From contig JAJEPU010000009.1 of NCBI GenBank assembly GCA_020686985.1, forward strand, positions 1-64,000: 64,000 nucleotides of DNA. The letters are read 5' to 3'. The position numbers and the translations under genes are program-made. Positions 1-64,000 of this stretch are shown here, one piece after another. Within the stretch, counting starts at the first letter, position 1. Every line of letters starts with the position of its first letter. This DNA is from Brotaphodocola catenula. GTDB taxonomy: Bacteria; Bacillota; Clostridia; Lachnospirales; Lachnospiraceae. The notes under the pieces are model-generated. The model ran no database searches. It was not told the origin of the DNA and saw only the letters and a list, made by a program, of their open reading frames with translations.

Positions 1-628
1 ACCGTTCTACTGTTGTTTGGTTTGTTTTTGTTCTGAATTTCTCAATTCAAAGATGTCTTTACCAAAAGACTCTTTTTATAAGAATTTTCAGGGTTTTAAA
101 CACTGTTCAATCTTTCATTTTCAAGGTTCAGTTTTTGTTTCTCGCTTGCCTCTTTCGAAACAGCTCATATATTATATCAATCTGATTCGTTTTTGTCAAG
201 CACTTTTTTATTTTGTTTTGAAGCTTTTCAACTTCCTTGTCGTCTGTGTTTCAACAGCAACTTTTATATCATATCATGTTGTTGCCGATCTGTCAATAAG
301 TTTTTTATTTTTTTCTGATCTTTTGTTTTGATCAGTGCCCCTGTTTTCAGGGGCGAGGATTATAATATCACACCCATAAACAAACGTCAAGCACTTTTTT
401 CATTTTTTTCTGACTTTCATGTTTTTTCTGTTTTTCTATACTTTACCTTGAAATCGCAAATACCTCGATTGTCTCGATGATTATCTCAATGATTGTCTCG
501 ATCAAACCATTGTCTTCCTCAACTGACTCGAAAGGACTTTCCTGGATCAAAGCACAAAGGACAGAGAGGAGGAACCTGGTCCATGATTCCTGTCAACTCT
601 TATCTGCTCATCCGACTCACTGTACTTC
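1..628. other. A+T-rich gene-free left edge
   Basis: I see no convincing gene here. A 104-codon open frame on the plus strand is compositionally T-rich, has no ribosome site and looks like chance. The stretch contains a short GC hairpin (GCCCCT/AGGGGC, about 338-353) with no T-run on either side, and the 12-base tandem repeat listed separately. It lies downstream of the cyclase gene, so it may hold that gene's transcript end; no clear terminator is visible. Confidence 0.5.
467..502. repeat. Three tandem 12-bp repeats
   Basis: Three head-to-tail copies of a 12-mer lie without spacing: GATTGTCTCGAT, GATTATCTCAAT, GATTGTCTCGAT. The first and third are identical and the middle one differs at two positions. 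The tract sits in the non-coding region 126 bases beyond the end of the cyclase gene. Function unknown. Confidence 0.8.
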
Positions 629-3120
629 CTATGCCTTCTTGTAATCCCTGATTGCGCCCTTTGTACTGTGCTTCACCTCATACATTGCACTGTCGGAATA
701 GATTTTCAGCTGTTCATACTCGGTGCTGTCCTTCGGATACCACGCTACACCTCCAGAAAGTTGCAGTGACAATTTCCTTCCATCCGGAAGATCCAGAGAT
801 GCCTCCCGAATCTTCTCCTTGAGAATCTCAATCTTCTCCCGAACCTCTTCCTCCGTCTCATATCCATAGAGAAAGATCTGGAACTCATCACCAGACTGTC
901 TTGATACAATGCTTTTCTCCAGCACTGAACTCTGAAAACAATGTGCCGCCGTTTTCAAATATCGATCTCCAAACTCATGTCCGTAGGTATCGTTGACAAA
1001 CTTAAGCTCATCCATATCGATCATCAAAAGAGCCGCTGTTTTCAGCACGGTTGCTCCCTGATCAAAGAGCTGTTGCATTTTTCTCAAGAATGCACGGCGA
1101 TTCAAAATACCAGTCAGCAAATCATGATCGCGCTCAAATTCAATGTTCTTGCGCTCAAGCGTCGTGTCCGTGACATCTTCCACCACTCCGATGCAGCGGT
1201 TTCCATCATCGCTGAGCGTCATCCGGACGTAGCGTACAGATGTTGGGTTTTCTTTCTGTGCCACTCCCACACGGTTTCTCTCCGTCGATTTTTCCGCACT
1301 TGTCTCTGCCTTTGATTCCCCGGCTATCTCTGATCCCTTTCTTTGCAGAACCGGAATTTTGTAAATGCGCTCCTGACGCTTTTTCTCATCGATATATTGT
1401 CTGGAATTTCTTCTATATGGTTCAAGGTCCTTTATGATTCTCTCAAACTCTTGAATCGTCAGATCCTCGCTGATCTCCCTGTCTATCTCAAACATTTCAA
1501 AGAACTTGTCTGTGAGAAAGACACTGTTTTCCTCACGGTTTGTCTCAAACAGCGCAATCGGAACGCTCGTCATATTGATGATATGAGCGATTCTCTCCGC
1601 CTCATAGAACATTTCCTGGTTCAAATCCTCCAGTTTTTCCGCGAGCAGATCAATCTCACGGATGCCTGTCCGGTCAAATTGAATTCCAACCGACGGGCGT
1701 GCACTCTGCACATTTCTTGTCAGATGAGAAATCGGGTGTGAGATCATCGAACTGATCAACGCTCCTCCGGCAATACCGACCCCCATCATCAGAAGAACCG
1801 CTCGAATCAGGACCTGGATCACTCGGTTGGAAAAGACGAAGAGATCTTTTGTCTCCGCTGCCCCGATCAGTGCCCACCGCTGATTGCTGAATGCCGTATT
1901 TCTATTGTAGAGATTGAGATACTCGACATCGCAGTAGATCTTCTTTCCCTGCTCATTCTCAATCAGCGTGTCATCGCCATCCCAGACAATCGTCCAGCTG
2001 TCATTTTCCTTCAAAACCTGATTGTACAGAGGACCATTTACCATTGCGCGATAAAATACGCCATCGTCCTCATTTTCCGCACCAAGAAGATACAAGCCCG
2101 CATTTCCATTCAAAAGCTCTCTCGACGGAATCAGTGTCTTGAGATAATCGATCGTGAGATCTATGCCCAGAACTCCGTAAACTCTGCCCGTCGGAAGAAC
2201 CAACGGCACAGAATAGGAAATCACATCCTTCTCCTCCCGGTCAAGCCTGTGTGACAGACTCCAATAGCCAAGATCGGAAACTGCCATTTTCTGAGGATTT
2301 TGAGTCTCAAGGGCCGTCTGATACGGTTCGTAGAAGTAGGCATCATATTTTCCATTTTCTCCAAACGAAAACTGCGGTTCCCAGAGTTTCCCAAGAGAAA
2401 TATTCAGGGTTTTACGATCTCCGCCGGTGCATATTTCAAAATCAGATCCTCATTTCGATCAGAAGGACGCGCATCCGGATCATAATCGCGAATATAAATT
2501 CCCGGCTTATCTTTATAAATCCCCTGATTTTCAGACTCTCGAAGATCATCGGTATTTAAAATCAAAAACGCACCCGTCACCTCATTGTTTCGCATCAGGT
2601 CAATCAGAAGTGGGGCAGACCGGCGCAGAAGTGGAAGTGCCTCCGCAGAGCCGTCATCCAGCGTATCCCATGAGATTTTTCCCATGAGAAGCAGATCTGA
2701 GGTGATTCCATTGATTGAGGAAACGGTATCCGACACATCCGACCAGCGCAAAAGCATCTTTCTCTCCAGATAACTCTTTCGATTGATGACACGCTCTTTT
2801 AAAATCGCCTTTTCATTTTGCTCCATGTAGGAGATCAGATCTCCGCCGAAAATCATTCCCGCAAAGATCGCCACCTCCGCCGAGACAAGCAGAATCATCG
2901 GAAGCAGAAGTTTCAAAAGAACAGGAATGTTCTTCGGGGTATTTGGATTTTTCGTCGTTCCTGTTTTTTTCTCTCTTATTCTTTTCTCTTTTATTCTTTT
3001 CTCTTGTACTTCTTTCTGCTTTATCGCTTTTTCTTTCGTTTCCTCTACTGTTTCCTCTACTATTTTCTCTGTATTTTCATCTGTCTTTTCATCTGTGCTT
3101 CTGTTTTCGTCTTCACTCAT
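629..3120 (-). pseudogene. Membrane sensor diguanylate cyclase (frameshifted)
   Basis: One gene is split in two frames: 3120-2404 (238 codons) and an open frame down to 629 that continues upstream past its first Met to about 2403. Restoring one A in the AAAA run near 2410 joins them into about 830 residues. In order: a Lys/Glu-rich cytoplasmic N-terminus (1-60), a membrane helix (66-91), a dCACHE-like extracellular domain spanning the break, a second membrane helix followed by HAMP, a PAS-like segment, and a C-terminal GGDEF domain with signature RQSGDEF. The SGDEF variant retains the residues needed for c-di-GMP synthesis, but no RxxD inhibitory site is seen upstream of it. The start overlaps the lipoprotein stop (ATGA), so the two are translationally coupled. 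The break may be a real inactivation, phase variation in a homopolymer or a sequencing error; the otherwise clean frame favours a recent event or an error. Confidence 0.82.
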
Positions 3121-4574
3121 TTTATCAGATTCTCCAGCTGTGTTTTTACAGATTGATACCAGTTTTCAAACCAGTCATCACTCACAAAACTCTCCGTTGC
3201 TTCCTCCAGACTCATACCATTTCGCAGGCGCTCCAAAACAACCTGTCGATCCGCCGTTGCCCGGTCTGACATTGAATACTGCAAGACATTTCTCGCATCC
3301 GTTCCATTTTCAAATGCCGGCATCGTATAATGCTGATTGTGGTTGATCGTGTTTACCGCCGCACGAAGAACCGGAAGATTCGTGGACTCCTCCCCCATCT
3401 CCGAACAGATCCAATCGACGTTGTTTGCCTCTTTGGTGACCGGAAGATAGCCGGAGGTCACTGCAAACTGAATATTTCGATCATCCTGAGTAAACCATTT
3501 TAAAAACTCAATCGAGGCATAGATCGATTTTTCGTCCGTCTTCGTGACAACCATTCCGGCTCCCTGCTGAACGGCAAAATTCTCTGAATTTTCAAATCGC
3601 GGACACTCCAGTGCCTCTAACTCAATCGGATACCTCTCATTGTCGCTTAAAATTACCTCTTCCGGGAAGAAACTGCTTCCCGAAGAAGAACCAACAAAGG
3701 CGATCAGATTGCCTGTCTTGATGTCATCACTTCGGAATCTCCCGGATGCCCCGAAATATCCCTTCACAAACGGAATATAAAAATTGTCCCAAATCTTGCG
3801 CATCACATCATAATCAAAATTCAGGGTAACCTTTTCATCTTTTATCGAAAAGATCTCCACTCCGAGCTGACGCGCACCGGTCAAAATATAATTTGCCATT
3901 GCATCTCTTCCGAAAAAAGCCTTTCCGTCATTCGCTTCCGGTGTGAGACTGTCCGTCCACTCATAATACTCCTGCGCCGTCCGTGTGATTCCCTCGATCG
4001 TCTTTAAATCATCCATACTCGCGCCTGTGCTCTCTGCGAACCGATCCCAGTCGGTCTTATTCAGCATAAACACCTCTGTGGACTTCGCAATCGGAAAAAT
4101 CTTCAGGCTTCCATCATTTGAGAAAGCGCCCTCCTCCAGATAACTCTCCACAAAACGGCTCTGCTCTTTCTCGGACAGATACGGGCGAATGTCAACGACG
4201 TAGCCAAGCTGATCAACTGCGTAAGCCGTATCGGCATAGGCTGCAAAAATATTGGGCAGTTCACTTGCGCCAACCTTGCGTTTCACTGCATCGAGCACAT
4301 TGCTCTCCAGCTCATTGACATTTCCCATGCTGTAAGCATCCACATAGATTCCCTGTTTCTCACCCTCCGTCTCATTAAACTCTTCGACCAGATCCTCAAA
4401 CGCCTGCATCTGAGCGCCATTGTAGTAATTCCACACGGTAATCGTCACCGGATGCTTGGGATCTGGTTTCTCAACCTCTTTTCCCTCTCCAATCTGTCCC
4501 ATACTGCAGCCGGTCAAAAGCAGTCCGGTCGCGAACAAAATTCCACATGCCCACCTTTTGCAAATTCTTCTCAT
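3117..4574 (-). CDS. Extracellular solute-binding lipoprotein (family 1)
   Basis: ABC-type solute-binding protein anchored outside the membrane. The chosen start (ATG at 4574) has GGTGGG six bases upstream and gives a lipoprotein signal peptide with lipobox LLTGC, Cys at residue 23. The mature protein begins with a charged linker and then the family-1 pattern (VTITVWNYYNGAQMQAFEDL), as in sugar-binding proteins; length 485 aa is normal. No permease or ATPase gene is adjacent. Instead its stop overlaps the ATG of a CACHE-GGDEF cyclase, which suggests (inference) that it delivers a ligand signal to the cyclase's extracellular domain rather than feeding a transporter. The ligand is unknown. An alternative start at 4604 adds ten residues but lacks a good ribosome site. 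Confidence 0.88.
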   Translation of the reverse strand: MRRICKRWACGILFATGLLLTGCSMGQIGEGKEVEKPDPKHPVTITVWNYYNGAQMQAFEDLVEEFNETEGEKQGIYVDAYSMGNVNELESNVLDAVKRKVGASELPNIFAAYADTAYAVDQLGYVVDIRPYLSEKEQSRFVESYLEEGAFSNDGSLKIFPIAKSTEVFMLNKTDWDRFAESTGASMDDLKTIEGITRTAQEYYEWTDSLTPEANDGKAFFGRDAMANYILTGARQLGVEIFSIKDEKVTLNFDYDVMRKIWDNFYIPFVKGYFGASGRFRSDDIKTGNLIAFVGSSSGSSFFPEEVILSDNERYPIELEALECPRFENSENFAVQQGAGMVVTKTDEKSIYASIEFLKWFTQDDRNIQFAVTSGYLPVTKEANNVDWICSEMGEESTNLPVLRAAVNTINHNQHYTMPAFENGTDARNVLQYSMSDRATADRQVVLERLRNGMSLEEATESFVSDDWFENWYQSVKTQLENLIK

Positions 4575-4639
4575 ATTTTCCCACCGCCTTTTGACGCCTT
4601 CCAAATATCCTCTACGATTTTACCTTTGAATATGCAAAA

Positions 4640-4672
4640 TGGGATCGGATTCTCTTCCAAAAGCCGATCCCA
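4640..4672 (-). promoter_or_regulatory. Terminator-like hairpin in the SBP leader
   Basis: A perfect 9-bp stem (TGGGATCGG/CCGATCCCA, 15-base loop) is followed on the minus strand by TTTTGCATATT. It sits between the promoter and the lipoprotein start, so it could act as an attenuator or as a transcript-stability element. The U-run is short, so intrinsic termination is only a possibility. Confidence 0.45.
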
Positions 4673-4708
4673 CATTCGCGGTCTATTTTCACAATGCTTC
4701 TATGTTTT

Positions 4709-4737
4709 AAATTATCAGAATATATTTGATCTGTCAA
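4709..4737 (-). promoter_or_regulatory. SigA-type promoter for the SBP-cyclase operon
   Basis: On the minus strand a consensus -35 TTGACA (4732-4737) is followed after exactly 17 bases by TAATTT (4709-4714). It lies about 135 bases upstream of the lipoprotein start, leaving a leader that contains the hairpin at 4640-4672. Confidence 0.65.
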
Positions 4738-4846
4738 GAAAATCTCCTCATTTTCCCGGTTTCTTGCCATCCGTCAGCCAATGCTCTGGATGTAAAAAAT
4801 AAAGCTCCAAACCGGGCACAATGATTTTGTTTCACCCTGTTTGTAA

Positions 4847-4885
4847 ATTGGAGTGTGTCCGAAAAATTCTCAGGCACACTCCAAT
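4847..4885 (-). terminator. Terminator of the cupin gene
   Basis: A perfect 11-bp inverted repeat (ATTGGAGTGTG/CACACTCCAAT) begins about 45 bases beyond the cupin stop. The plus-strand side is followed by TAAAAATG; on the minus strand the stem is preceded by A/T-rich sequence and followed by TTTACAAAC. It may work in both directions. Confidence 0.6.
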
Positions 4886-4930
4886 AAAAATGTTACAATC
4901 AAATTTTATTTTTGAAGAATTACAGAACTT

Positions 4931-5263
4931 TTATACGAAATCTTCTCTCATCGGATTAAAGATGTCGAGAAGGATTCCCGCCTTTTTGCAGATACAGCCG
5001 TGCACCACATCATTCATCTTGAGCATCGTGTCTCCCGTCTTTACGGTATGCTTCTCCCCATCAATATCAAACTCAAACTCTCCGCTGACCACATAGGTAA
5101 TCTGGGTGTGCGGATGGTGATGAAGTGCTCCGACTGCTCCCTCCTCAAATGTATTTTCGACACACATCAAATCCTTACTGTAAGCTAACACCCGGCGTGT
5201 CACTCCCTCGCCTGCCTGCTCCGGTTTTACATTCTGATGAAACACCCATCTCTGATCTAACAT
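4931..5263 (-). CDS. Small cupin-fold protein
   Basis: A 110-residue single-domain cupin. The start is placed at 5263 because GGAGGG lies seven bases upstream; the open frame extends further but without a ribosome site. Cupin motif 1 is visible as HHHPHTQITYVVSGEFEFDIDG, cited here only by its metal ligands: the HHHPH cluster and the downstream Glu. Motif 2 is the GDTMLKMNDVVHG stretch, with the last His. These residues would bind a divalent metal; the substrate is unknown, and small stand-alone cupins are often sugar- or aldehyde-binding or sensory. The gene is transcribed divergently from the hydrogenase operon, and a second cupin domain is found in the fusion gene near 9.5 kb. Confidence 0.8.
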   Translation of the reverse strand: MLDQRWVFHQNVKPEQAGEGVTRRVLAYSKDLMCVENTFEEGAVGALHHHPHTQITYVVSGEFEFDIDGEKHTVKTGDTMLKMNDVVHGCICKKAGILLDIFNPMREDFV

Positions 5264-5443
5264 TTCTTTCCCTCCGTATTTATTATTTGAAAAAAATTTG
5301 TCAGTTTTTCTCCCATTTTCTATTTTATCACGCATATCTCTCATTTTCTATGGCGTTTTTTGGGTTTTTATCGAGAACTTGTGCAATTTTTTTCTTTTTC
5401 TCCCGTTTAGTTTTTGACAATTAGTGCATTTTTCCTATTTTCA

Positions 5444-5479
5444 TGTTATACTCTTCTTACACTTGTTATTGAGAAACAA
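5444..5479 (+). promoter_or_regulatory. Extended -10 promoter and Rex-like palindrome of the hydrogenase operon
   Basis: TGTTATACT (5444-5452) is an extended -10 element. A TTGACA at 5414-5419 is too far upstream (27 bases) to pair with it. Immediately after the expected start point lies TTGTTATTGAGAAACAA (5463-5479), a palindrome with TTGTT/AACAA arms. It resembles the NADH-sensing Rex operator TTGTTAA-N4-TTAACAA, but its spacing is one base shorter. Rex control of hydrogenase genes is known in clostridia; here it is an inference from the pattern. Confidence 0.4.
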
Positions 5480-5621
5480 TTATGAAAACTTTTTCAAATC
5501 GTACAGATAAATAGAGTACCCATAAAAGAATCCATATGAGTATTAATATATGTAAAATTGTCAACTCGATAAATAGATAAATAAATGTGGTAATTATCAT
5601 ATAGAAACAGGAGAACATCAT

Positions 5622-7454
5622 ATGAGCCGATTAGAATTATTTACCCCAGGTAAAGACCAGTTGATGATCGAAAGTCTTTACAAAACTCTGGAACAGCGTA
5701 TTGTTGCCAGCCCACCCGGTCTCTGCCCAGTCGATATGACGCGAGCATTTATCGAGATGTGTCATGCACAGACCTGCGGAAAATGCACTCCTTGCCGTGT
5801 TGGACTTCTCCAACTCAAACACATGCTGACCGACGTTCTCAACGGCGAAGCAGATTACGATACGCTTGACCTGATTGAGGAGACTGCTGCTTCGATCATG
5901 CAGACTGCGGACTGTGCGATCGGTTTTGAGGCAGCGCGCATGGTATGGCGTGTTTCCCATACCTGCCGAGATGATTTTGAGGGACATATCCGCAACAAGC
6001 GCTGTACCTGCATGACTTCTCAGCCTGTTCCGTGTGTTGCGCTCTGCCCGGCTCATGTTGATATCCCGGGTTATATTGCTCTCGTTCACGCCGGACGATA
6101 TGCAGATGCGATTCAGCTGATCCGCAAGGACAACCCGTTCCCGGCAACCTGTGGATTTATCTGCGAGCATCCGTGTGAGGCACGCTGTCGTCGAAACATG
6201 GTCGACACTTCCGTCAATATCCGCGGTTTAAAGCGCGCTGCCTCCGACCTTGCAGGAACCGTTCCACCGCCACCATGTGCTCCGTCGACCGGAAAGAAAG
6301 TCGCAATCGTCGGTGCCGGTCCGTCCGGACTTGCCTCCGCTTACTATCTTCAGCTGATGGGACACCAGGTCACCGTTCTTGAGATGCTTCCGAAACTCGG
6401 CGGTATGCTCCGCTACGGCATCCCGAACTACCGTCTGCCGAAAGATCAGCTTGAGAGGGATACCGACGCAATCCTTGCAACCGGAGTCAAGGTCATTCAC
6501 AATGTAAAGATCGGTATGGACGTCAAACTCGACGACCTCCGAAGAGACTACGATGCGGTTCTGATTACCATTGGTGCTTCCACCGATAAGAAACTCGGTC
6601 TGCCAAACGAGGACGCACCGGGAATCATGTCTGCCGTCGGTTTCCTCAGAAATGTAAGCCTTGGAAATAACATCGACTTAACCGGTCAGGATGTTGCCGT
6701 TGTCGGCGGTGGAAACGTTTCGATGGACGCTGTCCGCACCGCAGTCCGTCTCGGCGCAAAGAAGGTCAGCATTGTTTACCGTCGCCGTACTGTGGATATG
6801 ACGGCTCTGCCGGCTGAGATCGAAGCTGCCATCGCGGAAGGCGTTGAACTCAAAACACTCGTTGCTCCTGCCGGAATTGAACTTGACGAGAGCGGCCATG
6901 TCAGCGGTCTTCGCGTTACCCCGCAGATGATCAGCAAGATCAAAGACGGTCGTGCTTCCGTGACTGCAAGCGGTGCAGAGGAATACGTGATCCCGTGCCA
7001 GACTCTGATCGTCGCAATCGGTCAGAACATCGAGACCAGCCACTATCAGGAATCCGGAATTCCGGTTGAGCGCGGTAAGATCGTCACACTCCCGAACGGC
7101 GGATTCAATGGAATCCCTGATGTATTTGCAGGCGGTGACTGTGCATCCGGTCCGGCGACGGTTATCAAGGCAATCGCTGCTGCAAAGGTAACTGCCGCAA
7201 ACATCGACGAATACCTCGGCTATCACCACGACATCACCTGTGATGTCGAGATCCCGGAACCGGAAATCAGTGATCCGACCCCGTGCGGACGCGTGGAACT
7301 GACTGAGCGGGAAGCATGTGAGCGAAAGAACGATTTTGATGCAGTCGAAAACTGCATGAGCGAAAAAGAAATTGCACAGGAATCCGGACGTTGCCTCCGC
7401 TGTGACCATTTCGGCTTCGGAATCTTTAAAGGAGGACGTGAGAGATTATGGTAA
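5622..7454 (+). CDS. NuoF-like/GltD-like FAD-dependent oxidoreductase, hydrogenase partner
   Basis: Cytoplasmic iron-sulfur flavoprotein of 610 aa. Residues 1-130 resemble the C-terminal iron-sulfur part of NuoF/HydB (CGKCTPCR near 52-59, then a fourth Cys in DCAIGF). The rest is a glutamate-synthase small-subunit (GltD/NfnB-like) module: the Cys-rich CPAHVDIPGYI and CGFICEHPCEARCRR segments, an FAD site GAGPSG near 228 and an NAD(P) site GGGNVSMDA near 361. A last Cys pair (RCLRC) lies at the C-terminus. It overlaps the downstream [FeFe]-hydrogenase gene by 7 bases with GGAGG placed for the hydrogenase start. I infer that it passes electrons between NAD(P)H and the hydrogenase or ferredoxin, possibly by flavin-based bifurcation. 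True HydB flavin/NADH-site motifs (the GxGxxGRGG type) are absent, so the nicotinamide site is the GltD one. Confidence 0.85.
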   Translation: MSRLELFTPGKDQLMIESLYKTLEQRIVASPPGLCPVDMTRAFIEMCHAQTCGKCTPCRVGLLQLKHMLTDVLNGEADYDTLDLIEETAASIMQTADCAIGFEAARMVWRVSHTCRDDFEGHIRNKRCTCMTSQPVPCVALCPAHVDIPGYIALVHAGRYADAIQLIRKDNPFPATCGFICEHPCEARCRRNMVDTSVNIRGLKRAASDLAGTVPPPPCAPSTGKKVAIVGAGPSGLASAYYLQLMGHQVTVLEMLPKLGGMLRYGIPNYRLPKDQLERDTDAILATGVKVIHNVKIGMDVKLDDLRRDYDAVLITIGASTDKKLGLPNEDAPGIMSAVGFLRNVSLGNNIDLTGQDVAVVGGGNVSMDAVRTAVRLGAKKVSIVYRRRTVDMTALPAEIEAAIAEGVELKTLVAPAGIELDESGHVSGLRVTPQMISKIKDGRASVTASGAEEYVIPCQTLIVAIGQNIETSHYQESGIPVERGKIVTLPNGGFNGIPDVFAGGDCASGPATVIKAIAAAKVTAANIDEYLGYHHDITCDVEIPEPEISDPTPCGRVELTEREACERKNDFDAVENCMSEKEIAQESGRCLRCDHFGFGIFKGGRERLW

Positions 7455-9241
7455 ACTTAACGATTGACAGACATCCGATTTCTGTGCAGGAAGGTACAAC
7501 CCTGATGGAGGCAGCTGCTACACTCGGCATCAACATCCCACATCTTTGTTACTGGAAAGACTTAAACGACATCGGTGCCTGCCGTGTCTGTGTGGTGGAG
7601 GTCGAGGGAAAAGAACGCCTGCTGACTGCGTGTAACACCAAAGTTGCAGAGGGCATGGTCGTCTACACCAACAGCCCGAAGGTACGCCTTGACCGCCGTC
7701 TGACAGTTCAGATGATCCTCTCCCAGCACGACTGCAAGTGTGCAACCTGCGTGCGAAGCGGAAACTGCCCGCTCCAGAAGATTGCAAACGATCTGAACAT
7801 TCAGGAATGCTGTTTTGGAGAGCGTCTTGAGAAACAGCCGTGGGATAAGACATTCCCGCTGATCCGCGATTCTGAAAAGTGCATCAAGTGCATGCGCTGT
7901 ATCCAGGTCTGCGACAAGATTCAGAGCCTTGACATCTGGGATCTCGAGGGAACCGGTGCCCGCTCCACAATCAATGTCACCTGCAACCGCACGATCCGCG
8001 AGGCAGACTGTGCGCTCTGCGGTCAGTGTATCACGCACTGCCCGACCGGCGCACTCAGAGAGCGCGATGATACTGAGAAACTCTGGCGTGCCCTCGCCGA
8101 CCCGAACCGCATTGTCGTCGTTCAGGTTGCCCCGGCTGTCCGTGCTGCATGGGGTGAGGGACTCGGTCTCTCCCGTCAGGAAGCTACGATTGGAAAAGTC
8201 TTTGATGCCCTGAGAAAAATGGGGGCCGACTATGTATTTGATACCACGTTCTCCGCTGACCTGACAATCATGGAGGAAGCAAACGAACTTCTTGAGCGCA
8301 TGCAGAAAGGCGAGCTCGGCGGTCGTCCGATGTTCACCTCCTGCTGTCCGGGATGGATTCGCTTTGTAAAGAGTGAATTCCCGCAGTTTGTTCCTCAGCT
8401 CTCAACCGCCAAGTCCCCGATGCAAATGTTCGGCGCTGTGATGAAATCCTACTTTGCCGATCAGCTCGGAAAGAAGCCGGAGGACATTTTCTCCGTCGCT
8501 GTGATGCCGTGTCTTGCAAAGAAGGGCGAGGCAGAGATGGAGCTCTACTATGAGGAGTATGCCGGTCACGATACTGACTGCGTTATCACAACGAGAGAGC
8601 TCGTCCGCATGATCCGCGGTGCAAACATTCTCCCGGCACTGCTCAAGGATGTTGAGCCTGACCGCCTCTTCCACGACGGTTCCGGTGCCGGTGTGATTTT
8701 CGGCGCTACGGGAGGTGTTATGGAGGCTGCTCTGCGAACCGCTTACTTCTCGATCATGGGAAAGAACTGTGAGCCGGATGCATTTGAAAATGTCCGCGCT
8801 TCTTCTGATAGCAAGGGGCTGACCGAGGCAGAATTCAACTTAAACGGTCGTCAGCTGAAAATTGCGGCAGTCAGCGGACTCGCGAACACCCGCGCACTCC
8901 TGACCGCAATCGAGCGCGGAGAGAAACAGTATGATTTCGTCGAAGTCATGGCATGCCCGGGCGGCTGCGTCGGCGGTGGCGGACAGCCTCAGCACGACGG
9001 ATATGAGATGGCATATGAGCGTGGTCAGAACCTGTACTTCCTAGACCGAAATGCCAGCATCCGCTACTCACACATGAACCCGGATGTCTGGGATCTGTAC
9101 AACAACTTCTTCGAGAAGCCGTTGAGCCACAAGGCGCATATGCTTCTCCACACCGATCACTACCGCTGGCAGATGCCTTTAAGCCCGCGCCGTGATCGAA
9201 ACGGTCATGTAATCAACCCGAACATCCGACTTCAGGGATAA
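7448..9241 (+). CDS. hydA: [FeFe]-hydrogenase, multi-cluster catalytic subunit
   Basis: Catalyses reversible reduction of protons to H2 in the cytoplasm. The 597-aa protein has the full M3-type layout. It starts with an N-terminal [2Fe-2S] ferredoxin domain (Cys set around residues 35-60), then a His-Cys3 cluster (HDCKCATCVRSGNC). Two [4Fe-4S] motifs follow (CIKCMRCIQVC and CALCGQCITHC). All three H-cluster signatures are intact: TSCCPGW, MPCLAKKGE and MACPGGCVGGGG. Start ATG at 7448 has GGAGG about 12 bases upstream. It is the second gene of a tight operon with the GltD-like flavoprotein, which probably supplies NAD(P)H- or ferredoxin-derived electrons. Maturases HydEFG are not in the window. 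A short C-terminal extension after the active-site domain (RYSHMNPDVWDLYNNF) is usual for this family. Confidence 0.96.
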   Translation: MVNLTIDRHPISVQEGTTLMEAAATLGINIPHLCYWKDLNDIGACRVCVVEVEGKERLLTACNTKVAEGMVVYTNSPKVRLDRRLTVQMILSQHDCKCATCVRSGNCPLQKIANDLNIQECCFGERLEKQPWDKTFPLIRDSEKCIKCMRCIQVCDKIQSLDIWDLEGTGARSTINVTCNRTIREADCALCGQCITHCPTGALRERDDTEKLWRALADPNRIVVVQVAPAVRAAWGEGLGLSRQEATIGKVFDALRKMGADYVFDTTFSADLTIMEEANELLERMQKGELGGRPMFTSCCPGWIRFVKSEFPQFVPQLSTAKSPMQMFGAVMKSYFADQLGKKPEDIFSVAVMPCLAKKGEAEMELYYEEYAGHDTDCVITTRELVRMIRGANILPALLKDVEPDRLFHDGSGAGVIFGATGGVMEAALRTAYFSIMGKNCEPDAFENVRASSDSKGLTEAEFNLNGRQLKIAAVSGLANTRALLTAIERGEKQYDFVEVMACPGGCVGGGGQPQHDGYEMAYERGQNLYFLDRNASIRYSHMNPDVWDLYNNFFEKPLSHKAHMLLHTDHYRWQMPLSPRRDRNGHVINPNIRLQG

Positions 9242-9250
9242 TGTTTCAGG

Positions 9251-9276
9251 CATAAAAAAGAATGTGCCTTGGCACA
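9251..9276 (+). repeat. Repeat copy 1: palindrome next to a terminator
   Basis: CATA followed by AAAAAGAATGTGCCTTGGCA and CA. The same sequence, with two substitutions and one inserted C, occurs at 27398-27424 beside another terminator. TGTGCC/GGCACA forms a small palindrome. Confidence 0.6.
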
Positions 9277-9293
9277 CAATCTTGGCACACAAA

Positions 9294-9340
9294 AAGAACC
9301 GGTTCTTTTGCTTTACTGGCAGAAGACCGGTTCTTCTAAT
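9294..9340. terminator. Terminator after hydA
   Basis: AAGAACCGGT (9294-9303) pairs perfectly with ACCGGTTCTT (9326-9335), followed by CTAATTTTG. It lies 50 bases after the hydrogenase stop, between convergent genes, and probably serves both directions. Each arm is itself part of a local palindrome. Confidence 0.65.
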
Positions 9341-9468
9341 TTTGTATTTTGTCTGTACCTGTATTTTGTTTGTCTTTTGTTTCCTGCCTTTTCGGTCTTT
9401 ATCTCGCCACAAGCATTTACTTACTTCAAGTACAATATAAATGCTATGGTGTGCAGTAACAGTGCCTC

Positions 9469-10236
9469 TTATTTTAACTTGCTGTACTCTTCATCGGTTA
9501 CCGGCTCACACCACTCATTCGAGGTCTCCTCGCCCGGTACCTCGATAGCAAGATGGCTGAACCAGCTGTCCGGTGCTGCACCGTGCCAGTGCTTTACCTC
9601 TGCCGGAATGTTGATGCAATCGCCCGGCTTCATCTCAACCGCTTCCTTGCCCTCTTCCTGATAATATCCACGTCCGGCTACACAGACAAGAATCTGTCCG
9701 CCATCACTCTTTGCATGATGAATATGCCAGTTGTTTCGGCATCCCGGCTCAAATGTCACATTGTGAATTCCAACCTGGCTCGTCGATACCGGAGCAAGAT
9801 AGCTCTGTCCGATAAAATACTTTGCATATGCCACATTCGGCTCACCAATCGGGAATACCATTGACTTTGCATGAGCTCTCATCGCCTCATCCTCATACGG
9901 GAGATCTCCTTCATTGACATTCCAAACCTCTTTTGCAAGGTTGAAAACTGCCCAGCCCTTCGGCCATCCTGCATAAAATGCGACATGAGTGATGATGCTT
10001 GCAATCTCCTTCTGGGTGACACCATGTGCCTTTGCGTTCTGAAGATGGAATTTCAGAGAAGAATCCGTGATACCGGAAGCCATGAGGGCTACTACGGTGA
10101 TGATGCTTCTGGTCTTCACATCAATATCCTGATTGTTCCAGTTTTCTCCAAAGAGAACGTCATCGTTATAATGTGCAAACTCCGGAGCAAATTCCCCGAG
10201 CGCATTTCTTCCTGCTGTCTGTACAATTTTTGCCAT
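9469..10236 (-). CDS. Carboxymuconolactone decarboxylase-cupin fusion protein
   Basis: A 255-aa two-domain protein. Residues about 10-115 match the AhpD/carboxymuconolactone-decarboxylase fold (TRSIITVVALMASG, then the HVAFYAGWPKGWAVF helix). The AhpD CxxC redox pair is absent, so peroxidase-reductant activity is unlikely. Residues about 150-245 form a cupin with ligand pattern HIHHAKSDGGQ and a second motif ending HWHG. Such fusions occur in anaerobes beside flavodoxins and LysR regulators; the substrate is not established. Start at 10236 is chosen because GGAAGG lies upstream, instead of the longer open frame to 10269. It is the last gene of a probable LysR-flavodoxin-CMD block on the minus strand. 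Confidence 0.85.
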   Translation of the reverse strand: MAKIVQTAGRNALGEFAPEFAHYNDDVLFGENWNNQDIDVKTRSIITVVALMASGITDSSLKFHLQNAKAHGVTQKEIASIITHVAFYAGWPKGWAVFNLAKEVWNVNEGDLPYEDEAMRAHAKSMVFPIGEPNVAYAKYFIGQSYLAPVSTSQVGIHNVTFEPGCRNNWHIHHAKSDGGQILVCVAGRGYYQEEGKEAVEMKPGDCINIPAEVKHWHGAAPDSWFSHLAIEVPGEETSNEWCEPVTDEEYSKLK

Positions 10237-10297
10237 TGTTCCATTCCTTCCCTTCTGTGAATTTTTCATCTATCTGTGCATTTCTAATTCACATCTA

Positions 10298-10771
10298 TCA
10301 GTCCACGGACTGCAACCACTTCTCAACTTCCTGCTTATTGGCTCTGTTTAAAAGTCCACCCTCAACAAACTCTGCCTTCGGTGCAGACGGCTGAAGCTCT
10401 CTGACGGTATTGCCAAATCCGCTTCCACCAGAAGTTGCAAACAGAACAATCTTCTTTCCGGAGAAATCATATTTTTCCAGGAATGTATTGATGATTGTCG
10501 GTGCAACATACCACCAGATCGGGAACCCCAGAATGATCTCATCGTAATTCTCGACAGCGAACTCCTCGCCTGCAATCTCCGGGCGGATCTTCTTGTCACT
10601 CATCTCAACACTGCTTCTGGATTTCTTGTTCATCCAATCCAGATCTGCTCTCGTGTACGGTACTTTCGGTGTAATCTCATACAAATCACAGTTACCTGCC
10701 TCTGCAATCATCTGAGCTACTTTCTTTGTCACTCCACTTGCACTGAAAAATGCTACGACTCTCTTCTTCAT
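10298..10771 (-). CDS. Flavodoxin
   Basis: A 157-aa FMN electron carrier. The N-terminal phosphate-binding loop reads FSASGVTKKVAQ. The second flavin contact is GFPIWWYVAPTI with two Trp, and ATSGGSGFGNT follows; length is as expected for the family. It lies 61 bases upstream of the CMD-cupin gene on the same strand and downstream of a broken LysR gene, so the three probably form one redox-related neighbourhood. The start is supported by AGGAGGTATCAGC immediately upstream. Confidence 0.9.
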   Translation of the reverse strand: MKKRVVAFFSASGVTKKVAQMIAEAGNCDLYEITPKVPYTRADLDWMNKKSRSSVEMSDKKIRPEIAGEEFAVENYDEIILGFPIWWYVAPTIINTFLEKYDFSGKKIVLFATSGGSGFGNTVRELQPSAPKAEFVEGGLLNRANKQEVEKWLQSVD

Positions 10772-10997
10772 TGCTGATACCTCCTACTTTATGAATCAAT
10801 CACATTCTGCTCACAGATCTTTTTTGTCTGCACGCAATGAAACTAAGTTTTTTTCGCACAAGTTTTCTTGCCTGTCATTTCTGTCTGCCTCTTCTGTCCC
10901 TTGCACAGTACCGTATCATTACGCGCATATTTATTATATAATCTTCGGTCTCATTATGTCTAATACCTATTTTATATGAATATTTATGCCTTGTAAG

Positions 10998-11042
10998 CAT
11001 TGTTATAATTTTATAGCTCAAACAATTCCTACCCGTGTACGG
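10998..11042. repeat. Diverged copy of the intergenic hairpin repeat (copy D)
   Basis: The plus strand ends in CCTACCCGTGTAC. The copy upstream of nrdR has CCTACCCGTGTGC in the same position, preceded by a similarly spaced but degenerated A/T stem. This copy lies in the space between the LysR stop and the flavodoxin gene. CCCGTGTACGGGG forms its own palindrome. Confidence 0.4.
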
Positions 11043-11045
11043 GGA

Positions 11046-11943
11046 CTAAACATTTTCGTTTTCATGCGTCTGATAAGCGATGACCTCCTCGATAAAACGT
11101 CTCACAGCCGGAGAATACGGAATATTTCTTCGCCATGCAATCACAGTGCTCGTCTTGATTTCCGGATAAAGTCTGCGCTGAACAATCAGATTTTTATCCC
11201 AATACCGGGTTGCCCCCTCAATCGAGACCGGATACCCCAGACCATGCTTTGCCATGACACCCGCATTTGTGCCGAGGTTGCTCGTAAACGCAATGTTGAT
11301 TTTGCTAAAATCCGCGCCAAACCAATTCGCAAGCTCACTCTGGACATTCGTGCGCTCCGGTACAATCAGAGGCAGTTTGATCAAATCTTCTTTCGTGATA
11401 AATTCTTTTTTCACAAGCGGATCGTCCGCGCGTAACGTCACGACCCAGTGATCGCTCCCATGAATCCGAATGTAATCCAGCCCCTCGGTGCTGACCGGCT
11501 CAAAAAAGAGTCCGATATCCACAAGTCCCCGTCCCATCATCTCCGAGATCGTGTCTGCGGTTCCCGTGTGGATTGCAAACTGGACAAGCGGATATTTTTC
11601 CTTATACTGCTTACAGATCTCCGCCAAGACTTCCACCGCCATAAATTCCCCGCATCCCACAGTGATCGTTCCCTCAACCGACTCATCGTCACTCTTGAAT
11701 TCACTTCGGATCTTCTCCTCCAAATCCACAATCTCGAGCGCCCGCCGTTTCAAGAGCAGACCCTCATTTGTGAGCGTAATGCCTGTGACCACCGCGGTCA
11801 AAAAGTTTCGCCCCAAGCTCATCCTCAAGCCCTGCAAGCTGTCTCGAAAGCGTTGGCTGGGTGATATTTAACTTTTCTGCCGCCCTCGTGAAACTCTGTT
11901 CCCTTGCAACTGTCAAAAAATAGCGCAGTACTCTCAAATCCAT
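11046..11943 (-). pseudogene. LysR-family regulator, frameshifted after the HTH
   Basis: ATG at 11943 (GGGGAAG upstream) opens a typical LysR N-terminus: [20 protein letters not shown], then [20 protein letters not shown], ending in KLFDRGGHR. An extra base at about 11781 shifts the frame into an early TGA at 11764-11766. The remainder ([20 protein letters not shown], then the periplasmic-binding-like effector domain to 11046) is intact in another frame. Dropping one C restores about 298 residues, the normal family length. Without correction only 59 residues of HTH would be made. Real loss, or a base-calling error, cannot be told apart here. The neighbouring flavodoxin and CMD-cupin genes are the obvious candidate targets, as LysR regulators usually act on adjacent genes. 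Confidence 0.85.
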
Positions 11944-12055
11944 AAATTCTTCCCCTTAACTTTCTGATACAATCTCACTTGTAAAGGCTATTCTCATTTT
12001 TATAAACACGTTCTTATTTATCTTAATTCTTATTACCTGATGGCATAATACATTT

Positions 12056-12310
12056 TTATTTTAATCTCCATCTTGCATATCGATTTTTTCCACAAGTCTC
12101 CACAATATCATCATCTAAACCTTTATTGCGAACATACGCTGCCTTTTGTCCTACAATATCTGCTACTTTAAATGATACATAAATATTTGGATATCGTCCT
12201 TCTACTAGCCCTCTTCTTTTTAAAGTCTTAAAACTTTCTTTAGAGATTACTTCATATTTTTGAACTTTGTCCAACAAAAATTGTTCCCGTTCGACCTGAC
12301 CCGCATTATA
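12056..12310 (-). pseudogene. Remnant of an AlbA_2/Schlafen-type ATP-binding protein
   Basis: Open stretch without a good start. It reads GQVEREQFLLDKVQKYEVIS, then SKESFKTLKRRGLVEGRYPN, IYVSFKVADIVGQKAAYVRN and a short tail ending ARWRLK. From memory of the family, this is the C-terminal part of AlbA_2-domain ATP-binding or HTH proteins common in Lachnospiraceae. The winged-helix segment that normally lies between the GLDDD motif and the end seems deleted, and everything upstream is gone. It marks the left boundary of the A+T-rich defence island. The family assignment is moderate; that it is a fragment is likely. Confidence 0.5.
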
Positions 12311-12423
12311 CTAGAACAAAAGGGCAGTTAGCAGGAAAATATTCGAATACTCATAAAAGAGCATACTGATCTAAAATACGAGTCAAAAGAGAACGGGATA
12401 AGTATGCCCATATAAAAATTAAG

Positions 12424-12464
12424 AAGCAGAAACCATAGTTTATAAATGCTTGCGATTTCTGCTT
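12424..12464. terminator. Terminator of the DprA/PRTase pair
   Basis: A 9-bp stem AAGCAGAAA/TTTCTGCTT with a 23-base loop lies 28 bases beyond the PRTase stop. On the minus strand it is followed by CTTAATTTTTATATG, and on the plus strand by TTTGC; either direction is possible. Confidence 0.5.
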
Positions 12465-12491
12465 TTTGCTAAAGTTAATGACATTGCTTTT

Positions 12492-13712
12492 TTATTCGGT
12501 TTCAAATATCTGTTTATTTACTGTGCTACAAAATTCTTTCCATCCCACTTCAAAATCTTTTACCGTTTTGCACCTCGTACAACTATAAAAAAATTTCTTT
12601 GTTTTGCTATTAATTAACAATTTCATTGGCATTCCACACTTTGGGCATAAAACATCTGGCTGTTCTGATGACCAATAGTTTCCAGGATACTGATTTACTG
12701 CTAAGACAATCGGCAAAACCAACTTTGCTCCTGCTTGATACATTACTTTTGCGCATTCTTTTATGGTCGCACCAGTTGTAACAACGTCATCTAAAATAAT
12801 AACTGTTTTTCCATCTAATCTCCCATCATAAGCAAATACACCCGAAATATTTTCCTGTCTATCCGCTGAAGATCTCCCTTTTTGTTTTGGATATTCCCTT
12901 ATACATCGAAATTGATTTTCAAGATTCTTTATATTACAATCGTTTTCAATCTGATCCAAAATCATATGAAAACGATTCTTCTCGCCTAAATGTGGTGGAA
13001 CCGAACACACTCCATATACGTCTGTATGTTTCATGATTCCATGTATTGCACCCTCATATAACTTCAAAAAAGTATCATTATATACTCCAAATGCCTTACT
13101 TGAAGGATTCTTATTTAAAAAAACAGCAGACGAATACAGATGTTTCTGGCTCATATAATGCGTATACGAATAGTATCTCCCTAACACACGCATTCGTAAT
13201 TCTGGCTGTTTTTCTAACATTACCGCAACCATAAGACGATTGCGATCACCTTTTCCCGAAACAATACTTTCACCAACATATCCCCCTATTCCTAACTTTA
13301 AGTGATTTTTAAAATACAGGAAATCAGGGCACAAAATATCTGGCGATGTACTAATATCCTCATAACCCACATGATTCGTAATCCAAATCGTTCCACTGCA
13401 AAAAGTTAATGCACGTCTCAGAAATAAAATATTACAGGAAACATACGCTAATTCTGTTGTTTGAACATTCAATGCTTTTAAAGCATACATATGTAAAACT
13501 GGTGTCGGTGCCCATTTTGCCAAATACTCTTTCATTCCCAAAATCGTTTTTAAACCAAAACGTTCTTTTAATTTTTTCTGCGTTTCACTCACCGAAGTCA
13601 AAAACAAACAATTATAAGAAGAAATAATCTCATCCCACTCACAAATATTTATATTTTCAAAACTATCTACATCAATCACCAATGCTTTTAGTTCTGTTAT
13701 ACAGCGGTACAT
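12492..13712 (-). CDS. Phosphoribosyltransferase-domain protein (ShosT-like toxin candidate)
   Basis: A 406-aa protein. The clear element is a type-I phosphoribosyltransferase PRPP loop, VIILDDVVTTGATIKECA, near residues 308-325. It is preceded by about 300 residues without a domain I recognise. The C-terminus is a zinc-ribbon: CPKCGMPM and, 20 residues on, CTRCK. It starts three bases after the stop of a DprA-like gene, so the two are co-expressed. A PRTase protein paired with a DprA homologue is the composition of ShosTA, a described toxin-antitoxin phage-defence system with a PRTase toxin. By analogy this is the toxin partner, but the long N-terminus and zinc ribbon differ from a simple ComF or PRTase. 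A competence role (ComF-DprA) is less likely, since no com genes are near. Confidence 0.7.
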   Translation of the reverse strand: MYRCITELKALVIDVDSFENINICEWDEIISSYNCLFLTSVSETQKKLKERFGLKTILGMKEYLAKWAPTPVLHMYALKALNVQTTELAYVSCNILFLRRALTFCSGTIWITNHVGYEDISTSPDILCPDFLYFKNHLKLGIGGYVGESIVSGKGDRNRLMVAVMLEKQPELRMRVLGRYYSYTHYMSQKHLYSSAVFLNKNPSSKAFGVYNDTFLKLYEGAIHGIMKHTDVYGVCSVPPHLGEKNRFHMILDQIENDCNIKNLENQFRCIREYPKQKGRSSADRQENISGVFAYDGRLDGKTVIILDDVVTTGATIKECAKVMYQAGAKLVLPIVLAVNQYPGNYWSSEQPDVLCPKCGMPMKLLINSKTKKFFYSCTRCKTVKDFEVGWKEFCSTVNKQIFETE

Positions 13713-13715
13713 AAT

Positions 13716-14957
13716 TTATCCCTCGATTGTAATAGATTCCGACCAACTATTCCACGTTGTAGCATCTTCTTGCTCTGGTTGGGAATTCCAAAAATCATCC
13801 AGTATAAGTTGTTCTGCTTCCAAGTCAGCTTGAAATATATTGCTTTCTGCCAAGATTCTCAAGACATCCATAGGCGTTTTTACTGGAAGCGCCCCGCGTT
13901 CTACATACTTTGCTGGCCAACTTATTGTTTTCATTTTTAATGCCGATTCCGGAATCAGTACTTTTCTTCCCTGCTTTAATGCAAAATCTGCCTGTTTCAA
14001 CGCTCCCGACGTTTCTCCGGCTTCCATAATCACAGTTGCCAATGACAATCCGCTCATCGTTCCATTTCTCAACGGAAAAAACCAACGTTCCGTCATATTG
14101 GCTGGCGAAAATTGTGATACAACCAAGCCTTTTTCTTCTATCTGCTGTTGAACCCATCTATTTTCCGACGGATAATACTGATTTAAATTTGTTCCAATTA
14201 CTGCAATCGTATTATAATTAGATTTCAGCGCAGCAAGATGAGCATTCACATCGATTCCTTTTGCCAATCCAGAAACCACCGTAATGCCATTCTGCCCCAG
14301 CGATCTTGCTAACCGTATTGTATTTTCCTTTGAATTTTCAGAAGCCTGCCGCGATCCAACCAAAGCTACCGTTCTCGTTTCGTATAGCAACGATTTTTTT
14401 CCTCTTATATACAAAAATCTTGGTGCCTGTTCTGTTTTGGCAAGTAACGGCGGATAATCTCTGCTTCCTCGCTTTATAATTTCATCTGTCTCCCGTAGCG
14501 TAAAAAAAGCCATTTTTGCTTTTTCATATTCTTTTAAAAGTACTTTTCTGTCTACTGAAAAAAACTCTGCATATTCCTCTGCCATATTTTCCATATCCAT
14601 AGGAATATCTAACTGATGCGTCTTTCCAAAACTGTCAAACAAAGGTTCCAATTTGTGCTCTGTCATACAAAGTACATTCATTAGAGTTGCGAAATTTAAT
14701 GCCTCACATTTTGTTCCTGTATCAAAAACAAACATTCCGCTTCCTACCTTTCTTTCAACTTCAGAAAAAATCTTCAGTTCTTTTTTTCTTCGCTCCAATT
14801 CATCAATATGGAAAATCGTACCAGAGGCATTTTTTTTCAAAGGTTTAATCTTTCCTTCTTTCACAAGTTTATTCAGTCTCTGTACTGTAATTCCCAAAAA
14901 TTCGGCTGCCTCTTTAGAAAAAAACAATTGATCCGCTAAAACTTCTACTCCATTCAT
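13716..14957 (-). CDS. DprA-like protein with N-terminal HTH (ShosA-like antitoxin candidate)
   Basis: A 413-aa protein. Residues 8-55 form a MerR/excisionase-type helix-turn-helix (FFSKEAAEFLGITVQRLNKL). After a helical linker, residues about 150-370 carry the DprA/Smf Rossmann fold: DYPPLLAKTEQAPRFLYIRG, then VALVGSRQAS and SGLAKGIDVNAH. The GGLSVVVEA-like element is present as SGLSLATVIMEAG. Housekeeping DprA lacks this N-terminal HTH and usually ends in a winged helix, so this is probably not the competence DprA. It has its own promoter and is followed after three bases by a PRTase gene. In ShosTA the DprA-type protein is the antitoxin; the HTH would allow autoregulation (inference). Confidence 0.75.
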   Translation of the reverse strand: MNGVEVLADQLFFSKEAAEFLGITVQRLNKLVKEGKIKPLKKNASGTIFHIDELERRKKELKIFSEVERKVGSGMFVFDTGTKCEALNFATLMNVLCMTEHKLEPLFDSFGKTHQLDIPMDMENMAEEYAEFFSVDRKVLLKEYEKAKMAFFTLRETDEIIKRGSRDYPPLLAKTEQAPRFLYIRGKKSLLYETRTVALVGSRQASENSKENTIRLARSLGQNGITVVSGLAKGIDVNAHLAALKSNYNTIAVIGTNLNQYYPSENRWVQQQIEEKGLVVSQFSPANMTERWFFPLRNGTMSGLSLATVIMEAGETSGALKQADFALKQGRKVLIPESALKMKTISWPAKYVERGALPVKTPMDVLRILAESNIFQADLEAEQLILDDFWNSQPEQEDATTWNSWSESITIEG

Positions 14958-14981
14958 GCTTATCCTCTCCCTTATAAAGAA

Positions 14982-15010
14982 ATATTAATTTATGGGTTTC
15001 AAATTGTCAA
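14982..15010 (-). promoter_or_regulatory. Promoter of the DprA/PRTase pair
   Basis: Minus-strand -35 TTGACA (15005-15010) and -10 TAATAT (14982-14987) are separated by exactly 17 bases. The -10 ends 25 bases upstream of the start codon, and GGGAGAGG precedes the ATG. Confidence 0.75.
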
Positions 15011-15054
15011 CCCTTAATGAATTGTTTTATAAAATCCGTTTATCAAAACAAGAA

Positions 15055-15096
15055 AACCTACATAACCGATACCATATTCTGTCGGTTATGTAGGTT
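15055..15096. terminator. Strong bidirectional terminator after the YobI-like gene
   Basis: A perfect 15-bp inverted repeat: AACCTACATAACCGA (15055-15069) and its complement TCGGTTATGTAGGTT (15082-15096), with a 12-base loop. On the minus strand it is followed by TTCTTGTTTTG. It separates the P-loop NTPase gene from the DprA/PRTase promoter. Confidence 0.8.
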
Positions 15097-15214
15097 CCTT
15101 ATAAAACAGATTTCTCAGGAATCAGAAACTCTGCCTCGGATTTTTGATCTTAATCGTTCAGATAAATTTTTCTTACCTTTATGCAACAAACGCATTTTCA
15201 TTGATCTGGTCAAT

Positions 15215-18200
15215 TTATGCTTTCACAGCCTTTACCCAACATAATAAAATACTTTTCCTCTTTTCTATTCCTTTAACCGGATCAAAATCAGTCTTTTCCT
15301 TTATTGAATAGCTCGTTATATAAGAAATTTCTTTCAAACGTTCAGCTAATCTTCTGTTTTCATCTGTATCTTCTAGTTCAACACTATGCTTTTTGCTCCT
15401 ATTACAGAAACCCATATATTGGGGCGACAATCCTTGAAAGCAGTCTCGAAAATCTGAAATCCCCAAAATAAAGCGGTACTTAATCATCAATTTATTTTTT
15501 TCTTCTTTCAATGGTAACTTTTCCCACGCAAGATAAAACAATGATTTACTAATATCCACGTTTATATTAAGCAGACATTGAGCAAGATCAGTAGACATAT
15601 AATCCTCACCAAAAGTTTCTAAAAGTATTCTTGCCATAGAAGAATCTAACCTCGGAGAACTAAACAATGCTTCCAACAATGTTTCACTCATAGAAATATT
15701 TTCTATTAGCTTTCTATATTCTTCTTGATTATATAAAATAAAATCTACACATAAACTAGGATATGTCATTTCTAACTCATCATACATATCAATATTAAAA
15801 GGAATATATTTTTTTCTAATCAATATCTGGATTTTCTTTTCGGTGATATTGTTCATTGGAATATCAAATGCTTTTAACTCTAATTTCTGTAATAACTTTT
15901 CTAACACAGCATTATCAATAGAGCTCGTAATAATCGCCTTTGTAAATTCCTCGCCTATACATTGATTATCTAAATACTCCAATTTTTGACTGCTTATTTC
16001 AAGGTATCGAATCAACTCTGCTGTAAGACCATATCTATCCCAATAGCATTTAATATTTTCCCACTTTACCTTCACTTTATTTTTTTCTAATAATTCATCC
16101 CAAAGTTTTTTCACTTGTTTATTTAATTCAACACCGAAACTTCCACAACATATTGAAATATCATCTAAGCAAAATTCCTCATGATTAATTATTTTCAAGC
16201 AAAGTTCTGAATCTTCAACGGACCGCTCTAACAAATCTATAACTTGCTCTTTAGACTCTTTGGTATTAGCTTTCGCCAATACTATTGCTTCCACATAATC
16301 CTTTAGATTTTCTTGTATATACTTAATCAACGGTGCATATCCCAATGCAGTAGCCACTGTATAATTCTGCGTATCTAATCCCGCAACCATAGACTCATTT
16401 ATAAATTCTACAATTCTACGGATCATCATGGAATTTAATTGATAATGTTGATCTTCAAAAATACATCTCAAAACTTTTTCTGAAACACCATCAATAGAAA
16501 TATTCGTAAATACAATCTCTAAGTTTTCGATTAAAACAATAACTTTTTCATCCGAAATATTCGATAATTGTTGCAATATATCTGGATTTTCTTCTACAAA
16601 ACGATTCACTTCACAATCACTGTTTAAAGCGATTAACTTCTCTATTTCCACATTATCAATGAGTAATCGTAGATAAAAAAGTTTCCTCTCATACGTCAAT
16701 GATACCTTTTCCGCAATATAACTCCACATATTTGACCATTTCATCGCCAATAGTCTAGTTAACTTTTCTTTATAATGCGTTTGCTCAATAAATTCATTTA
16801 TAAAATTCCAACATTCTTCTGTTTCATCTGATAATTGCGTAATTAACGCATCCCTCTTTTCAAGTTCTACCTCTTTAGACAATAACTCTTCCAAAAGAAT
16901 AAAATTTAAAACACTCTTTTGTTCAAACTCATATACCTGTAAATGCTGTATAACTCTATCAACTTTCGTCAAATTATAATTATACGGCATCCTCTCCATA
17001 TTTTTAATTGCTAATATGAAGTTCATATCTTCCCTTGTAATGCTTGTTCCCTTAAAATAATTGATATAATTCGCATATTTCTCGTCAATATATCCTCTAC
17101 GAAGCATAAATACAAGCACTTTATTTTCCCTAACTTTTTCAGATAATACATCACAAACGCCAAATTTTTCTATAAGTTTTTTCAGTGACCATCCAGAAAG
17201 TTCATGTACCTTTTTCTTCAATTCCTCAATTTCAGCTTTCATTGAAACAACTGTTTTTTCTTGTACAATTTTCAGATTTATTATTCTTTCATAATACAGT
17301 TTAAATATTTTTTGGAAATCATCTATTGATATATCTGCTGTTCGACCATCCCATGTATAATAATAAATAACAACCTTTTTCAAACGTTCCAACTTTGATA
17401 AATCGAAAATGTCTTCCATTATTTTTTTTACATCATACTCCTTATAATAACTTTCATTTATTCTATAAGGAATTCCCTGCCAATTTACCATAGCACCAAA
17501 CATAGCTGTTTTAAGTTCATTGATTTCGTTTAAGCGATCGTCATTATAGTTTTCTAATCGATCTGTATTCTCATTAATTCTATCCTTCCATTCTGCGCAT
17601 TGTCTCACAATATAATTTTGTTTATCTATAAAAGCCTGTTTTACAATTCCTCTTTCCGTTTGAAGATTTGCAAAATCTCTTGGATACAAATTTTTAAAAA
17701 TAATCAATGCCATCATATTTTCATCAGATAGCTTGAGCTCTTGATCTATTAAAATAACCTTTTTATACAATACAAACTCATTATAGATATTCTGAAGGAT
17801 TCGCATATCCTCTACATATGGCGCTACATCTAATATAAATTCCTGAGAGATTTTATGTGTAATTTCTTTATCTCTTGCTTTTTCAATTTTTTGTAAAAAT
17901 ATCTCTCCTGAATTTGTTGAATTTATAATCGGAATTACTGGGACAATAAAATCAAAAAATTTTGTTCGATCTGTATCCGTAAATATATCATCTCTAATAG
18001 CATATACAAAGACAATACGATCTTTTATCCCATCATAATTATTTAATAACGTATTCAGTTCTCGAAGATGGATAAAAATTGAGGGATTTTCTAGACGATC
18101 AAGATCTTCAAAAAACACAATGCGATACTTGGTTTCTTCAAAAAAATACACAATCTCATCCATGTTTTTATTAAAAACTGTTTCTGTGGTGGTTTCCGTA

Positions 18201-18883
18201 TTTTTTACTACTGTATCCGCAGGTAACTTAACTTCATCTACTTTAAACCGAAATAACACAGCGCGATATATTCTAGCGATAACCGCACACATGGCAATAC
18301 AAAACACAATAAAAATCCTAATTGAAATATGTTTTTCTAGTTTAATTTTTTCTCCTGCTTCTTGTATTTTTTCGATTATTGATTGCAAAACATCCGGATA
18401 AAATATCCAACAAAGTACTATTAAAATACTTACTCCTAAAATTAAATATGCCCAGATCTTCTTCCAATTAATCTTATGTAGTTTTCGATACCTACTTTGT
18501 GGTATCTTTTTATAATTAACTTTATAAAATAATTGTTTTAAAATTCCTAATTCAATTTCATCCCTATCCAATAAAATTCGTTTGGGATTTCCCTCCTCAT
18601 CTGTTTGATTTTCAATAAACGTTGCCATTGAAATACGAAGAGTTTTCCATTTTATAATTTTATGTTTTTTTAAATATGTTTCAATAATACTACTCTTACC
18701 TGATCCATAAGGACCTGCTAAGGCAATATTTTTTACATTTTTTTGTTTTATCGCCCAATGTAATGTATTTAGATATTCCTCTCCATTTTCGATATTATCA
18801 ATAGGAGCAAGATTCGTAAATTCTGTATCTTTTTTCAATATTTTATTTATCAGTTTTCTAATTTTTTCCCAAAATTTTATCGT
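15215..18883 (-). CDS. YobI/KAP-like membrane P-loop NTPase
   Basis: Large NTPase of about 1,222 aa. Counting from the downstream TTG (18838), the Walker A is AGPYGSGKSS (41-50), and two membrane helices lie near 128-150 and 172-193. The Walker B region reads YRIVFFEDLDRLE near 238-250. The C-terminal 900 residues are helical, with no motif I recognise. This matches the YobI-type ATPase family (KAP-like, membrane-inserted NTPase), which is often found in defence islands. The canonical start is missing. A perfect AAGGAGG (18891-18897) stands seven bases before an in-frame ACG at 18883-18881, and 15 protein-like codons (IKFWEKIRKLINKI) lead to the TTG. The true start may be ACG or a mutated ATG; TTG at 18838 has no ribosome site. 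It follows the restriction operon by about 100 bases. Confidence 0.75.
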   Translation of the reverse strand, partial: TIKFWEKIRKLINKILKKDTEFTNLAPIDNIENGEEYLNTLHWAIKQKNVKNIALAGPYGSGKSSIIETYLKKHKIIKWKTLRISMATFIENQTDEEGNPKRILLDRDEIELGILKQLFYKVNYKKIPQSRYRKLHKINWKKIWAYLILGVSILIVLCWIFYPDVLQSIIEKIQEAGEKIKLEKHISIRIFIVFCIAMCAVIARIYRAVLFRFKVDEVKLPADTVVKNTETTTETVFNKNMDEIVYFFEETKYRIVFFEDLDRLENPSIFIHLRELNTLLNNYDGIKDRIVFVYAIRDDIFTDTDRTKFFDFIVPVIPIINSTNSGEIFLQKIEKARDKEITHKISQEFILDVAPYVEDMRILQNIYNEFVLYKKVILIDQELKLSDENMMALIIFKNLYPRDFANLQTERGIVKQAFIDKQNYIVRQCAEWKDRINENTDRLENYNDDRLNEINELKTAMFGAMVNWQGIPYRINESYYKEYDVKKIMEDIFDLSKLERLKKVVIYYYTWDGRTADISIDDFQKIFKLYYERIINLKIVQEKTVVSMKAEIEELKKKVHELSGWSLKKLIEKFGVCDVLSEKVRENKVLVFMLRRGYIDEKYANYINYFKGTSITREDMNFILAIKNMERMPYNYNLTKVDRVIQHLQVYEFEQKSVLNFILLEELLSKEVELEKRDALITQLSDETEECWNFINEFIEQTHYKEKLTRLLAMKWSNMWSYIAEKVSLTYERKLFYLRLLIDNVEIEKLIALNSDCEVNRFVEENPDILQQLSNISDEKVIVLIENLEIVFTNISIDGVSEKVLRCIFEDQHYQLNSMMIRRIVEFINESMVAGLDTQNYTVATALGYAPLIKYIQENLKDYVEAIVLAKANTKESKEQVIDLLERSVEDSELCLKIINHEEFCLDDISICCGSFGVELNKQVKKLWDELLEKNKVKVKWENIKCYWDRYGLTAELIRYLEISSQKLEYLDNQCIGEEFTKAIITSSIDNAVLEKLLQKLELKAFDIPMNNITEKKIQILIRKKYIPFNIDMYDELEMTYPSLCVDFILYNQEEYRKLIENISMSETLLEALFSSPRLDSSMARILLETFGEDYMSTDLAQCLLNINVDISKSLFYLAWEKLPLKEEKNKLMIKYRFILGISDFRDCFQGLSPQYMGFCNRSKKHSVELEDTDENRRLAERLKEISYITSYSIKEKTDFDPVKGIEKRKSILLCWVKAVKA

Positions 18884-18982
18884 ATAGATTCCTCCTTAAA
18901 TTTTCACTCTAATACCATTAGTTTAATATAGGCAGTATACAAACCTTGGCTTGCATACTACCTATTCCTCTAAATACTTCTA

Positions 18983-21900
18983 TTAGTCTGCAAGTTCCGG
19001 AAATACGTCCATCAATTTATCTTTGAGTTTTCCTTCTTTTGCATATTTTAACGTATCACATAATTTTATGTTATGTTTTTTAATTTCTATTTCGTCACCA
19101 AATCCCAATATATAAGACAAACAAATCCGATATATGATTTCTGTTGGTGCACAGCCGAATACCTGCTTAGAAAAAATGTGGTTTAATCTTTCAGCACGAT
19201 CGGGATAAAGCTGTTGCATACGTTCACTTTGATATAAGCGAGTCACAATCTCTGTGATATACATTCCGGATTTCATATATAAATCCGCAAATGTTTTATC
19301 AGGATCATCAAAACATCCCGGATTCTCCTGTTCCAATCGATCTACCATATCCTTTACCACCCATTTCGGAGTAAAGATCTGATTGGTTTTCTGCGGTGGT
19401 ATATAATCAAAAATATCTTCCAGATTTTTCTCATCAAAGTAATCGGCAAGTTGATGCTTCTTGTTCAAAAACTCTTTTACTGAATCATCAAACACAACCG
19501 GGTCAAACAGATGTCCTTTAAAGAATTCTTCTTTTCCTGTTTCCGGATTTGGATAATTCCCTCCATCACGCAAAAATCGGAAATCCGCCAGAGAAATACT
19601 GGTTACTTCTTTAAATACCTCATCTGGAACAATCTGATCAAAATTCGCTAACGTTGTATTTTCATCACCGTATGCCATCAAGAAAGAAGGAATTGTTCTG
19701 GAAAATCCACGCAAATGATCCTTAATTCCATCTTCGATTGTGCGTTTTTTCTCCTCCCGCTTTTCCGTCTCCACTGCATTTACAACCGTTTCTTTCGCAG
19801 TTTGAACAAAGCTCTCAACGGAATCTGTAATTGTTTGTTTTAGTGTCTCAACAGCTTGCTGTTTCTTTTCTGCTATTTCCTGATTAATTTGTTGACGTTC
19901 TTCATAAGTCTCTGCGGACTCTACACGAGCTTGGCGCTCTGCTTCCAGAATATTCTGTTGTATTTTAAAATCCCCATAGGCTTTATGTACAACTGTATCT
20001 GTTTCTGTATTTATTTTTTTCTCAAGTTGTTTCTGAGATGACTTTGAGAGATCTTTTCCATATTGCTCTTTTGCTTTGTCCAACACAGGATTCGTAATGT
20101 TTTGCCGGAAAGTATCCTTTAATCGATCAAGAATTTCATCTTCATCTTTTTTACTTGCAGTTTCTCTCAACACTACATTGTCGAAAATATTCTCTACTTC
20201 TTCTGTCACATCATCCACACCAAATATTTTATCTCCAAATATTTCCGCAGTCTGACCAATCACATAATCCTTATCCAACTGAATATTTCCATCTTCATCC
20301 ATCGTTGCATGATCCACAACACTCGAATCAACACCAAATGGAGTTTTGGGTTCTTTTACAGCTTCCATATTCTGAAGAATATCAATAACAGCTTGTGGTG
20401 CATGAAAAATGTTCGTAATATTCTGGAAAAGGAAATCCGACATGAATCCTCTTCGTACTACTTCCTGTGACTTTAACTTACGCGGAATAGAAAGTACCTT
20501 TTCCGCATCCAGCTCTACCATTTCTCCATTTTCATCTTCACCGATAACCGGGAAGAAATTCAACAATTCACGAACATGCTCTTTTCTGGTATCAGAATCG
20601 CCTTTACCACCTGCGGTATCCTCTGCTAAATCATTTGCAATCTCTTCATAGATAATAAGAGTTCTAGCCGGGTCAAAGTCAAAGATATAAGCATTTTCTT
20701 TTCGGTAATGTTCACTACCATTTGAGAATAAACATGGATTTTGAGCACGAAACGCCGCCTGCATATAGAGTGCCGGACTCTTCATTGAAGACAACATCAA
20801 AACAGCAGTCCATTCTGGAATGGTTACTCCCGTAGTCAACTGTCCAACAGAAAGTGTAATCGTTTTATCGAATTTTTTAATGGCAGTCCGCACCTTATCA
20901 TACGCCTTTGCAGTCTGCTCATCTTCTGAAAGTTTTCCATCTCCCGCTGCCAAAACAATTTCATAATTTTCAAATACTGGATGTGTCTGAAGTTTCTTTG
21001 CAAGAGCTTTTGCACTATCCACACGATTCAAAAGCCATAATGTATGCTTTAATTCTTTGCGGAGTTCTGGCGTAGAAAATGGGAATTTTTCATTTTTGGT
21101 CATTGCATTCAGAAAATCGTCAACTGCTGACTCATGAATAAATTTTCCAGTCGCATTTGTTGCAAAAAACTCATTAAGATCAAATGCATATTCCTCTGTC
21201 TCACCATTGATTTCAATTCCCTGAGACAGCTGATTTTTTACAATTTCAGACATCTGATATGTCAACATATTCAACTGAGGTAAATTTCCATATGGATTTT
21301 CTTCACCAATTTTTTCTTCATATTGACGTTTTGCTCTCTGCTCATCCGCATACGTCCAGTTAAAAATTGCTTGCTCCGGGAATTTATCATTTGCCAATGC
21401 TTTAAATGGCGTTCCTGATAAATGAAGTGTATACTTTCTTTTTATTCTATCGAAAGCAACATCCGTCTTGTATGTATCAACGCCTTCATGCGCCTCATCA
21501 ATAACAAGAATATCCCAATCTACATAAGCAATTTCTTTTAACTTCTTGTACTCTCCACCAAAATAAAGAGAACCTTTTAAATCCTGAAGAGAAACGAATT
21601 CAATGCAACCACAGAATTCATCTACTGCAACATGTGCCCCATAAGATCTATACTTTTCCCGTGAGATCACATAGGTACGTCCCTGAATTCCATCTACATT
21701 GCTGACAAAATGATATCCAGACTGAATTCCTAGAAACTTTTCATAATCTTCATACCACGAATTTGCAATCGCTGGACGATTTGTAACAATAAGAATGTTT
21801 ACCGCATTCAGACGTTTGCAAAGATCATATGTGGCAAGGGTTTTTCCGAAACGTGGCTTCGCATTCCATAAAAACTGTCCGTTTTCATGCTCACTAAAAT

Positions 21901-22327
21901 AATGCAAAGCCTTATCTACTGCGCAATTCTGTTCATCGCGTAATACATAGGGAGCAACATCACGAACAGCTGTAATTTCTCCGCGATTTTCACGAAAATC
22001 ACGATACATCTCTTTTGATCGCGGAGATGTAATATGAAACCATTCTGTTTTTGGTTTCTGTTCTACACCATTTTTTCGCATATATGCATGCAAATCTTTA
22101 TCACTGAAAACGTCGCCTGAACCATCATCATAGACGGCATTTCCTTTCCATTCAAGATTGTATTTCACATCTGCGGTATGTGTCTGCTGTTTTATTCGCT
22201 TCTCAATATCCTGTTCTGTATAGCCAATCTTGATCCACCCATTATGACTAGCAATTTCCGGAATCGTATAGGCATAAATCATCGGAACAACCTTTTGAGC
22301 GGTATTGATGTTGATTTTTGGAACCAT
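18983..22327 (-). CDS. GIY-YIG nuclease-SF2 helicase-methyltransferase half (restriction subunit)
   Basis: 1,114-aa restriction protein, domains in order. Residues 14-110 form a T5orf172/GIY-YIG-like nuclease: YAYT at 18-21, IKIGYT at 32-37, Arg44 and late Glu95 (KTEWFHI). Residues 130-560 form a superfamily-2 motor with Walker A NAKPRFGKTL at 155-164 and DEAH at 277-280. Its distal motifs are LTTGVTIPEW and YMQAAFRAQNP. A charged, helical coupler region of about 200 residues follows. Residues about 985-1114 resemble the N-terminal part of a gamma-class adenine methyltransferase: FTPKWVVKDMVD, then ADLYMKSGMYITEIV in the motif I position. The protein stops before any NPPY motif. That motif sits in a separate upstream gene of the same operon. 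The order nuclease-helicase-coupler-methylase is that of Type ISP enzymes such as LlaGI, with GIY-YIG replacing Mrr and the chain cut before motif IV. Start overlaps the previous stop (TAATG). Confidence 0.8.
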   Translation of the reverse strand: MVPKININTAQKVVPMIYAYTIPEIASHNGWIKIGYTEQDIEKRIKQQTHTADVKYNLEWKGNAVYDDGSGDVFSDKDLHAYMRKNGVEQKPKTEWFHITSPRSKEMYRDFRENRGEITAVRDVAPYVLRDEQNCAVDKALHYFSEHENGQFLWNAKPRFGKTLATYDLCKRLNAVNILIVTNRPAIANSWYEDYEKFLGIQSGYHFVSNVDGIQGRTYVISREKYRSYGAHVAVDEFCGCIEFVSLQDLKGSLYFGGEYKKLKEIAYVDWDILVIDEAHEGVDTYKTDVAFDRIKRKYTLHLSGTPFKALANDKFPEQAIFNWTYADEQRAKRQYEEKIGEENPYGNLPQLNMLTYQMSEIVKNQLSQGIEINGETEEYAFDLNEFFATNATGKFIHESAVDDFLNAMTKNEKFPFSTPELRKELKHTLWLLNRVDSAKALAKKLQTHPVFENYEIVLAAGDGKLSEDEQTAKAYDKVRTAIKKFDKTITLSVGQLTTGVTIPEWTAVLMLSSMKSPALYMQAAFRAQNPCLFSNGSEHYRKENAYIFDFDPARTLIIYEEIANDLAEDTAGGKGDSDTRKEHVRELLNFFPVIGEDENGEMVELDAEKVLSIPRKLKSQEVVRRGFMSDFLFQNITNIFHAPQAVIDILQNMEAVKEPKTPFGVDSSVVDHATMDEDGNIQLDKDYVIGQTAEIFGDKIFGVDDVTEEVENIFDNVVLRETASKKDEDEILDRLKDTFRQNITNPVLDKAKEQYGKDLSKSSQKQLEKKINTETDTVVHKAYGDFKIQQNILEAERQARVESAETYEERQQINQEIAEKKQQAVETLKQTITDSVESFVQTAKETVVNAVETEKREEKKRTIEDGIKDHLRGFSRTIPSFLMAYGDENTTLANFDQIVPDEVFKEVTSISLADFRFLRDGGNYPNPETGKEEFFKGHLFDPVVFDDSVKEFLNKKHQLADYFDEKNLEDIFDYIPPQKTNQIFTPKWVVKDMVDRLEQENPGCFDDPDKTFADLYMKSGMYITEIVTRLYQSERMQQLYPDRAERLNHIFSKQVFGCAPTEIIYRICLSYILGFGDEIEIKKHNIKLCDTLKYAKEGKLKDKLMDVFPELAD

Positions 22328-22971
22328 TACCGCATCGCCTCCTTTTCCTTCTCACTACGTAAATCTGTAAGTCTTTTCCCCTTATATGCAAACCAGTGCG
22401 GTCCTTGTACAGGCTTTGATACCCCACTGAGTACTTTCACAAGTGTTGACATAGAATATTTCTGTCCACAATAAAAAACATGTCCATCATCAGCAACTTT
22501 CACTTTAACAGACGGATTTTTAACATACGTCAATTCTTCACCTTCTGAAATACCAACCATAGAAAATTTAAATCGTTTCGCTTTTCCAGTAGGTATCTTT
22601 TCAATCTCTGTACTAGATTTTTCAACAATTCCTGACGTAGCATCATCAAAAATCTTTTCTTTATCTTCAGATTTTGGATAAACAACCTTCCCTTCAAATG
22701 ATGAGAGCAACTGAACAACAATATTCACATCAACAGCAAATAACTCTGTACCAACCACATTACTTTTATTAAAAATTGTGTCTAAAAGATTTTCCTTTTC
22801 ATCATAGTCTTCGACTTCAATAGCAAAACGACGTTTTAAGCCTGTAACATTCGCATATCCATTATGTTCCAACGTATACATTCTTGACTCAAAATTATTC
22901 GTTCCTGTTTTCCCTATCTTTACAAGCCCATTTACTATTGTTGTCATCACATAAAGGATTCCTCTAGCCAT
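22327..22971 (-). CDS. GIY-YIG nuclease with C-terminal RAMA domain
   Basis: A 214-aa protein. Residues 3-90 look like a GIY-YIG nuclease of the T5orf172 type: ILYVMTT, LVKIGKTG, Arg29 in ESRM, and Glu in GTELFAVD. Residues about 130-205 match the RAMA domain pattern: GISEGEELTYVKNPSVKVKV, then HVFYCGQKYSMSTLVKVLSG, with VQGPHWFAYKGKRLTDLR at the end. RAMA is a predicted binder of modified bases or partner methylases in restriction systems. Both ends are coupled by TAATG one-base overlaps to the methyltransferase piece upstream and the helicase downstream, so it belongs to the same complex or pathway. It could be a second nuclease or a modification-sensing guard; neither is shown. Confidence 0.75.
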   Translation of the reverse strand: MARGILYVMTTIVNGLVKIGKTGTNNFESRMYTLEHNGYANVTGLKRRFAIEVEDYDEKENLLDTIFNKSNVVGTELFAVDVNIVVQLLSSFEGKVVYPKSEDKEKIFDDATSGIVEKSSTEIEKIPTGKAKRFKFSMVGISEGEELTYVKNPSVKVKVADDGHVFYCGQKYSMSTLVKVLSGVSKPVQGPHWFAYKGKRLTDLRSEKEKEAMR

Positions 22972-24032
22972 TACGACATCTCCTTTACGTTTTCCTCGAT
23001 AAAAGTAATTTCTTCATTGCTAAAATTATATTTATGATAAAGTTGAAGATCTATTTCATGAATAGACTTCGACCAATCTATATCAGATAATGCAGAAAAA
23101 TCTTGGAGTGGGACATATTTCCATTTGTCTGGCGTTAAATCTTGTGTCGTCTTTAAAACCCCAAGCATTGCTCTACTCACTTTACATTTAATATATTTCA
23201 AACAGTTTTCTGCTTCTTCAATGCTATTAAATATGCCAATACTTAAAAAAGTTTCTGTGGATCCTGTTTTAGGTTCTGCAATAAGTGGCTGTGAAATAAC
23301 TTCTCCAAAACTCCCCGATCCATTAGCCTTTGGAAGAAAAATTTTAAATTTATCATAATTGACAACATCATTAATATACTTTCTTTTTATGTATCTATAA
23401 CTCCTTACATTCCCCGTTCTTCCAAGTATTCTAGCGTATTCATCACCATCTTTAGGCTCTTCTGAAAAAAACACTTGTGGTAAACGATCAAAAATGTTTG
23501 TCGACATATCATATGCATGTCCTTTACTAAGTTGTTCGATTGCATTCGGATAATCCTCATGTAACTTTGTAGTTAGCCTATATGCTGTTCGAGTAATAAC
23601 AATTTCACTTAAACTTATAAATGAATCTGCATTTTTTATTTTTTTCAATATACCATTCAGCACAGAATATTTTGTAAATACTTGAATTGCTCCAAAATTT
23701 TTTAAGTCATTATGATAGGTAATCGCAACACCTCCTTTAATATCAGTATTTGCAAATACTTTTGAGGCATCTTCTTCATAATGCATGACTTTAAAATATG
23801 GATCATTTAACATTTTTTCATTCCATGCTTTAGGTGTAGAACCCGCATTAAATAAAAATCTCGCTGGATGAATCAACTCAACACCAACAGCAACTTCTGC
23901 AACTGCATCCATAAATTTATTATATACTGGCGCTGCATAAGTTTTATTACCATCCGATGAAAATTCTTCTTGATAAGGCGGGTTCCCTATTGCAAAATCA
24001 AACAACTTCTTTTCCATTCTCTCACATCCCAT
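22971..24032 (-). CDS. Adenine methyltransferase C-half with NPPY and target-recognition region
   Basis: A 353-aa protein that begins almost directly with motif IV: FDFAIGNPPYQEEF, NPPY at residues 17-20. There is no room for the SAM-binding motif I. The rest looks like the Eco57I/TaqI-type tail of a gamma-class N6-adenine methylase: PARFLFNAGSTPKAWNEKML is motif VI-like, followed by a variable region suited to DNA recognition. It must pair with a SAM-binding partner. Candidates are the 311-aa gene upstream, which overlaps it by 11 bases, or the C-terminal 130 residues of the helicase subunit. An internal ATG (MEKKLFDF) five codons in is an alternative start. Confidence 0.78.
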   Translation of the reverse strand: MGCERMEKKLFDFAIGNPPYQEEFSSDGNKTYAAPVYNKFMDAVAEVAVGVELIHPARFLFNAGSTPKAWNEKMLNDPYFKVMHYEEDASKVFANTDIKGGVAITYHNDLKNFGAIQVFTKYSVLNGILKKIKNADSFISLSEIVITRTAYRLTTKLHEDYPNAIEQLSKGHAYDMSTNIFDRLPQVFFSEEPKDGDEYARILGRTGNVRSYRYIKRKYINDVVNYDKFKIFLPKANGSGSFGEVISQPLIAEPKTGSTETFLSIGIFNSIEEAENCLKYIKCKVSRAMLGVLKTTQDLTPDKWKYVPLQDFSALSDIDWSKSIHEIDLQLYHKYNFSNEEITFIEENVKEMS

Positions 24033-24957
24033 TTTTTAAATTTTTATATACAATAGTTTCATTAGAACGCCAGTTTCTAATTTTACACGGAAGAGCAACA
24101 TCCTCCTGCTTAGGCTCTTCAAACATATCAAAAATTGACATCTGGTGATATTCCTCATGTGGTTTTCCTAGCGGAACTGTATCTTTCAAACCATCCATTT
24201 GCCAGACATTCCACGCAATAACATTAGCAAAGCGTTTCAAGGTATTTTCGTCTGGTTCTTTTTTCATCCGTTCTCGAAAATATTCTGAAAATGTCATAAT
24301 CATATTGATCCTTGCAATCAAAAGATTATCTCCTTGATATTCATATCCATAACAGCTCTGAAAGGCTCGCAAAGTCCATGTTAACCACTCATCATCATGG
24401 ACAGCATTTTCATTTACGACTCGTAATTTTCTATCTAAAATACCAATCCGACGAGCAAGTGGTAAAATCATTTCACCCGTAGTAACATCGTATCTGGATA
24501 CCAAATACGGTGCTTCTCCACAAGTAATTTCCAATCGTCTTGAATCAACATAGGACTTCCAAGTGTTTTTTTCATCAAACGGAATCTTTTCCTGATTTAC
24601 AATCCAAGTATGTTCTTCTTCATTTTCAATATTAAATATATCTTTTTTCCCAAACCATTGCTCTTCAACATAATTATTCATTTTGTTACACAGCCAAACA
24701 GGAGTAAACACTTCTGCCTTTTTGCGAGTTCGTGCCTGTTGCTCATCTATATTTTTCTCTGTTCTGGATTGCAAATCAATCGAATAAAGACCTTTTACCG
24801 CCATAATATCGATATGATCTTTATCCTGAAATCCATCTCCCCTTTCAGAATAGGCATCTGTTGCCCAAATAATGTTTTTCTTGGTTGTTTTATCCTGTAA
24901 AAGAATTTCTAGTGTTGTTTTTACCGGATAAGCATTTATATCTATTAAATTATCCAT
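24022..24957 (-). CDS. Restriction-system methyltransferase N-half ('subunit M')
   Basis: A 311-aa first gene of the operon. It carries motif X-like AEVFTPVWLCNKMNN (81-95) and a motif I-like LEITCGEAPYLVSRYD (142-157) with a following TTGE. This is the pattern of proteins annotated as restriction endonuclease subunit M in gut Firmicutes and Bacteroidetes. It has no NPPY motif; that is in the next gene. The end overlaps the next start by 11 bases. GAGG lies six bases before the ATG, and a good promoter lies 50-80 bases upstream. I infer that it supplies S-adenosylmethionine binding for a two-chain adenine methylase protecting host DNA from the helicase-nuclease. Confidence 0.75.
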   Translation of the reverse strand: MDNLIDINAYPVKTTLEILLQDKTTKKNIIWATDAYSERGDGFQDKDHIDIMAVKGLYSIDLQSRTEKNIDEQQARTRKKAEVFTPVWLCNKMNNYVEEQWFGKKDIFNIENEEEHTWIVNQEKIPFDEKNTWKSYVDSRRLEITCGEAPYLVSRYDVTTGEMILPLARRIGILDRKLRVVNENAVHDDEWLTWTLRAFQSCYGYEYQGDNLLIARINMIMTFSEYFRERMKKEPDENTLKRFANVIAWNVWQMDGLKDTVPLGKPHEEYHQMSIFDMFEEPKQEDVALPCKIRNWRSNETIVYKNLKNGM

Positions 24958-25007
24958 TGATACCTCTATCAGATCTTATAATAAAACTCATTCGCCATTT
25001 CACATAT

Positions 25008-25036
25008 ATTATACATGATGGGTCACATATCCTCAA
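25008..25036 (-). promoter_or_regulatory. Promoter of the restriction operon
   Basis: Minus strand: TTGAGG (25031-25036), a 17-base spacer, then consensus TATAAT (25008-25013). It is placed between the end of recD2 and the first methyltransferase gene, so the operon is independent of recD2 transcription. Confidence 0.75.
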
Positions 25037-25064
25037 CTCAATGCCTCAGAAAAAAAGTACATAT

Positions 25065-27341
25065 TTAAAAGTTCCAGTTTTCCTCAAACTCTCCAAACGG
25101 AAACTCCCCCATTGGAAACGTATTCTCCCCACTCTCCCGCAACCGCATCTTCAAATGCGTATTGCGTTTTGTGACGGTCACATTTCGCACTGCGTATGCC
25201 AGCGCCTTCTTTGTGCCGACAATCACGAGCACCTTCTTCGCGCGGGTAATTCCGGTGTAGATCAGATTGCGCTGGAGCATCACAAAATGGCTCATCAGCA
25301 CCGGCATGACCACAATCGGATATTCCGAGCCCTGCGCCTTATGGATTGTCGTCGCGTAGGCATGCACGATCTCATCCAGTTCCGTCGATTCATACGAGAC
25401 TATCCGTCCATCAAAATCCACACTGAGCACTCGATTCTGCATATCCACGGACACAACGAGCCCAATATCCCCGTTGAAGACTTCTTTCTCATAATTGTTG
25501 CGGATCTGCATCACCTTGTCATTAATGCGGTAGGCATATCCGCTTCGGAAAAGTTGGTCTCCCTGCGGATTTAAGGCTTCCTGAAGCATCAGATTTAATT
25601 TTCCTGCGCCGACAACACCACGTTGCATCGGCGTGAGCACCTGAATCTGCGACGGCGCAACCGCATAATATCTTGGCAGTTTTGTCTTGACGAGCTTCAC
25701 GATCTCTTCCGCTGCCTCCTCCGGCTCTTCCTTCGATGTGAAGAAGAAATCCGTGTCCGCTCCATTTGAGATGTCAGGCATCTGTCCCTGATTGATCCGG
25801 TGCGCATTCGTGATGATTCGACTGCTGAGTGCCTGCCGGAAAATCCTCGTCAGACGAATCACCGGAACGGTCCCGGAATCCATGATGTCACGCAGGACAT
25901 TTCCCGCTCCGACAGACGGAAGCTGGTCAATATCTCCGACGAGAATCAAACGCATTCCAAGCGGAATCGCTTTAAGCAGTGAGTTCATCAGCACAATGTC
26001 GATCATCGAGCATTCATCGACAATCAGCACATCGCCCTCAAGCGGATTCTCCTCGTTTTTCTGGTAACCTTCCGGCGGTTTGCACTCCAAAAGTCGGTGA
26101 ATCGTCTTCGCCTCAAGTCCTGTCGCCTCGGTCATTCGCTTTGCCGCCCGCCCCGTCGGCGCTGCAAGCAGAATCTTTAATCCAAACGACTGAAATGCCG
26201 TGATGATTCCCTGCGTTGTCGTCGTCTTTCCGGTTCCCGGTCCACCCGTGAGCACCATGACTTTTGAGATAGCCGACTGGCGAATCGCCTCGGTCTGCAC
26301 CTCATCGTACTCCATATGGACGCGCTCCTGAATCTTTTTGACATCGACGGAAAGATCTTGGTTTCCTGTCTTCTGCCTTGCCTGCATCAAAGATGTCCAA
26401 AGACGATCCTGAGCCGGTGTCTGAGTCAACCGCCGAAGTCTTGATGCGACACCCGTCTCCGCATAATAAAATGGTGGAAGATAGATGGAATCCCCCTCTT
26501 CCTCTCTCCACGCTTCACAGATCAAATCCTTATTCTCCCGCATCTTCTCAATCGCCCCGGCAATGCACATCTCATCTGCTTCGAGAAGCTCCACTGCCTT
26601 CTTGATCAACTGTTCCCGTTCCGCATAGACATGCCCTTCATCTGCGAGTGCGCTGAGTGTATACATGATTCCGCTCCGGATTCGCGCAAAATCATCTTTT
26701 TCGAATCCCAGTTTCTGTGCAATCCCATCTGCGGTCCGAAAACCGATTCCCCAGATGTCATCCGCAAGGCGAAACGGATTTTCCTTCACGATCTGGATGC
26801 TCTCATTGCCGTACTGACGATAGATTTTCCCCGCAAATGCCGTGCTGACCCCGTGATCCTGAAGAAACAGCATGATATTCTTGATCTCCTTCTGCTTCTC
26901 CCAGCTCTCATGAATCATCTGGATTCGCTTCTTGCCGATCCCCTCCACTTCCAGCAGGCGCTTTTCATCGCTCTCAATCACCTCGATCGTCTCTGTCCCG
27001 AACTTCTGCACAATCCTCTTTGCAAACTTGGGGCCGACTCCCTTGATCAGACCAGAACCGAGATATTTCTCAATCCCGAAAACGGTCGCCGGCATCGTCT
27101 CCTCCCAGCTCTCCGCCAGAAACTGTCGCCCGTACTTGCTGTCAATCTTCCAGTTTCCGTCGACTAAAAGAACCGAGCCGACGTTGACATCGAGAAGATT
27201 TCCGACGACAGTCACAAGATCGTTATAATTCTTGACCGCGCACTTTAAGACGGTATAACCGTTTTCCGGATTCTGATAGGTAATCCTCTCCACGACACCA
27301 CGAATCCGCATCGTTCTTGATCTCTCTCCATTCTCTCCCAT
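25065..27341 (-). CDS. recD2: RecD2-type ATP-dependent DNA helicase
   Basis: A 5'-3' superfamily-1B helicase in DNA repair, cytoplasmic. The N-terminal half has an OB-like segment and helix-hairpin-helix repeats (GVGPKFAKRIV, EGIGKKRIQMI, GIGFRTADGIAQ). The motor starts at Walker A LTGGPGTGKTTT near residue 370, with DECSM as motif II, QLPSVGAGNVLRD as motif III and YATTIHKAQGSEYP near the C-terminus. Stand-alone RecD2 without RecBC is usual in Firmicutes; about 758 aa is normal. The start at 27341 has GAGGGG eight bases upstream, and MRIRGVV twelve codons or so later is an alternative. It borders the defence island on its right and is a core gene. Confidence 0.93.
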   Translation of the reverse strand: MGENGERSRTMRIRGVVERITYQNPENGYTVLKCAVKNYNDLVTVVGNLLDVNVGSVLLVDGNWKIDSKYGRQFLAESWEETMPATVFGIEKYLGSGLIKGVGPKFAKRIVQKFGTETIEVIESDEKRLLEVEGIGKKRIQMIHESWEKQKEIKNIMLFLQDHGVSTAFAGKIYRQYGNESIQIVKENPFRLADDIWGIGFRTADGIAQKLGFEKDDFARIRSGIMYTLSALADEGHVYAEREQLIKKAVELLEADEMCIAGAIEKMRENKDLICEAWREEEGDSIYLPPFYYAETGVASRLRRLTQTPAQDRLWTSLMQARQKTGNQDLSVDVKKIQERVHMEYDEVQTEAIRQSAISKVMVLTGGPGTGKTTTTQGIITAFQSFGLKILLAAPTGRAAKRMTEATGLEAKTIHRLLECKPPEGYQKNEENPLEGDVLIVDECSMIDIVLMNSLLKAIPLGMRLILVGDIDQLPSVGAGNVLRDIMDSGTVPVIRLTRIFRQALSSRIITNAHRINQGQMPDISNGADTDFFFTSKEEPEEAAEEIVKLVKTKLPRYYAVAPSQIQVLTPMQRGVVGAGKLNLMLQEALNPQGDQLFRSGYAYRINDKVMQIRNNYEKEVFNGDIGLVVSVDMQNRVLSVDFDGRIVSYESTELDEIVHAYATTIHKAQGSEYPIVVMPVLMSHFVMLQRNLIYTGITRAKKVLVIVGTKKALAYAVRNVTVTKRNTHLKMRLRESGENTFPMGEFPFGEFEENWNF

Positions 27342-27397
27342 AAGCAAAACCCCTCATTTATCTGCCATTTACTTGCAGTTTACTTGCAATTTCCTGT

Positions 27398-27424
27398 CAT
27401 ACAAAAAGAATATGCCCTGGCACA
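27398..27424 (+). repeat. Repeat copy 2: palindrome next to a terminator
   Basis: CATAC, AAAAAGAATATGCCCTGGCA and CA, matching 9251-9276 except for an extra C and two transitions. It stands just before the efp terminator, as copy 1 stands just before the hydA terminator. Confidence 0.6.
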
Positions 27425-27431
27425 TCCATAC

Positions 27432-27477
27432 AAAAAAACCCTTCGGAAAACAGCCTGTCTCCCAAAGGGTCTTTTTT
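27432..27477 (-). terminator. efp terminator
   Basis: On the minus strand GACCCTTTGGGA pairs with the TTCCGAAGGGT arm and is followed by an uninterrupted run of seven T. It begins about 20 bases beyond the efp stop. The plus strand also ends in TCTTTTTT, so termination may be bidirectional. Confidence 0.85.
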
Positions 27478-27495
27478 CATAAAATCAAGTTTTTA

Positions 27496-28053
27496 TTAAA
27501 CTCTGGACAGATACTCACCAGTACGGGTATCGATCTTGATCTTGTCGCCGTTGTCTACGAACAGCGGTACATATACGGTAGCACCAGTCTCTACGGTAGC
27601 CGGCTTGGTTGCACCCTGTGCGGTATCACCCTTGAAGCCCGGCTCGGTGTTGGTGATCTCCAGCTCTACGAACAGCGGAGGCTCAACAGAGAATACCTTG
27701 CCGTTGTAAGAGCAGATCTTAACGGTCTCGTTCTCTTTCACGAACTTCAGAGCATCGCCGATTACGTCCTTAGCCAGAGCCATCTGCTCATAGTTCTCCA
27801 TGTTCATGAAGTTGTACAGATCGCCATCCTCGTACAGATACTGCATATCTACACGGTCAATTCTTGCAGCCGGGAACTTCTCGGTCGGACGGAAAGTTCT
27901 CTCTACAACTGCTCCGGTCATAACGTTCTTAATTTTGGTTCTTACAAATGCAGCGCCCTTACCCGGTTTTACATGCTGGAACTCTACGATCTGATAAACA
28001 GCTCCATCCATATCCAGGGTAATTCCGTTTCTAAAATCACCTGCTGAAATCAT
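27496..28053 (-). CDS. efp: Translation elongation factor P
   Basis: EF-P enters the ribosomal E site and relieves stalling at polyproline. The 185-aa protein has the three-domain EF-P layout. The tip loop [11 protein letters not shown] carries the modifiable lysine near residue 32, and the C-terminal signature region [19 protein letters not shown] is intact. AAGGAGG sits eight to nine bases before the ATG and a strong terminator follows. It lies next to yqeG, as often in clostridia. Confidence 0.97.
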
Positions 28054-28164
28054 GTGATATTCCTCCTTGAATTTGCGTACTCGCTCATAATCTATCTTAT
28101 TTTATAATAAACATCCTGTTTTTTCAACTGTTTTTTTTCGCGCATCCCCGATTTTCCCTGTCAA

Positions 28165-28668
28165 TCAAGCCTTTTTTAGACTTTTCCTGTAAAAATAAAG
28201 TACGATCGCCTCGAGATACCGTTTCAGCACGATCTGAATCTCCTCTTTCGGGTTGATCGGTTTGACAAGAATCCCGTAAATCCCACTGCGATTTGCCCCG
28301 TAGACATCCGTAAAGAGCTGATCGCCGACAAAGATCGTGTTCTTCTCATCGGTTCCCATCTTCTCCATCGCCTTCCGATAGTTCTTTACCGACGGCTTTC
28401 CCGCCTTGTAAATATACGAGGAATCCACCTGATCGGCAAACGATCTGACTCTCGGCTCCTTGTTGTTTGAGAGCAGGCAGGTCTTCATTCCCATCGCATG
28501 CAGACGCGAAAACAATGCAACCGCCCTCTCATCTGCGGGGGCGCCATGAGGAACAAGGGTATTATCAATGTCAAAGACAGCACCTCGAATTCCCTTCTCG
28601 TACCACGATTCCCAGTCAATCTCGTAGGTGCTGTCGACCCACTCTTTTGGATAAAAACGTTCCAGCAT
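28165..28668 (-). CDS. yqeG: YqeG-family HAD phosphatase
   Basis: A 167-aa HAD-superfamily IIIA phosphatase. HAD motif I is FDIDNTLVPHG, with both Asp. Motif II is LLSNNKE, the motif III Lys lies in KAGKPSVKNYRKAM, and motif IV is FVGDQLFTDVYGANR. The length and sequence match Bacillus YqeG, whose gene is linked to the ribosome-biogenesis GTPase yqeH; that partner is not in this window. GGGGAAG precedes the start. The physiological substrate is unknown. Confidence 0.92.
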   Translation of the reverse strand: MLERFYPKEWVDSTYEIDWESWYEKGIRGAVFDIDNTLVPHGAPADERAVALFSRLHAMGMKTCLLSNNKEPRVRSFADQVDSSYIYKAGKPSVKNYRKAMEKMGTDEKNTIFVGDQLFTDVYGANRSGIYGILVKPINPKEEIQIVLKRYLEAIVLYFYRKSLKKA

Positions 28669-28801
28669 GCTCTTCCCCTATTCTGTGTTCCTGTTCACGC
28701 AATACTCCTGTATTACTCTTATATGACTGCTTTTCTACTTATCTTCTTTTCCAGTTATTTGCTTTTCTTGTACTATTCGTTTTTCTTGTACTGCTATGTT
28801 G

Positions 28802-29272
28802 CTACTTATCCTGTACTTCCTGCTTCTTTAACAGTTTTCCCAGCTCTTCCATGAACGTATTCACATCTTTGAATTCCCGGTAAACGGACGCAAATCTCAC
28901 ATAGGCAACCTCATCGAGTTTCTGGAGTCTTGCCATCACAAGCTCCCCGATCACGGAGGTCTCCACTTCCTTCTCTTCCATGTTGAAAATCTGATTCTCA
29001 ATCTCATCAATCGCCGCATTGATCTGCTGGGTCGATACCGGACGCTTGTGACAGGAATTGACAATCCCTGACTCAATTTTGGAGCGGTCATACTCCTCGC
29101 GCGAGCGGTCTTTCTTGATCACCATAAGTGGCATGGTTTCTAATTTCTCATAAGTCGTAAAGCGCTTTCCGCAGGTCTCGCACTGACGGCGACGGCGAAT
29201 CGAACTATTGTCATCCGCAGGTCTTGAATCGATGACCTTTGTATCGGCAGCACCACAAAATGGACATTTCAC
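28802..29272 (-). CDS. nrdR: Transcriptional repressor NrdR
   Basis: Zinc-ribbon and ATP-cone repressor of ribonucleotide reductase genes. It starts at GTG 29272, which gives the canonical (V/M)KCPFCG N-terminus and follows GGGGAG by seven bases; the open frame runs further upstream, but the added residues do not belong to the family. The zinc ribbon has CPFCG and CETCGKRFTTYE, followed by an ATP-cone (VIKKDRSREEYDRSKIESGI). At 156 aa it has normal length. The upstream region carries two perfect hairpins and a copy of the repeat shared with the hprK upstream region. No nrd genes are in the window. Confidence 0.96.
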   Translation of the reverse strand: MKCPFCGAADTKVIDSRPADDNSSIRRRRQCETCGKRFTTYEKLETMPLMVIKKDRSREEYDRSKIESGIVNSCHKRPVSTQQINAAIDEIENQIFNMEEKEVETSVIGELVMARLQKLDEVAYVRFASVYREFKDVNTFMEELGKLLKKQEVQDK

Positions 29273-29346
29273 TGATTGTCTCCCCTCTCTTTCGTCTCTC
29301 GGATTTTCACCAGTGTTACTGTTCACGCGTTGCGCAAACAGCAACG

Positions 29347-29384
29347 GATTTTGCCGATGCTTCGCATTCCAAATCGGCAAAATC
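29347..29384. repeat. Perfect 12-bp inverted repeat upstream of nrdR
   Basis: GATTTTGCCGAT (29347-29358) and ATCGGCAAAATC (29373-29384) form a perfect stem with a 14-base loop. It lies between the repeat at 29396 and the nrdR start, so it would be in the nrdR leader if transcription starts near 29400. It does not resemble a known NrdR box that I can identify with confidence. Confidence 0.7.
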
Positions 29385-29395
29385 TGCTACCATCC

Positions 29396-29448
29396 CTGTA
29401 TCATACGGCATTTTCAATTCAGAAAATGCCTACCCGTGTGCAGTAACT
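29396..29448. repeat. Intergenic hairpin repeat, copy A (nrdR upstream)
   Basis: CTGTATCATACGG leads into the perfect 9-bp stem GGCATTTTC/GAAAATGCC with a 6-base loop, then TACCCGTGTGCAGTAAC. The first 13 bases are identical to copy B at 61167 and the stem is nearly so. On the minus strand the copy reads stem, then TATGATACAG, so the palindrome sits directly upstream of a possible -10 (TATGAT). Confidence 0.75.
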
Positions 29449-29598
29449 ATCTTATTTTCTCTTATCTTTCTTTTCAACAAGATTTCTTCTTGTTTTCTTT
29501 CTTCTTTACAAGTTTTTTCTCTTTTTTGAATACTTTTTGAATAGCTTCATTTTACATGACCATGCATAGATATGCAAGCAATTTTTCCTTTATTTCCG

Positions 29599-29871
29599 TC
29601 ATTTTTTGCCGTCTTTGCACGGTTTTTCTGCATCTTTCGGCTTTTTCATTTCCACGAGAATCAAATCATCCCCGATCTGCTTGACATCGCCAAATGGAAT
29701 CACATATTCTTTCTCATGTCCGAAGATTCCGCAGATGCATCCTGCCTCCGGAACGATCAGATGTTTGATACACCCGGTCTTCGGATCGAAATCGAGATCC
29801 CCGACAAATCCGAGCCTTTTGCACTCGCAGATATTGACGACTTCCTTTCGTTTTAGATCAGAAAAACGCAT
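29599..29871 (-). CDS. YlmC/YmxH-family PRC-barrel sporulation protein
   Basis: A 90-aa PRC-barrel protein: MRFSDLKRKEVVNICECKRL at the start, then GDLDFDPKTGCIKHLIVPE and EYVIPFGDVKQIGDDLILVE. This is the YlmC/YmxH family, conserved in endospore-forming Firmicutes and expressed during sporulation in Bacillus; the molecular function is unknown. Start at 29871 is chosen for the GGTGGG seven bases upstream and the family N-terminus, although the frame is open to 29937. The C-terminus is Lys-rich. Its presence supports a spore-forming ancestry. Confidence 0.9.
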   Translation of the reverse strand: MRFSDLKRKEVVNICECKRLGFVGDLDFDPKTGCIKHLIVPEAGCICGIFGHEKEYVIPFGDVKQIGDDLILVEMKKPKDAEKPCKDGKK

Positions 29872-29995
29872 AAAACCCACCCCATTTCTGGTGTATTCTA
29901 TGCGCAATCCCGATTTTCGGTGATTCCCAAACAGCAAGAATCATAGATCTTTCGTCGCCTACTCTTTATCCCGCTTTATCTCTCAGCGTCTTTCA

Positions 29996-30937
29996 TTATC
30001 TCTCAGCGTTGATGCCGAACTCCTCCGGCTGGAAACGCGGGCAGACATTCTCGGAAGAGGTGATAACAGATGCAGAGAGTCTTGTTCCGATCTCCACCGC
30101 CTCAGCGAGCGTCTTTCCGTAGGTCAGTGCACTTGCCGCACCTGCACAGAATGCATCACCTGCACCTGTCGTATCTTTTACGGTCACCTTCTGTACCGGG
30201 CAATATCCGCAATGTCCCTGATCATCTGCGTAGACAGAACCCTGTGCGCCCATCGTCACGATCATAGACGGAATCTTTGCGACTTTCAGGCGCTCCGTGA
30301 GAATGTCACAAAGCTCCTGCGGTGTCTTCTCACTGTAGTCATCTGCAAAAAAGATTCCTGCCTCAAGCTGATTGCAGATAAAGCAGTCAAAGCTCTTGAG
30401 GAAGTCCCGACGCTCAACCGCAATGCTCATGTTGCTGACCACACCGTAGAGCTTCTTGTCGTACTTCTCGCAAAGCTGAACCACCTTCTTGACGATCTCC
30501 TTGTCGATATCAACTTCCAGAATCACAGAATCACAGTTCTCGATGATCTCATCTCCGTGCTCCTCGAGAATCGACAGAATCGGCATCAGGTCCGGGCGCT
30601 GGGAAATCGATCCGGCCAAATCTCCGCTGTTGTCAAAGACTGCCAGCCAGGTTCCCATTCCATTCGGAATCGTCTTCATGTACTCCGTATTTACCTTGTG
30701 ATTCTTTAATTTGCGAATAACTGCCTCACCGAGCGCAGAATCATCGACAATGCCAAGGAACGTCGGTCTCAGCTCCATATTTGCGATATCTTCCACGACA
30801 TTTCGGCTTACTCCGCCGTGAATGTACTCGACACGACCGGCATTTCTACCGTCCGGAATGTAGATATCCTCCGGAAATCCCTTGATATCTACAAATACTG
30901 CTCCGAGAACTACGATTCCATTTTTACTTCCTGCCAT
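29996..30937 (-). CDS. PfkB-family sugar/nucleoside kinase
   Basis: A 313-aa ribokinase-fold kinase. N-terminal substrate-side motif GGVSRNVVEDIANM; C-terminal PfkB signature DTTGAGDAFCAGAA with catalytic Asp and the anion hole. The N-terminus (VVLGAVFVDIKGFPEDI) and the GSISQRPDL region recall pseudouridine or other nucleoside kinases more than fructokinases, but I cannot assign the substrate. Start at 30937 has CAGGTAAG upstream; the open frame reaches 30970 without a ribosome site. It stands alone on the minus strand, with no glycosidase or transporter neighbour to fix its pathway. Confidence 0.88.
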   Translation of the reverse strand: MAGSKNGIVVLGAVFVDIKGFPEDIYIPDGRNAGRVEYIHGGVSRNVVEDIANMELRPTFLGIVDDSALGEAVIRKLKNHKVNTEYMKTIPNGMGTWLAVFDNSGDLAGSISQRPDLMPILSILEEHGDEIIENCDSVILEVDIDKEIVKKVVQLCEKYDKKLYGVVSNMSIAVERRDFLKSFDCFICNQLEAGIFFADDYSEKTPQELCDILTERLKVAKIPSMIVTMGAQGSVYADDQGHCGYCPVQKVTVKDTTGAGDAFCAGAASALTYGKTLAEAVEIGTRLSASVITSSENVCPRFQPEEFGINAER

Positions 30938-31164
30938 TTTTAAACTTACCTGTTTCCCTTTCTTCTGCATTTCGCGTATATTTTTATTTTTGATTTTTTA
31001 CCTATATTTTTCCGCATTTTTACGCTAATTTTCGCATAACACAGTGATGATAGCAGATTTTCTTGCTTTTGACCAGAGGATTTCCGCAAATCTTTCGGAT
31101 ATCTTAAATCTTTTCCGGTCACAGTTTGATATAATAACACTAACGAAAAGGAGTGTACGATTTT

Positions 31165-32199
31165 ATGCGCAGATTTTTAACGCTTATCATAACGATTCTG
31201 ACCTTCGGAATCCTTCTGACCGGATGCCAGATCTTCTCCTCTGAGGTTTCCTCGACCACATCGGGACAAGCTCATGCAGGGCATTTTTCAAATTCACAAC
31301 ACAGACGAGATTCTGCCGACAGACAGCGCCAGAATCAGAATCAAAATACCAATCAATCATCTCAGGATCAACCACAGAACTCGCTTCAAGATCCATCACA
31401 AAATCTGTCTGACGACCGGACTTCAGGCACTGAGACAACGTTCTCCGATGATTCAGGTACTTCCTCCCAGATGGTCTATTTTGAGGAAACCTGCCTGAGT
31501 GCGACAGGGCGTAAGGCTCATTTAAATGGCAAGCATGCGACGCTCTCGATCACTCACATTGTCGGAAACAGTGAGCGCCCCTCCAAAAACGGTGAGGCGA
31601 ATTTTTCGTGTCTCGGTGCGCCCTGCATTCTTCTCCATGACGGAGCTGTCGCAGTCCGCTTAAACGGACAGTACATGCTCTTTCTCGCGGATGACACGAT
31701 CGAGTACGAGGGCATTTACAAAAAGAAAAAGGATGTCTCGAAAGACACCCTCAAATGGCTGCATTTCTATGACTCCCTCTCCGAAGCCGAGAGAAACGCG
31801 CTCAATATGATTCCGTCTGAGCTTGCAGACGAACTTCCGCCCGAACGCTTTGCGATGGAGACTGCTGCACCCGCCTCATTCTCCGAGGATGCCCCCTCCT
31901 ACATCGAGGCATTGACGGAAAAAGAGCTAAACGAGACTGAGGATCTCGCCCAGTCGTATTTCAACGAATCCTCCTCCGACGTGGAAGGCGTCGATCAGAT
32001 CTACCCGCTCGACGGCGACTTTGCACTCTACCACAACGCCGGGATCGAGGCGGAATACGGGCCCGGCAACCTGATCATCTATAAGATCCTGACCGTTCAG
32101 GACAGACGCACGGGAAATTCGTTTCACACGGTCAGCATTGCGCGCTCAAGCAAATCCGGCGCGTGGAAGATCATCAATGCCGGACAGCAGGGCAGTTGA
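31165..32199 (+). CDS. Uncharacterised lipoprotein
   Basis: A 344-aa exported protein with signal MRRFLTLIITILTFGILLTG and Cys in LLTGC, so lipid-anchored. A Gln/Asn/Ser-rich linker (residues about 30-105) follows. Then comes a folded region (YFEETCLSATGRKAHLNGKH) and a C-terminal half ending in a beta-rich segment (RRTGNSFHTVSIARSSKSGA). I recognise no domain. AAGGAG lies 11 bases before the ATG, and TATAAT (31130-31135) is a likely -10. It is one of the few plus-strand genes, converging on the KdpE-like regulator gene. Confidence 0.75.
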   Translation: MRRFLTLIITILTFGILLTGCQIFSSEVSSTTSGQAHAGHFSNSQHRRDSADRQRQNQNQNTNQSSQDQPQNSLQDPSQNLSDDRTSGTETTFSDDSGTSSQMVYFEETCLSATGRKAHLNGKHATLSITHIVGNSERPSKNGEANFSCLGAPCILLHDGAVAVRLNGQYMLFLADDTIEYEGIYKKKKDVSKDTLKWLHFYDSLSEAERNALNMIPSELADELPPERFAMETAAPASFSEDAPSYIEALTEKELNETEDLAQSYFNESSSDVEGVDQIYPLDGDFALYHNAGIEAEYGPGNLIIYKILTVQDRRTGNSFHTVSIARSSKSGAWKIINAGQQGS

Positions 32200-32238
32200 T
32201 TTTTCGGAATTCATCTGCCCTCCGTTCATTCATCTGAA

Positions 32239-32931
32239 TTATTCCCGCATACGGTATCCCACGCCGATCTCCGTGTTGATGTAATGCGGTTCCGCCGGGT
32301 TCTTCTCGAGTTTTCTGCGAATGTTTGCCATATTTACGCGCAAAATCTGGTTATCGGTGTCGGCGTAAGGACCCCAGATTTCCTTTAAAATCAGATCGTA
32401 GGTCAGAACCTTTCCCGCATTCTGCGCGAGCAGGGAGACGAGCTTGTACTCAATCTGAGTCAGATGCACCTCATTTCCATCGAGAGTCACGAGACGCTTA
32501 TCAAAATCAATCCGAAGTCCGTCACTCTCATAGACAACTGCACGAGGTTTGTCGGCAGACTGGACGCTGTGACGCAGGGCAGTCCGGATTCTTGCGAGAA
32601 GCTCCTCCGATCCAAACGGTTTCGTGATGTAATCATCTGCTCCCGCATCAAGCGCTATCACCTTCTCTCTCTCCAAGGTACGAGCAGAAATCACGATCAC
32701 CGGAATCGAGGCAAACTCTCTGACTTTGCGAAGAACCTCCATTCCGTCGATATCCGGCAGTCCCAGATCGAGAAGAATCAGATCCGGATGATGAGAGGTG
32801 CACAGCGAGCGACCTGACATTCCATTCTGTGCGCAGAGTGCCTTGTATCCATTTGAAGTCACAATCGTTTCTATGTAATTTCCAATCGTCTTTTCGTCTT
32901 CAATAATCAAAATCGTTGGCTTATTGTTCAT
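32239..32931 (-). CDS. KdpE-like response regulator
   Basis: A 230-aa OmpR-family regulator. The receiver domain has acidic IIEDEKTIG, phosphoacceptor Asp in DLILLDLGLPDIDG, Thr/Ser in VIVISART and Lys in YITKPF. The C-terminal winged helix has LTQIEYKLVSLLAQNAGKVL and LRVNMANIRRKLE, which are closest to KdpE. GGGGAGG lies seven bases before the ATG at 32931, which is inside the end of the histidine kinase gene (overlap 11 bases), so the pair is translationally coupled. No kdpFABC pump is in the window; the target genes may lie elsewhere. Confidence 0.9.
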   Translation of the reverse strand: MNNKPTILIIEDEKTIGNYIETIVTSNGYKALCAQNGMSGRSLCTSHHPDLILLDLGLPDIDGMEVLRKVREFASIPVIVISARTLEREKVIALDAGADDYITKPFGSEELLARIRTALRHSVQSADKPRAVVYESDGLRIDFDKRLVTLDGNEVHLTQIEYKLVSLLAQNAGKVLTYDLILKEIWGPYADTDNQILRVNMANIRRKLEKNPAEPHYINTEIGVGYRMRE

Positions 32932-34093
32932 TTTTTTCCTCCCCAAGCGGTAATGTAAAAATAAATTCAGCTCCCCGGTCATGGTTTACTGCACAGATTG
33001 TACCGTGATGCGCAGTGATGATCGTCTTACAGATCGTCAGTCCGATTCCCATTCCCTTGTGCGAATCTCCACTGCCGTTTTTATCGATTCCAACGCCGTC
33101 AAAAATCGTATCCAACCGTGCCGGATCAATGCCCTTTCCGAAATCCCGGATATGGAAAACGGCATTTTCCGCTTCTTTTGTCACCCGGAATTCGATCTCA
33201 TCCTCAACGCCGGAATGGTAAACTGCATTCTCGAGCAGATTGATGATCACCTGCTCAATCAGCATCGCATCCATCGGAACCATCAGAAATTCATCCGGAA
33301 CGCTGACGCGCACCTTCGCCTTCGGCAGACGGCGACGAAAACGCATCATTGCCTCAGAGACTACTTCCTCAAGTGGTTCCGGGTTTGTGTTGACCTTGGT
33401 ATCTCCAACCTGAATTCGCGTGACCGTGAGCAGATTTTCGACCATATTCAAAAGCCAGTTTGCATCCTCCCGGATGTTTACGACCATCTCCCGCTTCTCA
33501 CGCTCCGACATGTGATCCCCACCCTCAAGATAGGCATTTGCCATTCCGATCATTCCGGTCAGCGGAGTCCGAAGATCATGGGAAACCGCACGCAGAAGGT
33601 TTGCACGCATGGTCTCCTTCTCTGCCTCAAGAAGCATCTTGTCACGCTCTTTTAAAATCTTATTTTTCTCTTTCAGCTGGGTCGTTGTCACACTCGTGAT
33701 CGAGGAAATGATCATCATTCCGCCAAATGTCACGAGATAGCCGTCAATCGAAAAGTTCAGACTCATATACGGATAAGTGAATGCAAAATTCACACAGAAC
33801 ACACCTAGCAGAGAAGCGACAATTCCGGCCACATATCCGGTCGTACAGCGCGCCGTGAACATCACGGCAAGCACATAGATGATCGACACACTCGCATCAT
33901 TCTGTCCAAGATGAAGATACGCAAGCGCACCGAGCGTCGCAATCGACATGAAGGAAAACACGACTCCCATGTTTTTCGCATACTGCCAGTAGCGTCTCTT
34001 TTTCTCACTGATTTTTGTCTCTAATCCCATATTTTGCGTTTTTGTCTTATTATTTTTATCCCAGTCAGCGATAGAAAACTCCCCCTCTCCCAT
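32921..34093 (-). CDS. KdpD-like sensor histidine kinase (DUF4118), lacking the KdpD/Usp N-terminus
   Basis: A 390-aa membrane kinase. Residues about 40-135 form the four-helix DUF4118 membrane module typical of KdpD (YVLAVMFTARCTTGYVAGIV). Then follow a short coiled coil, a HisKA with phosphoacceptor His in AVSHDLRTPLTG, and a HATPase with N-box NLLENAVYHS and G-boxes DFGKGID and GMGIGLTICK. Full KdpD proteins carry 350-400 more N-terminal residues for K+/c-di-AMP sensing; these are absent here, and no frame upstream supplies them. The kinase is probably functional, but its stimulus may differ from potassium. The start codon has no clear ribosome site, so the N-terminus is uncertain (MGLETK at residue 22 is an alternative). 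Confidence 0.88.
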   Translation of the reverse strand: MGEGEFSIADWDKNNKTKTQNMGLETKISEKKRRYWQYAKNMGVVFSFMSIATLGALAYLHLGQNDASVSIIYVLAVMFTARCTTGYVAGIVASLLGVFCVNFAFTYPYMSLNFSIDGYLVTFGGMMIISSITSVTTTQLKEKNKILKERDKMLLEAEKETMRANLLRAVSHDLRTPLTGMIGMANAYLEGGDHMSEREKREMVVNIREDANWLLNMVENLLTVTRIQVGDTKVNTNPEPLEEVVSEAMMRFRRRLPKAKVRVSVPDEFLMVPMDAMLIEQVIINLLENAVYHSGVEDEIEFRVTKEAENAVFHIRDFGKGIDPARLDTIFDGVGIDKNGSGDSHKGMGIGLTICKTIITAHHGTICAVNHDRGAEFIFTLPLGEEKNEQ

Positions 34094-34158
34094 ACAATCT
34101 AATATCTAGCAAATAATTTTTCATTGTATTCAAATCAGGCTTCACAGCGAAAAAGTCA

Positions 34159-34251
34159 CTGCAAACCCGTGTGAGACGTTGGTGCTTAGAGCGCGTACTT
34201 TGCGCTCTTATGCACCGCTACGTCGAACCCGGAGCGAGAGCGCGTTTGCAG
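34159..34251. repeat. Nested-hairpin intergenic element
   Basis: Four nested perfect stems with a common centre: CTGCAAAC/GTTTGCAG (34159-34166 with 34244-34251), GACGT/ACGTC (34175 with 34220), GGTGC/GCACC (34181 with 34212) and GAGCGC/GCGCTC (34189 with 34202). On the minus strand it is followed by TGACTTTTTC. It is much more GC-rich than the flanks. It could be a REP-type element, an RNA or a complex terminator; I cannot place it in a known family. Confidence 0.65.
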
Positions 34252-34310
34252 GACTTATTGCGCTGTTGAAGCCGTACCCGCTCACCACTCTATTTCCTAC
34301 AAAAACAAAA

Positions 34311-34340
34311 TCGGGGCAGGATTCCTCCTGCCCCTTGAAT
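34311..34340 (-). terminator. tpiA terminator
   Basis: GGGGCAGG/CCTGCCCC forms an 8-bp stem with a 6-base loop, followed on the minus strand by GATTTTGTTTTTG. It lies about 35 bases beyond the tpiA stop. Confidence 0.85.
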
Positions 34341-34371
34341 TTTACTACACTGAAAAACAAGTGTAAATAAA

Positions 34372-35124
34372 TTATTTGTTATAATTTACGATTGCGCCGA
34401 AGTCTGGCTTCAGAGATGCGCCACCTACAAGACCACCATCAATGTCTGCCTGTGCGAACAGCTCCGGTGCGCTCTTTGCAGATACAGAACCGCCGTACTG
34501 GATGCGGATTGCCTCTGCGGTTGCCTCATCGTAGATCTCTCCGATGCATGCACGGATTGCGGAGCAAACTTCCTGAGCCTGCTCGGTCGTTGCAACCTTA
34601 CCGGTTCCGATTGCCCAGATCGGCTCGTAAGCGATGACAGCAGTCTTAGCCTGATCTGCGGTTACGTTCAGGAAAGCAATCTTGATCTGCTGGCGAATCC
34701 AGTCGATCGTGATGCCCTGCTCTCTCTGAGTTAAGGTCTCGCCACAGCAGATGATCGGAGTCAGACCATGCTCAAATGCCTTGAGAACCTTCTTATTTAC
34801 AGTCTCATCAGTCTCAGCAAAGTACTCTCTTCTCTCAGAATGTCCGATGATGACATACTTAACACCTGCGTCAGTCAGCATGTTCGGGGAAATCTCGCCG
34901 GTGTATGCACCCTTCTCCTCGAAGTACATATTCTCAGCGCCGATCTGAATGTTGCTTCCTTTTGCAGCCTCGATTGCCGGAATGATGTCGATTGCCGGAA
35001 CGCAGAATACAACATCTACGTCATCATTCTTTACTAACGGCTTTAAGGTATCGATCAGAGTAACTGCCTCGCTCGGAGTCATGTTCATTTTCCAGTTACC
35101 TGCAACAATTTTCTTTCTTCCCAT
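34372..35124 (-). CDS. tpiA: Triosephosphate isomerase
   Basis: Interconverts dihydroxyacetone phosphate and glyceraldehyde-3-phosphate. A 250-aa TIM barrel with AGNWKMNMT (Asn, Lys of the active site), [11 protein letters not shown] (catalytic His), [11 protein letters not shown] (catalytic Glu and loop 6) and the phosphate site GGSV plus [15 protein letters not shown] stands in front of the ATG and a strong terminator follows. It is last in the gap-pgk-tpiA block, in the order of the pathway's lower half. Confidence 0.98.
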
Positions 35125-35308
35125 GATTTTCTTCTCCTTTTGTTCCTCTAGGTTCCTTTTGGGTTCCCTTGTGTTTCCCCACTATGCAATTCAGAGTCTC
35201 CCCGCCTTCAGGGAGTGAACGAGAAAAATACATCCAAACATATTTTTCCCGCTCAACACCCCAAATCCAGATGAGACTCCAAAAGCATCTTTTATTTATT
35301 CGTTTTTA

Positions 35309-36535
35309 TTATTCCTTATCGTCAGCTGCTGCTACGCCCGGAAGAGTCTTACCCTCTAAGAACTCCAGGGATGCACCGCCACCGGTAGAGATGTGGCTCA
35401 TCTTATCTGCGAATCCAAGCTGGTTAACAGCTGCTGCGGAATCACCACCACCGATAATGGTAGTTGCGTCGGTCTCTGCCAGAGCCTCTGCTACTGCGAT
35501 TGTACCCTTTGCCAGAGTCGGGTTCTCGAATACGCCCATCGGTCCGTTCCATACAACGGTCTTTGCAGTCTTAACAGCCTCTGCATACATCTCTGCGGTC
35601 TTCGGTCCGATATCCAGGCCCATCTTGTCCTCAGCGATGCCATCAGCAGATACAACCTCAACCTCGATCGGTCCATCGATCGGGTCCGGGAATGCACCAG
35701 CGGTAACAGCGTCAACCGGAAGCAGGAGTTTCTTGCCGAGCTTCTCAGCCTTCTCCATCATCTCCTTGCAGTAGTCAAGCTTGGTGTCGTCTACCAGAGA
35801 CTTACCAACATTCTTGCCCTCAGCCTTTAAGAAGGTGAATGCCATACCACCACCGATGATCAGGGTGTCGCACTTCTCAAGCAGGTTGGAGATTACGTTC
35901 AGCTTATCAGCAACCTTAGCACCGCCCAGGATTGCAACGAACGGACGAACCGGCTTCTCAACTGCATTGCCCAGGAAGTCGATCTCTTTCTGCATCAGGT
36001 AACCAACTGCATTGGTACCACCCTTCTCGGTGATGTACTTGGTAACGCCTGCAACAGAAGCATGTGCGCGGTGGGAAGAACCGAATGCATCACATACATA
36101 ATCGTCAGCCAGATCAGCCAGCTCCTTGCTGAACTCCTCGCCATTCTTAGTCTCCTCAGCGCCACGGAAACGGGTATTCTGAAGCAGAACAACATCGCCC
36201 TCGTTCATCTTTGCAACTGCCTCGGTAGCTGCCTCGCCGGTTACATGGTAATCGGAAACAAAAACAACTTCCTTGCCCAGCTTCTCAGACAGACGCTTTG
36301 CAACCGGTGCTAAGGACTCACCCTCGTTCGGGCCGTTCTTAACTTTTCCGAGATGGGAGCACAGGATAACCTTTGCGCCCTCGCCGATCAGCTTGTTGAT
36401 CGTCGGCAGAGCTGCCACGATACGGGTCTCATCGGTGATCTCACCATTCTTTAACGGTACGTTGAAATCGCAACGAACCAGGACTCTCTTGCCTTTTACA
36501 TTCTTTAAATCGTCAACACTCTTCTTATTTAACAT
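35309..36535 (-). CDS. pgk: Phosphoglycerate kinase
   Basis: Glycolytic ATP-forming kinase, 408 aa. N-domain: [19 protein letters not shown] and the basic patch around LCSHLGKVK; hinge region; C-domain nucleotide loop [21 protein letters not shown], and near the end [11 protein letters not shown]. The start at 36535 (MLNKKSV) is chosen for AAGGAG 11 bases upstream; the frame extends seven codons further. A terminator separates it from gap, so it probably has its own promoter or depends on readthrough. Confidence 0.97.
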
Positions 36536-36640
36536 AGCAGATGTCGCTCCTTCCATTTCAAAAAATGAACTATTTCTGTCTCATCCGTCTCACAGAATCA
36601 GCGCTTTCCTATCACAGGATTCGCCTCTCTCCCATGAAGC

Positions 36641-36675
36641 AAAAAGAGGTCCGGCCCTCTCTGAGACCGGACCCC
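36641..36675 (-). terminator. Terminator between gap and pgk
   Basis: GGTCCGG pairs with CCGGACC around an 11-base centre, followed on the minus strand by TCTTTTTGC. It begins about 95 bases beyond the gap stop, implying that gap can be transcribed alone at a high level. Confidence 0.8.
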
Positions 36676-36770
36676 TTGATGAGTCTTCTTTGATTTCTCC
36701 TGTTCTCAGGCAAATTTCAGACATTTCTCATGTTCATGCCTGTCCGTCTGCCGAGTCTGCATCGGTGAAA

Positions 36771-37802
36771 TTAAGCCAGCTCTGCGAAGTACTTGATGGT
36801 ACGAACCATCTGGCTGGTGTAAGAGTTCTCGTTATCATACCATGAAACAACCTGAACCTCGTACAGATCGTCTGCAATCTTGGAAACCATGGTCTGAGTT
36901 GCATCGAACAGAGAACCGTACTTCATACCGATAACATCGGAAGAAACGATCGGATCCTCGTTGTAGCCGAAGGACTCGCTAGCTGCTGCCTTCATTGCTG
37001 CATTGATGCCTTCCTTGGTTACGTCTGCACCCTTAACAACAGCGGTCAGGATGGTGGTAGAACCGGTCGGAACCGGAACACGCTGTGCAGAACCGATCAG
37101 CTTGCCGTTCAGCTCCGGGATAACCAGGCCGATTGCCTTAGCTGCGCCGGTGGAGTTCGGAACGATGTTTGCAGCGCCTGCTCTTGCTCTTCTCAGATCA
37201 CCCTTTCTGTGCGGGCCATCCAGAATCATCTGGTCGCCGGTGTAAGCATGAATGGTGCTCATGATACCAGACTGGATCGGAGCGTAGTCATTCAGAGCCT
37301 TTGCCATCGGAGCCAGGCAGTTGGTGGTGCAGGATGCTGCGGAAATGATGGTATCCTCAGCAGTCAGGGTCTTCTCGTTTACGCTGTAAACGATGGTCTT
37401 CAGATCGTTACCAGCCGGAGCAGAGATAACTACCTTCTTAGCGCCAGCGTCGATGTGAGCCTGAGACTTCTCCTTGGAGGTGTAGAAGCCGGTGCACTCC
37501 AGAACTACGTCAACACCGATCTCGCCCCACGGAAGATCCTTTGCATCCTTCTCTTTATAAATTGTAATCTTCTTGCCATCTACGGTAATGGAGTCTTCTC
37601 CCGCCTCAACGGTGTGCTTGCCCTCACCAATGTGACCAGCGTATCCACCCTGAGCGGTATCATACTTCAGCAGGTGTGCCAGCATCTTCGGATCGGTTAA
37701 GTCGTTGATTGCAACAACCTCGTAACCCTCTGCTCCAAACATCTGACGGAATGCCAGACGACCGATACGGCCAAAACCATTGATTGCTACTTTTACTGCC
37801 AT
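36771..37802 (-). CDS. gap: Glyceraldehyde-3-phosphate dehydrogenase, type I
   Basis: NAD-dependent glycolytic dehydrogenase, 343 aa. NAD fold [12 protein letters not shown], catalytic Cys in [12 protein letters not shown], His in [10 protein letters not shown], and a C-terminal [15 protein letters not shown] that carries the usual residues. Asp in AINDL points to NAD rather than NADP. It has a good promoter (37864-37892), GGAGG nine bases before the ATG, tandem Rex-like operators in its leader and its own terminator. This suggests redox-linked control of a major fermentation flux point. Confidence 0.98.
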
Positions 37803-37818
37803 GATGAAATCCTCCTGC

Positions 37819-37854
37819 TTGTTAAAAATTTAATGATTGTTAAATTATAATCAA
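37819..37854. promoter_or_regulatory. Two contiguous Rex-like 18-bp operators at gap
   Basis: On the plus strand TTGTTAAAAATTTAATGA (37819-37836) and TTGTTAAATTATAATCAA (37837-37854) abut exactly. Each has a perfect TTGTTAA half, a four-base spacer and a second half matching TTAACAA at five of seven positions. This fits the Rex consensus TTGTTAA-N4-TTAACAA. Placed just downstream of the start point, binding would block gap transcription until NADH rises. No rex gene is in the window. Confidence 0.5.
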
Positions 37855-37863
37855 CCTGTCTCT

Positions 37864-37892
37864 ATTCTACCCAATTCTCTATAAAATAGCAA
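37864..37892 (-). promoter_or_regulatory. gap promoter
   Basis: Minus strand: TTGCTA (37887-37892), 17-base spacer, TAGAAT (37864-37869). Transcription should start near 37857, immediately in front of the two Rex-like sites. Confidence 0.7.
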
Positions 37893-38100
37893 GTAGTTTT
37901 TTTGCATTTTAAAAACTCTTCTTGATGTTTTTTCTTTTGTCTCACTCTTTTTCACAGGTTTCTTCTTAAATTTTTACATTTTTTTGCTGTTTCCTGAGGT
38001 TTTGTATTTCTTTTCAGAATATTCAAGGCTCAGCTTGACGTTTTTTTAGCATAGTTTTTTCCAAAACTTTACATTCCGATCAAAAAAAAATCTGGTCAAG

Positions 38101-39771
38101 TTACATCTCATCCTTCACATAACCGGCAAGGTTGTAGGCATGATCGGAAATACGCTCCAGATTGCTGATGATATCGAGGAAAACGATACCGGCGGACGGA
38201 TCGCAGTTTCCCTTCGTCAGACGCTCGATGTGCTTCTCGCGCATCTCCTCCTCCTGGCTGTCCACATCGTCCTCATACTGGCTGACCTTTCGCACGGAAT
38301 CCATATCTCCGTTCTGGCGTGCCTCAATCGCATACTGGAACGCCTTGATCGCACTCGTGCTGATCGATTTCAAATCATCAAGACCGGTCTCGGAGAACAT
38401 GAGCTTATGCTCCACCATGTACTCCGCCTGCTCTGCAAGGTTTTCTGCATGGTCTCCGATTCTCTCAATGTCACTCGCACTGTAAAACAGGTTGTTGACG
38501 AGTTTTTTCTGTTTCTCAGTCAGCGACAGATTGTCGACTTTGATCAGATACTCGGTCAGGAATTTTTCCATATTATTCAGAGTTTTTTCCGTCTTATACA
38601 CGTTCTGAATTTCCTCAACATTCTCCGTCAGAATCGCATCGAGAGCTGTCTTGACATTTCCCATCGCAATCTGCGCCATATGGACAATCTCAAGAGCCGC
38701 CGTCTCAACGGCAAATGCCGGGGACTCGAAGATACGCTCGTCAAGGTGCTTGAGAGTCGCAGATGCCTCATCCTCATCCTTCTCCTCGTCCTCATCCTCA
38801 CCCTTGACGATCATGCCGGACAGCTTGACAAGCTGATTTGCAAACGGGAAGAGAATTGTCGTATTCACGAGGTTAAAAACTGTGTGGAATATAGAGATCT
38901 GAACTGCTGTGATATTGGAAAGTCCGATATCCGGTCGCAGGGCAAACCACACAAAACCACCGATACCGAAAATCAATGCTCCGATCGTATTAAAGCTCAG
39001 ATGAATCACTGCCGCACGCTTTGCCGTCCGGCTTCCACCCATACTGGAAAGCATTGCAGTCACACAGGAACCGATATTCTGACCGAGCGTGATGTAGATT
39101 GCCGCACTCGTCGTCACGATGCCGTTAAGCGCAAGTGTCTGAAGAATACCGACTGATGCCGATGAACTCTGAAGAATCGCTGTGACAATCGCACCGACAA
39201 TCATGCCGAGAATCGGATTTTTTCCGAGTACCGCGAAGGCCTGCGCAAAAATCGGCGCATCGGTGTACGGTGAGATTGATCCTGACATCAGGCTCAGACC
39301 CATGAACAGCAATCCCAGACCGATTGCAATCTCTCCTACCATATGTTTCTTCTGGGACTTGGCAAAGACCAGAAGCAGTGCTCCGATTCCGATTATACAT
39401 GGCGCATAAAATCCCGGGTTGAGCACCTTCATCGTGTCCCCGAGCTGGCTCATCGAGACGATCCATGCCGTGATCGTCGTACCGATATTGGCACCCATGA
39501 TGACACCGACTGCCTGCGTCAGGTTCAGCACTCCCGCACTTACGAAACCGACTACCATAACCGTCGTCGCACCACTGCTCTGGATGATCGCCGTGATCAG
39601 GGCGCCGAGCGCAATTGCCATCACACGGTTGTTTGTCAGTTTTCCAAGAAACGTACTCATCTTGCTTCCCGCCGTCTTCTGCATACCATCCGCCATGATG
39701 CTCATGCCGTACAGGAACATGCCGAGTCCGCCCAGAAAACCAAACAGGTTTGAAACATCGTTGATTGACAT
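38101..39771 (-). CDS. Na/Pi cotransporter family protein with PhoU-like C-terminus
   Basis: A 556-aa membrane protein. Residues 1-330 are the NptA/PNaS module: two inverted repeats with the QSSGATTVM and QSSSASVGI motifs and eight or nine membrane helices. An acidic linker (GEDEDEEKDEDEAS) leads to a cytoplasmic PhoU-like helical domain with SASDIERIGDHAENLAE and ISNLERISDHAYNLAGY, the two metal-binding repeats of PhoU. It imports phosphate with sodium, possibly with PhoU-dependent feedback. Start at 39771 (GGGGAAA upstream) is chosen over the long open extension, which lacks protein-like composition. It stands alone between gap and the M14 peptidase. Confidence 0.93.
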   Translation of the reverse strand: MSINDVSNLFGFLGGLGMFLYGMSIMADGMQKTAGSKMSTFLGKLTNNRVMAIALGALITAIIQSSGATTVMVVGFVSAGVLNLTQAVGVIMGANIGTTITAWIVSMSQLGDTMKVLNPGFYAPCIIGIGALLLVFAKSQKKHMVGEIAIGLGLLFMGLSLMSGSISPYTDAPIFAQAFAVLGKNPILGMIVGAIVTAILQSSSASVGILQTLALNGIVTTSAAIYITLGQNIGSCVTAMLSSMGGSRTAKRAAVIHLSFNTIGALIFGIGGFVWFALRPDIGLSNITAVQISIFHTVFNLVNTTILFPFANQLVKLSGMIVKGEDEDEEKDEDEASATLKHLDERIFESPAFAVETAALEIVHMAQIAMGNVKTALDAILTENVEEIQNVYKTEKTLNNMEKFLTEYLIKVDNLSLTEKQKKLVNNLFYSASDIERIGDHAENLAEQAEYMVEHKLMFSETGLDDLKSISTSAIKAFQYAIEARQNGDMDSVRKVSQYEDDVDSQEEEMREKHIERLTKGNCDPSAGIVFLDIISNLERISDHAYNLAGYVKDEM

Positions 39772-39990
39772 AGTTTCCCCTTTCTCCGCGTTTGCGTATA
39801 AGCAAACCGTGACTGTCCGTTTTTCTCTCTTTTCTCTCTTTTTCACAGCCACAACAATTTCACTATACCATAGAAACTTTGCAGTTTTCAACCGGGTATT
39901 GAAAAAAGAGTAGTGTTTCCCTGTAAAATAAACAGTATTTTTACAGGAGAATTTTTCCATTCTGCACAATCCACATTTTTACAGAAAACA

Positions 39991-40047
39991 AAAAGGACAC
40001 TCAAACAAAAAGTGTCTCAAACGTCTACTTTTCATTTGAATGTCCTT
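39991..40047 (-). terminator. Terminator of the M14 peptidase gene
   Basis: On the minus strand AAGGACATTCAAA pairs with the TTTGAGTGTCCTT arm across a large loop that holds a second TTTGAGACACTTTTTG arm. The end is TTTTTGTTTTC. It begins about 17 bases after the stop codon. Confidence 0.65.
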
Positions 40048-40063
40048 ATCCATGAGTCTGTGT

Positions 40064-41485
40064 CTAGTGCTGGATTGCAAATTCCATCGCAGAAACCCAG
40101 ACTTCTTTGTTGTGTTGCCATACTGCCGGGAATTCGGAAACCGGCATCGGGCAGGTGACACTTCCAACCTCAATCGTCACACTCGGAATCGGACTGTCCT
40201 TAATCTGCACCCAATCCTTGAAACCGCCGTGACCACTTGATCCGCCCAGACGATAGCCTGTCTTGGACGCCATGAGGTCTGCCAAAGCCTTGGATGTCTC
40301 TTTGACCTTGTTCCCTGCATAATCCCAGTAAATGAGATTTCCCATGCTGTGATAGCTGATCGTCAACGCCCAGTTTCTTGACAGAGCAAGATTTGCAAGT
40401 GCCTGACTCTCCGGCTCAGACAGAGAACTCGTTCCCTTGTAAGTACCGTAAGACGGTTTCGGAGAACTGCTTACCTGATCCCAGTCAGCCGGGAAGTTCT
40501 GGTTCAAATCCGTTCCTCTCGCATCTGCCTTCCAATAAAGGAGGTAACGCTCATACGTTGAACTCGTTCTTCCGAGTTCCTTGTCATTCTCATAGCACTG
40601 GCGAATCTGCTGACGCAGAGTCTCAGAGCGAATTCCGCTCTCTCCAAACTGGCTGATGGAGATTCCGTCCGGATTGACCATCGGAACATAGTGAATGGCA
40701 ACCTGATTAAAGAGCTGGGAAAGTGGCGTTCCATTGTAGCTTCCGCTATCGTAAAATGCCAGACCGTACTCCAACTGCTTCATCACAAGAAGGGGCGTCA
40801 TATACTCTCTCGCATGGATGCCTGCATGAATCAGGATATGCTTCGGCGCATTCTGATTGCCGACTACAATCTCATAGAGATTTCTGCCGTCCAACGAGGT
40901 GCCGATCACATTCACTTTCATATGGCTTCCATAACGCGCTGATAACTTCTGAATATCCTGACTCATCTGGTCATAGGTATACTTCTCTGCCACCTTGACA
41001 ATCGGGGCGGTCACGGTTCCCGCAAACGCACTCGTTCCGTCTGTCGTGTTCGTCGACTCTGTAACCTGGGGAATCATCCCCCCGATTCCAGACACGCCCG
41101 GTCCCACAGAGTTGGAAGTGCTCATTCCCGGTCCGATGACCGGTGAACCCGTTCCGGTGGAAAAACCGGAGGTTGTTGTTGAGCCGGACGTAACCGTTCC
41201 AGACGTGACGGTTCCGGAAGACGGAGTCGGAGTGGAGGAGGCAGTCGGAGCTGTCGGAGTCGCCTGCGTCTCAGATGTCACCGGTGCCGGTGAAGTCTGG
41301 ACAGCCGCCTGCGTCGTCTCTGTGGTTGTCTCTGTGGTCGCAGTTGTCGGGGACTCCTGCTTTACTTCTGTCGTCAATTCGTTTGCCGGCACAATCACTT
41401 CTGCCTGTGCCGAAAAGGAAGTGCCGGCTACCATAACGGTAGCCAGCATTCCGGTAAGAAAGCCATTTATATTTTTTGTTCTCAT
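40064..41485 (-). CDS. Secreted M14 zinc carboxypeptidase
   Basis: A 473-aa exported peptidase. The signal peptide ends near AQA (MLATVMVAGTSFSAQA). A Thr/Ser/Gly-rich low-complexity linker of about 130 residues follows, then an M14 domain. Zinc ligands are His and Glu of HAGIHAREYM and the later His in SYHSMG; the catalytic Glu is in SVTIEVGS. Peptide-binding NPDG and Arg/Asn-containing TDLNQNFP are present. The family includes gamma-D-glutamyl-diaminopimelate peptidases acting on cell-wall peptides, a plausible role here; no cell-wall binding domain is seen. The start is four bases after the pnp stop with no clear ribosome site, so translation may rely on coupling to pnp. Confidence 0.9.
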   Translation of the reverse strand: MRTKNINGFLTGMLATVMVAGTSFSAQAEVIVPANELTTEVKQESPTTATTETTTETTQAAVQTSPAPVTSETQATPTAPTASSTPTPSSGTVTSGTVTSGSTTTSGFSTGTGSPVIGPGMSTSNSVGPGVSGIGGMIPQVTESTNTTDGTSAFAGTVTAPIVKVAEKYTYDQMSQDIQKLSARYGSHMKVNVIGTSLDGRNLYEIVVGNQNAPKHILIHAGIHAREYMTPLLVMKQLEYGLAFYDSGSYNGTPLSQLFNQVAIHYVPMVNPDGISISQFGESGIRSETLRQQIRQCYENDKELGRTSSTYERYLLYWKADARGTDLNQNFPADWDQVSSSPKPSYGTYKGTSSLSEPESQALANLALSRNWALTISYHSMGNLIYWDYAGNKVKETSKALADLMASKTGYRLGGSSGHGGFKDWVQIKDSPIPSVTIEVGSVTCPMPVSEFPAVWQHNKEVWVSAMEFAIQH

Positions 41486-41489
41486 AAAA

Positions 41490-43598
41490 CTAGTTTTCAC
41501 TGTCCTTCTTTGCAAGGTCACCCGGCTTCATGCTCAGGCTGATCTTGCCAGCTTTGTCTACATCAAGTACCTTAACGGTTACGGTATCGCCGATATTTAC
41601 CACATCCTCAACCTTCTCAACACGGCGGTCAGACAGGCGGGAAATGTGAATCATTCCATCCTTCTTCGGCTTCAGCTCAACAAATGCGCCGAACGGCATG
41701 ATGCGAACAACCTTACCCGTAATCACCTGACCCGGCTCAATATCGGTAACGATGTTGTGGATGATCTCTTTTGCACGATCAATCATTTCCTGATCGGTTC
41801 CGCAAACTGCAACGTTTCCGTCCTCAGAGATGTCGATCTTCACGCCGGTCTCCTCGATGATCTTATTGATCACGCAACCCTGCTTTCCGACAACATCACC
41901 GATCTTCTGCGGATCAATGCTGATCTGGTCGATCTTCGGAGCATACTTGCCAACTGTCTTTCTCGGCTCGGAGATTGCCTTTGCCATAACCTCATCGAGA
42001 ATGTAAAGTCTTGCCTCACGGGTTCTGCGGATTGCCTCCTCGATGATCGGGCGGGTCAGACCGTGAATCTTGATATCCATCTGGATTGCGGTGATACCCT
42101 TGTGAGTTCCGCCTACCTTGAAGTCCATATCGCCAAAGAAATCCTCAAGACCCTGGATATCGGTCAGAACGATGTAATCGTCATCGGTCTCGCCGGTTAC
42201 CAGACCACAGGAGATACCTGCTACCATCGTCTTGATCGGAACACCGGCTGCCATCAGAGACATCGTGGATGCACAGATACTTGCCTGAGAGGTGGAACCG
42301 TTGGACTCCATCGTCTCAGATACGGTACGGATTGCATACGGGAACTCAGCCTCGGACGGAAGTACCGGAACAAGCGCACGCTCTGCAAGAGCACCATGAC
42401 CGATCTCACGACGTCCCGGTCCTCTTGACGGCTTCGTCTCGCCTACGGAGAAGGACGGGAAGTTGTAGTGGTGCATGTAACGCTTCGTGGTCTCAAGCTC
42501 ATCAAGACCATCTAACTTCTGTGCCTCGGACAGCGGAGCCAGAGTACAGATATTGAGGATCTGGGTCTGTCCACGGGTGAACATTGCGGAACCGTGTACG
42601 CGCGGAAGCAGGTCAACCTCTGCTGCTAACGGACGGATCTCAGTGATTGCACGGCCATCCGGACGCTTGTGATCCTTCAGAATCATCTTGCGGACGGTCT
42701 TCTTCTGGTACTGGTAAACAGCATCTCCAAGAAGTGCAAGCCACTCCTCGTTGTCTGCAAATGCCTCCTCGAGCTTCTCGGTGATCGCACGGATATTTGC
42801 CTCACGGGTCTGCTTGTCATCGGTGAAGACAGCAACTTCCATCTCTGCCGGCGGAACGATCTCCTTGATTGCCTCAAACAGCTCCTCCGGAACAGCACAG
42901 CTCTCGTAGCTGTGCTTCGGCTTTCCGCACTCTGCAACGATCTTGTCTACGAAAGCGATGATCTCCTTATTCACGGAATCTGCCTTGTAGATTGCCTCGA
43001 TCATCACGTCCTCCGGCACTTCCTTTGCGCCAGCCTCGATCATGATGACTTTCTCTCTCGTGGACGCAACGGTCAGCGCCAGATCAGAAGCAATCTTCTG
43101 TGCCTGAGTCGGGTTTACCACGAACTCGCCGTTTACGAGACCGATCTGGGTCGTTGCACACGGGCCGTCAAACGGGATATCAGAGATTGCGGTTGCGATT
43201 GCGGAACCGAGCATAGCGGTCAATTCTGGACTGCAATCCTGATCTACGGACATCACGATGTTGTCAAGGGTAACATCGTTGCGGTAGTCCTTCGGGAACA
43301 GCGGACGCATCGGACGGTCGATAACGCGGGAGGTCAGGATTGCATTCTCAGATGCCTTTCCCTCTCTCTTGTTGAATCCACCCGGGATCTTTCCAACTGC
43401 ATACATCTTCTCCTCGTACTCTACGCTCAGCGGGAAGAAGTCAACGCCCTCACGCGGTTTGTCAGATGCGGTTGCGGTGGAAAGTACAACAGTATCTCCG
43501 TAATGCATCAGTACTGCACCGTTTGCCTGCTTAGCAACTCTGTCCACATCTACGGTCAGCGTTCTGCCAGCAAGTTCCATACTATAACTTTTGTACAT
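41490..43598 (-). CDS. pnp: Polyribonucleotide nucleotidyltransferase (PNPase)
   Basis: 3'-5' phosphorolytic exoribonuclease of the RNA degradosome, 702 aa. Two RNase PH domains (FFPLSVEYEEKMYAVGKIPG in the first, GSAMFTRGQTQ and FSVGETKPSRGPGRREIGHG in the second). A KH domain follows (IGDVVGKQGCVINKIIEETG), and a C-terminal S1 domain ends in DKAGKISLSMKPGD. Start at 43598 has AAAGGAAAA upstream. It follows rpsO, the conserved rpsO-pnp order. The M14 peptidase gene is almost contiguous downstream, which is unusual for pnp. Confidence 0.97.
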   Translation of the reverse strand: MYKSYSMELAGRTLTVDVDRVAKQANGAVLMHYGDTVVLSTATASDKPREGVDFFPLSVEYEEKMYAVGKIPGGFNKREGKASENAILTSRVIDRPMRPLFPKDYRNDVTLDNIVMSVDQDCSPELTAMLGSAIATAISDIPFDGPCATTQIGLVNGEFVVNPTQAQKIASDLALTVASTREKVIMIEAGAKEVPEDVMIEAIYKADSVNKEIIAFVDKIVAECGKPKHSYESCAVPEELFEAIKEIVPPAEMEVAVFTDDKQTREANIRAITEKLEEAFADNEEWLALLGDAVYQYQKKTVRKMILKDHKRPDGRAITEIRPLAAEVDLLPRVHGSAMFTRGQTQILNICTLAPLSEAQKLDGLDELETTKRYMHHYNFPSFSVGETKPSRGPGRREIGHGALAERALVPVLPSEAEFPYAIRTVSETMESNGSTSQASICASTMSLMAAGVPIKTMVAGISCGLVTGETDDDYIVLTDIQGLEDFFGDMDFKVGGTHKGITAIQMDIKIHGLTRPIIEEAIRRTREARLYILDEVMAKAISEPRKTVGKYAPKIDQISIDPQKIGDVVGKQGCVINKIIEETGVKIDISEDGNVAVCGTDQEMIDRAKEIIHNIVTDIEPGQVITGKVVRIMPFGAFVELKPKKDGMIHISRLSDRRVEKVEDVVNIGDTVTVKVLDVDKAGKISLSMKPGDLAKKDSEN

Positions 43599-43826
43599 GT
43601 CTTGTTTTCCTTTCATCAAAATATAATTAAAACTTTCTTTATCAAAACTCTCTTTCTTGAAACTTTTTGGTTCAGAAAAATCCCGAAAAACAGAAAGATC
43701 TCTCCTCGAAACTACTGCTCTGCCCGCAGAATGGATATTTCTGTGGGTACAGCAGCGGCTTCGGGGTCCTGCTCCTGTTCTTCTGTATTTTCTGTATTTT
43801 CTGTTTTTTGCTCAGATACAAATCAA

Positions 43827-43855
43827 GGCGGAGAAGAAACCCTCTCCGCCCCCTT
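43827..43855 (-). terminator. Hairpin between rpsO and pnp
   Basis: GGCGGAGA/TCTCCGCC stem directly beyond the rpsO stop on the minus strand, followed by TTGATTTGT. The T-run is weak, so it may be a partial terminator or RNA-processing site between rpsO and pnp, as found in other bacteria. Confidence 0.55.
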
Positions 43856-43867
43856 TTATATCTAAAA

Positions 43868-44134
43868 TTACTTTCTGATACCCAGCTTCTCGATCAGTGC
43901 ACGATAACCCTCGAGGTCGGTCTTCTTCAGGTAGTTCAGTAAACCACGTCTCTGACCAACCATCTTCAGCAGACCACGTCTGGAATGATGATCCTTCATG
44001 TTGCTCTTTAAGTGCTCGGTCAGCTCAGCGATACGAGCAGTCAGGATTGCGATCTGAACCTCCGGTGAACCGGTATCTCCCGGCTTTCTGCCGTACTCTG
44101 CGATGATAGCTGCTTTCTTTTCCTTAGAAATCAT
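43868..44134 (-). CDS. rpsO: 30S ribosomal protein S15
   Basis: Primary 16S rRNA-binding protein of the small subunit platform, 88 aa. Family pattern complete: [20 protein letters not shown], then [37 protein letters not shown] and LLNYLKK. AAGGAGG stands eight to nine bases before the ATG at 44134; the open frame upstream is not part of the protein. It is followed by pnp. Confidence 0.98.
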
Positions 44135-44154
44135 TGTGAAATCCTCCTTAAAAA

Positions 44155-44230
44155 TATTAAATAATCTTACCGGAAACCAGGATGTGGCTGGAGTGGCCAT
44201 ACAACCGGGCCTCGGCGTTTTCATACCGGA
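44155..44230 (-). promoter_or_regulatory. Possible structured rpsO leader
   Basis: The GC-rich stretch upstream of rpsO contrasts with its A/T-rich flanks and contains several complementary words (CCGG at both ends, GGCC with GGCC, CCAG with CTGG). S15 represses its own mRNA through leader structures in many bacteria, which makes this a reasonable place for one. I could not derive a single convincing fold by eye. Confidence 0.3.
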
Positions 44231-44551
44231 ACATCATAACATATTCCTTTTTTGCTGTCAATCGCTTCTTCCATATTTCTTCCTTGCCTGTTTTTTCTTT
44301 TATATCAATCACAAGATATGCATCCCAACTTTTTTCTTTTCGTTTTTCCATGAATTCCTCTATGCAGCCCATGTTCTTCAGACCCATCCCGTATCTGCAA
44401 CGATGACTCGCAGCTCTTCCCCTCTGTCCATCAATTTTCGTTGATACTTTTTTGTCATTATACTTTATACTCCTCAGAGGAAACCCAAATCAACCAAAAT
44501 AACGCATATCAAAATAAATACGAAAAACAAAAAGGAATCCCGGAAAAACTA

Positions 44552-44626
44552 TTGACAGCAGTTCCTTTTCTTTCGTATCTTATAATTAACACAATTAACA
44601 TGAGCATTTTATTAACATCATTAACA
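44552..44626 (+). promoter_or_regulatory. Promoter with four ATTAACA direct repeats
   Basis: TTGACA (44552-44557) is followed by TATCTT (18-base spacing) or TATAAT at 44581 (23-base spacing). Overlapping and following the start region are four identical heptamers ATTAACA at 44585, 44594, 44611 and 44620, arranged as two pairs with 9-base period. This is the geometry of a tandem-bound regulator site upstream of the acyltransferase gene. Confidence 0.5.
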
Positions 44627-44721
44627 AAAGCATCGTGAAAATAAAAGGCAGGAAGGAGACCGTAGAAAACGATAAAACTTATAAGATAAAAAGAAAATTT
44701 TTATACAAAGGAGACTCCCTG

Positions 44722-45750
44722 ATGGTGTATATTATTTTGTATATCCTCTTAGCCGTGTTATGTGCCTGGAATATTCATTTTGTGGCCGCTGACATGGATG
44801 TAAAAATTGTCATGAATCGAATCAACAAGTTAAGATTTATTTTTGCCATCCTGATTATATTTACTCACTGCACCCTTCCCTACAAATATTTGCCACATAT
44901 TCTCTTTCCGCTAAGAAAAATATCTACTTTTGGCGTCGGATACTTTTTTATTTTATCTGGTTATGGATTGGCTTATTCTGTCGCGAACAAGCCAAATTAT
45001 CTGGATCATTTCGGGAAGAAAATCGGGAACCTGCTGTGGATCACCATATTTTCAAGTGTGGCAAGTACCCTCATTAAAAATCTTGTGCTTGGATGGAATG
45101 AGCCACTCACTCTGATCAACTGGTACATGCCCGCAATCATCGCACTGTATCTCATTTTTTATGTGGTATTTCGCGTATTCTCCCAGTCAAAAAATTTGCG
45201 AAACCTCTGTCTCACCTGCGCTGTGTTTGCCGGCATTTTGATTGTGCTCTACTTCGATAATTTTACCGGGAACAATTACAGAAACTATTACATCAGTGAA
45301 TTGGCATTTCCATTTGGAGTATTGATTTATGAATACGCAGATTTGATTTCCAGATTTTTAAAAAAGAAATATGCCATTTTCCTTGTCATCATGGCAGAAA
45401 TTATTTTCGGAGGAATTGCATTCAGTGTTCCGGAACGAGGATTGCTTGATTTGATTTTTCATAATCTCATGCTTGTTCCAGTTGGATTTGTGCTGATTTT
45501 GTTGATGAATAAAATAGAGATAAACAATCTCATTTTAAAAACTATGAATCGATATACGATGTTTATCTACTTATTCCAGTTCCCAGTGCTCATGATTTTG
45601 AAAAATTATTATCAGACAAAGGAACGACCTTTTGATGTATTTTTCTTTTTGGCATGCTTAGGTTTCACCTGCATTCTTGCTGTTATCATTCAAATTATCT
45701 ATGATCGCGTCGGAATGATGGTAAATACGTGTTTTCACTCTAACGATTGA
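44722..45750 (+). CDS. Acyltransferase-3 family membrane protein
   Basis: A 342-aa integral membrane protein with about ten hydrophobic helices. The N-terminal helix is followed by NRINKLRFIFAILIIFTHCT, where the His is the catalytic-type residue of the acyltransferase-3/OafA fold. Other features are FFILSGYGLAYS and a long run of helices with WYMPAIIALYLIFYVVFR. Members O-acetylate surface polysaccharides or peptidoglycan. Start at 44722 has AAAGGAG eight bases upstream. The gene is A+T-rich compared with lysS and rpsO and converges on a broken polysaccharide polymerase gene; the two look like a small acquired surface-glycan patch. Confidence 0.85.
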   Translation: MVYIILYILLAVLCAWNIHFVAADMDVKIVMNRINKLRFIFAILIIFTHCTLPYKYLPHILFPLRKISTFGVGYFFILSGYGLAYSVANKPNYLDHFGKKIGNLLWITIFSSVASTLIKNLVLGWNEPLTLINWYMPAIIALYLIFYVVFRVFSQSKNLRNLCLTCAVFAGILIVLYFDNFTGNNYRNYYISELAFPFGVLIYEYADLISRFLKKKYAIFLVIMAEIIFGGIAFSVPERGLLDLIFHNLMLVPVGFVLILLMNKIEINNLILKTMNRYTMFIYLFQFPVLMILKNYYQTKERPFDVFFFLACLGFTCILAVIIQIIYDRVGMMVNTCFHSND

Positions 45751-45782
45751 CATCGTGCCCAATTAATATGAAACCAAAATTC

Positions 45783-45830
45783 AAGCGTCAGCGATGAAAA
45801 CCAACTCAAGTTTTTTCTTCGCTGACGCTT
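45783..45830. terminator. Bidirectional terminator between acyltransferase and polymerase genes
   Basis: Perfect 12-bp arms AAGCGTCAGCGA (45783-45794) and TCGCTGACGCTT (45819-45830), with additional pairing GAAAAC/GTTTTTTC inside. It lies between convergent genes. No T-run directly follows on either side beyond CTTTGCC. Confidence 0.7.
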
Positions 45831-45894
45831 CTTTGCCTAATCCACTAACTCCATCTATCTATTTCATTTACTCACTTTATCTCACTTTACCTGC

Positions 45895-47295
45895 TCACTT
45901 CACTTCGTTTTCTTCCTGTGACTCCTGCATCAGAATACGGATATGCTCATGCATCTCTTTTTTGTCACGGGGTTTCCATACCTGGGGCTTGGGAGGCTTT
46001 TTTCGTTCCACAGAATACGCCAAAGGAATCAGTCGCAATGCCATTGTGCTCCAGAAAGAGAACGATGTATTGTCTGTAAGATAGGTCATCGTCATGTAGC
46101 TGAGATTACATAAGTATAAAAGTGTCGTATCGTCGTCCGCATACTTCGTCCAAAAAATCGGAAGAAAAATATACTGAATCCCAGACCAGAAAATGAATCC
46201 CGGAAATCCCATCTCCACAAATACTTTCAAAATATCATTGTGGAACGGATATGGATGATTGATCAAGCCTGTACTGTACCAGATACCGACAATGGAATCT
46301 ACGTATTCAAAGCCTTTTCCAAAATAATCCACTGAAAACTCATAATAATCATTTGCCAGACTCCAGAGGTAGTCACGTCCCATCATATCAATGCCAATAA
46401 CGTCCAATACCTAAGAAACGACTCCTGTCCGAACTCCGTAAAGATACAAGAAAAAGAACCCCACCCATGCGATTCCCCAGAGAACAAAGATGAGTTTTTT
46501 CTTTTTAAATAAACGAACAATGTAGGCTACAAGGATAAATAATACAACAGCCGGAATCGCAATACGCTTCATGCCAACAATAAAGAAAAAGGTGCATACC
46601 AGTATAAAAAAGATACGCTGACGTTTCTCTTTCCGCGTCTCACGAGGGGCAAAAGCTACATAGTAGATCACCAACTGACCCAAGACAAACGTGATATCAT
46701 GTATTTCCAGATTGCGCGCATAACCTTCTGCTTCACCGAAGGTCACAAGGCAGGTAATCAGCGACTGGATACTTGGTCCCAAACCAAAATTTGGTATCTC
46801 CAAAACCATAATTCCTGCATTCGCCATACACATTGCGATCGTAAATAAATCAACTGTCCTGGAACCAAACAGATAAACACCACAGACCGCCGTCAGAATA
46901 GAAATACTCTGAAAAACCAGTTTAGAACAGGCATTGACCATCGTAGAGATATTATTCAGATTCATCATCCAAATAACCATGGACCAGAGAAGCAGGGCCA
47001 CAATCAATGACATACAGGCAAGAGCTGGCCAGATTATTTTTTTCAATTTCTCAATATCCGGATAAATAAACCCATAGCCCACGGTCATAGCGATCACACC
47101 CACTGTAAATATCTTGGGCAAGCCACCAAGCATGTTGTTTAAGGTCTTCCACTCACCCAGACCTGCAAACGTCAGCAGACCCACAAAACAGATACAGAGT
47201 AATTTCTGCCAGAACGGACTGTCTTTATAAAAGGTGGAAGAAGGACGTTTTTGAGAATAATCTCTTTTTACAATAATTTCGGATAAGGTTCGCAC
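45895..47295 (-). pseudogene. O-antigen polymerase/ligase-like membrane protein, amber-interrupted
   Basis: The frame runs from 47295 (GTG/ATG region) for 294 residues with about eight membrane helices. It meets TAG at 46411-46413 and continues in the same frame without other stops to 45895, giving 466 residues in total. The second half holds a Wzy/WaaL-like periplasmic loop (YSTGLINHPYPFHNDILKVF, then EMGFPGFIFWSGIQYIFLPI). In this family such a loop, with the H-N-D segment, precedes the last helices. The protein would polymerise or ligate a surface polysaccharide. No frameshift is involved: a single nonsense change (for example CAG, AAG or TGG to TAG) explains it. The downstream part has only a TTG near its start and no ribosome site, so it is probably untranslated. 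Neighbouring glycan genes other than the acyltransferase are absent. Confidence 0.8.
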
Positions 47296-47439
47296 CTGTC
47301 GTGTCTCCTCTTGCTTATCCTTAGAAAGCAGACATTGCTATAAATAAATATCTTCTGTATTCAGCAATCGTTTGTAAACGATAAGCACTGTAAAAAATGC
47401 CTGACTCAAGCAACATATTTCATTTCAAGTTTAAAGCAA

Positions 47440-47484
47440 ATGGGGCTGTCGCATTAGCAAATTGTTGCCGAGCGATAGCCCCAT
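47440..47484. repeat. Palindrome resembling insertion-sequence ends
   Basis: ATGGGGCTGTCGC (47440-47452) pairs with GCGATAGCCCCAT (47472-47484), one G-U pair, 19-base loop. GGGGCTGTCGCA is reminiscent of terminal repeats of several transposon families, so this could be a minimal remnant with both ends joined. It lies about 105 bases beyond the lysS stop and could equally end that transcript; there is no long T-run. Confidence 0.45.
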
Positions 47485-47587
47485 TTTCTGTATTTCAAAT
47501 TCCAGCTGTTTTACAGTTGTCGTGCCTCGCACTCTTTGATTTTATCGTACTCTCACTTTAGCACGCCTTGATACAGCTTAGTAGATC

Positions 47588-49543
47588 TTAGTACAGCTTT
47601 GCACCTGCCGGGATGTGATTGTCTACCATCAGCAGGTTCAGCTTTTCCTCGCCGTTCTCCTCGCATACTGCGCTGAGTAACATACCACAGGACTCGATGC
47701 CCATCATTGCACGCGGAGGCAGATTGGTGATTGCCACGAGGGTCTTGCCAACCAGCTCTTCCGGCTCATAGTAAGCATGGATTCCGCTGAGGATTGTGCG
47801 ATCCTTGCCGGTTCCGTCATCGAGGGTGAACTGAAGCAGTTTCTTGGACTTCTTCACAGCCTCACATGCCTTTACCTTTACCGCACGGAAATCAGACTTG
47901 CTGAACGTCTCGAAATCTACCTGCTCCTCGAACAGCGGTTCAATCTTTACGTTGGAGAAATCGATCTTCTCATTCGGGGTAAAGAAACCATTATTGTCGC
48001 CAGCAGTTGCCGTCTCGCTAGCCTTGTCTGCGGACTTCTTGCCTGCATCTAATGACTTCATTGTCGGGAAGAGCAGAACGTCACGGATTGCCGGGCTGTT
48101 GGTGAACAGCATAACGAGACGGTCGATTCCGTATCCGATACCACCTGTCGGAGGCATACCGATCTCAAGTGCATTCAGGAAGTCCTCATCGGTCGTATTT
48201 GCTTCCTCATCACCAGCTGCAAGTGCAGCCTCCTGTGCCTTGAAACGCTCTCTCTGGTCGATCGGATCGTTCAGCTCGGAGTATGCGTTACACATCTCTC
48301 TTCCGTAAATGAACAGCTCGAAACGCTCTACCTGCTCCGGATGATCCGGCTTCTTCTTGGTCAGCGGAGAGATCTCGATCGGATGATCCATGATGAAGGT
48401 CGGCTGAATCAGATGCTCCTCAACAAACTCCTCGAAGAAGAGATTGATGATGTCACCGCGAACGTGACGCTCCTCATAGTGAATGTCATTCTCGTCTGCG
48501 AGCTTCTTTGCTTCCTCAGTCGTCTTGATCTCGTTGAAATCAATTCCGGTGTACTTCTTGATTGCATCGATCATCGTCAGGCGCTCAAACGGCTTTCCAA
48601 GATCAATCTCAACCTCTGCATACGGGATCTTCGTGGTACCGCACACCTCGTTTGCGATATGGCGGAACATGTTCTCGGTCAGATCCATCATGCCATAGTA
48701 ATCGGTGTATGCCTGATACAGCTCCATCAGGGTGAACTCCGGATTGTGACGGGTATCAAGACCCTCGTTACGGAATACACGACCGATCTCGTAAACCTTC
48801 TCCATACCGCCGACGATCAGACGCTTTAAGTACAGCTCAAGAGAAATACGGAGCTTTACATCCTCATCCAGTGCGTTGTAATGGGTCTCAAACGGTCTTG
48901 CAGCTGCACCACCTGCATTTGCAACGAGCATCGGGGTCTCAACCTCTAAGAAGCCCTGATTGTCAAGATAGCGACGGATACAGCTGATGATACGGGAACG
49001 CATCACAAAGGTCTTGCGCACATCCTCGTTCATGATCAGGTCTACATAGCGCTGACGATAACGAGTATCAGTGTTGGTCAGACCGTGATACTTCTCCGGC
49101 AGAATCTGTAAGCTCTTGGACAGCAGGGTTACAGAATGTGCATGAATGGAAATCTCACCCATCTTTGTAGTGAATACAAGACCACGGATTCCGACGATAT
49201 CACCAATATCCATGCGCTTGAAATCTTTGTATGCATCCTCGCCAAGGTCATCACGGGAAACATAACACTGAATGTTGCCCTTGAGGTCCTGAACGTTACA
49301 GAAGGAGGCTTTACCCATCACACGCTTGGACATTACACGTCCTGCGATGGATACCTCTTTACCTTCCCACTCGCTGTAATTTTCCTTTACATCCGTGCTG
49401 TGTACGGTCACATCATACTTTGTGATCTTAAACGGGTCCTTGTCTGCTGCCTGAAGTTCTGCCAGCTTTTCACGGCGAACCTTCAGGAGCTGATGAACAT
49501 CCGGCTCCTGTGCCTGCTTTGCGTTCTGATTCTGCTCTGCCAT
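47588..49543 (-). CDS. lysS: Lysyl-tRNA synthetase (class II) with C-terminal tRNA-binding domain
   Basis: A 651-aa class II enzyme, about 150 residues longer than usual. N-terminal OB anticodon-binding domain ([20 protein letters not shown]). Class II motif 1 is around [17 protein letters not shown], motif 2 is [20 protein letters not shown], and motif 3 is [12 protein letters not shown]. From about residue 540 an EMAPII/Trbp111-like domain is fused: [20 protein letters not shown], then [19 protein letters not shown] and [20 protein letters not shown]. This is the tRNA-binding module usually attached to MetRS, here presumably raising tRNA affinity. AAAGGAG precedes the start. It is followed upstream by greA, as in many clostridia. 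Confidence 0.97.
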
Positions 49544-49564
49544 CTCTATCTCCTTTGCCTGTCA

Positions 49565-49602
49565 CTTTCCGTCGTGCGGTCTGCACTTCGCACCTTGCGA
49601 AG
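49565..49602. repeat. Nested hairpin between greA and lysS
   Basis: GTGCGGTC (49565-49572) pairs with GACTGCAC (49595-49602), and inside it CTTCGCA (49576-49582) pairs with TGCGAAG (49586-49592). It lies in the short greA-lysS spacer on the transcribed strand. No T-run follows on the minus strand. It may be an RNA-stability element or small repeat. Confidence 0.5.
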
Positions 49603-49766
49603 ACGACTGCACACTCATGACTTTTGTACCTTCACTAAAACCTACAACTACAAAAATTTACAATCACAAAAACTCATGATTGTTTCATCTATAACTGCTT
49701 CACCCATGCATAAATGAAAATCATCTTTCATTTATGCATAGCTTATCAAACAACAAGACTGCAATA

Positions 49767-50249
49767 CTATGATACTCTCTGGATCTCCAGTACCTTGTAC
49801 TGAATGATTCCTGCCTGAGTCTCAACGTCAACAACATCGCCAACGCGCTTTCCAAGCAGTGCTCTTCCCACCGGAGACTCGTTGGAAATCTTGTTCTGAA
49901 GGCTGTTTGCCTCGGTAGAACCAACGATCTTGAACTCCATCTCCTCATCAAAATCAACATCGTATACCTTTACTTTACAGCCGATGCTGATCTTGTCTAA
50001 ATCCACCTCATCCTCATCTACAACCTCTGCGTTCTTCAGAAGTTTCTCAAGTTCCTCAATTCGCAGTTCGATGTCTCTCTGCTCATCTTTTGCAGCATCA
50101 TACTCAGCGTTCTCAGACAAATCGCCCTGCTCTCTTGCTTCCTTAATCTTCTGTGCAACTTCACGACGACGATTCACCTTCAGATCCTGAAGCTCATCCT
50201 CATACTGTTTCAGTCCCGCATAAGTGATAATATGTTTCTTGTCTGCCAT
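49767..50249 (-). CDS. greA: Transcription elongation factor GreA
   Basis: Binds RNA polymerase's secondary channel and stimulates cleavage of backtracked RNA. 160 aa, normal length. The N-terminal coiled coil has the acidic tip ([20 protein letters not shown], with the Asp/Glu that coordinate Mg2+). The C-terminal FKBP-like domain has the [20 protein letters not shown] region. Ribosome site AAGGAAGG precedes the ATG. It lies upstream of lysS on the same strand. Confidence 0.97.
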
Positions 50250-50579
50250 AACTGTTTCCTTCCTTACAACATCATACTTTAAATACTTTCATAGCGCTTT
50301 TCATGCCCTTAAAAGCATTGCAAAAACGCCACTTAAAAATACTACTTAAAAGCTACTAAAAAACTACTTAAATCACGTCTCTGGTTCTTCGCTGATTCTT
50401 TGTTGTTTCCCCACCTGATGTCATCTTATCTCCGAAGACTTCGGACAAAGCCGATCCCTCCGGCTTCTTCCTCTCTGATCTAAACCTGATTTAGCTCATT
50501 GCATGCAGAAGACGCGTCATCGGCGCGTCTCCTCACATACTCAAGTATCACAGTATTATATCCCAAAGGGTGCGGGTTG
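50250..50579. other. Gene-free spacer with several small hairpins
   Basis: About 330 bases between greA and dusB, no plausible gene. It holds a CCGAAG-A-CTTCGG palindrome (50432-50444), a GCCG/CGGC stem with TTCTTCCTCTC (about 50450-50475) and GACGCG/CGCGTC (50511-50529). One of these may end the dusB transcript. The greA promoter should lie at the left end, but no clear -35/-10 pair was found. Confidence 0.45.
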
Positions 50580-51548
50580 TCAAGAACCCAGACCATTCGT
50601 ATTTAACAGGTTTTCAAGCTGTTCAAGCGTCTCTAACTCATTGCTTGCTCGTCGCATCGAAGCAGAATGTGGAAGACCTGCGGTGTACCATGCCACATGC
50701 TTTCGCATTTCTTTCATACCAATGTACTCGCCCTTCATTTTCACCTGCATCCGGGCATGACGCAGAATCATTTCTCCAATCTCAGCTCCGGTCGGCTCCG
50801 CGAGAAGTTCTCCAGTCTCAAGATAGTGCGCGGTGCGCTTGAAAATCCAAGGGTTTCCTCTCGCCCCTCTTCCGATCATCAGCCCATCACATCCAGTCTC
50901 CTCGAGACACCGCTTTGCGTCCTGCGGAGTAAAAATATCTCCATTTCCGATCACCGGAATGCTCACCGCCTCCTTAACCTGGCGAATGATGTCCCAGTCT
51001 GCGGTGCCGGAATAGTACTGTTCTCTCGTTCTTCCATGAACTGCCACCGCCGACACGCCACAGCTCTCCGCAATCTTTGCGATCTCGACTGCATTGACAT
51101 GCTCATCATCAAATCCCTTGCGGAATTTTACCGTAACCGGTTTCTTCACGCTCCTTACCATCGTGGAGAGAATCTCCTCCACGAGCTTCGGATTCTTCAT
51201 CAATGCAGAACCCTCTCCATTTCCCGCAACCTTCGGAACCGGGCATCCCATGTTTAAATCAATCAGATCATAGGGACCATCCTCAATCTGATGTGCCATT
51301 GCGCCGAGAATCTGCGGATCGGAGCCAAAGAGCTGAACAGCGATCGGACGCTCCGACGGGTCAACCTCGAGAAGTTCTTTTGTATTCTTGTTCTTGTAAA
51401 GGATCGCTTTCGCGCTGACCATCTCCGTGTAAAGAAGACCACAGCCTTCCTCACGGCAGAGCACGCGAAACGGAAGATCCGTCACACCGGCCATCGGAGC
51501 AAGGATCAGGTTATTTTCCAGTTTTACATTTCCAATCTGCAATCTCAT
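50580..51548 (-). CDS. dusB: tRNA-dihydrouridine synthase (DusB family)
   Basis: FMN-dependent reduction of uridines in tRNA. A 322-aa TIM barrel with N-terminal NLILAPMAGVTDLPFRVLCR. Motif DLNMGCPVPKV is followed by the catalytic Cys region GNGEGSALM, where family members usually have the Cys in CPxxK. HGRTREQYYSGTADWDII, GNGDIFTPQDA and GCDGLMIGRGARGNPWIF complete the FMN and tRNA sites. Its ATG overlaps the stop of the small upstream gene (ATGA), so the two are coupled. Confidence 0.95.
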   Translation of the reverse strand: MRLQIGNVKLENNLILAPMAGVTDLPFRVLCREEGCGLLYTEMVSAKAILYKNKNTKELLEVDPSERPIAVQLFGSDPQILGAMAHQIEDGPYDLIDLNMGCPVPKVAGNGEGSALMKNPKLVEEILSTMVRSVKKPVTVKFRKGFDDEHVNAVEIAKIAESCGVSAVAVHGRTREQYYSGTADWDIIRQVKEAVSIPVIGNGDIFTPQDAKRCLEETGCDGLMIGRGARGNPWIFKRTAHYLETGELLAEPTGAEIGEMILRHARMQVKMKGEYIGMKEMRKHVAWYTAGLPHSASMRRASNELETLEQLENLLNTNGLGS

Positions 51549-51913
51549 TCGCCCTGATCCCCATCCTCATCTTCGTCCTCAATATCCTCATTGAGATAAA
51601 AGACCTTATAATAAGTCTCCAGCGCCTTCAGAAGTTCCTGTCCTTCCTCGCGGTACTGCTTGATCTTCAAATCTGCTCCGATCTCATCGTAATAACCGTC
51701 ATACTCCGATGTCGTGTAGCAGAATTCCAGCGTTCCATCCTCCTCAAATTCCAGAGTCAGAATTCCTCCGCACTCCTCCGTGAACCACACGCACATCACA
51801 TGAAGCTGACGCTGAATTGATTCCGGCAGATTGGAAAATTCTTCATTAAAATAATACTTCTTTTCGTATCCATTAGAACCACAAAGTACAATTCGTCCGT
51901 CGTGTCCTCTCAT
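51545..51913 (-). CDS. Small acidic protein coupled to dusB (DUF6145-like)
   Basis: A 122-aa soluble protein: MRGHDGRIVLCGSNGYEKKY, then FNEEFSNLPESIQRQLHVMC, EECGGILTLEFEEDGTLEFC and a strongly acidic tail (EDIEDEDEDGDQGE). I recognise it as the conserved hypothetical found next to dusB in Lachnospiraceae (I believe DUF6145); no function is known. Start at 51913 has AAAGG upstream. It overlaps dusB by four bases, which suggests a function in tRNA modification or simple co-expression. Confidence 0.75.
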   Translation of the reverse strand: MRGHDGRIVLCGSNGYEKKYYFNEEFSNLPESIQRQLHVMCVWFTEECGGILTLEFEEDGTLEFCYTTSEYDGYYDEIGADLKIKQYREEGQELLKALETYYKVFYLNEDIEDEDEDGDQGE

Positions 51914-52027
51914 CTTCACCTTTCCCTTCTATCATTGCGATAGTCAATAACCGTGCCTGTCTTATTTGTCTTATCTGTTTTATTTGTCTTACGTATCTTA
52001 TTTGTCCATAATTTCACAAATTCACAA

Positions 52028-52060
52028 AGAACGCCCGGCGAAATTGCTTCCGCCGGGCAG
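52028..52060 (-). terminator. pfkA terminator
   Basis: GCCCGGCG/CGCCGGGC forms a perfect 8-bp GC stem with a 10-base loop, followed on the minus strand by GTTCTTTGTG. It begins about 38 bases beyond the pfkA stop. Confidence 0.8.
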
Positions 52061-52095
52061 TTTTATCGTCACGCCTGTTTTTTATCTGAGAAGTT

Positions 52096-53070
52096 TTACT
52101 TCACCAACATTCTTGCAATCTCATACTGCTCTTCCGGAATGTCCTTTGTCATCTGGAGTGCTTCCTGAATATCATAGTCCACAAACTCACCATGCTTGTA
52201 AGCAACCAGACGATTGCTCTTTCCATCGCACAGAAGCTCTGCTGCTCTTGCTCCCATGATGGACGCATAGACACGATCCTTGCAGGTCGGAGTACCACCA
52301 CGCTGCATGTGACCGAGGATGGTTGCTCTCGTCTCAATGCCGGTTGCTGCCTCGATTCTTCTTGCCATAGAAGTAGAATGTCCGATTCCCTCTGCGTTGA
52401 TGATGATGTTATGGCGCTTACCGCGTTTTCTGTTCTCGATGATTCGATTGATCAGTGCCTGCTCATTTCCATCGTAACGCTCCGGAAGCAGAATGTCCTC
52501 TGCGCCATTTGCAATGCCACACCACAGAGCGATGTATCCGGCATTTCTACCCATTACCTCGATGATACTGCAACGCTCATGAGAGGTAGAAGTATCACGA
52601 ACCTTATCGATTGCCTCCATTGCGGTGTTTACTGCGGTATCAAATCCAACCGTGTAATCCGTGCAGGCGATATCCAGATCGATCGTTCCCGGAACACCGA
52701 TTGTATTAACTCCGAGAGCTGCCAGCTTTCCGGCACCGCGGAAAGAACCGTCTCCGCCGATTACAACGATACCGTCGATTCCATGCTTGCGACAGATGTC
52801 TGCACCTGCCTGCTGTCCTTCCGGTGTGGTAAATTCCATACATCTTGCTGTGTACAAGATCGTACCACCACGGTAAATAATATTTGACACGCTGGTGCTG
52901 TCCATGTCGATGATCTCTTCCTGAAGAAGTCCTGCGTATCCACGCATGATTCCCTTAACCTTCAGTCCTTTATTCAGAGCGGTCCGGACAACTGCACGAA
53001 TTGCAGCATTCATTCCCGGTGCATCTCCACCGCTCGTTAAAACACCAATCGTCTTTACTTGCTTTGCCAT
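52096..53070 (-). CDS. pfkA: ATP-dependent 6-phosphofructokinase
   Basis: Commits fructose-6-phosphate to glycolysis; 324 aa, the normal bacterial length. TSGGDAPGMNAAIR at the ATP site; GGDGSFRGA has Gly at the position (GGDGS) typical of ATP rather than PPi use. Catalytic VPGTIDLDIACTDYTVGFDTA, with the Asp base, and EVMGRNAGYIALW complete the site. GGAGGAG precedes the ATG. It lies downstream of dnaE, the usual dnaE-pfkA order of Firmicutes, with a structured 170-base spacer between them. Confidence 0.97.
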   Translation of the reverse strand: MAKQVKTIGVLTSGGDAPGMNAAIRAVVRTALNKGLKVKGIMRGYAGLLQEEIIDMDSTSVSNIIYRGGTILYTARCMEFTTPEGQQAGADICRKHGIDGIVVIGGDGSFRGAGKLAALGVNTIGVPGTIDLDIACTDYTVGFDTAVNTAMEAIDKVRDTSTSHERCSIIEVMGRNAGYIALWCGIANGAEDILLPERYDGNEQALINRIIENRKRGKRHNIIINAEGIGHSTSMARRIEAATGIETRATILGHMQRGGTPTCKDRVYASIMGARAAELLCDGKSNRLVAYKHGEFVDYDIQEALQMTKDIPEEQYEIARMLVK

Positions 53071-53170
53071 AGTAGTCTCCTCCTGTCAACAGCGTATATA
53101 TAGTGTAGGCTGTGCCCTTTCTTCGACTGTCACGATTCTCCTCACAGACCCCCTGTGAACGCAACGCATC

Positions 53171-53236
53171 ATTTACACCCTCAGCTCCGAGCTGCCCTCT
53201 CAGTGCACGCGCACTGCTCACTGCCTAGTGTAAATC
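53171..53236. repeat. Cloverleaf-like structured spacer between dnaE and pfkA
   Basis: Outer stem ATTTACAC (53171-53178)/GTGTAAAT (53229-53236) encloses two perfect hairpins: CAGCTC/GAGCTG (53182-53194) and CAGTGC/GCACTG (53201-53216). All three can form together as a three-way junction. On the plus strand it is followed by CATTTTTTTC. On the minus strand, the direction of both flanking genes, it precedes pfkA and could be part of its leader. Confidence 0.55.
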
Positions 53237-53243
53237 ATTTTTT

Positions 53244-56200
53244 TCATCTTTTCAATCCCTTTTCTACAAGTCTGATATTTTTTTCACCAAGTTCTTTATT
53301 CAATGTATCCAGAAGTGCTTTATTTGTGCATATTTTCCAAGTAGCCGGGAGCACTTTCTTCGCGCGCTCCTTCTCCAGATAAATAATGACGGTATCCGAG
53401 GCATTTGCAGTCTGTCCAGTGCGAAGAATGTCCAAAATCCTCTGATGTTTTTCATCATATTCCGCCTTGTCCGCGAATTTTAACCAAAGCTCACGCGGAA
53501 CCGATTCAAACGGAATTACCTGCTCACAGATTAGTTTTCCGACCGGATCATCCCCGATCGAAGTACGTCCCTGAACAAAGACCTTCGCGTCCTCGTTGAG
53601 CAGTGCTCTCTTACTCTCATAATCTCTCGGGAAGACAAGAACTTCGACCGATCCAACCATGTCCTCAACGGTCAGAAATGCCATCTGCTGTCCGGTCTTT
53701 GTGATCTTGACGGTCTTTGCCGTGATCATTCCGCCGATCGTCACCCGGCTGTTGTCTGCGACCTTTGCATGCCCCGTCTCCTCATCGACTGCAAAGTCAA
53801 TCGTCTGCGCCGTCACGCTGTTTTTCCAGAGATCTAAGTATTCCTCAAGCGGATGACCGCTGACGTAAACACCGAGGATCTCCTTCTCAAATGCGAGCAG
53901 TTCCTCCTTCGGATATTCCGGCACATTCGGCATTGTGATCTGGTATTGTTTTTTCTCCGACTCCTTCGCAAAATCAAAGAGACTCATCTGACCCTCAAAT
54001 ACATTTTTGCGGTCTTTCGTCTTCTGATCAAGCAGTTCCGGAGCCACCTCAATCTTCTGTCTGCGATTGCCCGGAAGAGAATCAAATGCTCCCGATTTGA
54101 TGAAGCTCTCAAGCGTTCGCTTATTGACCTCGCGACCTCCCATTCGATCCACAAAATCATCGAGAGAGGTGTACAGACCATTTGCTTCCCGATCCGCAAT
54201 GATTGCGTCCACAACACTTCGTCCGACACTCTTGATTGCGGACAGTCCATAACGGATTGCCCCGTTCGACACGGAAAATCCGCTCTCTCCCTCATTGATG
54301 TCAGGAGGCAAAATTGCGATTCCCATCTGCCGACATGTCAGAATATATTCGGATACCTTCGAGATATTGTCCATGACCGACGTCATAAGCGCCGCCATAA
54401 ACTCTCTCGGATAATAGTATTTCAAATATGCGGTCTGGTATGCAACCACCGCGTAGCAGACTGCATGCGACTTATTAAACGCATACTTCGCGAAATCAAT
54501 CATCTCATCGTAGATGTGATTTGCGACGCTCTCGCTGATCCCGTTTGCGATACAGCCCTTTACGCCTTCTGCCTCATTTCCGTAGACGAAATTCTGGCGT
54601 TCTTTCTCCATGACTGCTGTCTTCTTCTTCGACATTGCACGGCGCACAAGATCGCTTCGTCCCATCGTGTATCCGGCGAGGTCACGAACGATCTGCATAA
54701 CCTGCTCCTGGTAGACGATACATCCGTAGGTTGGGCTTAAAATATGCTGAAGCTGCGAGCAGTCGTAGGTGATGGAATCCTTGTCATTCTTTCCCTTCAA
54801 ATACTTGGGAATGAAATCCATCGGACCCGGACGGTACAGCGAGATTCCGGCGACGACATCCTCGAGATTCTCCGGTTTCAGCTCCTTCATGAAGCTCTTC
54901 ATTCCGGAACTCTCGAGCTGGAACACGCCCTCACATTTTCCGGTTCCGATCGAAGCAAGAACTTCCTTATCGTTATAGCCGATCTTCTCCATATCGAGAT
55001 GGGTTCCATATCCCTTCTCAATCAGCTGAACCGCATTCTGGATAACCGTCAGCGTCCGAAGACCGAGGAAGTCCATTTTCAGAAGTCCCAACTCTTCGAG
55101 CGTCGTCATCGTAAACTGCGTGACGATCGTTCCATCGGAAGCTCTCGAGAGCGGAACAAATTCATCCATCGCCTTCTGACCGATCACAACGCCCGCTGCA
55201 TGCATTGACGTGTGACGCGGAAGTCCCTCCAGACGCTTCGCCATGTCAATCAGATTCTTGACCTCCGGATCATTCTGGTACGCCTCGCGCAGATCCGGAC
55301 TCTGTTTGAGCGCCTTGTCGAGTGTCATGCCGAGATCTCCCGGGATCATTTTCGCGATTGCATCACACCGCGCATACGGCAGATCAAGCACTCGCCCGAC
55401 GTCCCTCACGACACCCTTTGCGGCGAGGGTACCGAAGGTGACGATCTGAACGACCTGATCCTTTCCGTATTTCTCGACGACGTAGTCGATAACCTCTCCT
55501 CTTCGCTCAAAGCAGAAATCCACATCGATATCCGGCATCGAAACTCGCTCCGGATTCAGGAAACGCTCAAAGAGCAGGTCATAGCGGATCGGATCGATGT
55601 TTGTGATCTCCAGACAGTAGGCAACGATACTTCCCGCTGCCGATCCTCGTCCCGGTCCGACCATGATGTCATTCGACCGCGCAAAATGAATGAAATCCCA
55701 AACGATCAAAAAGTAATCGACGTAACCCATGTTGTGAATGACACCGAGTTCATACTCAAGTCGTTTCGCCAGTGTTCCGTCGTCATTCGGGTATCGCTTT
55801 TTCATGCCATCCTGACACAGCTTGTTGAGGTAAGTCCACGAATCATATCCTTCCGGAACCTCAAATTTCGGGAGCTTCGTCACACCGAACTCAATCTCCA
55901 CATTACAACGCTCTGCGATCTTGTGTGTGTTGTCGATCGCCTCCTGCGCATATGGAAAGAGCGCCCTCATCTCTTCCTCGGACTTGACGTAGTACTGACC
56001 GCCCTCGTAGCGCATTCGGTTTTCATCCGTGACCTTTTTTCCGGTCTGGATGCAGAGCAAAATATCATGCGCCTTTGCATCGTCCGCCAGAATGTAGTGA
56101 ATATCGTTCGTTGCGACGAGGTCGATGCCAAGCTCCCTGCTCAATCTCAAGAGTCCCTGATTGACGGTTCTCTGCTCTGGAATTCCGTGATCCTGAAGCT

Positions 56201-56720
56201 CCAGAAAGAAATTCCCTTTTCCGAAAATCTTCTCATATCTCTGTGCCGACAGCGTTGCCTCCTCGTACATTCCGCGTGCAAGATTCTTCTGAACCTCACC
56301 TGCAAGACAGGCGGACAATGCAATGATTCCTTCATGATACTTCTCAAGTACCTCGTAGTCCACGCGGGGCTTGTAGTAAAATCCATCTACAAATCCCCTC
56401 GACACAATTTTCATCAGGTTATGATAACCCTGATCATTCTCCGCGAGAAGAACCAGATGATAATAACGGTCCTCCCCACTGCCCTTCTCCCTCTCAAAAC
56501 GAGATCCGGGCGTCACATAAATCTCACAGCCGATGATCGGCTTGATTCCCACTTCTCTTGCCGCACGGTAAAAATCAATCACGCCGTACATCACACCGTG
56601 ATCCGTGATCGCCATGCTGTCCATCCCGAGTTCCTTTGCCCTCGCGACAAGCTCCTTGATCTTACAGGAACCATCGAGAAGACTGTACTCCGTATGGACA
56701 TGAAGATGCGTAAATGCCAC
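53244..56720 (-). CDS. dnaE: DNA polymerase III alpha subunit (DnaE type)
   Basis: Replicative polymerase of 1,158 aa. N-terminal PHP domain (FTHLHVHTEYSLLDG, ITDHGVMYGV). The polymerase core has catalytic PDIDVDFCFERRGEVIDYV and VGPGRGSAAGS. Tandem HhH and the QEQVMQIVRDLAGYTMG and SHAVCYAVVAYQTAYLKYYY regions follow. A C-terminal OB domain (VTIGGMITAKTVKITKTGQQ) completes it. GTG start at 56720 with GAGGAAGAGGA upstream. Firmicutes also carry PolC; this is the DnaE form, which in Bacillus extends RNA primers. It follows the HPr gene and precedes pfkA. Confidence 0.97.
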   Translation of the reverse strand: MAFTHLHVHTEYSLLDGSCKIKELVARAKELGMDSMAITDHGVMYGVIDFYRAAREVGIKPIIGCEIYVTPGSRFEREKGSGEDRYYHLVLLAENDQGYHNLMKIVSRGFVDGFYYKPRVDYEVLEKYHEGIIALSACLAGEVQKNLARGMYEEATLSAQRYEKIFGKGNFFLELQDHGIPEQRTVNQGLLRLSRELGIDLVATNDIHYILADDAKAHDILLCIQTGKKVTDENRMRYEGGQYYVKSEEEMRALFPYAQEAIDNTHKIAERCNVEIEFGVTKLPKFEVPEGYDSWTYLNKLCQDGMKKRYPNDDGTLAKRLEYELGVIHNMGYVDYFLIVWDFIHFARSNDIMVGPGRGSAAGSIVAYCLEITNIDPIRYDLLFERFLNPERVSMPDIDVDFCFERRGEVIDYVVEKYGKDQVVQIVTFGTLAAKGVVRDVGRVLDLPYARCDAIAKMIPGDLGMTLDKALKQSPDLREAYQNDPEVKNLIDMAKRLEGLPRHTSMHAAGVVIGQKAMDEFVPLSRASDGTIVTQFTMTTLEELGLLKMDFLGLRTLTVIQNAVQLIEKGYGTHLDMEKIGYNDKEVLASIGTGKCEGVFQLESSGMKSFMKELKPENLEDVVAGISLYRPGPMDFIPKYLKGKNDKDSITYDCSQLQHILSPTYGCIVYQEQVMQIVRDLAGYTMGRSDLVRRAMSKKKTAVMEKERQNFVYGNEAEGVKGCIANGISESVANHIYDEMIDFAKYAFNKSHAVCYAVVAYQTAYLKYYYPREFMAALMTSVMDNISKVSEYILTCRQMGIAILPPDINEGESGFSVSNGAIRYGLSAIKSVGRSVVDAIIADREANGLYTSLDDFVDRMGGREVNKRTLESFIKSGAFDSLPGNRRQKIEVAPELLDQKTKDRKNVFEGQMSLFDFAKESEKKQYQITMPNVPEYPKEELLAFEKEILGVYVSGHPLEEYLDLWKNSVTAQTIDFAVDEETGHAKVADNSRVTIGGMITAKTVKITKTGQQMAFLTVEDMVGSVEVLVFPRDYESKRALLNEDAKVFVQGRTSIGDDPVGKLICEQVIPFESVPRELWLKFADKAEYDEKHQRILDILRTGQTANASDTVIIYLEKERAKKVLPATWKICTNKALLDTLNKELGEKNIRLVEKGLKR

Positions 56721-56789
56721 TCCTCTTCCTCACTTTCTCTCTTTCTGAAATTTTGTTTTTGTATCCTGTTTTTTTCTGCCTCATTGGCA

Positions 56790-56820
56790 AAAAGAGCCTC
56801 GACACAATGCCGAGGCTCCC
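56790..56820 (-). terminator. Terminator after the HPr-like gene
   Basis: AGCCTCG/CGAGGCT stem with a 9-base loop, followed on the minus strand by CTTTTTGCC. It lies about 60 bases beyond the HPr stop and before the dnaE start, so dnaE has separate transcription. Confidence 0.85.
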
Positions 56821-56876
56821 TGTTTCTTTTTCAATTTTCCTGTAAACTCAGGCGCAGAATTTCTATATTGTTCTAC

Positions 56877-57134
56877 TTATTTTGCATCCGTCAGATACTT
56901 CTCAATACTGTCCATTGCCTCAGCTTCATCCGCACCGTCTGTAATAACAGTCAGTGCCTCTCCCGCATCCATACCAAGGGTCATCATTCCCATGATGCTC
57001 TTTGCATTCACCCGAGCAGTACCCTTTTCTACATAGATGACACTCTCATACTGGCTTGCAATCTGAACCAGCATTGCCACAGGTCTTGCTTCCAGACCAT
57101 TCTCAAGTCTGATGGTGATTGTCTTCTTTAACAT
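56877..57134 (-). CDS. HPr-family protein with His15 replaced by Glu (Crh-like)
   Basis: An 85-aa HPr fold: MLKKTITIRLENGLEARPVA, then VNAKSIMGMMTLGMDAGEAL. Aligning with Bacillus HPr, position 15, the histidine phosphorylated by PTS enzyme I, is Glu (codon GAA). Ser46, the HPr-kinase target, is kept in AKSIMG. It therefore cannot carry phosphate in sugar transport by the normal route but can be a regulatory substrate of HprK, as Bacillus Crh (Gln15) is. Its gene follows whiA, and hprK is four genes upstream in the same orientation. AGGAGG precedes the ATG at 57134. A canonical HPr must exist elsewhere if the cell runs a PTS. Confidence 0.92.
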   Translation of the reverse strand: MLKKTITIRLENGLEARPVAMLVQIASQYESVIYVEKGTARVNAKSIMGMMTLGMDAGEALTVITDGADEAEAMDSIEKYLTDAK

Positions 57135-57164
57135 AATAATCCTCCTCATGATATGGGCGCGACT

Positions 57165-58130
57165 TTACGCCCCTGTAACCGAATTCCGCTGTCGAAGATC
57201 TTCTGCCATCTCTCCAAGTTTCCGAAGACGATGATTGACCCCAGACTTGCCAACCGGCGGATCCAGTACCTCCCCCAGTTCCTTCAGCGTCGCCTCCGGT
57301 CTTGCCAGACGCAGATCGGCGATTTCTCGAAGTGTATCCGGAAGTTTCTCAAATCCCATGTGATCGCGGATATAAGAAATATCTTCTATCTGCTTTACCG
57401 CAGCAGATACAGTCTTATGAATATTGGCAGTCTCACAGTTAACTTTCCGGTTCACGCTTCCGCGCATCTCTTTTAAAATCCGGATATTCTCCAGTTCCAT
57501 CAACGCAACCGGAGCCTCCATCACGTTCAGAATATCCACAATCTGACTGCCTTCTTTCAGGTAGACCACATTATACTTTTTTCTCTGTATAATCTTGGCT
57601 TCCAACCCGAAAAACAGCATCAGTTCCTGCAACTGCACTGCCTTCGCAGGAGCGGTACAGGCAATCTCAAAATGGTAAAACTTTTCGGGATCACTGATCG
57701 ACCCCGCTGCCAGAAACGCACCGCGAATGAACGCACGTTTACAGCAACTTTTTCTGATCACCACATTCTGAGCCAACGATAGATTCTCCTCGATCTCTCC
57801 GTACAGATCAATCAGCTTTGCCGCCTGCAAAACACGGATCGCATCCTCATGCTTTCGGATGCAAACCGAATAAATGCGACTACTGCGATTTTCCATTCCC
57901 TGGCGCACGGAGACATCAGTCTTTATATTAAATGTTTTTTTCAATAATGTAAAGTACTTTCTTGCAACTGCCATATTTTCTGTATGAATTTTAATACAAT
58001 AGGAATCTCTCTCCGAGATCTGCACCCGCCCACACAGACTGATGATCGCGGTGATCTCCGCAATCTGGCAGTGTCTTGCGGAAGACATCTGGTGAGAAAG
58101 TTCCTCTTTTACCATAGAAGAAAATGACAT
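57165..58130 (-). CDS. whiA: WhiA-family DNA-binding regulator
   Basis: A 321-aa protein with the WhiA layout: two LAGLIDADG-like half domains without nuclease residues (CKRAFIRGAFLAAGSISDPE) and a C-terminal helix-turn-helix (RPEATLKELGEVLDPPVGKS, then GVNHRLRKL). In Gram-positives WhiA affects sporulation, division and metabolism. Start at 58130 (MSFSSMVKEEL) matches the family N-terminus; a longer frame reaches 58160. It lies between rapZ and the HPr-like gene, the conserved cluster order. Confidence 0.96.
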   Translation of the reverse strand: MSFSSMVKEELSHQMSSARHCQIAEITAIISLCGRVQISERDSYCIKIHTENMAVARKYFTLLKKTFNIKTDVSVRQGMENRSSRIYSVCIRKHEDAIRVLQAAKLIDLYGEIEENLSLAQNVVIRKSCCKRAFIRGAFLAAGSISDPEKFYHFEIACTAPAKAVQLQELMLFFGLEAKIIQRKKYNVVYLKEGSQIVDILNVMEAPVALMELENIRILKEMRGSVNRKVNCETANIHKTVSAAVKQIEDISYIRDHMGFEKLPDTLREIADLRLARPEATLKELGEVLDPPVGKSGVNHRLRKLGEMAEDLRQRNSVTGA

Positions 58131-58156
58131 CGTTCTCTTCATCCCTTCCCGGCAAG

Positions 58157-59059
58157 TCACACTTTCCCGCCGTCCTGCGAAGGCAGACTGCGACTCTTGT
58201 CCTTGCCGATATCACGGTGCTCAATCTTCAGCCCGTACTCCTCAAATCCGCTCAAATGCTGATAGAGCGCACTCGCAATCGTCACAGAGCGATGTTTTCC
58301 ACCGGTACATCCAACTGCAATGACCAGCTGATTCTTTCCCTCTTTCACATAATTTGGAATCAGGAAATCCAGCAGATCGTAAAGTTTTCCGAGAAAGATC
58401 TCCGCAGTTCCGCCACGGCGCACATACGCCTGCACTTCTGCTTCCTCTCCGGTGTGACTGCGCAAAGACTCCACATAGTAAGGATTCGGCAGAAAACGCA
58501 CATCGAAGACCAGATCGGCATCCGCCGGAATTCCATATTTGAACCCGAACGACAACACTGTGATAAACAGGTTCTGGTACTTCTGATTCCCCACAAAAAT
58601 CTTCTCAAGCTCCTGCTTGAGTTCGCGCGTCAGCAGTTGACTTGTGTCAATGATGAAATCCGCACTCTCTTTTAAAAAGTGCAGTTGCGCTCTCTCAAGA
58701 TGAATTCCGCTGTCCACGCGTCCCTTTCCCGCAAGTGGGTGAGCGCGTCTCGTCTCCTTGTAACGCTTGACCAGTGTCTCATCCTTTGCATCCAGAAACA
58801 GGATCTCGCACGGAATCTTATTCTGCTTCCATCCTTCCAAAATCTTCTGGAGCTGTGGAAGCGTCTCCCCGCCACTTCGGATGTCGATTCCGAGTGCCAC
58901 ACGCTCATGGGCGGTCGGTTTCTGAAGCGCCAGATCGACAAATGGCTCCATTAGCGGAACCGGAAGATTGTCCACACAATAAAATCCGATGTCTTCCAGC
59001 ATTTTCAGGGCAATCGTCTTGCCCGCCCCGGACATTCCCGTCACAATCACCAGTCTCAC
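58157..59059 (-). CDS. rapZ: RapZ/YvcJ-family nucleotide-binding protein
   Basis: P-loop protein of 300 aa: VTGMSGAGKTIALKMLEDIG is the Walker A region near residue 6; the Walker B-like stretch and the C-terminal VAVGCTGGKHRSV region (here IAVGCTGGKHRSVTI) are family signatures. In enterobacteria RapZ guides RNase E to a sRNA; in Firmicutes YvcJ hydrolyses nucleotides and affects competence and cell-wall metabolism. GTG at 59059 is taken as the start because GGAGG lies eight bases before it and it gives the family N-terminus MRLVIVTG. It sits between murB and whiA in the conserved operon. Confidence 0.95.
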   Translation of the reverse strand: MRLVIVTGMSGAGKTIALKMLEDIGFYCVDNLPVPLMEPFVDLALQKPTAHERVALGIDIRSGGETLPQLQKILEGWKQNKIPCEILFLDAKDETLVKRYKETRRAHPLAGKGRVDSGIHLERAQLHFLKESADFIIDTSQLLTRELKQELEKIFVGNQKYQNLFITVLSFGFKYGIPADADLVFDVRFLPNPYYVESLRSHTGEEAEVQAYVRRGGTAEIFLGKLYDLLDFLIPNYVKEGKNQLVIAVGCTGGKHRSVTIASALYQHLSGFEEYGLKIEHRDIGKDKSRSLPSQDGGKV

Positions 59060-59107
59060 GATCTTTTCCTCCGAAATTTCCACTTCTTATGTTGGTTTCT
59101 TATTGAT

Positions 59108-60070
59108 CTATTTTACCGAAAATTCTCCGAGCAGTTTCACCTCAAGTTCCAGCTCCACTCCCGAATTCTCCTTCACTCTCTCCTGAACCTGACGGCAGAG
59201 ACTCAAAATATCTGCGGAGGATGCCTCTCCCCGATTGATCACAAATCCACAGTGTTTCTCCGAAACCTGTGCATCCCCGACGCGAAATCCGCGCAGTCCT
59301 GCGACCTCAATCAGACGTCCCGCAAAATCTCCCTGCGGACGCTTAAACGTACTTCCCGCACTCGGATACTCAAGTGGCTGTTTCTCTCTTCTCTTTCCAG
59401 CAAGTTCGTCCATCTGCTCGCGAATCTTCTCCGGATCTCCATGCTCAAGCATAAACTCAGCGCCAAGAACCACATATCCCTTTTTCAAAACACAGCTCGT
59501 TCGGTAGCCAAGTTCAAGATCCTCTGATACAATCGTCACAACCTCGCCTTCCGGTGTCAGAACCGTCGCAGATGCCATCACATCTTTCATCTCAGAGCCG
59601 TAAGCTCCCGCATTCATGACGACAGCTCCGCCGACGCTTCCCGGAATACCAGCGGCAAACTCAAACCCGGTAAGTTCTGCGGTGAGCGCATTTCTTGCAA
59701 CGGATGCAAGCAGGGCACCCGCTCCCGCAAAAATCCGATTGTCCTCCACTCGGATCTCTCCAAATGCCTTTCCGATTGATATCACTGCACCGTGGTATCC
59801 CAAATCTCCGACAAGAAGATTACTGCCGTTTCCGACAATCGCATAAGACTCTCCTGCCTCCCGGCAGACACGGATCACACCTGCAAGCTGATCGGCAGAC
59901 TGCGGTTCCGCAAAATAATCCGCCGGTCCGCCCGCACGAAATGTCGTGTGACGGCTCATCGGCTCGTTCTCACGCAGTCCTCCCTCCGGCAGAACCTGCA
60001 TTAATTTTTCTCTCAGACTCGTTGTCTGCTCTCTCTTCTCCACATTCTGCGCTGTCCTCTGCTCTGTCAT
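59108..60070 (-). CDS. murB: UDP-N-acetylenolpyruvoylglucosamine reductase (MurB)
   Basis: FAD/NADPH enzyme making UDP-N-acetylmuramate for peptidoglycan; 320 aa. FAD-binding N-domain (HTTFRAGGPADYFAEPQ, VGNGSNLLVGD), then GFEFAAGIPGSVGGAVVMNA. The catalytic Ser lies in YPSAGSTFKRP, and VSEKHCGFVINRGEAS completes the C-terminal domain. It is a shorter type IIb-like MurB, as in Firmicutes. Second gene of the hprK-murB-rapZ-whiA run. Confidence 0.97.
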   Translation of the reverse strand: MTEQRTAQNVEKREQTTSLREKLMQVLPEGGLRENEPMSRHTTFRAGGPADYFAEPQSADQLAGVIRVCREAGESYAIVGNGSNLLVGDLGYHGAVISIGKAFGEIRVEDNRIFAGAGALLASVARNALTAELTGFEFAAGIPGSVGGAVVMNAGAYGSEMKDVMASATVLTPEGEVVTIVSEDLELGYRTSCVLKKGYVVLGAEFMLEHGDPEKIREQMDELAGKRREKQPLEYPSAGSTFKRPQGDFAGRLIEVAGLRGFRVGDAQVSEKHCGFVINRGEASSADILSLCRQVQERVKENSGVELELEVKLLGEFSVK

Positions 60071-60155
60071 TTTTCCTGCTCCATCTTACTTAATTTCTTT
60101 CTAAGTTATTTCTCTCTTATTTTTTGTTCTCTCTGGGAACTACCCCGGCTTAAAT

Positions 60156-61094
60156 CTATTTATGGTCCTGCATTGCACGTCCCAGATTTGCCTGTACGCG
60201 GTTGTACAGCTCCTGAGCCGCATTGTAACCCATCTTCTTCTGACGGTAGTTGACTGCGGCAGACTCAACGATGATTGCGAGGTTTCTACCCGGACGAATC
60301 GGGATGTTGTGGCAGACAACCTTGTTGCCTAAGAACTCAGTGTACTGATCCTCCAGACCAAGACGATCGTACTCCTTATCCTTATCCCAGTCCTCGAGCT
60401 TGATCACCATATCGATGTTCTGGGTATCCTTTACGCTCTCAACACCGAACAGTGCCTTGACATCGATGATTCCGATACCGCGCAGTTCGATGAAATGCTT
60501 TGTAATATCCGGCGCACTTCCGACTAATGTCTCATCGCTGACCTTACGGATCTCAACGACATCGTCGGTTACGAGACGATGCCCTCTCTTGATCAGCTCC
60601 AGAGCCGCCTCACTCTTACCGATTCCGCTCTCACCCATAATCAGAACACCCTCACCGAATACATCGACGAGAACGCCGTGGATGCTGATGCACGGAGCCA
60701 GTTTTACCTTGAGCCAGCGAATAACCTCTGCCATCAGATCGGAAGTCGTCTTGTCGGACACGAGAAGCGGAACCTGATAGCGACGGCAGAGTTCCTGCAT
60801 ATCCTCATCCGGCATCTGTCCACGGCTGTATACAATACACGGAATCTCGCTCGTCAGAAGACGCTCATACATCTGCACCTTCACCTCGCGGGAGAGTGTC
60901 TTGATGTAAGCCTGCTCGACATATCCGATGATCTGCACGCGTTCGCGGTCAAAATGATCGAAAAATCCGGTCAACTGAAGAGCCGGACGATTGACTTCCG
61001 GGTGGGACAGAACTTCCTTGTCTGTGTCGATCTCCGGAATCACATTTTTCATATTCATCTTCTTAATTAATTCTGTAATCGTAACACCGTACAT
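60156..61094 (-). CDS. hprK: HPr kinase/phosphorylase
   Basis: Bifunctional enzyme that phosphorylates Ser46 of HPr/Crh and removes it again, the sensor of carbon status in Firmicutes. 312 aa: regulatory N-domain with PRTase-like lobe, then Walker A MGESGIGKSEAALELIKRGH and the HprK signature ELRGIGIIDVKALFGVESV near the C-terminus. AAAGGAG precedes the ATG. A Ser46-containing HPr variant encoded four genes downstream is a natural substrate. Confidence 0.97.
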   Translation of the reverse strand: MYGVTITELIKKMNMKNVIPEIDTDKEVLSHPEVNRPALQLTGFFDHFDRERVQIIGYVEQAYIKTLSREVKVQMYERLLTSEIPCIVYSRGQMPDEDMQELCRRYQVPLLVSDKTTSDLMAEVIRWLKVKLAPCISIHGVLVDVFGEGVLIMGESGIGKSEAALELIKRGHRLVTDDVVEIRKVSDETLVGSAPDITKHFIELRGIGIIDVKALFGVESVKDTQNIDMVIKLEDWDKDKEYDRLGLEDQYTEFLGNKVVCHNIPIRPGRNLAIIVESAAVNYRQKKMGYNAAQELYNRVQANLGRAMQDHK

Positions 61095-61166
61095 ACCTGT
61101 TCTCCTTTTCTAATCCTCTTTTTATTTTTTATCACATAATAAACTGCATGATCGTTTTTTGCTTCA

Positions 61167-61212
61167 CTGTATCATACGGAATTTTCAGTTCAGAAAATCC
61201 CTGCCCATATAC
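61167..61212. repeat. Intergenic hairpin repeat, copy B (hprK upstream)
   Basis: CTGTATCATACGG, then GAATTTTC/GAAAATCC stem around AGTTCA, then CTGCCCATATACAAGAAC. It is a clear relative of copy A upstream of nrdR (first 13 bases identical). It lies about 75 bases upstream of hprK, in the same orientation relative to that gene as copy A is to nrdR. Confidence 0.75.
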
Positions 61213-61232
61213 AAGAACCTGCGTTCATCCTA

Positions 61233-63119
61233 TCATATCTGTGCGGGATTGTCATCCTTGTTTTTCCGGAAAAAGCGGTATACATTTTCTGCCGAAGTCC
61301 GATTCATCCCAGGCACTTCCATCAGTTCCTCGACCGATGCCGATTTCACTGCGTCAAGCGATTTCAAATGCTTCATCAGCGCCTTTCTCCTCGTGTCCCC
61401 GATTCCCGGAATCTCATCAAGAATCGAGCGCACCTGCCCCTTCGAGCGCAGGCTCCTGTGATACTCAATCGCAAATCGGTGCGCCTCGTCCTGAATCCTT
61501 GTGATCAGCCGAAATCCCTCTGAACGGCGATCAATCGGAATCTCCACATTCTGATAATAAAGTCCGCGCGTCCGGTGGTTATCGTCCTTGACCATTCCAC
61601 AGACCGGAATCGAGAGTCCAAGCTCACTCAGCACTTCGAGCGCAATGTTGACCTGACCGCGCCCGCCATCCATCATCAAAAGATCCGGGAATCGCGTAAA
61701 ACTTCCGAGCGCTGTGCCGAGATTTTCTTCCTCAAGACGTTTTGCCTCCTCAAGTCCATGCGTAAATCTTCGCGTCAGCACTTCTCTCATCGATGCATAG
61801 TCATCCGGTCCGGTTACCGTCCGAATCCGGAATTTGCGGTAATCACTCCGCTTCGGTTTTCCGTCCTCATAGACGACCATCGATCCGACTGACTCGTAGC
61901 CGGAGATATTGGAAATATCAAATGCCTCGATTCTTCGCACTCCCGAAAGACCGATCCAGCCTGCAACCTCCTGCATCGCCCCGCTCGTGCGCGCCTCCTC
62001 TCGCTTGTTTCGCTCATTATCCTGAATCAACACCATCTTTGCGTTCTTTCTCGCAAGCTCCACAAGACGTTCCTTCTCGCCCTTCTTCGGAACGAGAATG
62101 TGAACACGCTGACCCCGGCGCGTGGAAAGCCATTTCTCGATCACATCCTGATCCTCAAGCTCTTCCTGAATCCAGAGTTCCTTCGGGACAAACGGAGTGC
62201 CCGAATAATACTGCTTCACAAACCCGGTCAGAATCTGAGCGTGCGTGTCTGCGCTTCCGACCGATACTCCGAAATGCTCCCGCCCGATCATCTTGCCCTC
62301 ACGGACAAAGAAGACCTGAACGACTGCATCCTCACCGTCGCTCGCCATTGCAATGATGTCGCGATCCTCAGCCGCCTCGCTCGTGATCTTCTGTTTCTGT
62401 GCAATCTGCTTCACACTTGCAAGAAGATCCCGGTACTCCATCGCCTTCTCGAATTCCATGACAGCGGACGCTTCTTGCATCTTATCTTCGAGATAGTTAA
62501 GAAGTGTGTCGTAATGCCCATTCAAAAACTCAAGCACCTGTTCCGTCTTCTTTGCATACTCTTCCCGGCTGATTTTTCCCTGACACGGGGCATCGCACTG
62601 TCCGATATGATAATTCAGGCACGGGCGAGCCTTTCCGATGTCCCGCGGAAGCACACGGTTGCAGGTACGAATCCGATAAATCTTCTGCATCAGATCGATC
62701 GTGTCCTTGACTGCTCCTCCGCTCGTATAAGGACCAAAATATCGGCTCTTGTCCTTTTTCATCGAGCGCGCCGTCATCACACGCGGGAAATCCTCTCCGA
62801 CCGTCACCTTGATATAGGGATATGCCTTGTCGTCCTTGAGCATCGTGTTGTAGCGGGGCTGGTGCTCCTTGATTAAATTGCACTCGAGGACAAGTGCCTC
62901 AAGCTCCGAGTCCGTCACGATATATTCAAAACGGGCAATCCTTGATACCATCTGCTGAATCTTCGCAGTCTTATTTCGACTGCTCTGAAAATACTGGCGC
63001 ACGCGGTTTTTCAGACTGATCGCTTTCCCGACATAGATGATCTCATCCTTTGCATCGTGCATCAGATAAACGCCCGGCTGGGAGGGCAGTTTTTTCAGTT
63101 CCTCTTCAATATTAAACAC
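61233..63119 (-). CDS. uvrC: Excinuclease ABC subunit C
   Basis: Dual-incision nuclease of nucleotide excision repair, 628 aa. N-terminal GIY-YIG domain ([20 protein letters not shown]), then a Cys cluster ([20 protein letters not shown] followed by GQCDAPC). A UvrB-binding UVR motif follows ([20 protein letters not shown]). The RNase H-like C-nuclease ([33 protein letters not shown]) and two C-terminal HhH motifs ([40 protein letters not shown]) complete it. GTG start at 63119 is preceded by GGAAAG. It follows the DUF1653 gene on the same strand. Confidence 0.97.
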
Positions 63120-63146
63120 GTTCCATTCTTTCCTTTCCCGCCCAAA

Positions 63147-63698
63147 TTATCTCAGACGGCTTCCGTCATACCGGTACTGCATCCGCAGGAAACGCGCGAT
63201 CGCATCCACCTGCTCCTCGACCGAACCGGACTCCGGCTTCATATCAAGCACGAGATACATGCTGTCGAGATCTCTCTGAGAGGCAGTGTGAAGCATTTTT
63301 TTGAGACACTCCATTCTCACCTCATAGCTGTCCGTCTCAAGGAATCGGAGGAAATTCGGATCTGGCTCGATCTCCTCCGATTCCTCAAGATCCATCATCT
63401 CAAAATCATCGGAATCTTCAGAAGAACTATCTGTGCCACCAGAGATCGAACCTGAAACCAGACTTGCCGGGTCAATCCGCTCAAAGCGATACTTCTGCTT
63501 TACATTCGGATATTTTTCCCGATCCACCTCGCTGATAAACATCTCATACGGGCGCACATACACTCCATAATCTCCATAAAGTGCCTGATAGACCACCATT
63601 TTTTCTTTTGTCTCCGAGTGAGTTGCCACCGCTACAATCTGATACATCTTATTTTTAAAATGTCGGTAGAATTCTCCCGGTCTCACGGTTCTCTCCAT
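63147..63698 (-). CDS. DUF1653-domain protein
   Basis: A 183-aa soluble protein. Residues 3-70 match DUF1653: VRPGEFYRHFKNKMYQIVAV, then ETKEKMVVYQALYGDYGVYV and RPYEMFISEVDREKYPNVKQ. The middle is Ser/Asp/Glu-rich (SSSEDSDDFEMMDLEESEEI) and the C-terminal 60 residues are helical, an extension not found in the shortest family members. Function unknown. CAGGAGG precedes the ATG. It lies just upstream of uvrC and may be co-transcribed, from a TATAAT near 63813. Confidence 0.85.
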   Translation of the reverse strand: MERTVRPGEFYRHFKNKMYQIVAVATHSETKEKMVVYQALYGDYGVYVRPYEMFISEVDREKYPNVKQKYRFERIDPASLVSGSISGGTDSSSEDSDDFEMMDLEESEEIEPDPNFLRFLETDSYEVRMECLKKMLHTASQRDLDSMYLVLDMKPESGSVEEQVDAIARFLRMQYRYDGSRLR

Positions 63699-64000
63699 TC
63701 CGCCCGCCTCCTGTTCTTTCTGTCCATATCCGTTTTTGTTTTTGTGCTTTTACAGCATCACAGGGGGAATTTTCCAGTCTGAACTTTCCCGCCCGCAAAC
63801 GATACTCTCATTATATCACATTTCAGAATACACTTCATTTTTTCTTGTGAACTACCTATTGTCTAAAGCCAATGGGCTTCCTGCTTCACAGACCTCGTGA
63901 CCTACTATCTCCACAGGCGTTAATTCGGGCAGTCCCTGCCCTATATATTTATTCTTCTTATGCTATTTGTCGTAATCCCTCTGCCAATATATTCTTTGCA
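63699..64000. other. Right-edge spacer with repeat remnants and a possible promoter
   Basis: No gene seen. It contains a diverged copy of the hairpin repeat (63755-63800: GGGGGAATTTTCC with GAACTTTCCC around a short loop). A minus-strand TATAAT at about 63813-63818 may drive the DUF1653-uvrC genes. A further TCCCTGCCCTATATA segment near 63930 echoes the tail of copy B. The rest is A+T-rich. Confidence 0.5.

Follow-up and report, generated by a model that had tools for sequence, protein, structure and literature searches.

What kind of enzyme is encoded where the parts of a DNA methyltransferase (MTase) are distributed over separate genes beside a nuclease-bearing DNA motor, and where two homologous N-terminal halves accompany a single catalytic C-terminal half? 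This question is raised by four open reading frames of Brotaphodocola catenula, all on the minus strand of the 64,000-nucleotide stretch of DNA analysed here (the window) and located where the initial annotation had placed them, which encode in 5' to 3' order proteins of 311, 353, 214, and 1,114 aa. The first gene of the operon, Msub (24022..24957), overlaps the NPPY/TRD gene (22971..24032) by 11 nt at 24032/24022, and is followed by GIY2 (22327..22971) and the motor gene (18983..22327) through TAATG junctions at 22971 and 22327; both the overlap and the TAATG coupling claimed previously are real. An alternative start at an internal ATG near 24017 would remove the need for the overlap. A promoter-like TTGAGG-17-TATAAT sequence upstream of Msub (25008..25036, minus strand) is a consensus match only and is without statistical weight, because 13 sites of this type were found versus 25.3 expected in shuffles.

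The 1,114-aa protein has the nuclease-helicase-coupler-methylase order that had been proposed for it, with a GIY-YIG nuclease at its N-terminus (Pfam T5orf172, 5.5e-5; ResIII, 3.8e-11). The GIY-YIG domain (aa 17-109; 22001..22279), recognized from Pfam and residue conservation, retains its Tyr, two Gly, Lys, and Glu in 126/126 homologues, the second Tyr in 123/126, the Arg in 125/126, and the His in 124/126; PF10544 (T5orf172) scores above cut-off in both this and the 214-aa protein, which places both among GIY-YIG proteins. It is followed by an SF2 helicase/translocase (aa 126-640; 20408..21952; Pfam ResIII), the motifs of which are invariant in all seven aligned sequences and for which translocation is predicted, and by a coupler (aa 641-975; 19403..20407) that is defined by a family HMM built in this analysis and has no family above cut-off in the Pfam scan. 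The C-terminal domain, MH (aa 976-1109; 19001..19402), is a homologue of an MTase N-half. The protein had been said to stop after motif I; MH in fact contains motif X (IFTP), motif I (DLYMKSG), a strand resembling motif II (FGCAPTE), and an Asp resembling that of motif III; its end lies immediately short of motif IV, with which the 353-aa protein starts. MH preserves motif X, the III-like Asp, and, within motif I, the Asp and Gly, whereas motif I has a Lys where Gly is usual (KSG; 112/113 rows) and the motif II position has an acid in 0/113 rows, with Ala in 108. This motif state suggests that MH has lost SAM binding. The counts come from 115 rows at a 75% coverage cut-off, below which most MH domains of the MH-NPPY type fall (8 are included), less L152 and L153, which are stand-alone halves with G-K-G and the acid.

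Msub, which had been described as offering a second motif I-like half, does so with motifs X, I (CGEAPY), and II all intact, and is probably the SAM-binding N-half of a gamma-class adenine MTase, with a III-like motif as well. The C, G, E, and P of motif I (LEITCGEAPY; 24505..24534, minus strand) and the Y, G, E, G, and D of motif II (YGYEYQGD; 24328..24351), including the ribose-binding acid, are each found in 70/70 full-length homologues, so that the SAM motifs are retained throughout this set; it was defined by an 80% coverage cut-off, and the short or split Msub sequences of lactic-acid-bacterial, actinobacterial, and MH-NPPY-type loci that fall below it were viewed instead in a 13-row alignment and by eye. 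Msub matches PADLOC MTase_II (PDLC03390, 1e-101) and no family in the Pfam scan. As had been claimed, the NPPY motif and recognition tail lie on a separate gene: the 353-aa protein comprises the MTase C-half from motif IV onward plus a target-recognition tail (Pfam Eco57I, 5.8e-12; PADLOC MTase_II, 1.3e-30, and REase_MTase_IIG, 1.6e-29), and its catalytic motif (23973..23984, minus strand) is nearly invariant in a 119-row alignment, some rows of which stop short of it (N 114/114, P 114/114, P 114/115, Y 113/114). The features of a gamma-class N6-adenine MTase of the Eco57I clan, namely motifs X, I, II, and IV (NPPY) and a TRD, are thus all present, split between Msub and NPPY. The 214-aa product, GIY2 (T5orf172, 1.7e-4), matches the PADLOC candidate PDC-S57 (4.9e-66 over residues 1-130, 1.8e-34 over 3-210) and is probably a stand-alone GIY-YIG nuclease, embedded as an optional accessory; a gene of this type lies between the NPPY and helicase genes in 2/80 genome loci (L067 and L077).

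These 80 genome loci are the best 80 of 479 relatives, chosen by similarity to the 1,114-aa protein, and the domain order of the motor is the same in all of them, as may be expected of a selection made on this protein. The operon is more than a chance assembly, since relatives of full length are present in plasmids, in genomes, and in viral contigs. The order of the genes is conserved and the parts are naturally fused in several ways, which bears out the proposal that nuclease, motor, and MTase belong to one operon, the MTase being split and having two N-halves and one NPPY half. From the sequences, its products very probably form one restriction-modification complex. Both Msub and NPPY lie within the stretch of the locus in 64 of the best 80 loci, and in 27 of the 64 they share one frame (25 intact, L051 broken, L052 cut). 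A predicted structure of one natural Msub-NPPY fusion (L031; pLDDT 87.2, pTM 0.81) is a confident adenine-MTase model, and in Foldseek it matches BrxX/PglX, BpuSI, DrdV, LlaBIII, M.BseCI, and M.TaqI, with E-values from 1e-9 to 2e-6, query TM-scores between 0.27 and 0.46, and high rmsd (7-16 Å). No credible relative was found when the PDB was searched by sequence with P0001, P0003, and P0004 and with profiles A1, A5, and A6, the best profile match being 8c45 at E 0.058. That the 311/353-aa pair might be a methylase in its own right, which the initial annotation had named as grounds for abandoning its proposal, is half sustained: the pair does look like a whole methylase, yet one tied to the motor and not standing alone.

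The relationship between the two N-halves emerges from their divergence. After removal of near-identical motors (58 to 52 loci), Mantel tests (permutation counts in brackets) gave 0.573 for Msub-MH (0/2000), or 0.518 given the helicase and coupler (0/2000), compared with 0.065 for MH-NPPY core (416/2000), 0.266 for Msub-NPPY core (13/2000), and 0.009 for helicase-NPPY core (924/2000). In this set of loci, the divergence of MH follows that of Msub and not that of NPPY. When the motor is divided into 15 overlapping segments of at most 134 residues, the MH segment has the strongest correlation with Msub (0.573; second, 0.421), and where Msub and NPPY are separate genes (n=31) the values are 0.674 for Msub-MH and 0.009 for MH-NPPY core. 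Removal of one four-locus clade lowers Msub-MH to 0.385, a value that hardly exceeds those of other segments (0.336, 0.324, and 0.31). The idea that two SAM-binding halves compete for one NPPY half is unsupported in the form proposed, because Msub alone keeps the SAM motifs and co-divergence links MH to Msub and not to NPPY.

At a probability slightly above one half (about 0.55), we favor the reading that the operon belongs to a family of ATP-dependent restriction-modification systems, with Msub and NPPY as the modification enzyme and MH as a pseudo-half docking the motor onto Msub. Msub would bind SAM and assemble with the NPPY/TRD protein into a single gamma-class N6-adenine MTase that both recognizes the target and methylates it. 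The restriction motor would be the 1,114-aa protein, with its N-terminal GIY-YIG nuclease carried on an SF2 translocase, and MH, a duplicated MTase N-half that would have lost SAM binding, probably plugs this motor into the modification enzyme; the NPPY/TRD protein would therefore supply specificity to both methylation and restriction. Unmodified sites would start the motor and lead to cutting by the GIY-YIG domain, and methylated sites would not. NPPY and its tail are best read as an exchangeable specificity cassette, their divergence being unlinked to that of the helicase. Locus L047 has a second NPPY cassette, inverted, with a 39-nt inverted repeat; phase variation of the cassette is a possibility followed in this single locus, which is not enough to establish it.

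An unlikely alternative, though the likeliest of three, is the assembly proposed initially: MH, at the end of the helicase, would itself join NPPY to complete the Rossmann fold, and the result would be a split version of a single-chain-like nuclease-motor-methylase with Msub as an accessory half. MH does stop directly ahead of motif IV, and helicase and NPPY form one chain in eight loci (seven Firmicutes plasmids and one viral contig), with MH detected between them in six (plasmid relatives L018-L021 and L026; viral contig L189) and a more divergent middle, missed by the MH HMM and showing K-T-G by eye, in L022 and L023. In 19 other loci (Variovorax, Mycolicibacterium, and 17 viral contigs) a fusion joins MH and NPPY but does not include the helicase, single MH-NPPY chains being seen in L024, L025, L109-L127, and L129; in these fused loci MH and NPPY would be the natural pair. 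The co-divergence of MH with Msub is also weaker in this branch (21 loci, reduced to 16), where Msub-helicase (0.838) exceeds Msub-MH (0.755) and MH-NPPY core reaches 0.414 (95/5000). However, this last value falls to 0.248 given Msub (494/5000), no MH-NPPY co-divergence is found in the type to which the window belongs, motif I of MH has the Lys and its motif II has no acid, and Msub is retained with invariant SAM motifs. In a predicted model of an MH-NPPY fusion (L110; pLDDT 72.2), the MH half is poor, residues 91-179 being mostly below 50, but the contest with the Msub-NPPY model is not a fair one because alignment depths differ (19 versus 42 rows).

The docking reading can be extended to a three-piece MTase family with a duplicated SAM-binding half, in which Msub is catalytic, MH serves docking or switching, and NPPY/TRD shifts from one partner to another and is traded among loci as a specificity cassette; this we hold only tentatively, at rather less than even odds. 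In its boldest form NPPY would swap between N-halves, methylating with Msub and restricting with MH, so that their alternation would set the decision between modification and restriction. Two homologous N-halves kept alongside one C-half, the fusion of NPPY to either in different branches, and the motif residues that MH preserves are consistent with such a switch, but the absence of MH-NPPY co-divergence in the window's type makes it improbable, marginally more so than completion of the fold by MH. It is very unlikely that Msub and NPPY are an independent methylase merely adjoining a GIY-YIG helicase effector, whether modification-dependent or of another kind, as the unlinked divergence of NPPY and helicase and the generic Type II MTase labels given to both pieces by PADLOC might suggest, since linkage is conserved, several fusions join the parts, and Msub-MH co-divergence bridges an unlinked gene in the middle of the operon.

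Type ISP enzymes run from a nuclease through an SF2 motor, a coupler, and an adenine MTase to a recognition domain. The order seen in the Type ISP protein L210 recurs in the fused plasmid relatives only, the parts lying on separate genes in the window, and the Msub-NPPY model matches the structures of LlaBIII (4xqk) and LlaGI (5ffj). The Type ISP-like assignment made initially is nevertheless rejected: GIY-YIG replaces Mrr, a family absent from the Pfam matches of the 1,114-aa protein, the genes are separate, the MTase is split with an extra N-half, and there is no Type_ISP_C domain. The model for the latter (PF18135), which gives a signal in 3/14 control genomes, had no match in the window proteins or eight scanned relatives, in genome G000, or in 148 class genomes, and had matches in 5/348 phylum genomes. 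Similarity to L210, as a single template, was confined to the helicase, by BLASTP (29.6 bits) and by hhalign of A1 (seven rows; 70 helicase columns, probability 69.9), distant homology elsewhere being possible with a single-sequence template. Two other Type ISP candidates for comparison, L211 and L212, have no helicase by inspection. Type ISP enzymes also translocate unidirectionally with ATP and cleave upon collision; of this trait, the window family shows conserved helicase motifs.

Among solved structures, the BREX PglX/BrxX proteins come nearest to the fold of the Msub-NPPY model (9ewz, 1.0e-9; 8c45, 8.8e-9), but are not split, and no BREX or HsdS (Type I) family was matched among the seven window proteins scanned with Pfam and PADLOC. 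Type IIG/IIL enzymes (BpuSI, DrdV, and MmeI) and M.TaqI/M.BseCI share the fold of MTase and recognition domain, and PADLOC labels NPPY REase_MTase_IIG; unlike them, this system has its MTase in pieces, two N-halves, and an ATP motor protein. METTL3/METTL14 likewise pairs a catalytic MTase with a degenerate homologue, but as whole domains acting on RNA, with neither motor nor nuclease. In the Type III enzyme EcoP15I, the two Mod subunits come from one gene, whereas in the window family one N-half copy is degenerate and located on the motor. The two systems are alike in that EcoP15I (Mod2Res1) has two MTase copies serving one motor with labor divided between them (PMC4490356). Among the literature matches listed, from a search with subscription journals and preprints mostly outside its scope, no title or abstract concerned this family.

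If the docking reading is right, these operons would represent an unrecognized and widespread ATP-dependent restriction family, the parts of which are carried under unrelated labels (Type II methylase, Eco57I domain, GIY-YIG nuclease, and DEAD/DEAH helicase) in the records and libraries examined. A modification enzyme and a DNA motor would be joinable through a dead half-domain, and specificity, residing in NPPY and its tail, could be exchanged while leaving the motor and the SAM-binding half untouched. The family would then provide a testable bacterial case of half-domain duplication and pseudo-enzyme docking.

The four genes proposed in the initial annotation are borne out on the minus strand of the window, in the order of a 311-aa methyltransferase (MTase) N-half with SAM motifs (Msub), a 353-aa MTase C-half with a target-recognition tail (NPPY), a 214-aa stand-alone GIY-YIG protein (GIY2), and a 1,114-aa motor composed of a GIY-YIG nuclease, an SF2 helicase, a coupler, and a C-terminal MTase N-half homologue (MH). 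Their coupling is likewise confirmed: TAATG marks the junctions at 22971 and 22327, and the Msub and 353-aa frames overlap by 11 nt at 24032/24022; an ATG lies inside the 353-aa frame near 24017, and a start there would approximate that of relatives and abolish the overlap with Msub. Pfam recognizes T5orf172 in both the motor and GIY2, ResIII additionally in the motor, and Eco57I in the 353-aa protein, and no Pfam family was matched by Msub. Separate pieces of the system match defence-library profiles: in PADLOC, Msub hits a Type II MTase model (1e-101), GIY2 the candidate PDC-S57 (4.9e-66), and the 353-aa protein a Type II MTase model and, over the model's C-terminal portion, a Type IIG model. 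The proposed Type ISP affiliation was not upheld, as neither the nuclease nor the specificity domain fits and sequence support for it was not found beyond the helicase. No description of this motor/Msub/NPPY family appeared among the matches listed in our literature search.

Relatives of the motor were matched by tblastn in 83 plasmid records, including 33 from Enterococcus and nine from Lactococcus (31 of the 83 with at least 80% of the motor covered), and in five phage records, one at this coverage. Within the window's own family, 22 of 200 genomes matched the motor, many over the helicase only; near-full-length relatives occurred in seven, the window's own included (one of the seven in two frames), and Msub was matched in 11, again including its own. 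One related genome holds an MH-like frame of 136 aa standing alone (G088:C5:515134-515520).

Motif names and roles used here follow the general MTase literature. Motifs I (C-G-E-x-P) and II (Y-G-x-E-x-Q-G-D) of Msub are invariant in 70/70 full-length sequences, a count that leaves out the shorter Msubs of other branches; in a 13-row alignment these still show G-E in motif I together with Y-G-x-E...D, and the Msubs of L024/L025 read by eye as EPACGNG/EPAIGHG and YGFD/YGID. MH carries Lys in motif I in 112 of 113 rows (the exception being L027), and its motif II position is never acidic, being Ala in 108. Two of the original 115 rows were removed, namely the 152-aa stand-alone N-halves on viral contigs (L152:5923-6381 and L153:5923-6381) picked up by the MH HMM, in which DPCSGKG (G-K-G) and an acidic motif II position mark a SAM-type half. 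Both the MH HMM and the Msub HMM pick up small Msub proteins, so the two N-halves are homologous. The NPPY motif is invariant or nearly so among the 113-115 rows that reach it, as are Tyr, Gly, Lys, and Glu (all invariant), Arg (125/126), and His (124/126) in the motor GIY-YIG domain.

Gene arrangements were surveyed with an HMM built for each part, run on loci fetched up to L203, the genome loci being the best 80, by similarity to the motor, of 479 genome-contig stretches with a motor relative. GIY-helicase-coupler-MH was present in 80/80 by construction, since loci were chosen on the motor. Msub and NPPY share a single frame in 27 (25 of them intact, L051 being broken and L052 truncated where its contig ends), are separate in 37, and one or both are missing from the stretch in 16, most at a contig end. 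Eight loci are of a type with helicase and NPPY in one chain: plasmids L018-L021 and L026, where motor, MH, and NPPY form a chain of 1,417-1,466 aa with Msub separate; L022 and L023, whose middle is more divergent; and viral contig L189 (helicase-coupler-MH-NPPY). A third type, seen in Variovorax, Mycolicibacterium, and 17 viral contigs, runs from Msub through an MH-NPPY protein of ~460-535 aa to a helicase without MH. NPPY is thus joined to either N-half, with both N-halves retained.

The modification enzyme is most likely Msub plus NPPY, with the target probably read by the NPPY tail and the nuclease motor docked, again most likely, on Msub through MH. The predicted structure of a natural Msub-NPPY fusion (L031; 42 aligned rows) has pLDDT 87.2 and pTM 0.81, and its best PDB matches were BrxX/PglX, BpuSI, DrdV, LlaBIII, M.BseCI, M.TaqI, LlaGI, and MmeI (E 0.001 was reached by 30 chains; rmsd values were large and TM-scores modest, the query score peaking at 0.46). 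The prediction for a natural MH-NPPY fusion (L110) has pLDDT 72.2 and pTM 0.71, with block means of 56-88 over residues 21-90 (motifs X and I) and mostly below 50 over residues 91-179, a comparison weakened by its shallower alignment (19 rows). Because such MH-NPPY fusions exist, two rival readings are retained: the assembly favored initially, in which MH pairs with NPPY, and a half-swap switch between the N-halves.

Rank Mantel tests on 58 complete genome and viral-contig loci, reduced to 52 once near-identical motors were dropped, gave an Msub-MH correlation of 0.573 (0/2000), or 0.518 (0/2000) given helicase and coupler; Msub-helicase was 0.332 (0/2000), falling to 0.087 (325/2000) given MH. 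Msub-NPPY core gave 0.266 (13/2000), MH-NPPY core 0.065 (416/2000), and helicase-NPPY core 0.009 (924/2000), the internal yardsticks being helicase-coupler at 0.603 and helicase-MH at 0.469. Along 15 overlapping motor windows, MH correlated best with Msub (0.573; next 0.421). A caution is that the value drops to 0.385 once the four-locus clade L091, L097, L102, and L197 is left out, other windows reaching at most 0.336. Shared inheritance of neighbors explains the Msub-MH signal poorly, as Msub and MH lie at opposite operon ends with an unlinked NPPY between. Such co-divergence suggests that Msub and MH may be in contact. A further caution comes from the MH-NPPY-fused type, in whose 16 distinct loci the Msub-MH correlation was 0.755 (0.39 given helicase, 95/5000), Msub-helicase 0.838, and MH-NPPY core 0.414 (95/5000), or 0.248 given Msub (494/5000).

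GIY2 (22327-22971, minus strand) separates the NPPY and motor genes in the window and in loci L067 and L077; L091 and L105 carry relatives of its C-terminal part upstream of Msub. Its C-terminal 90 residues, for which no Pfam match over cut-off was found, presumably resemble small domains adjoining GIY-YIG/modified-DNA enzymes. Other loci hold different genes inside the operon (names by inspection): an MNT/HEPN-like (nucleotidyltransferase/HEPN-like) pair (L033-L035) or an AlbA_2-like gene (L104) between Msub and NPPY. In L042 and L048 an unrelated gene (UvrD-like and ATPase-like, again by inspection) immediately precedes NPPY, and the contig stops inside that gene. GIY2 thus has the appearance of an embedded accessory, one of several such genes. 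A second NPPY cassette, oppositely oriented and bearing a different recognition tail, is present in L047 (1946-5210), where a 39-nt inverted repeat (79%) spans the NPPY start; specificity switching by inversion is possible there.

Directly downstream of the motor gene, 15215-18838 (minus strand) encodes a YobI-like P-loop ATPase of 1,207 aa (Pfam YobI-ATPase, 3.6e-118; PADLOC Tmn, 4.3e-79). A DprA-like gene with an HTH (PADLOC ShosA, 3.4e-68) and then a phosphoribosyltransferase gene (PsyrT, 3.5e-13; ShosT, 3.7e-9) occupy 12492-14957 (minus strand) as a ShosTA/PsyrTA-like pair, and a RecD2-like helicase gene (named by inspection) lies beside the stretch at 25065-27347. Taken together, the stretch has the look of a defence island adjoining this helicase gene.
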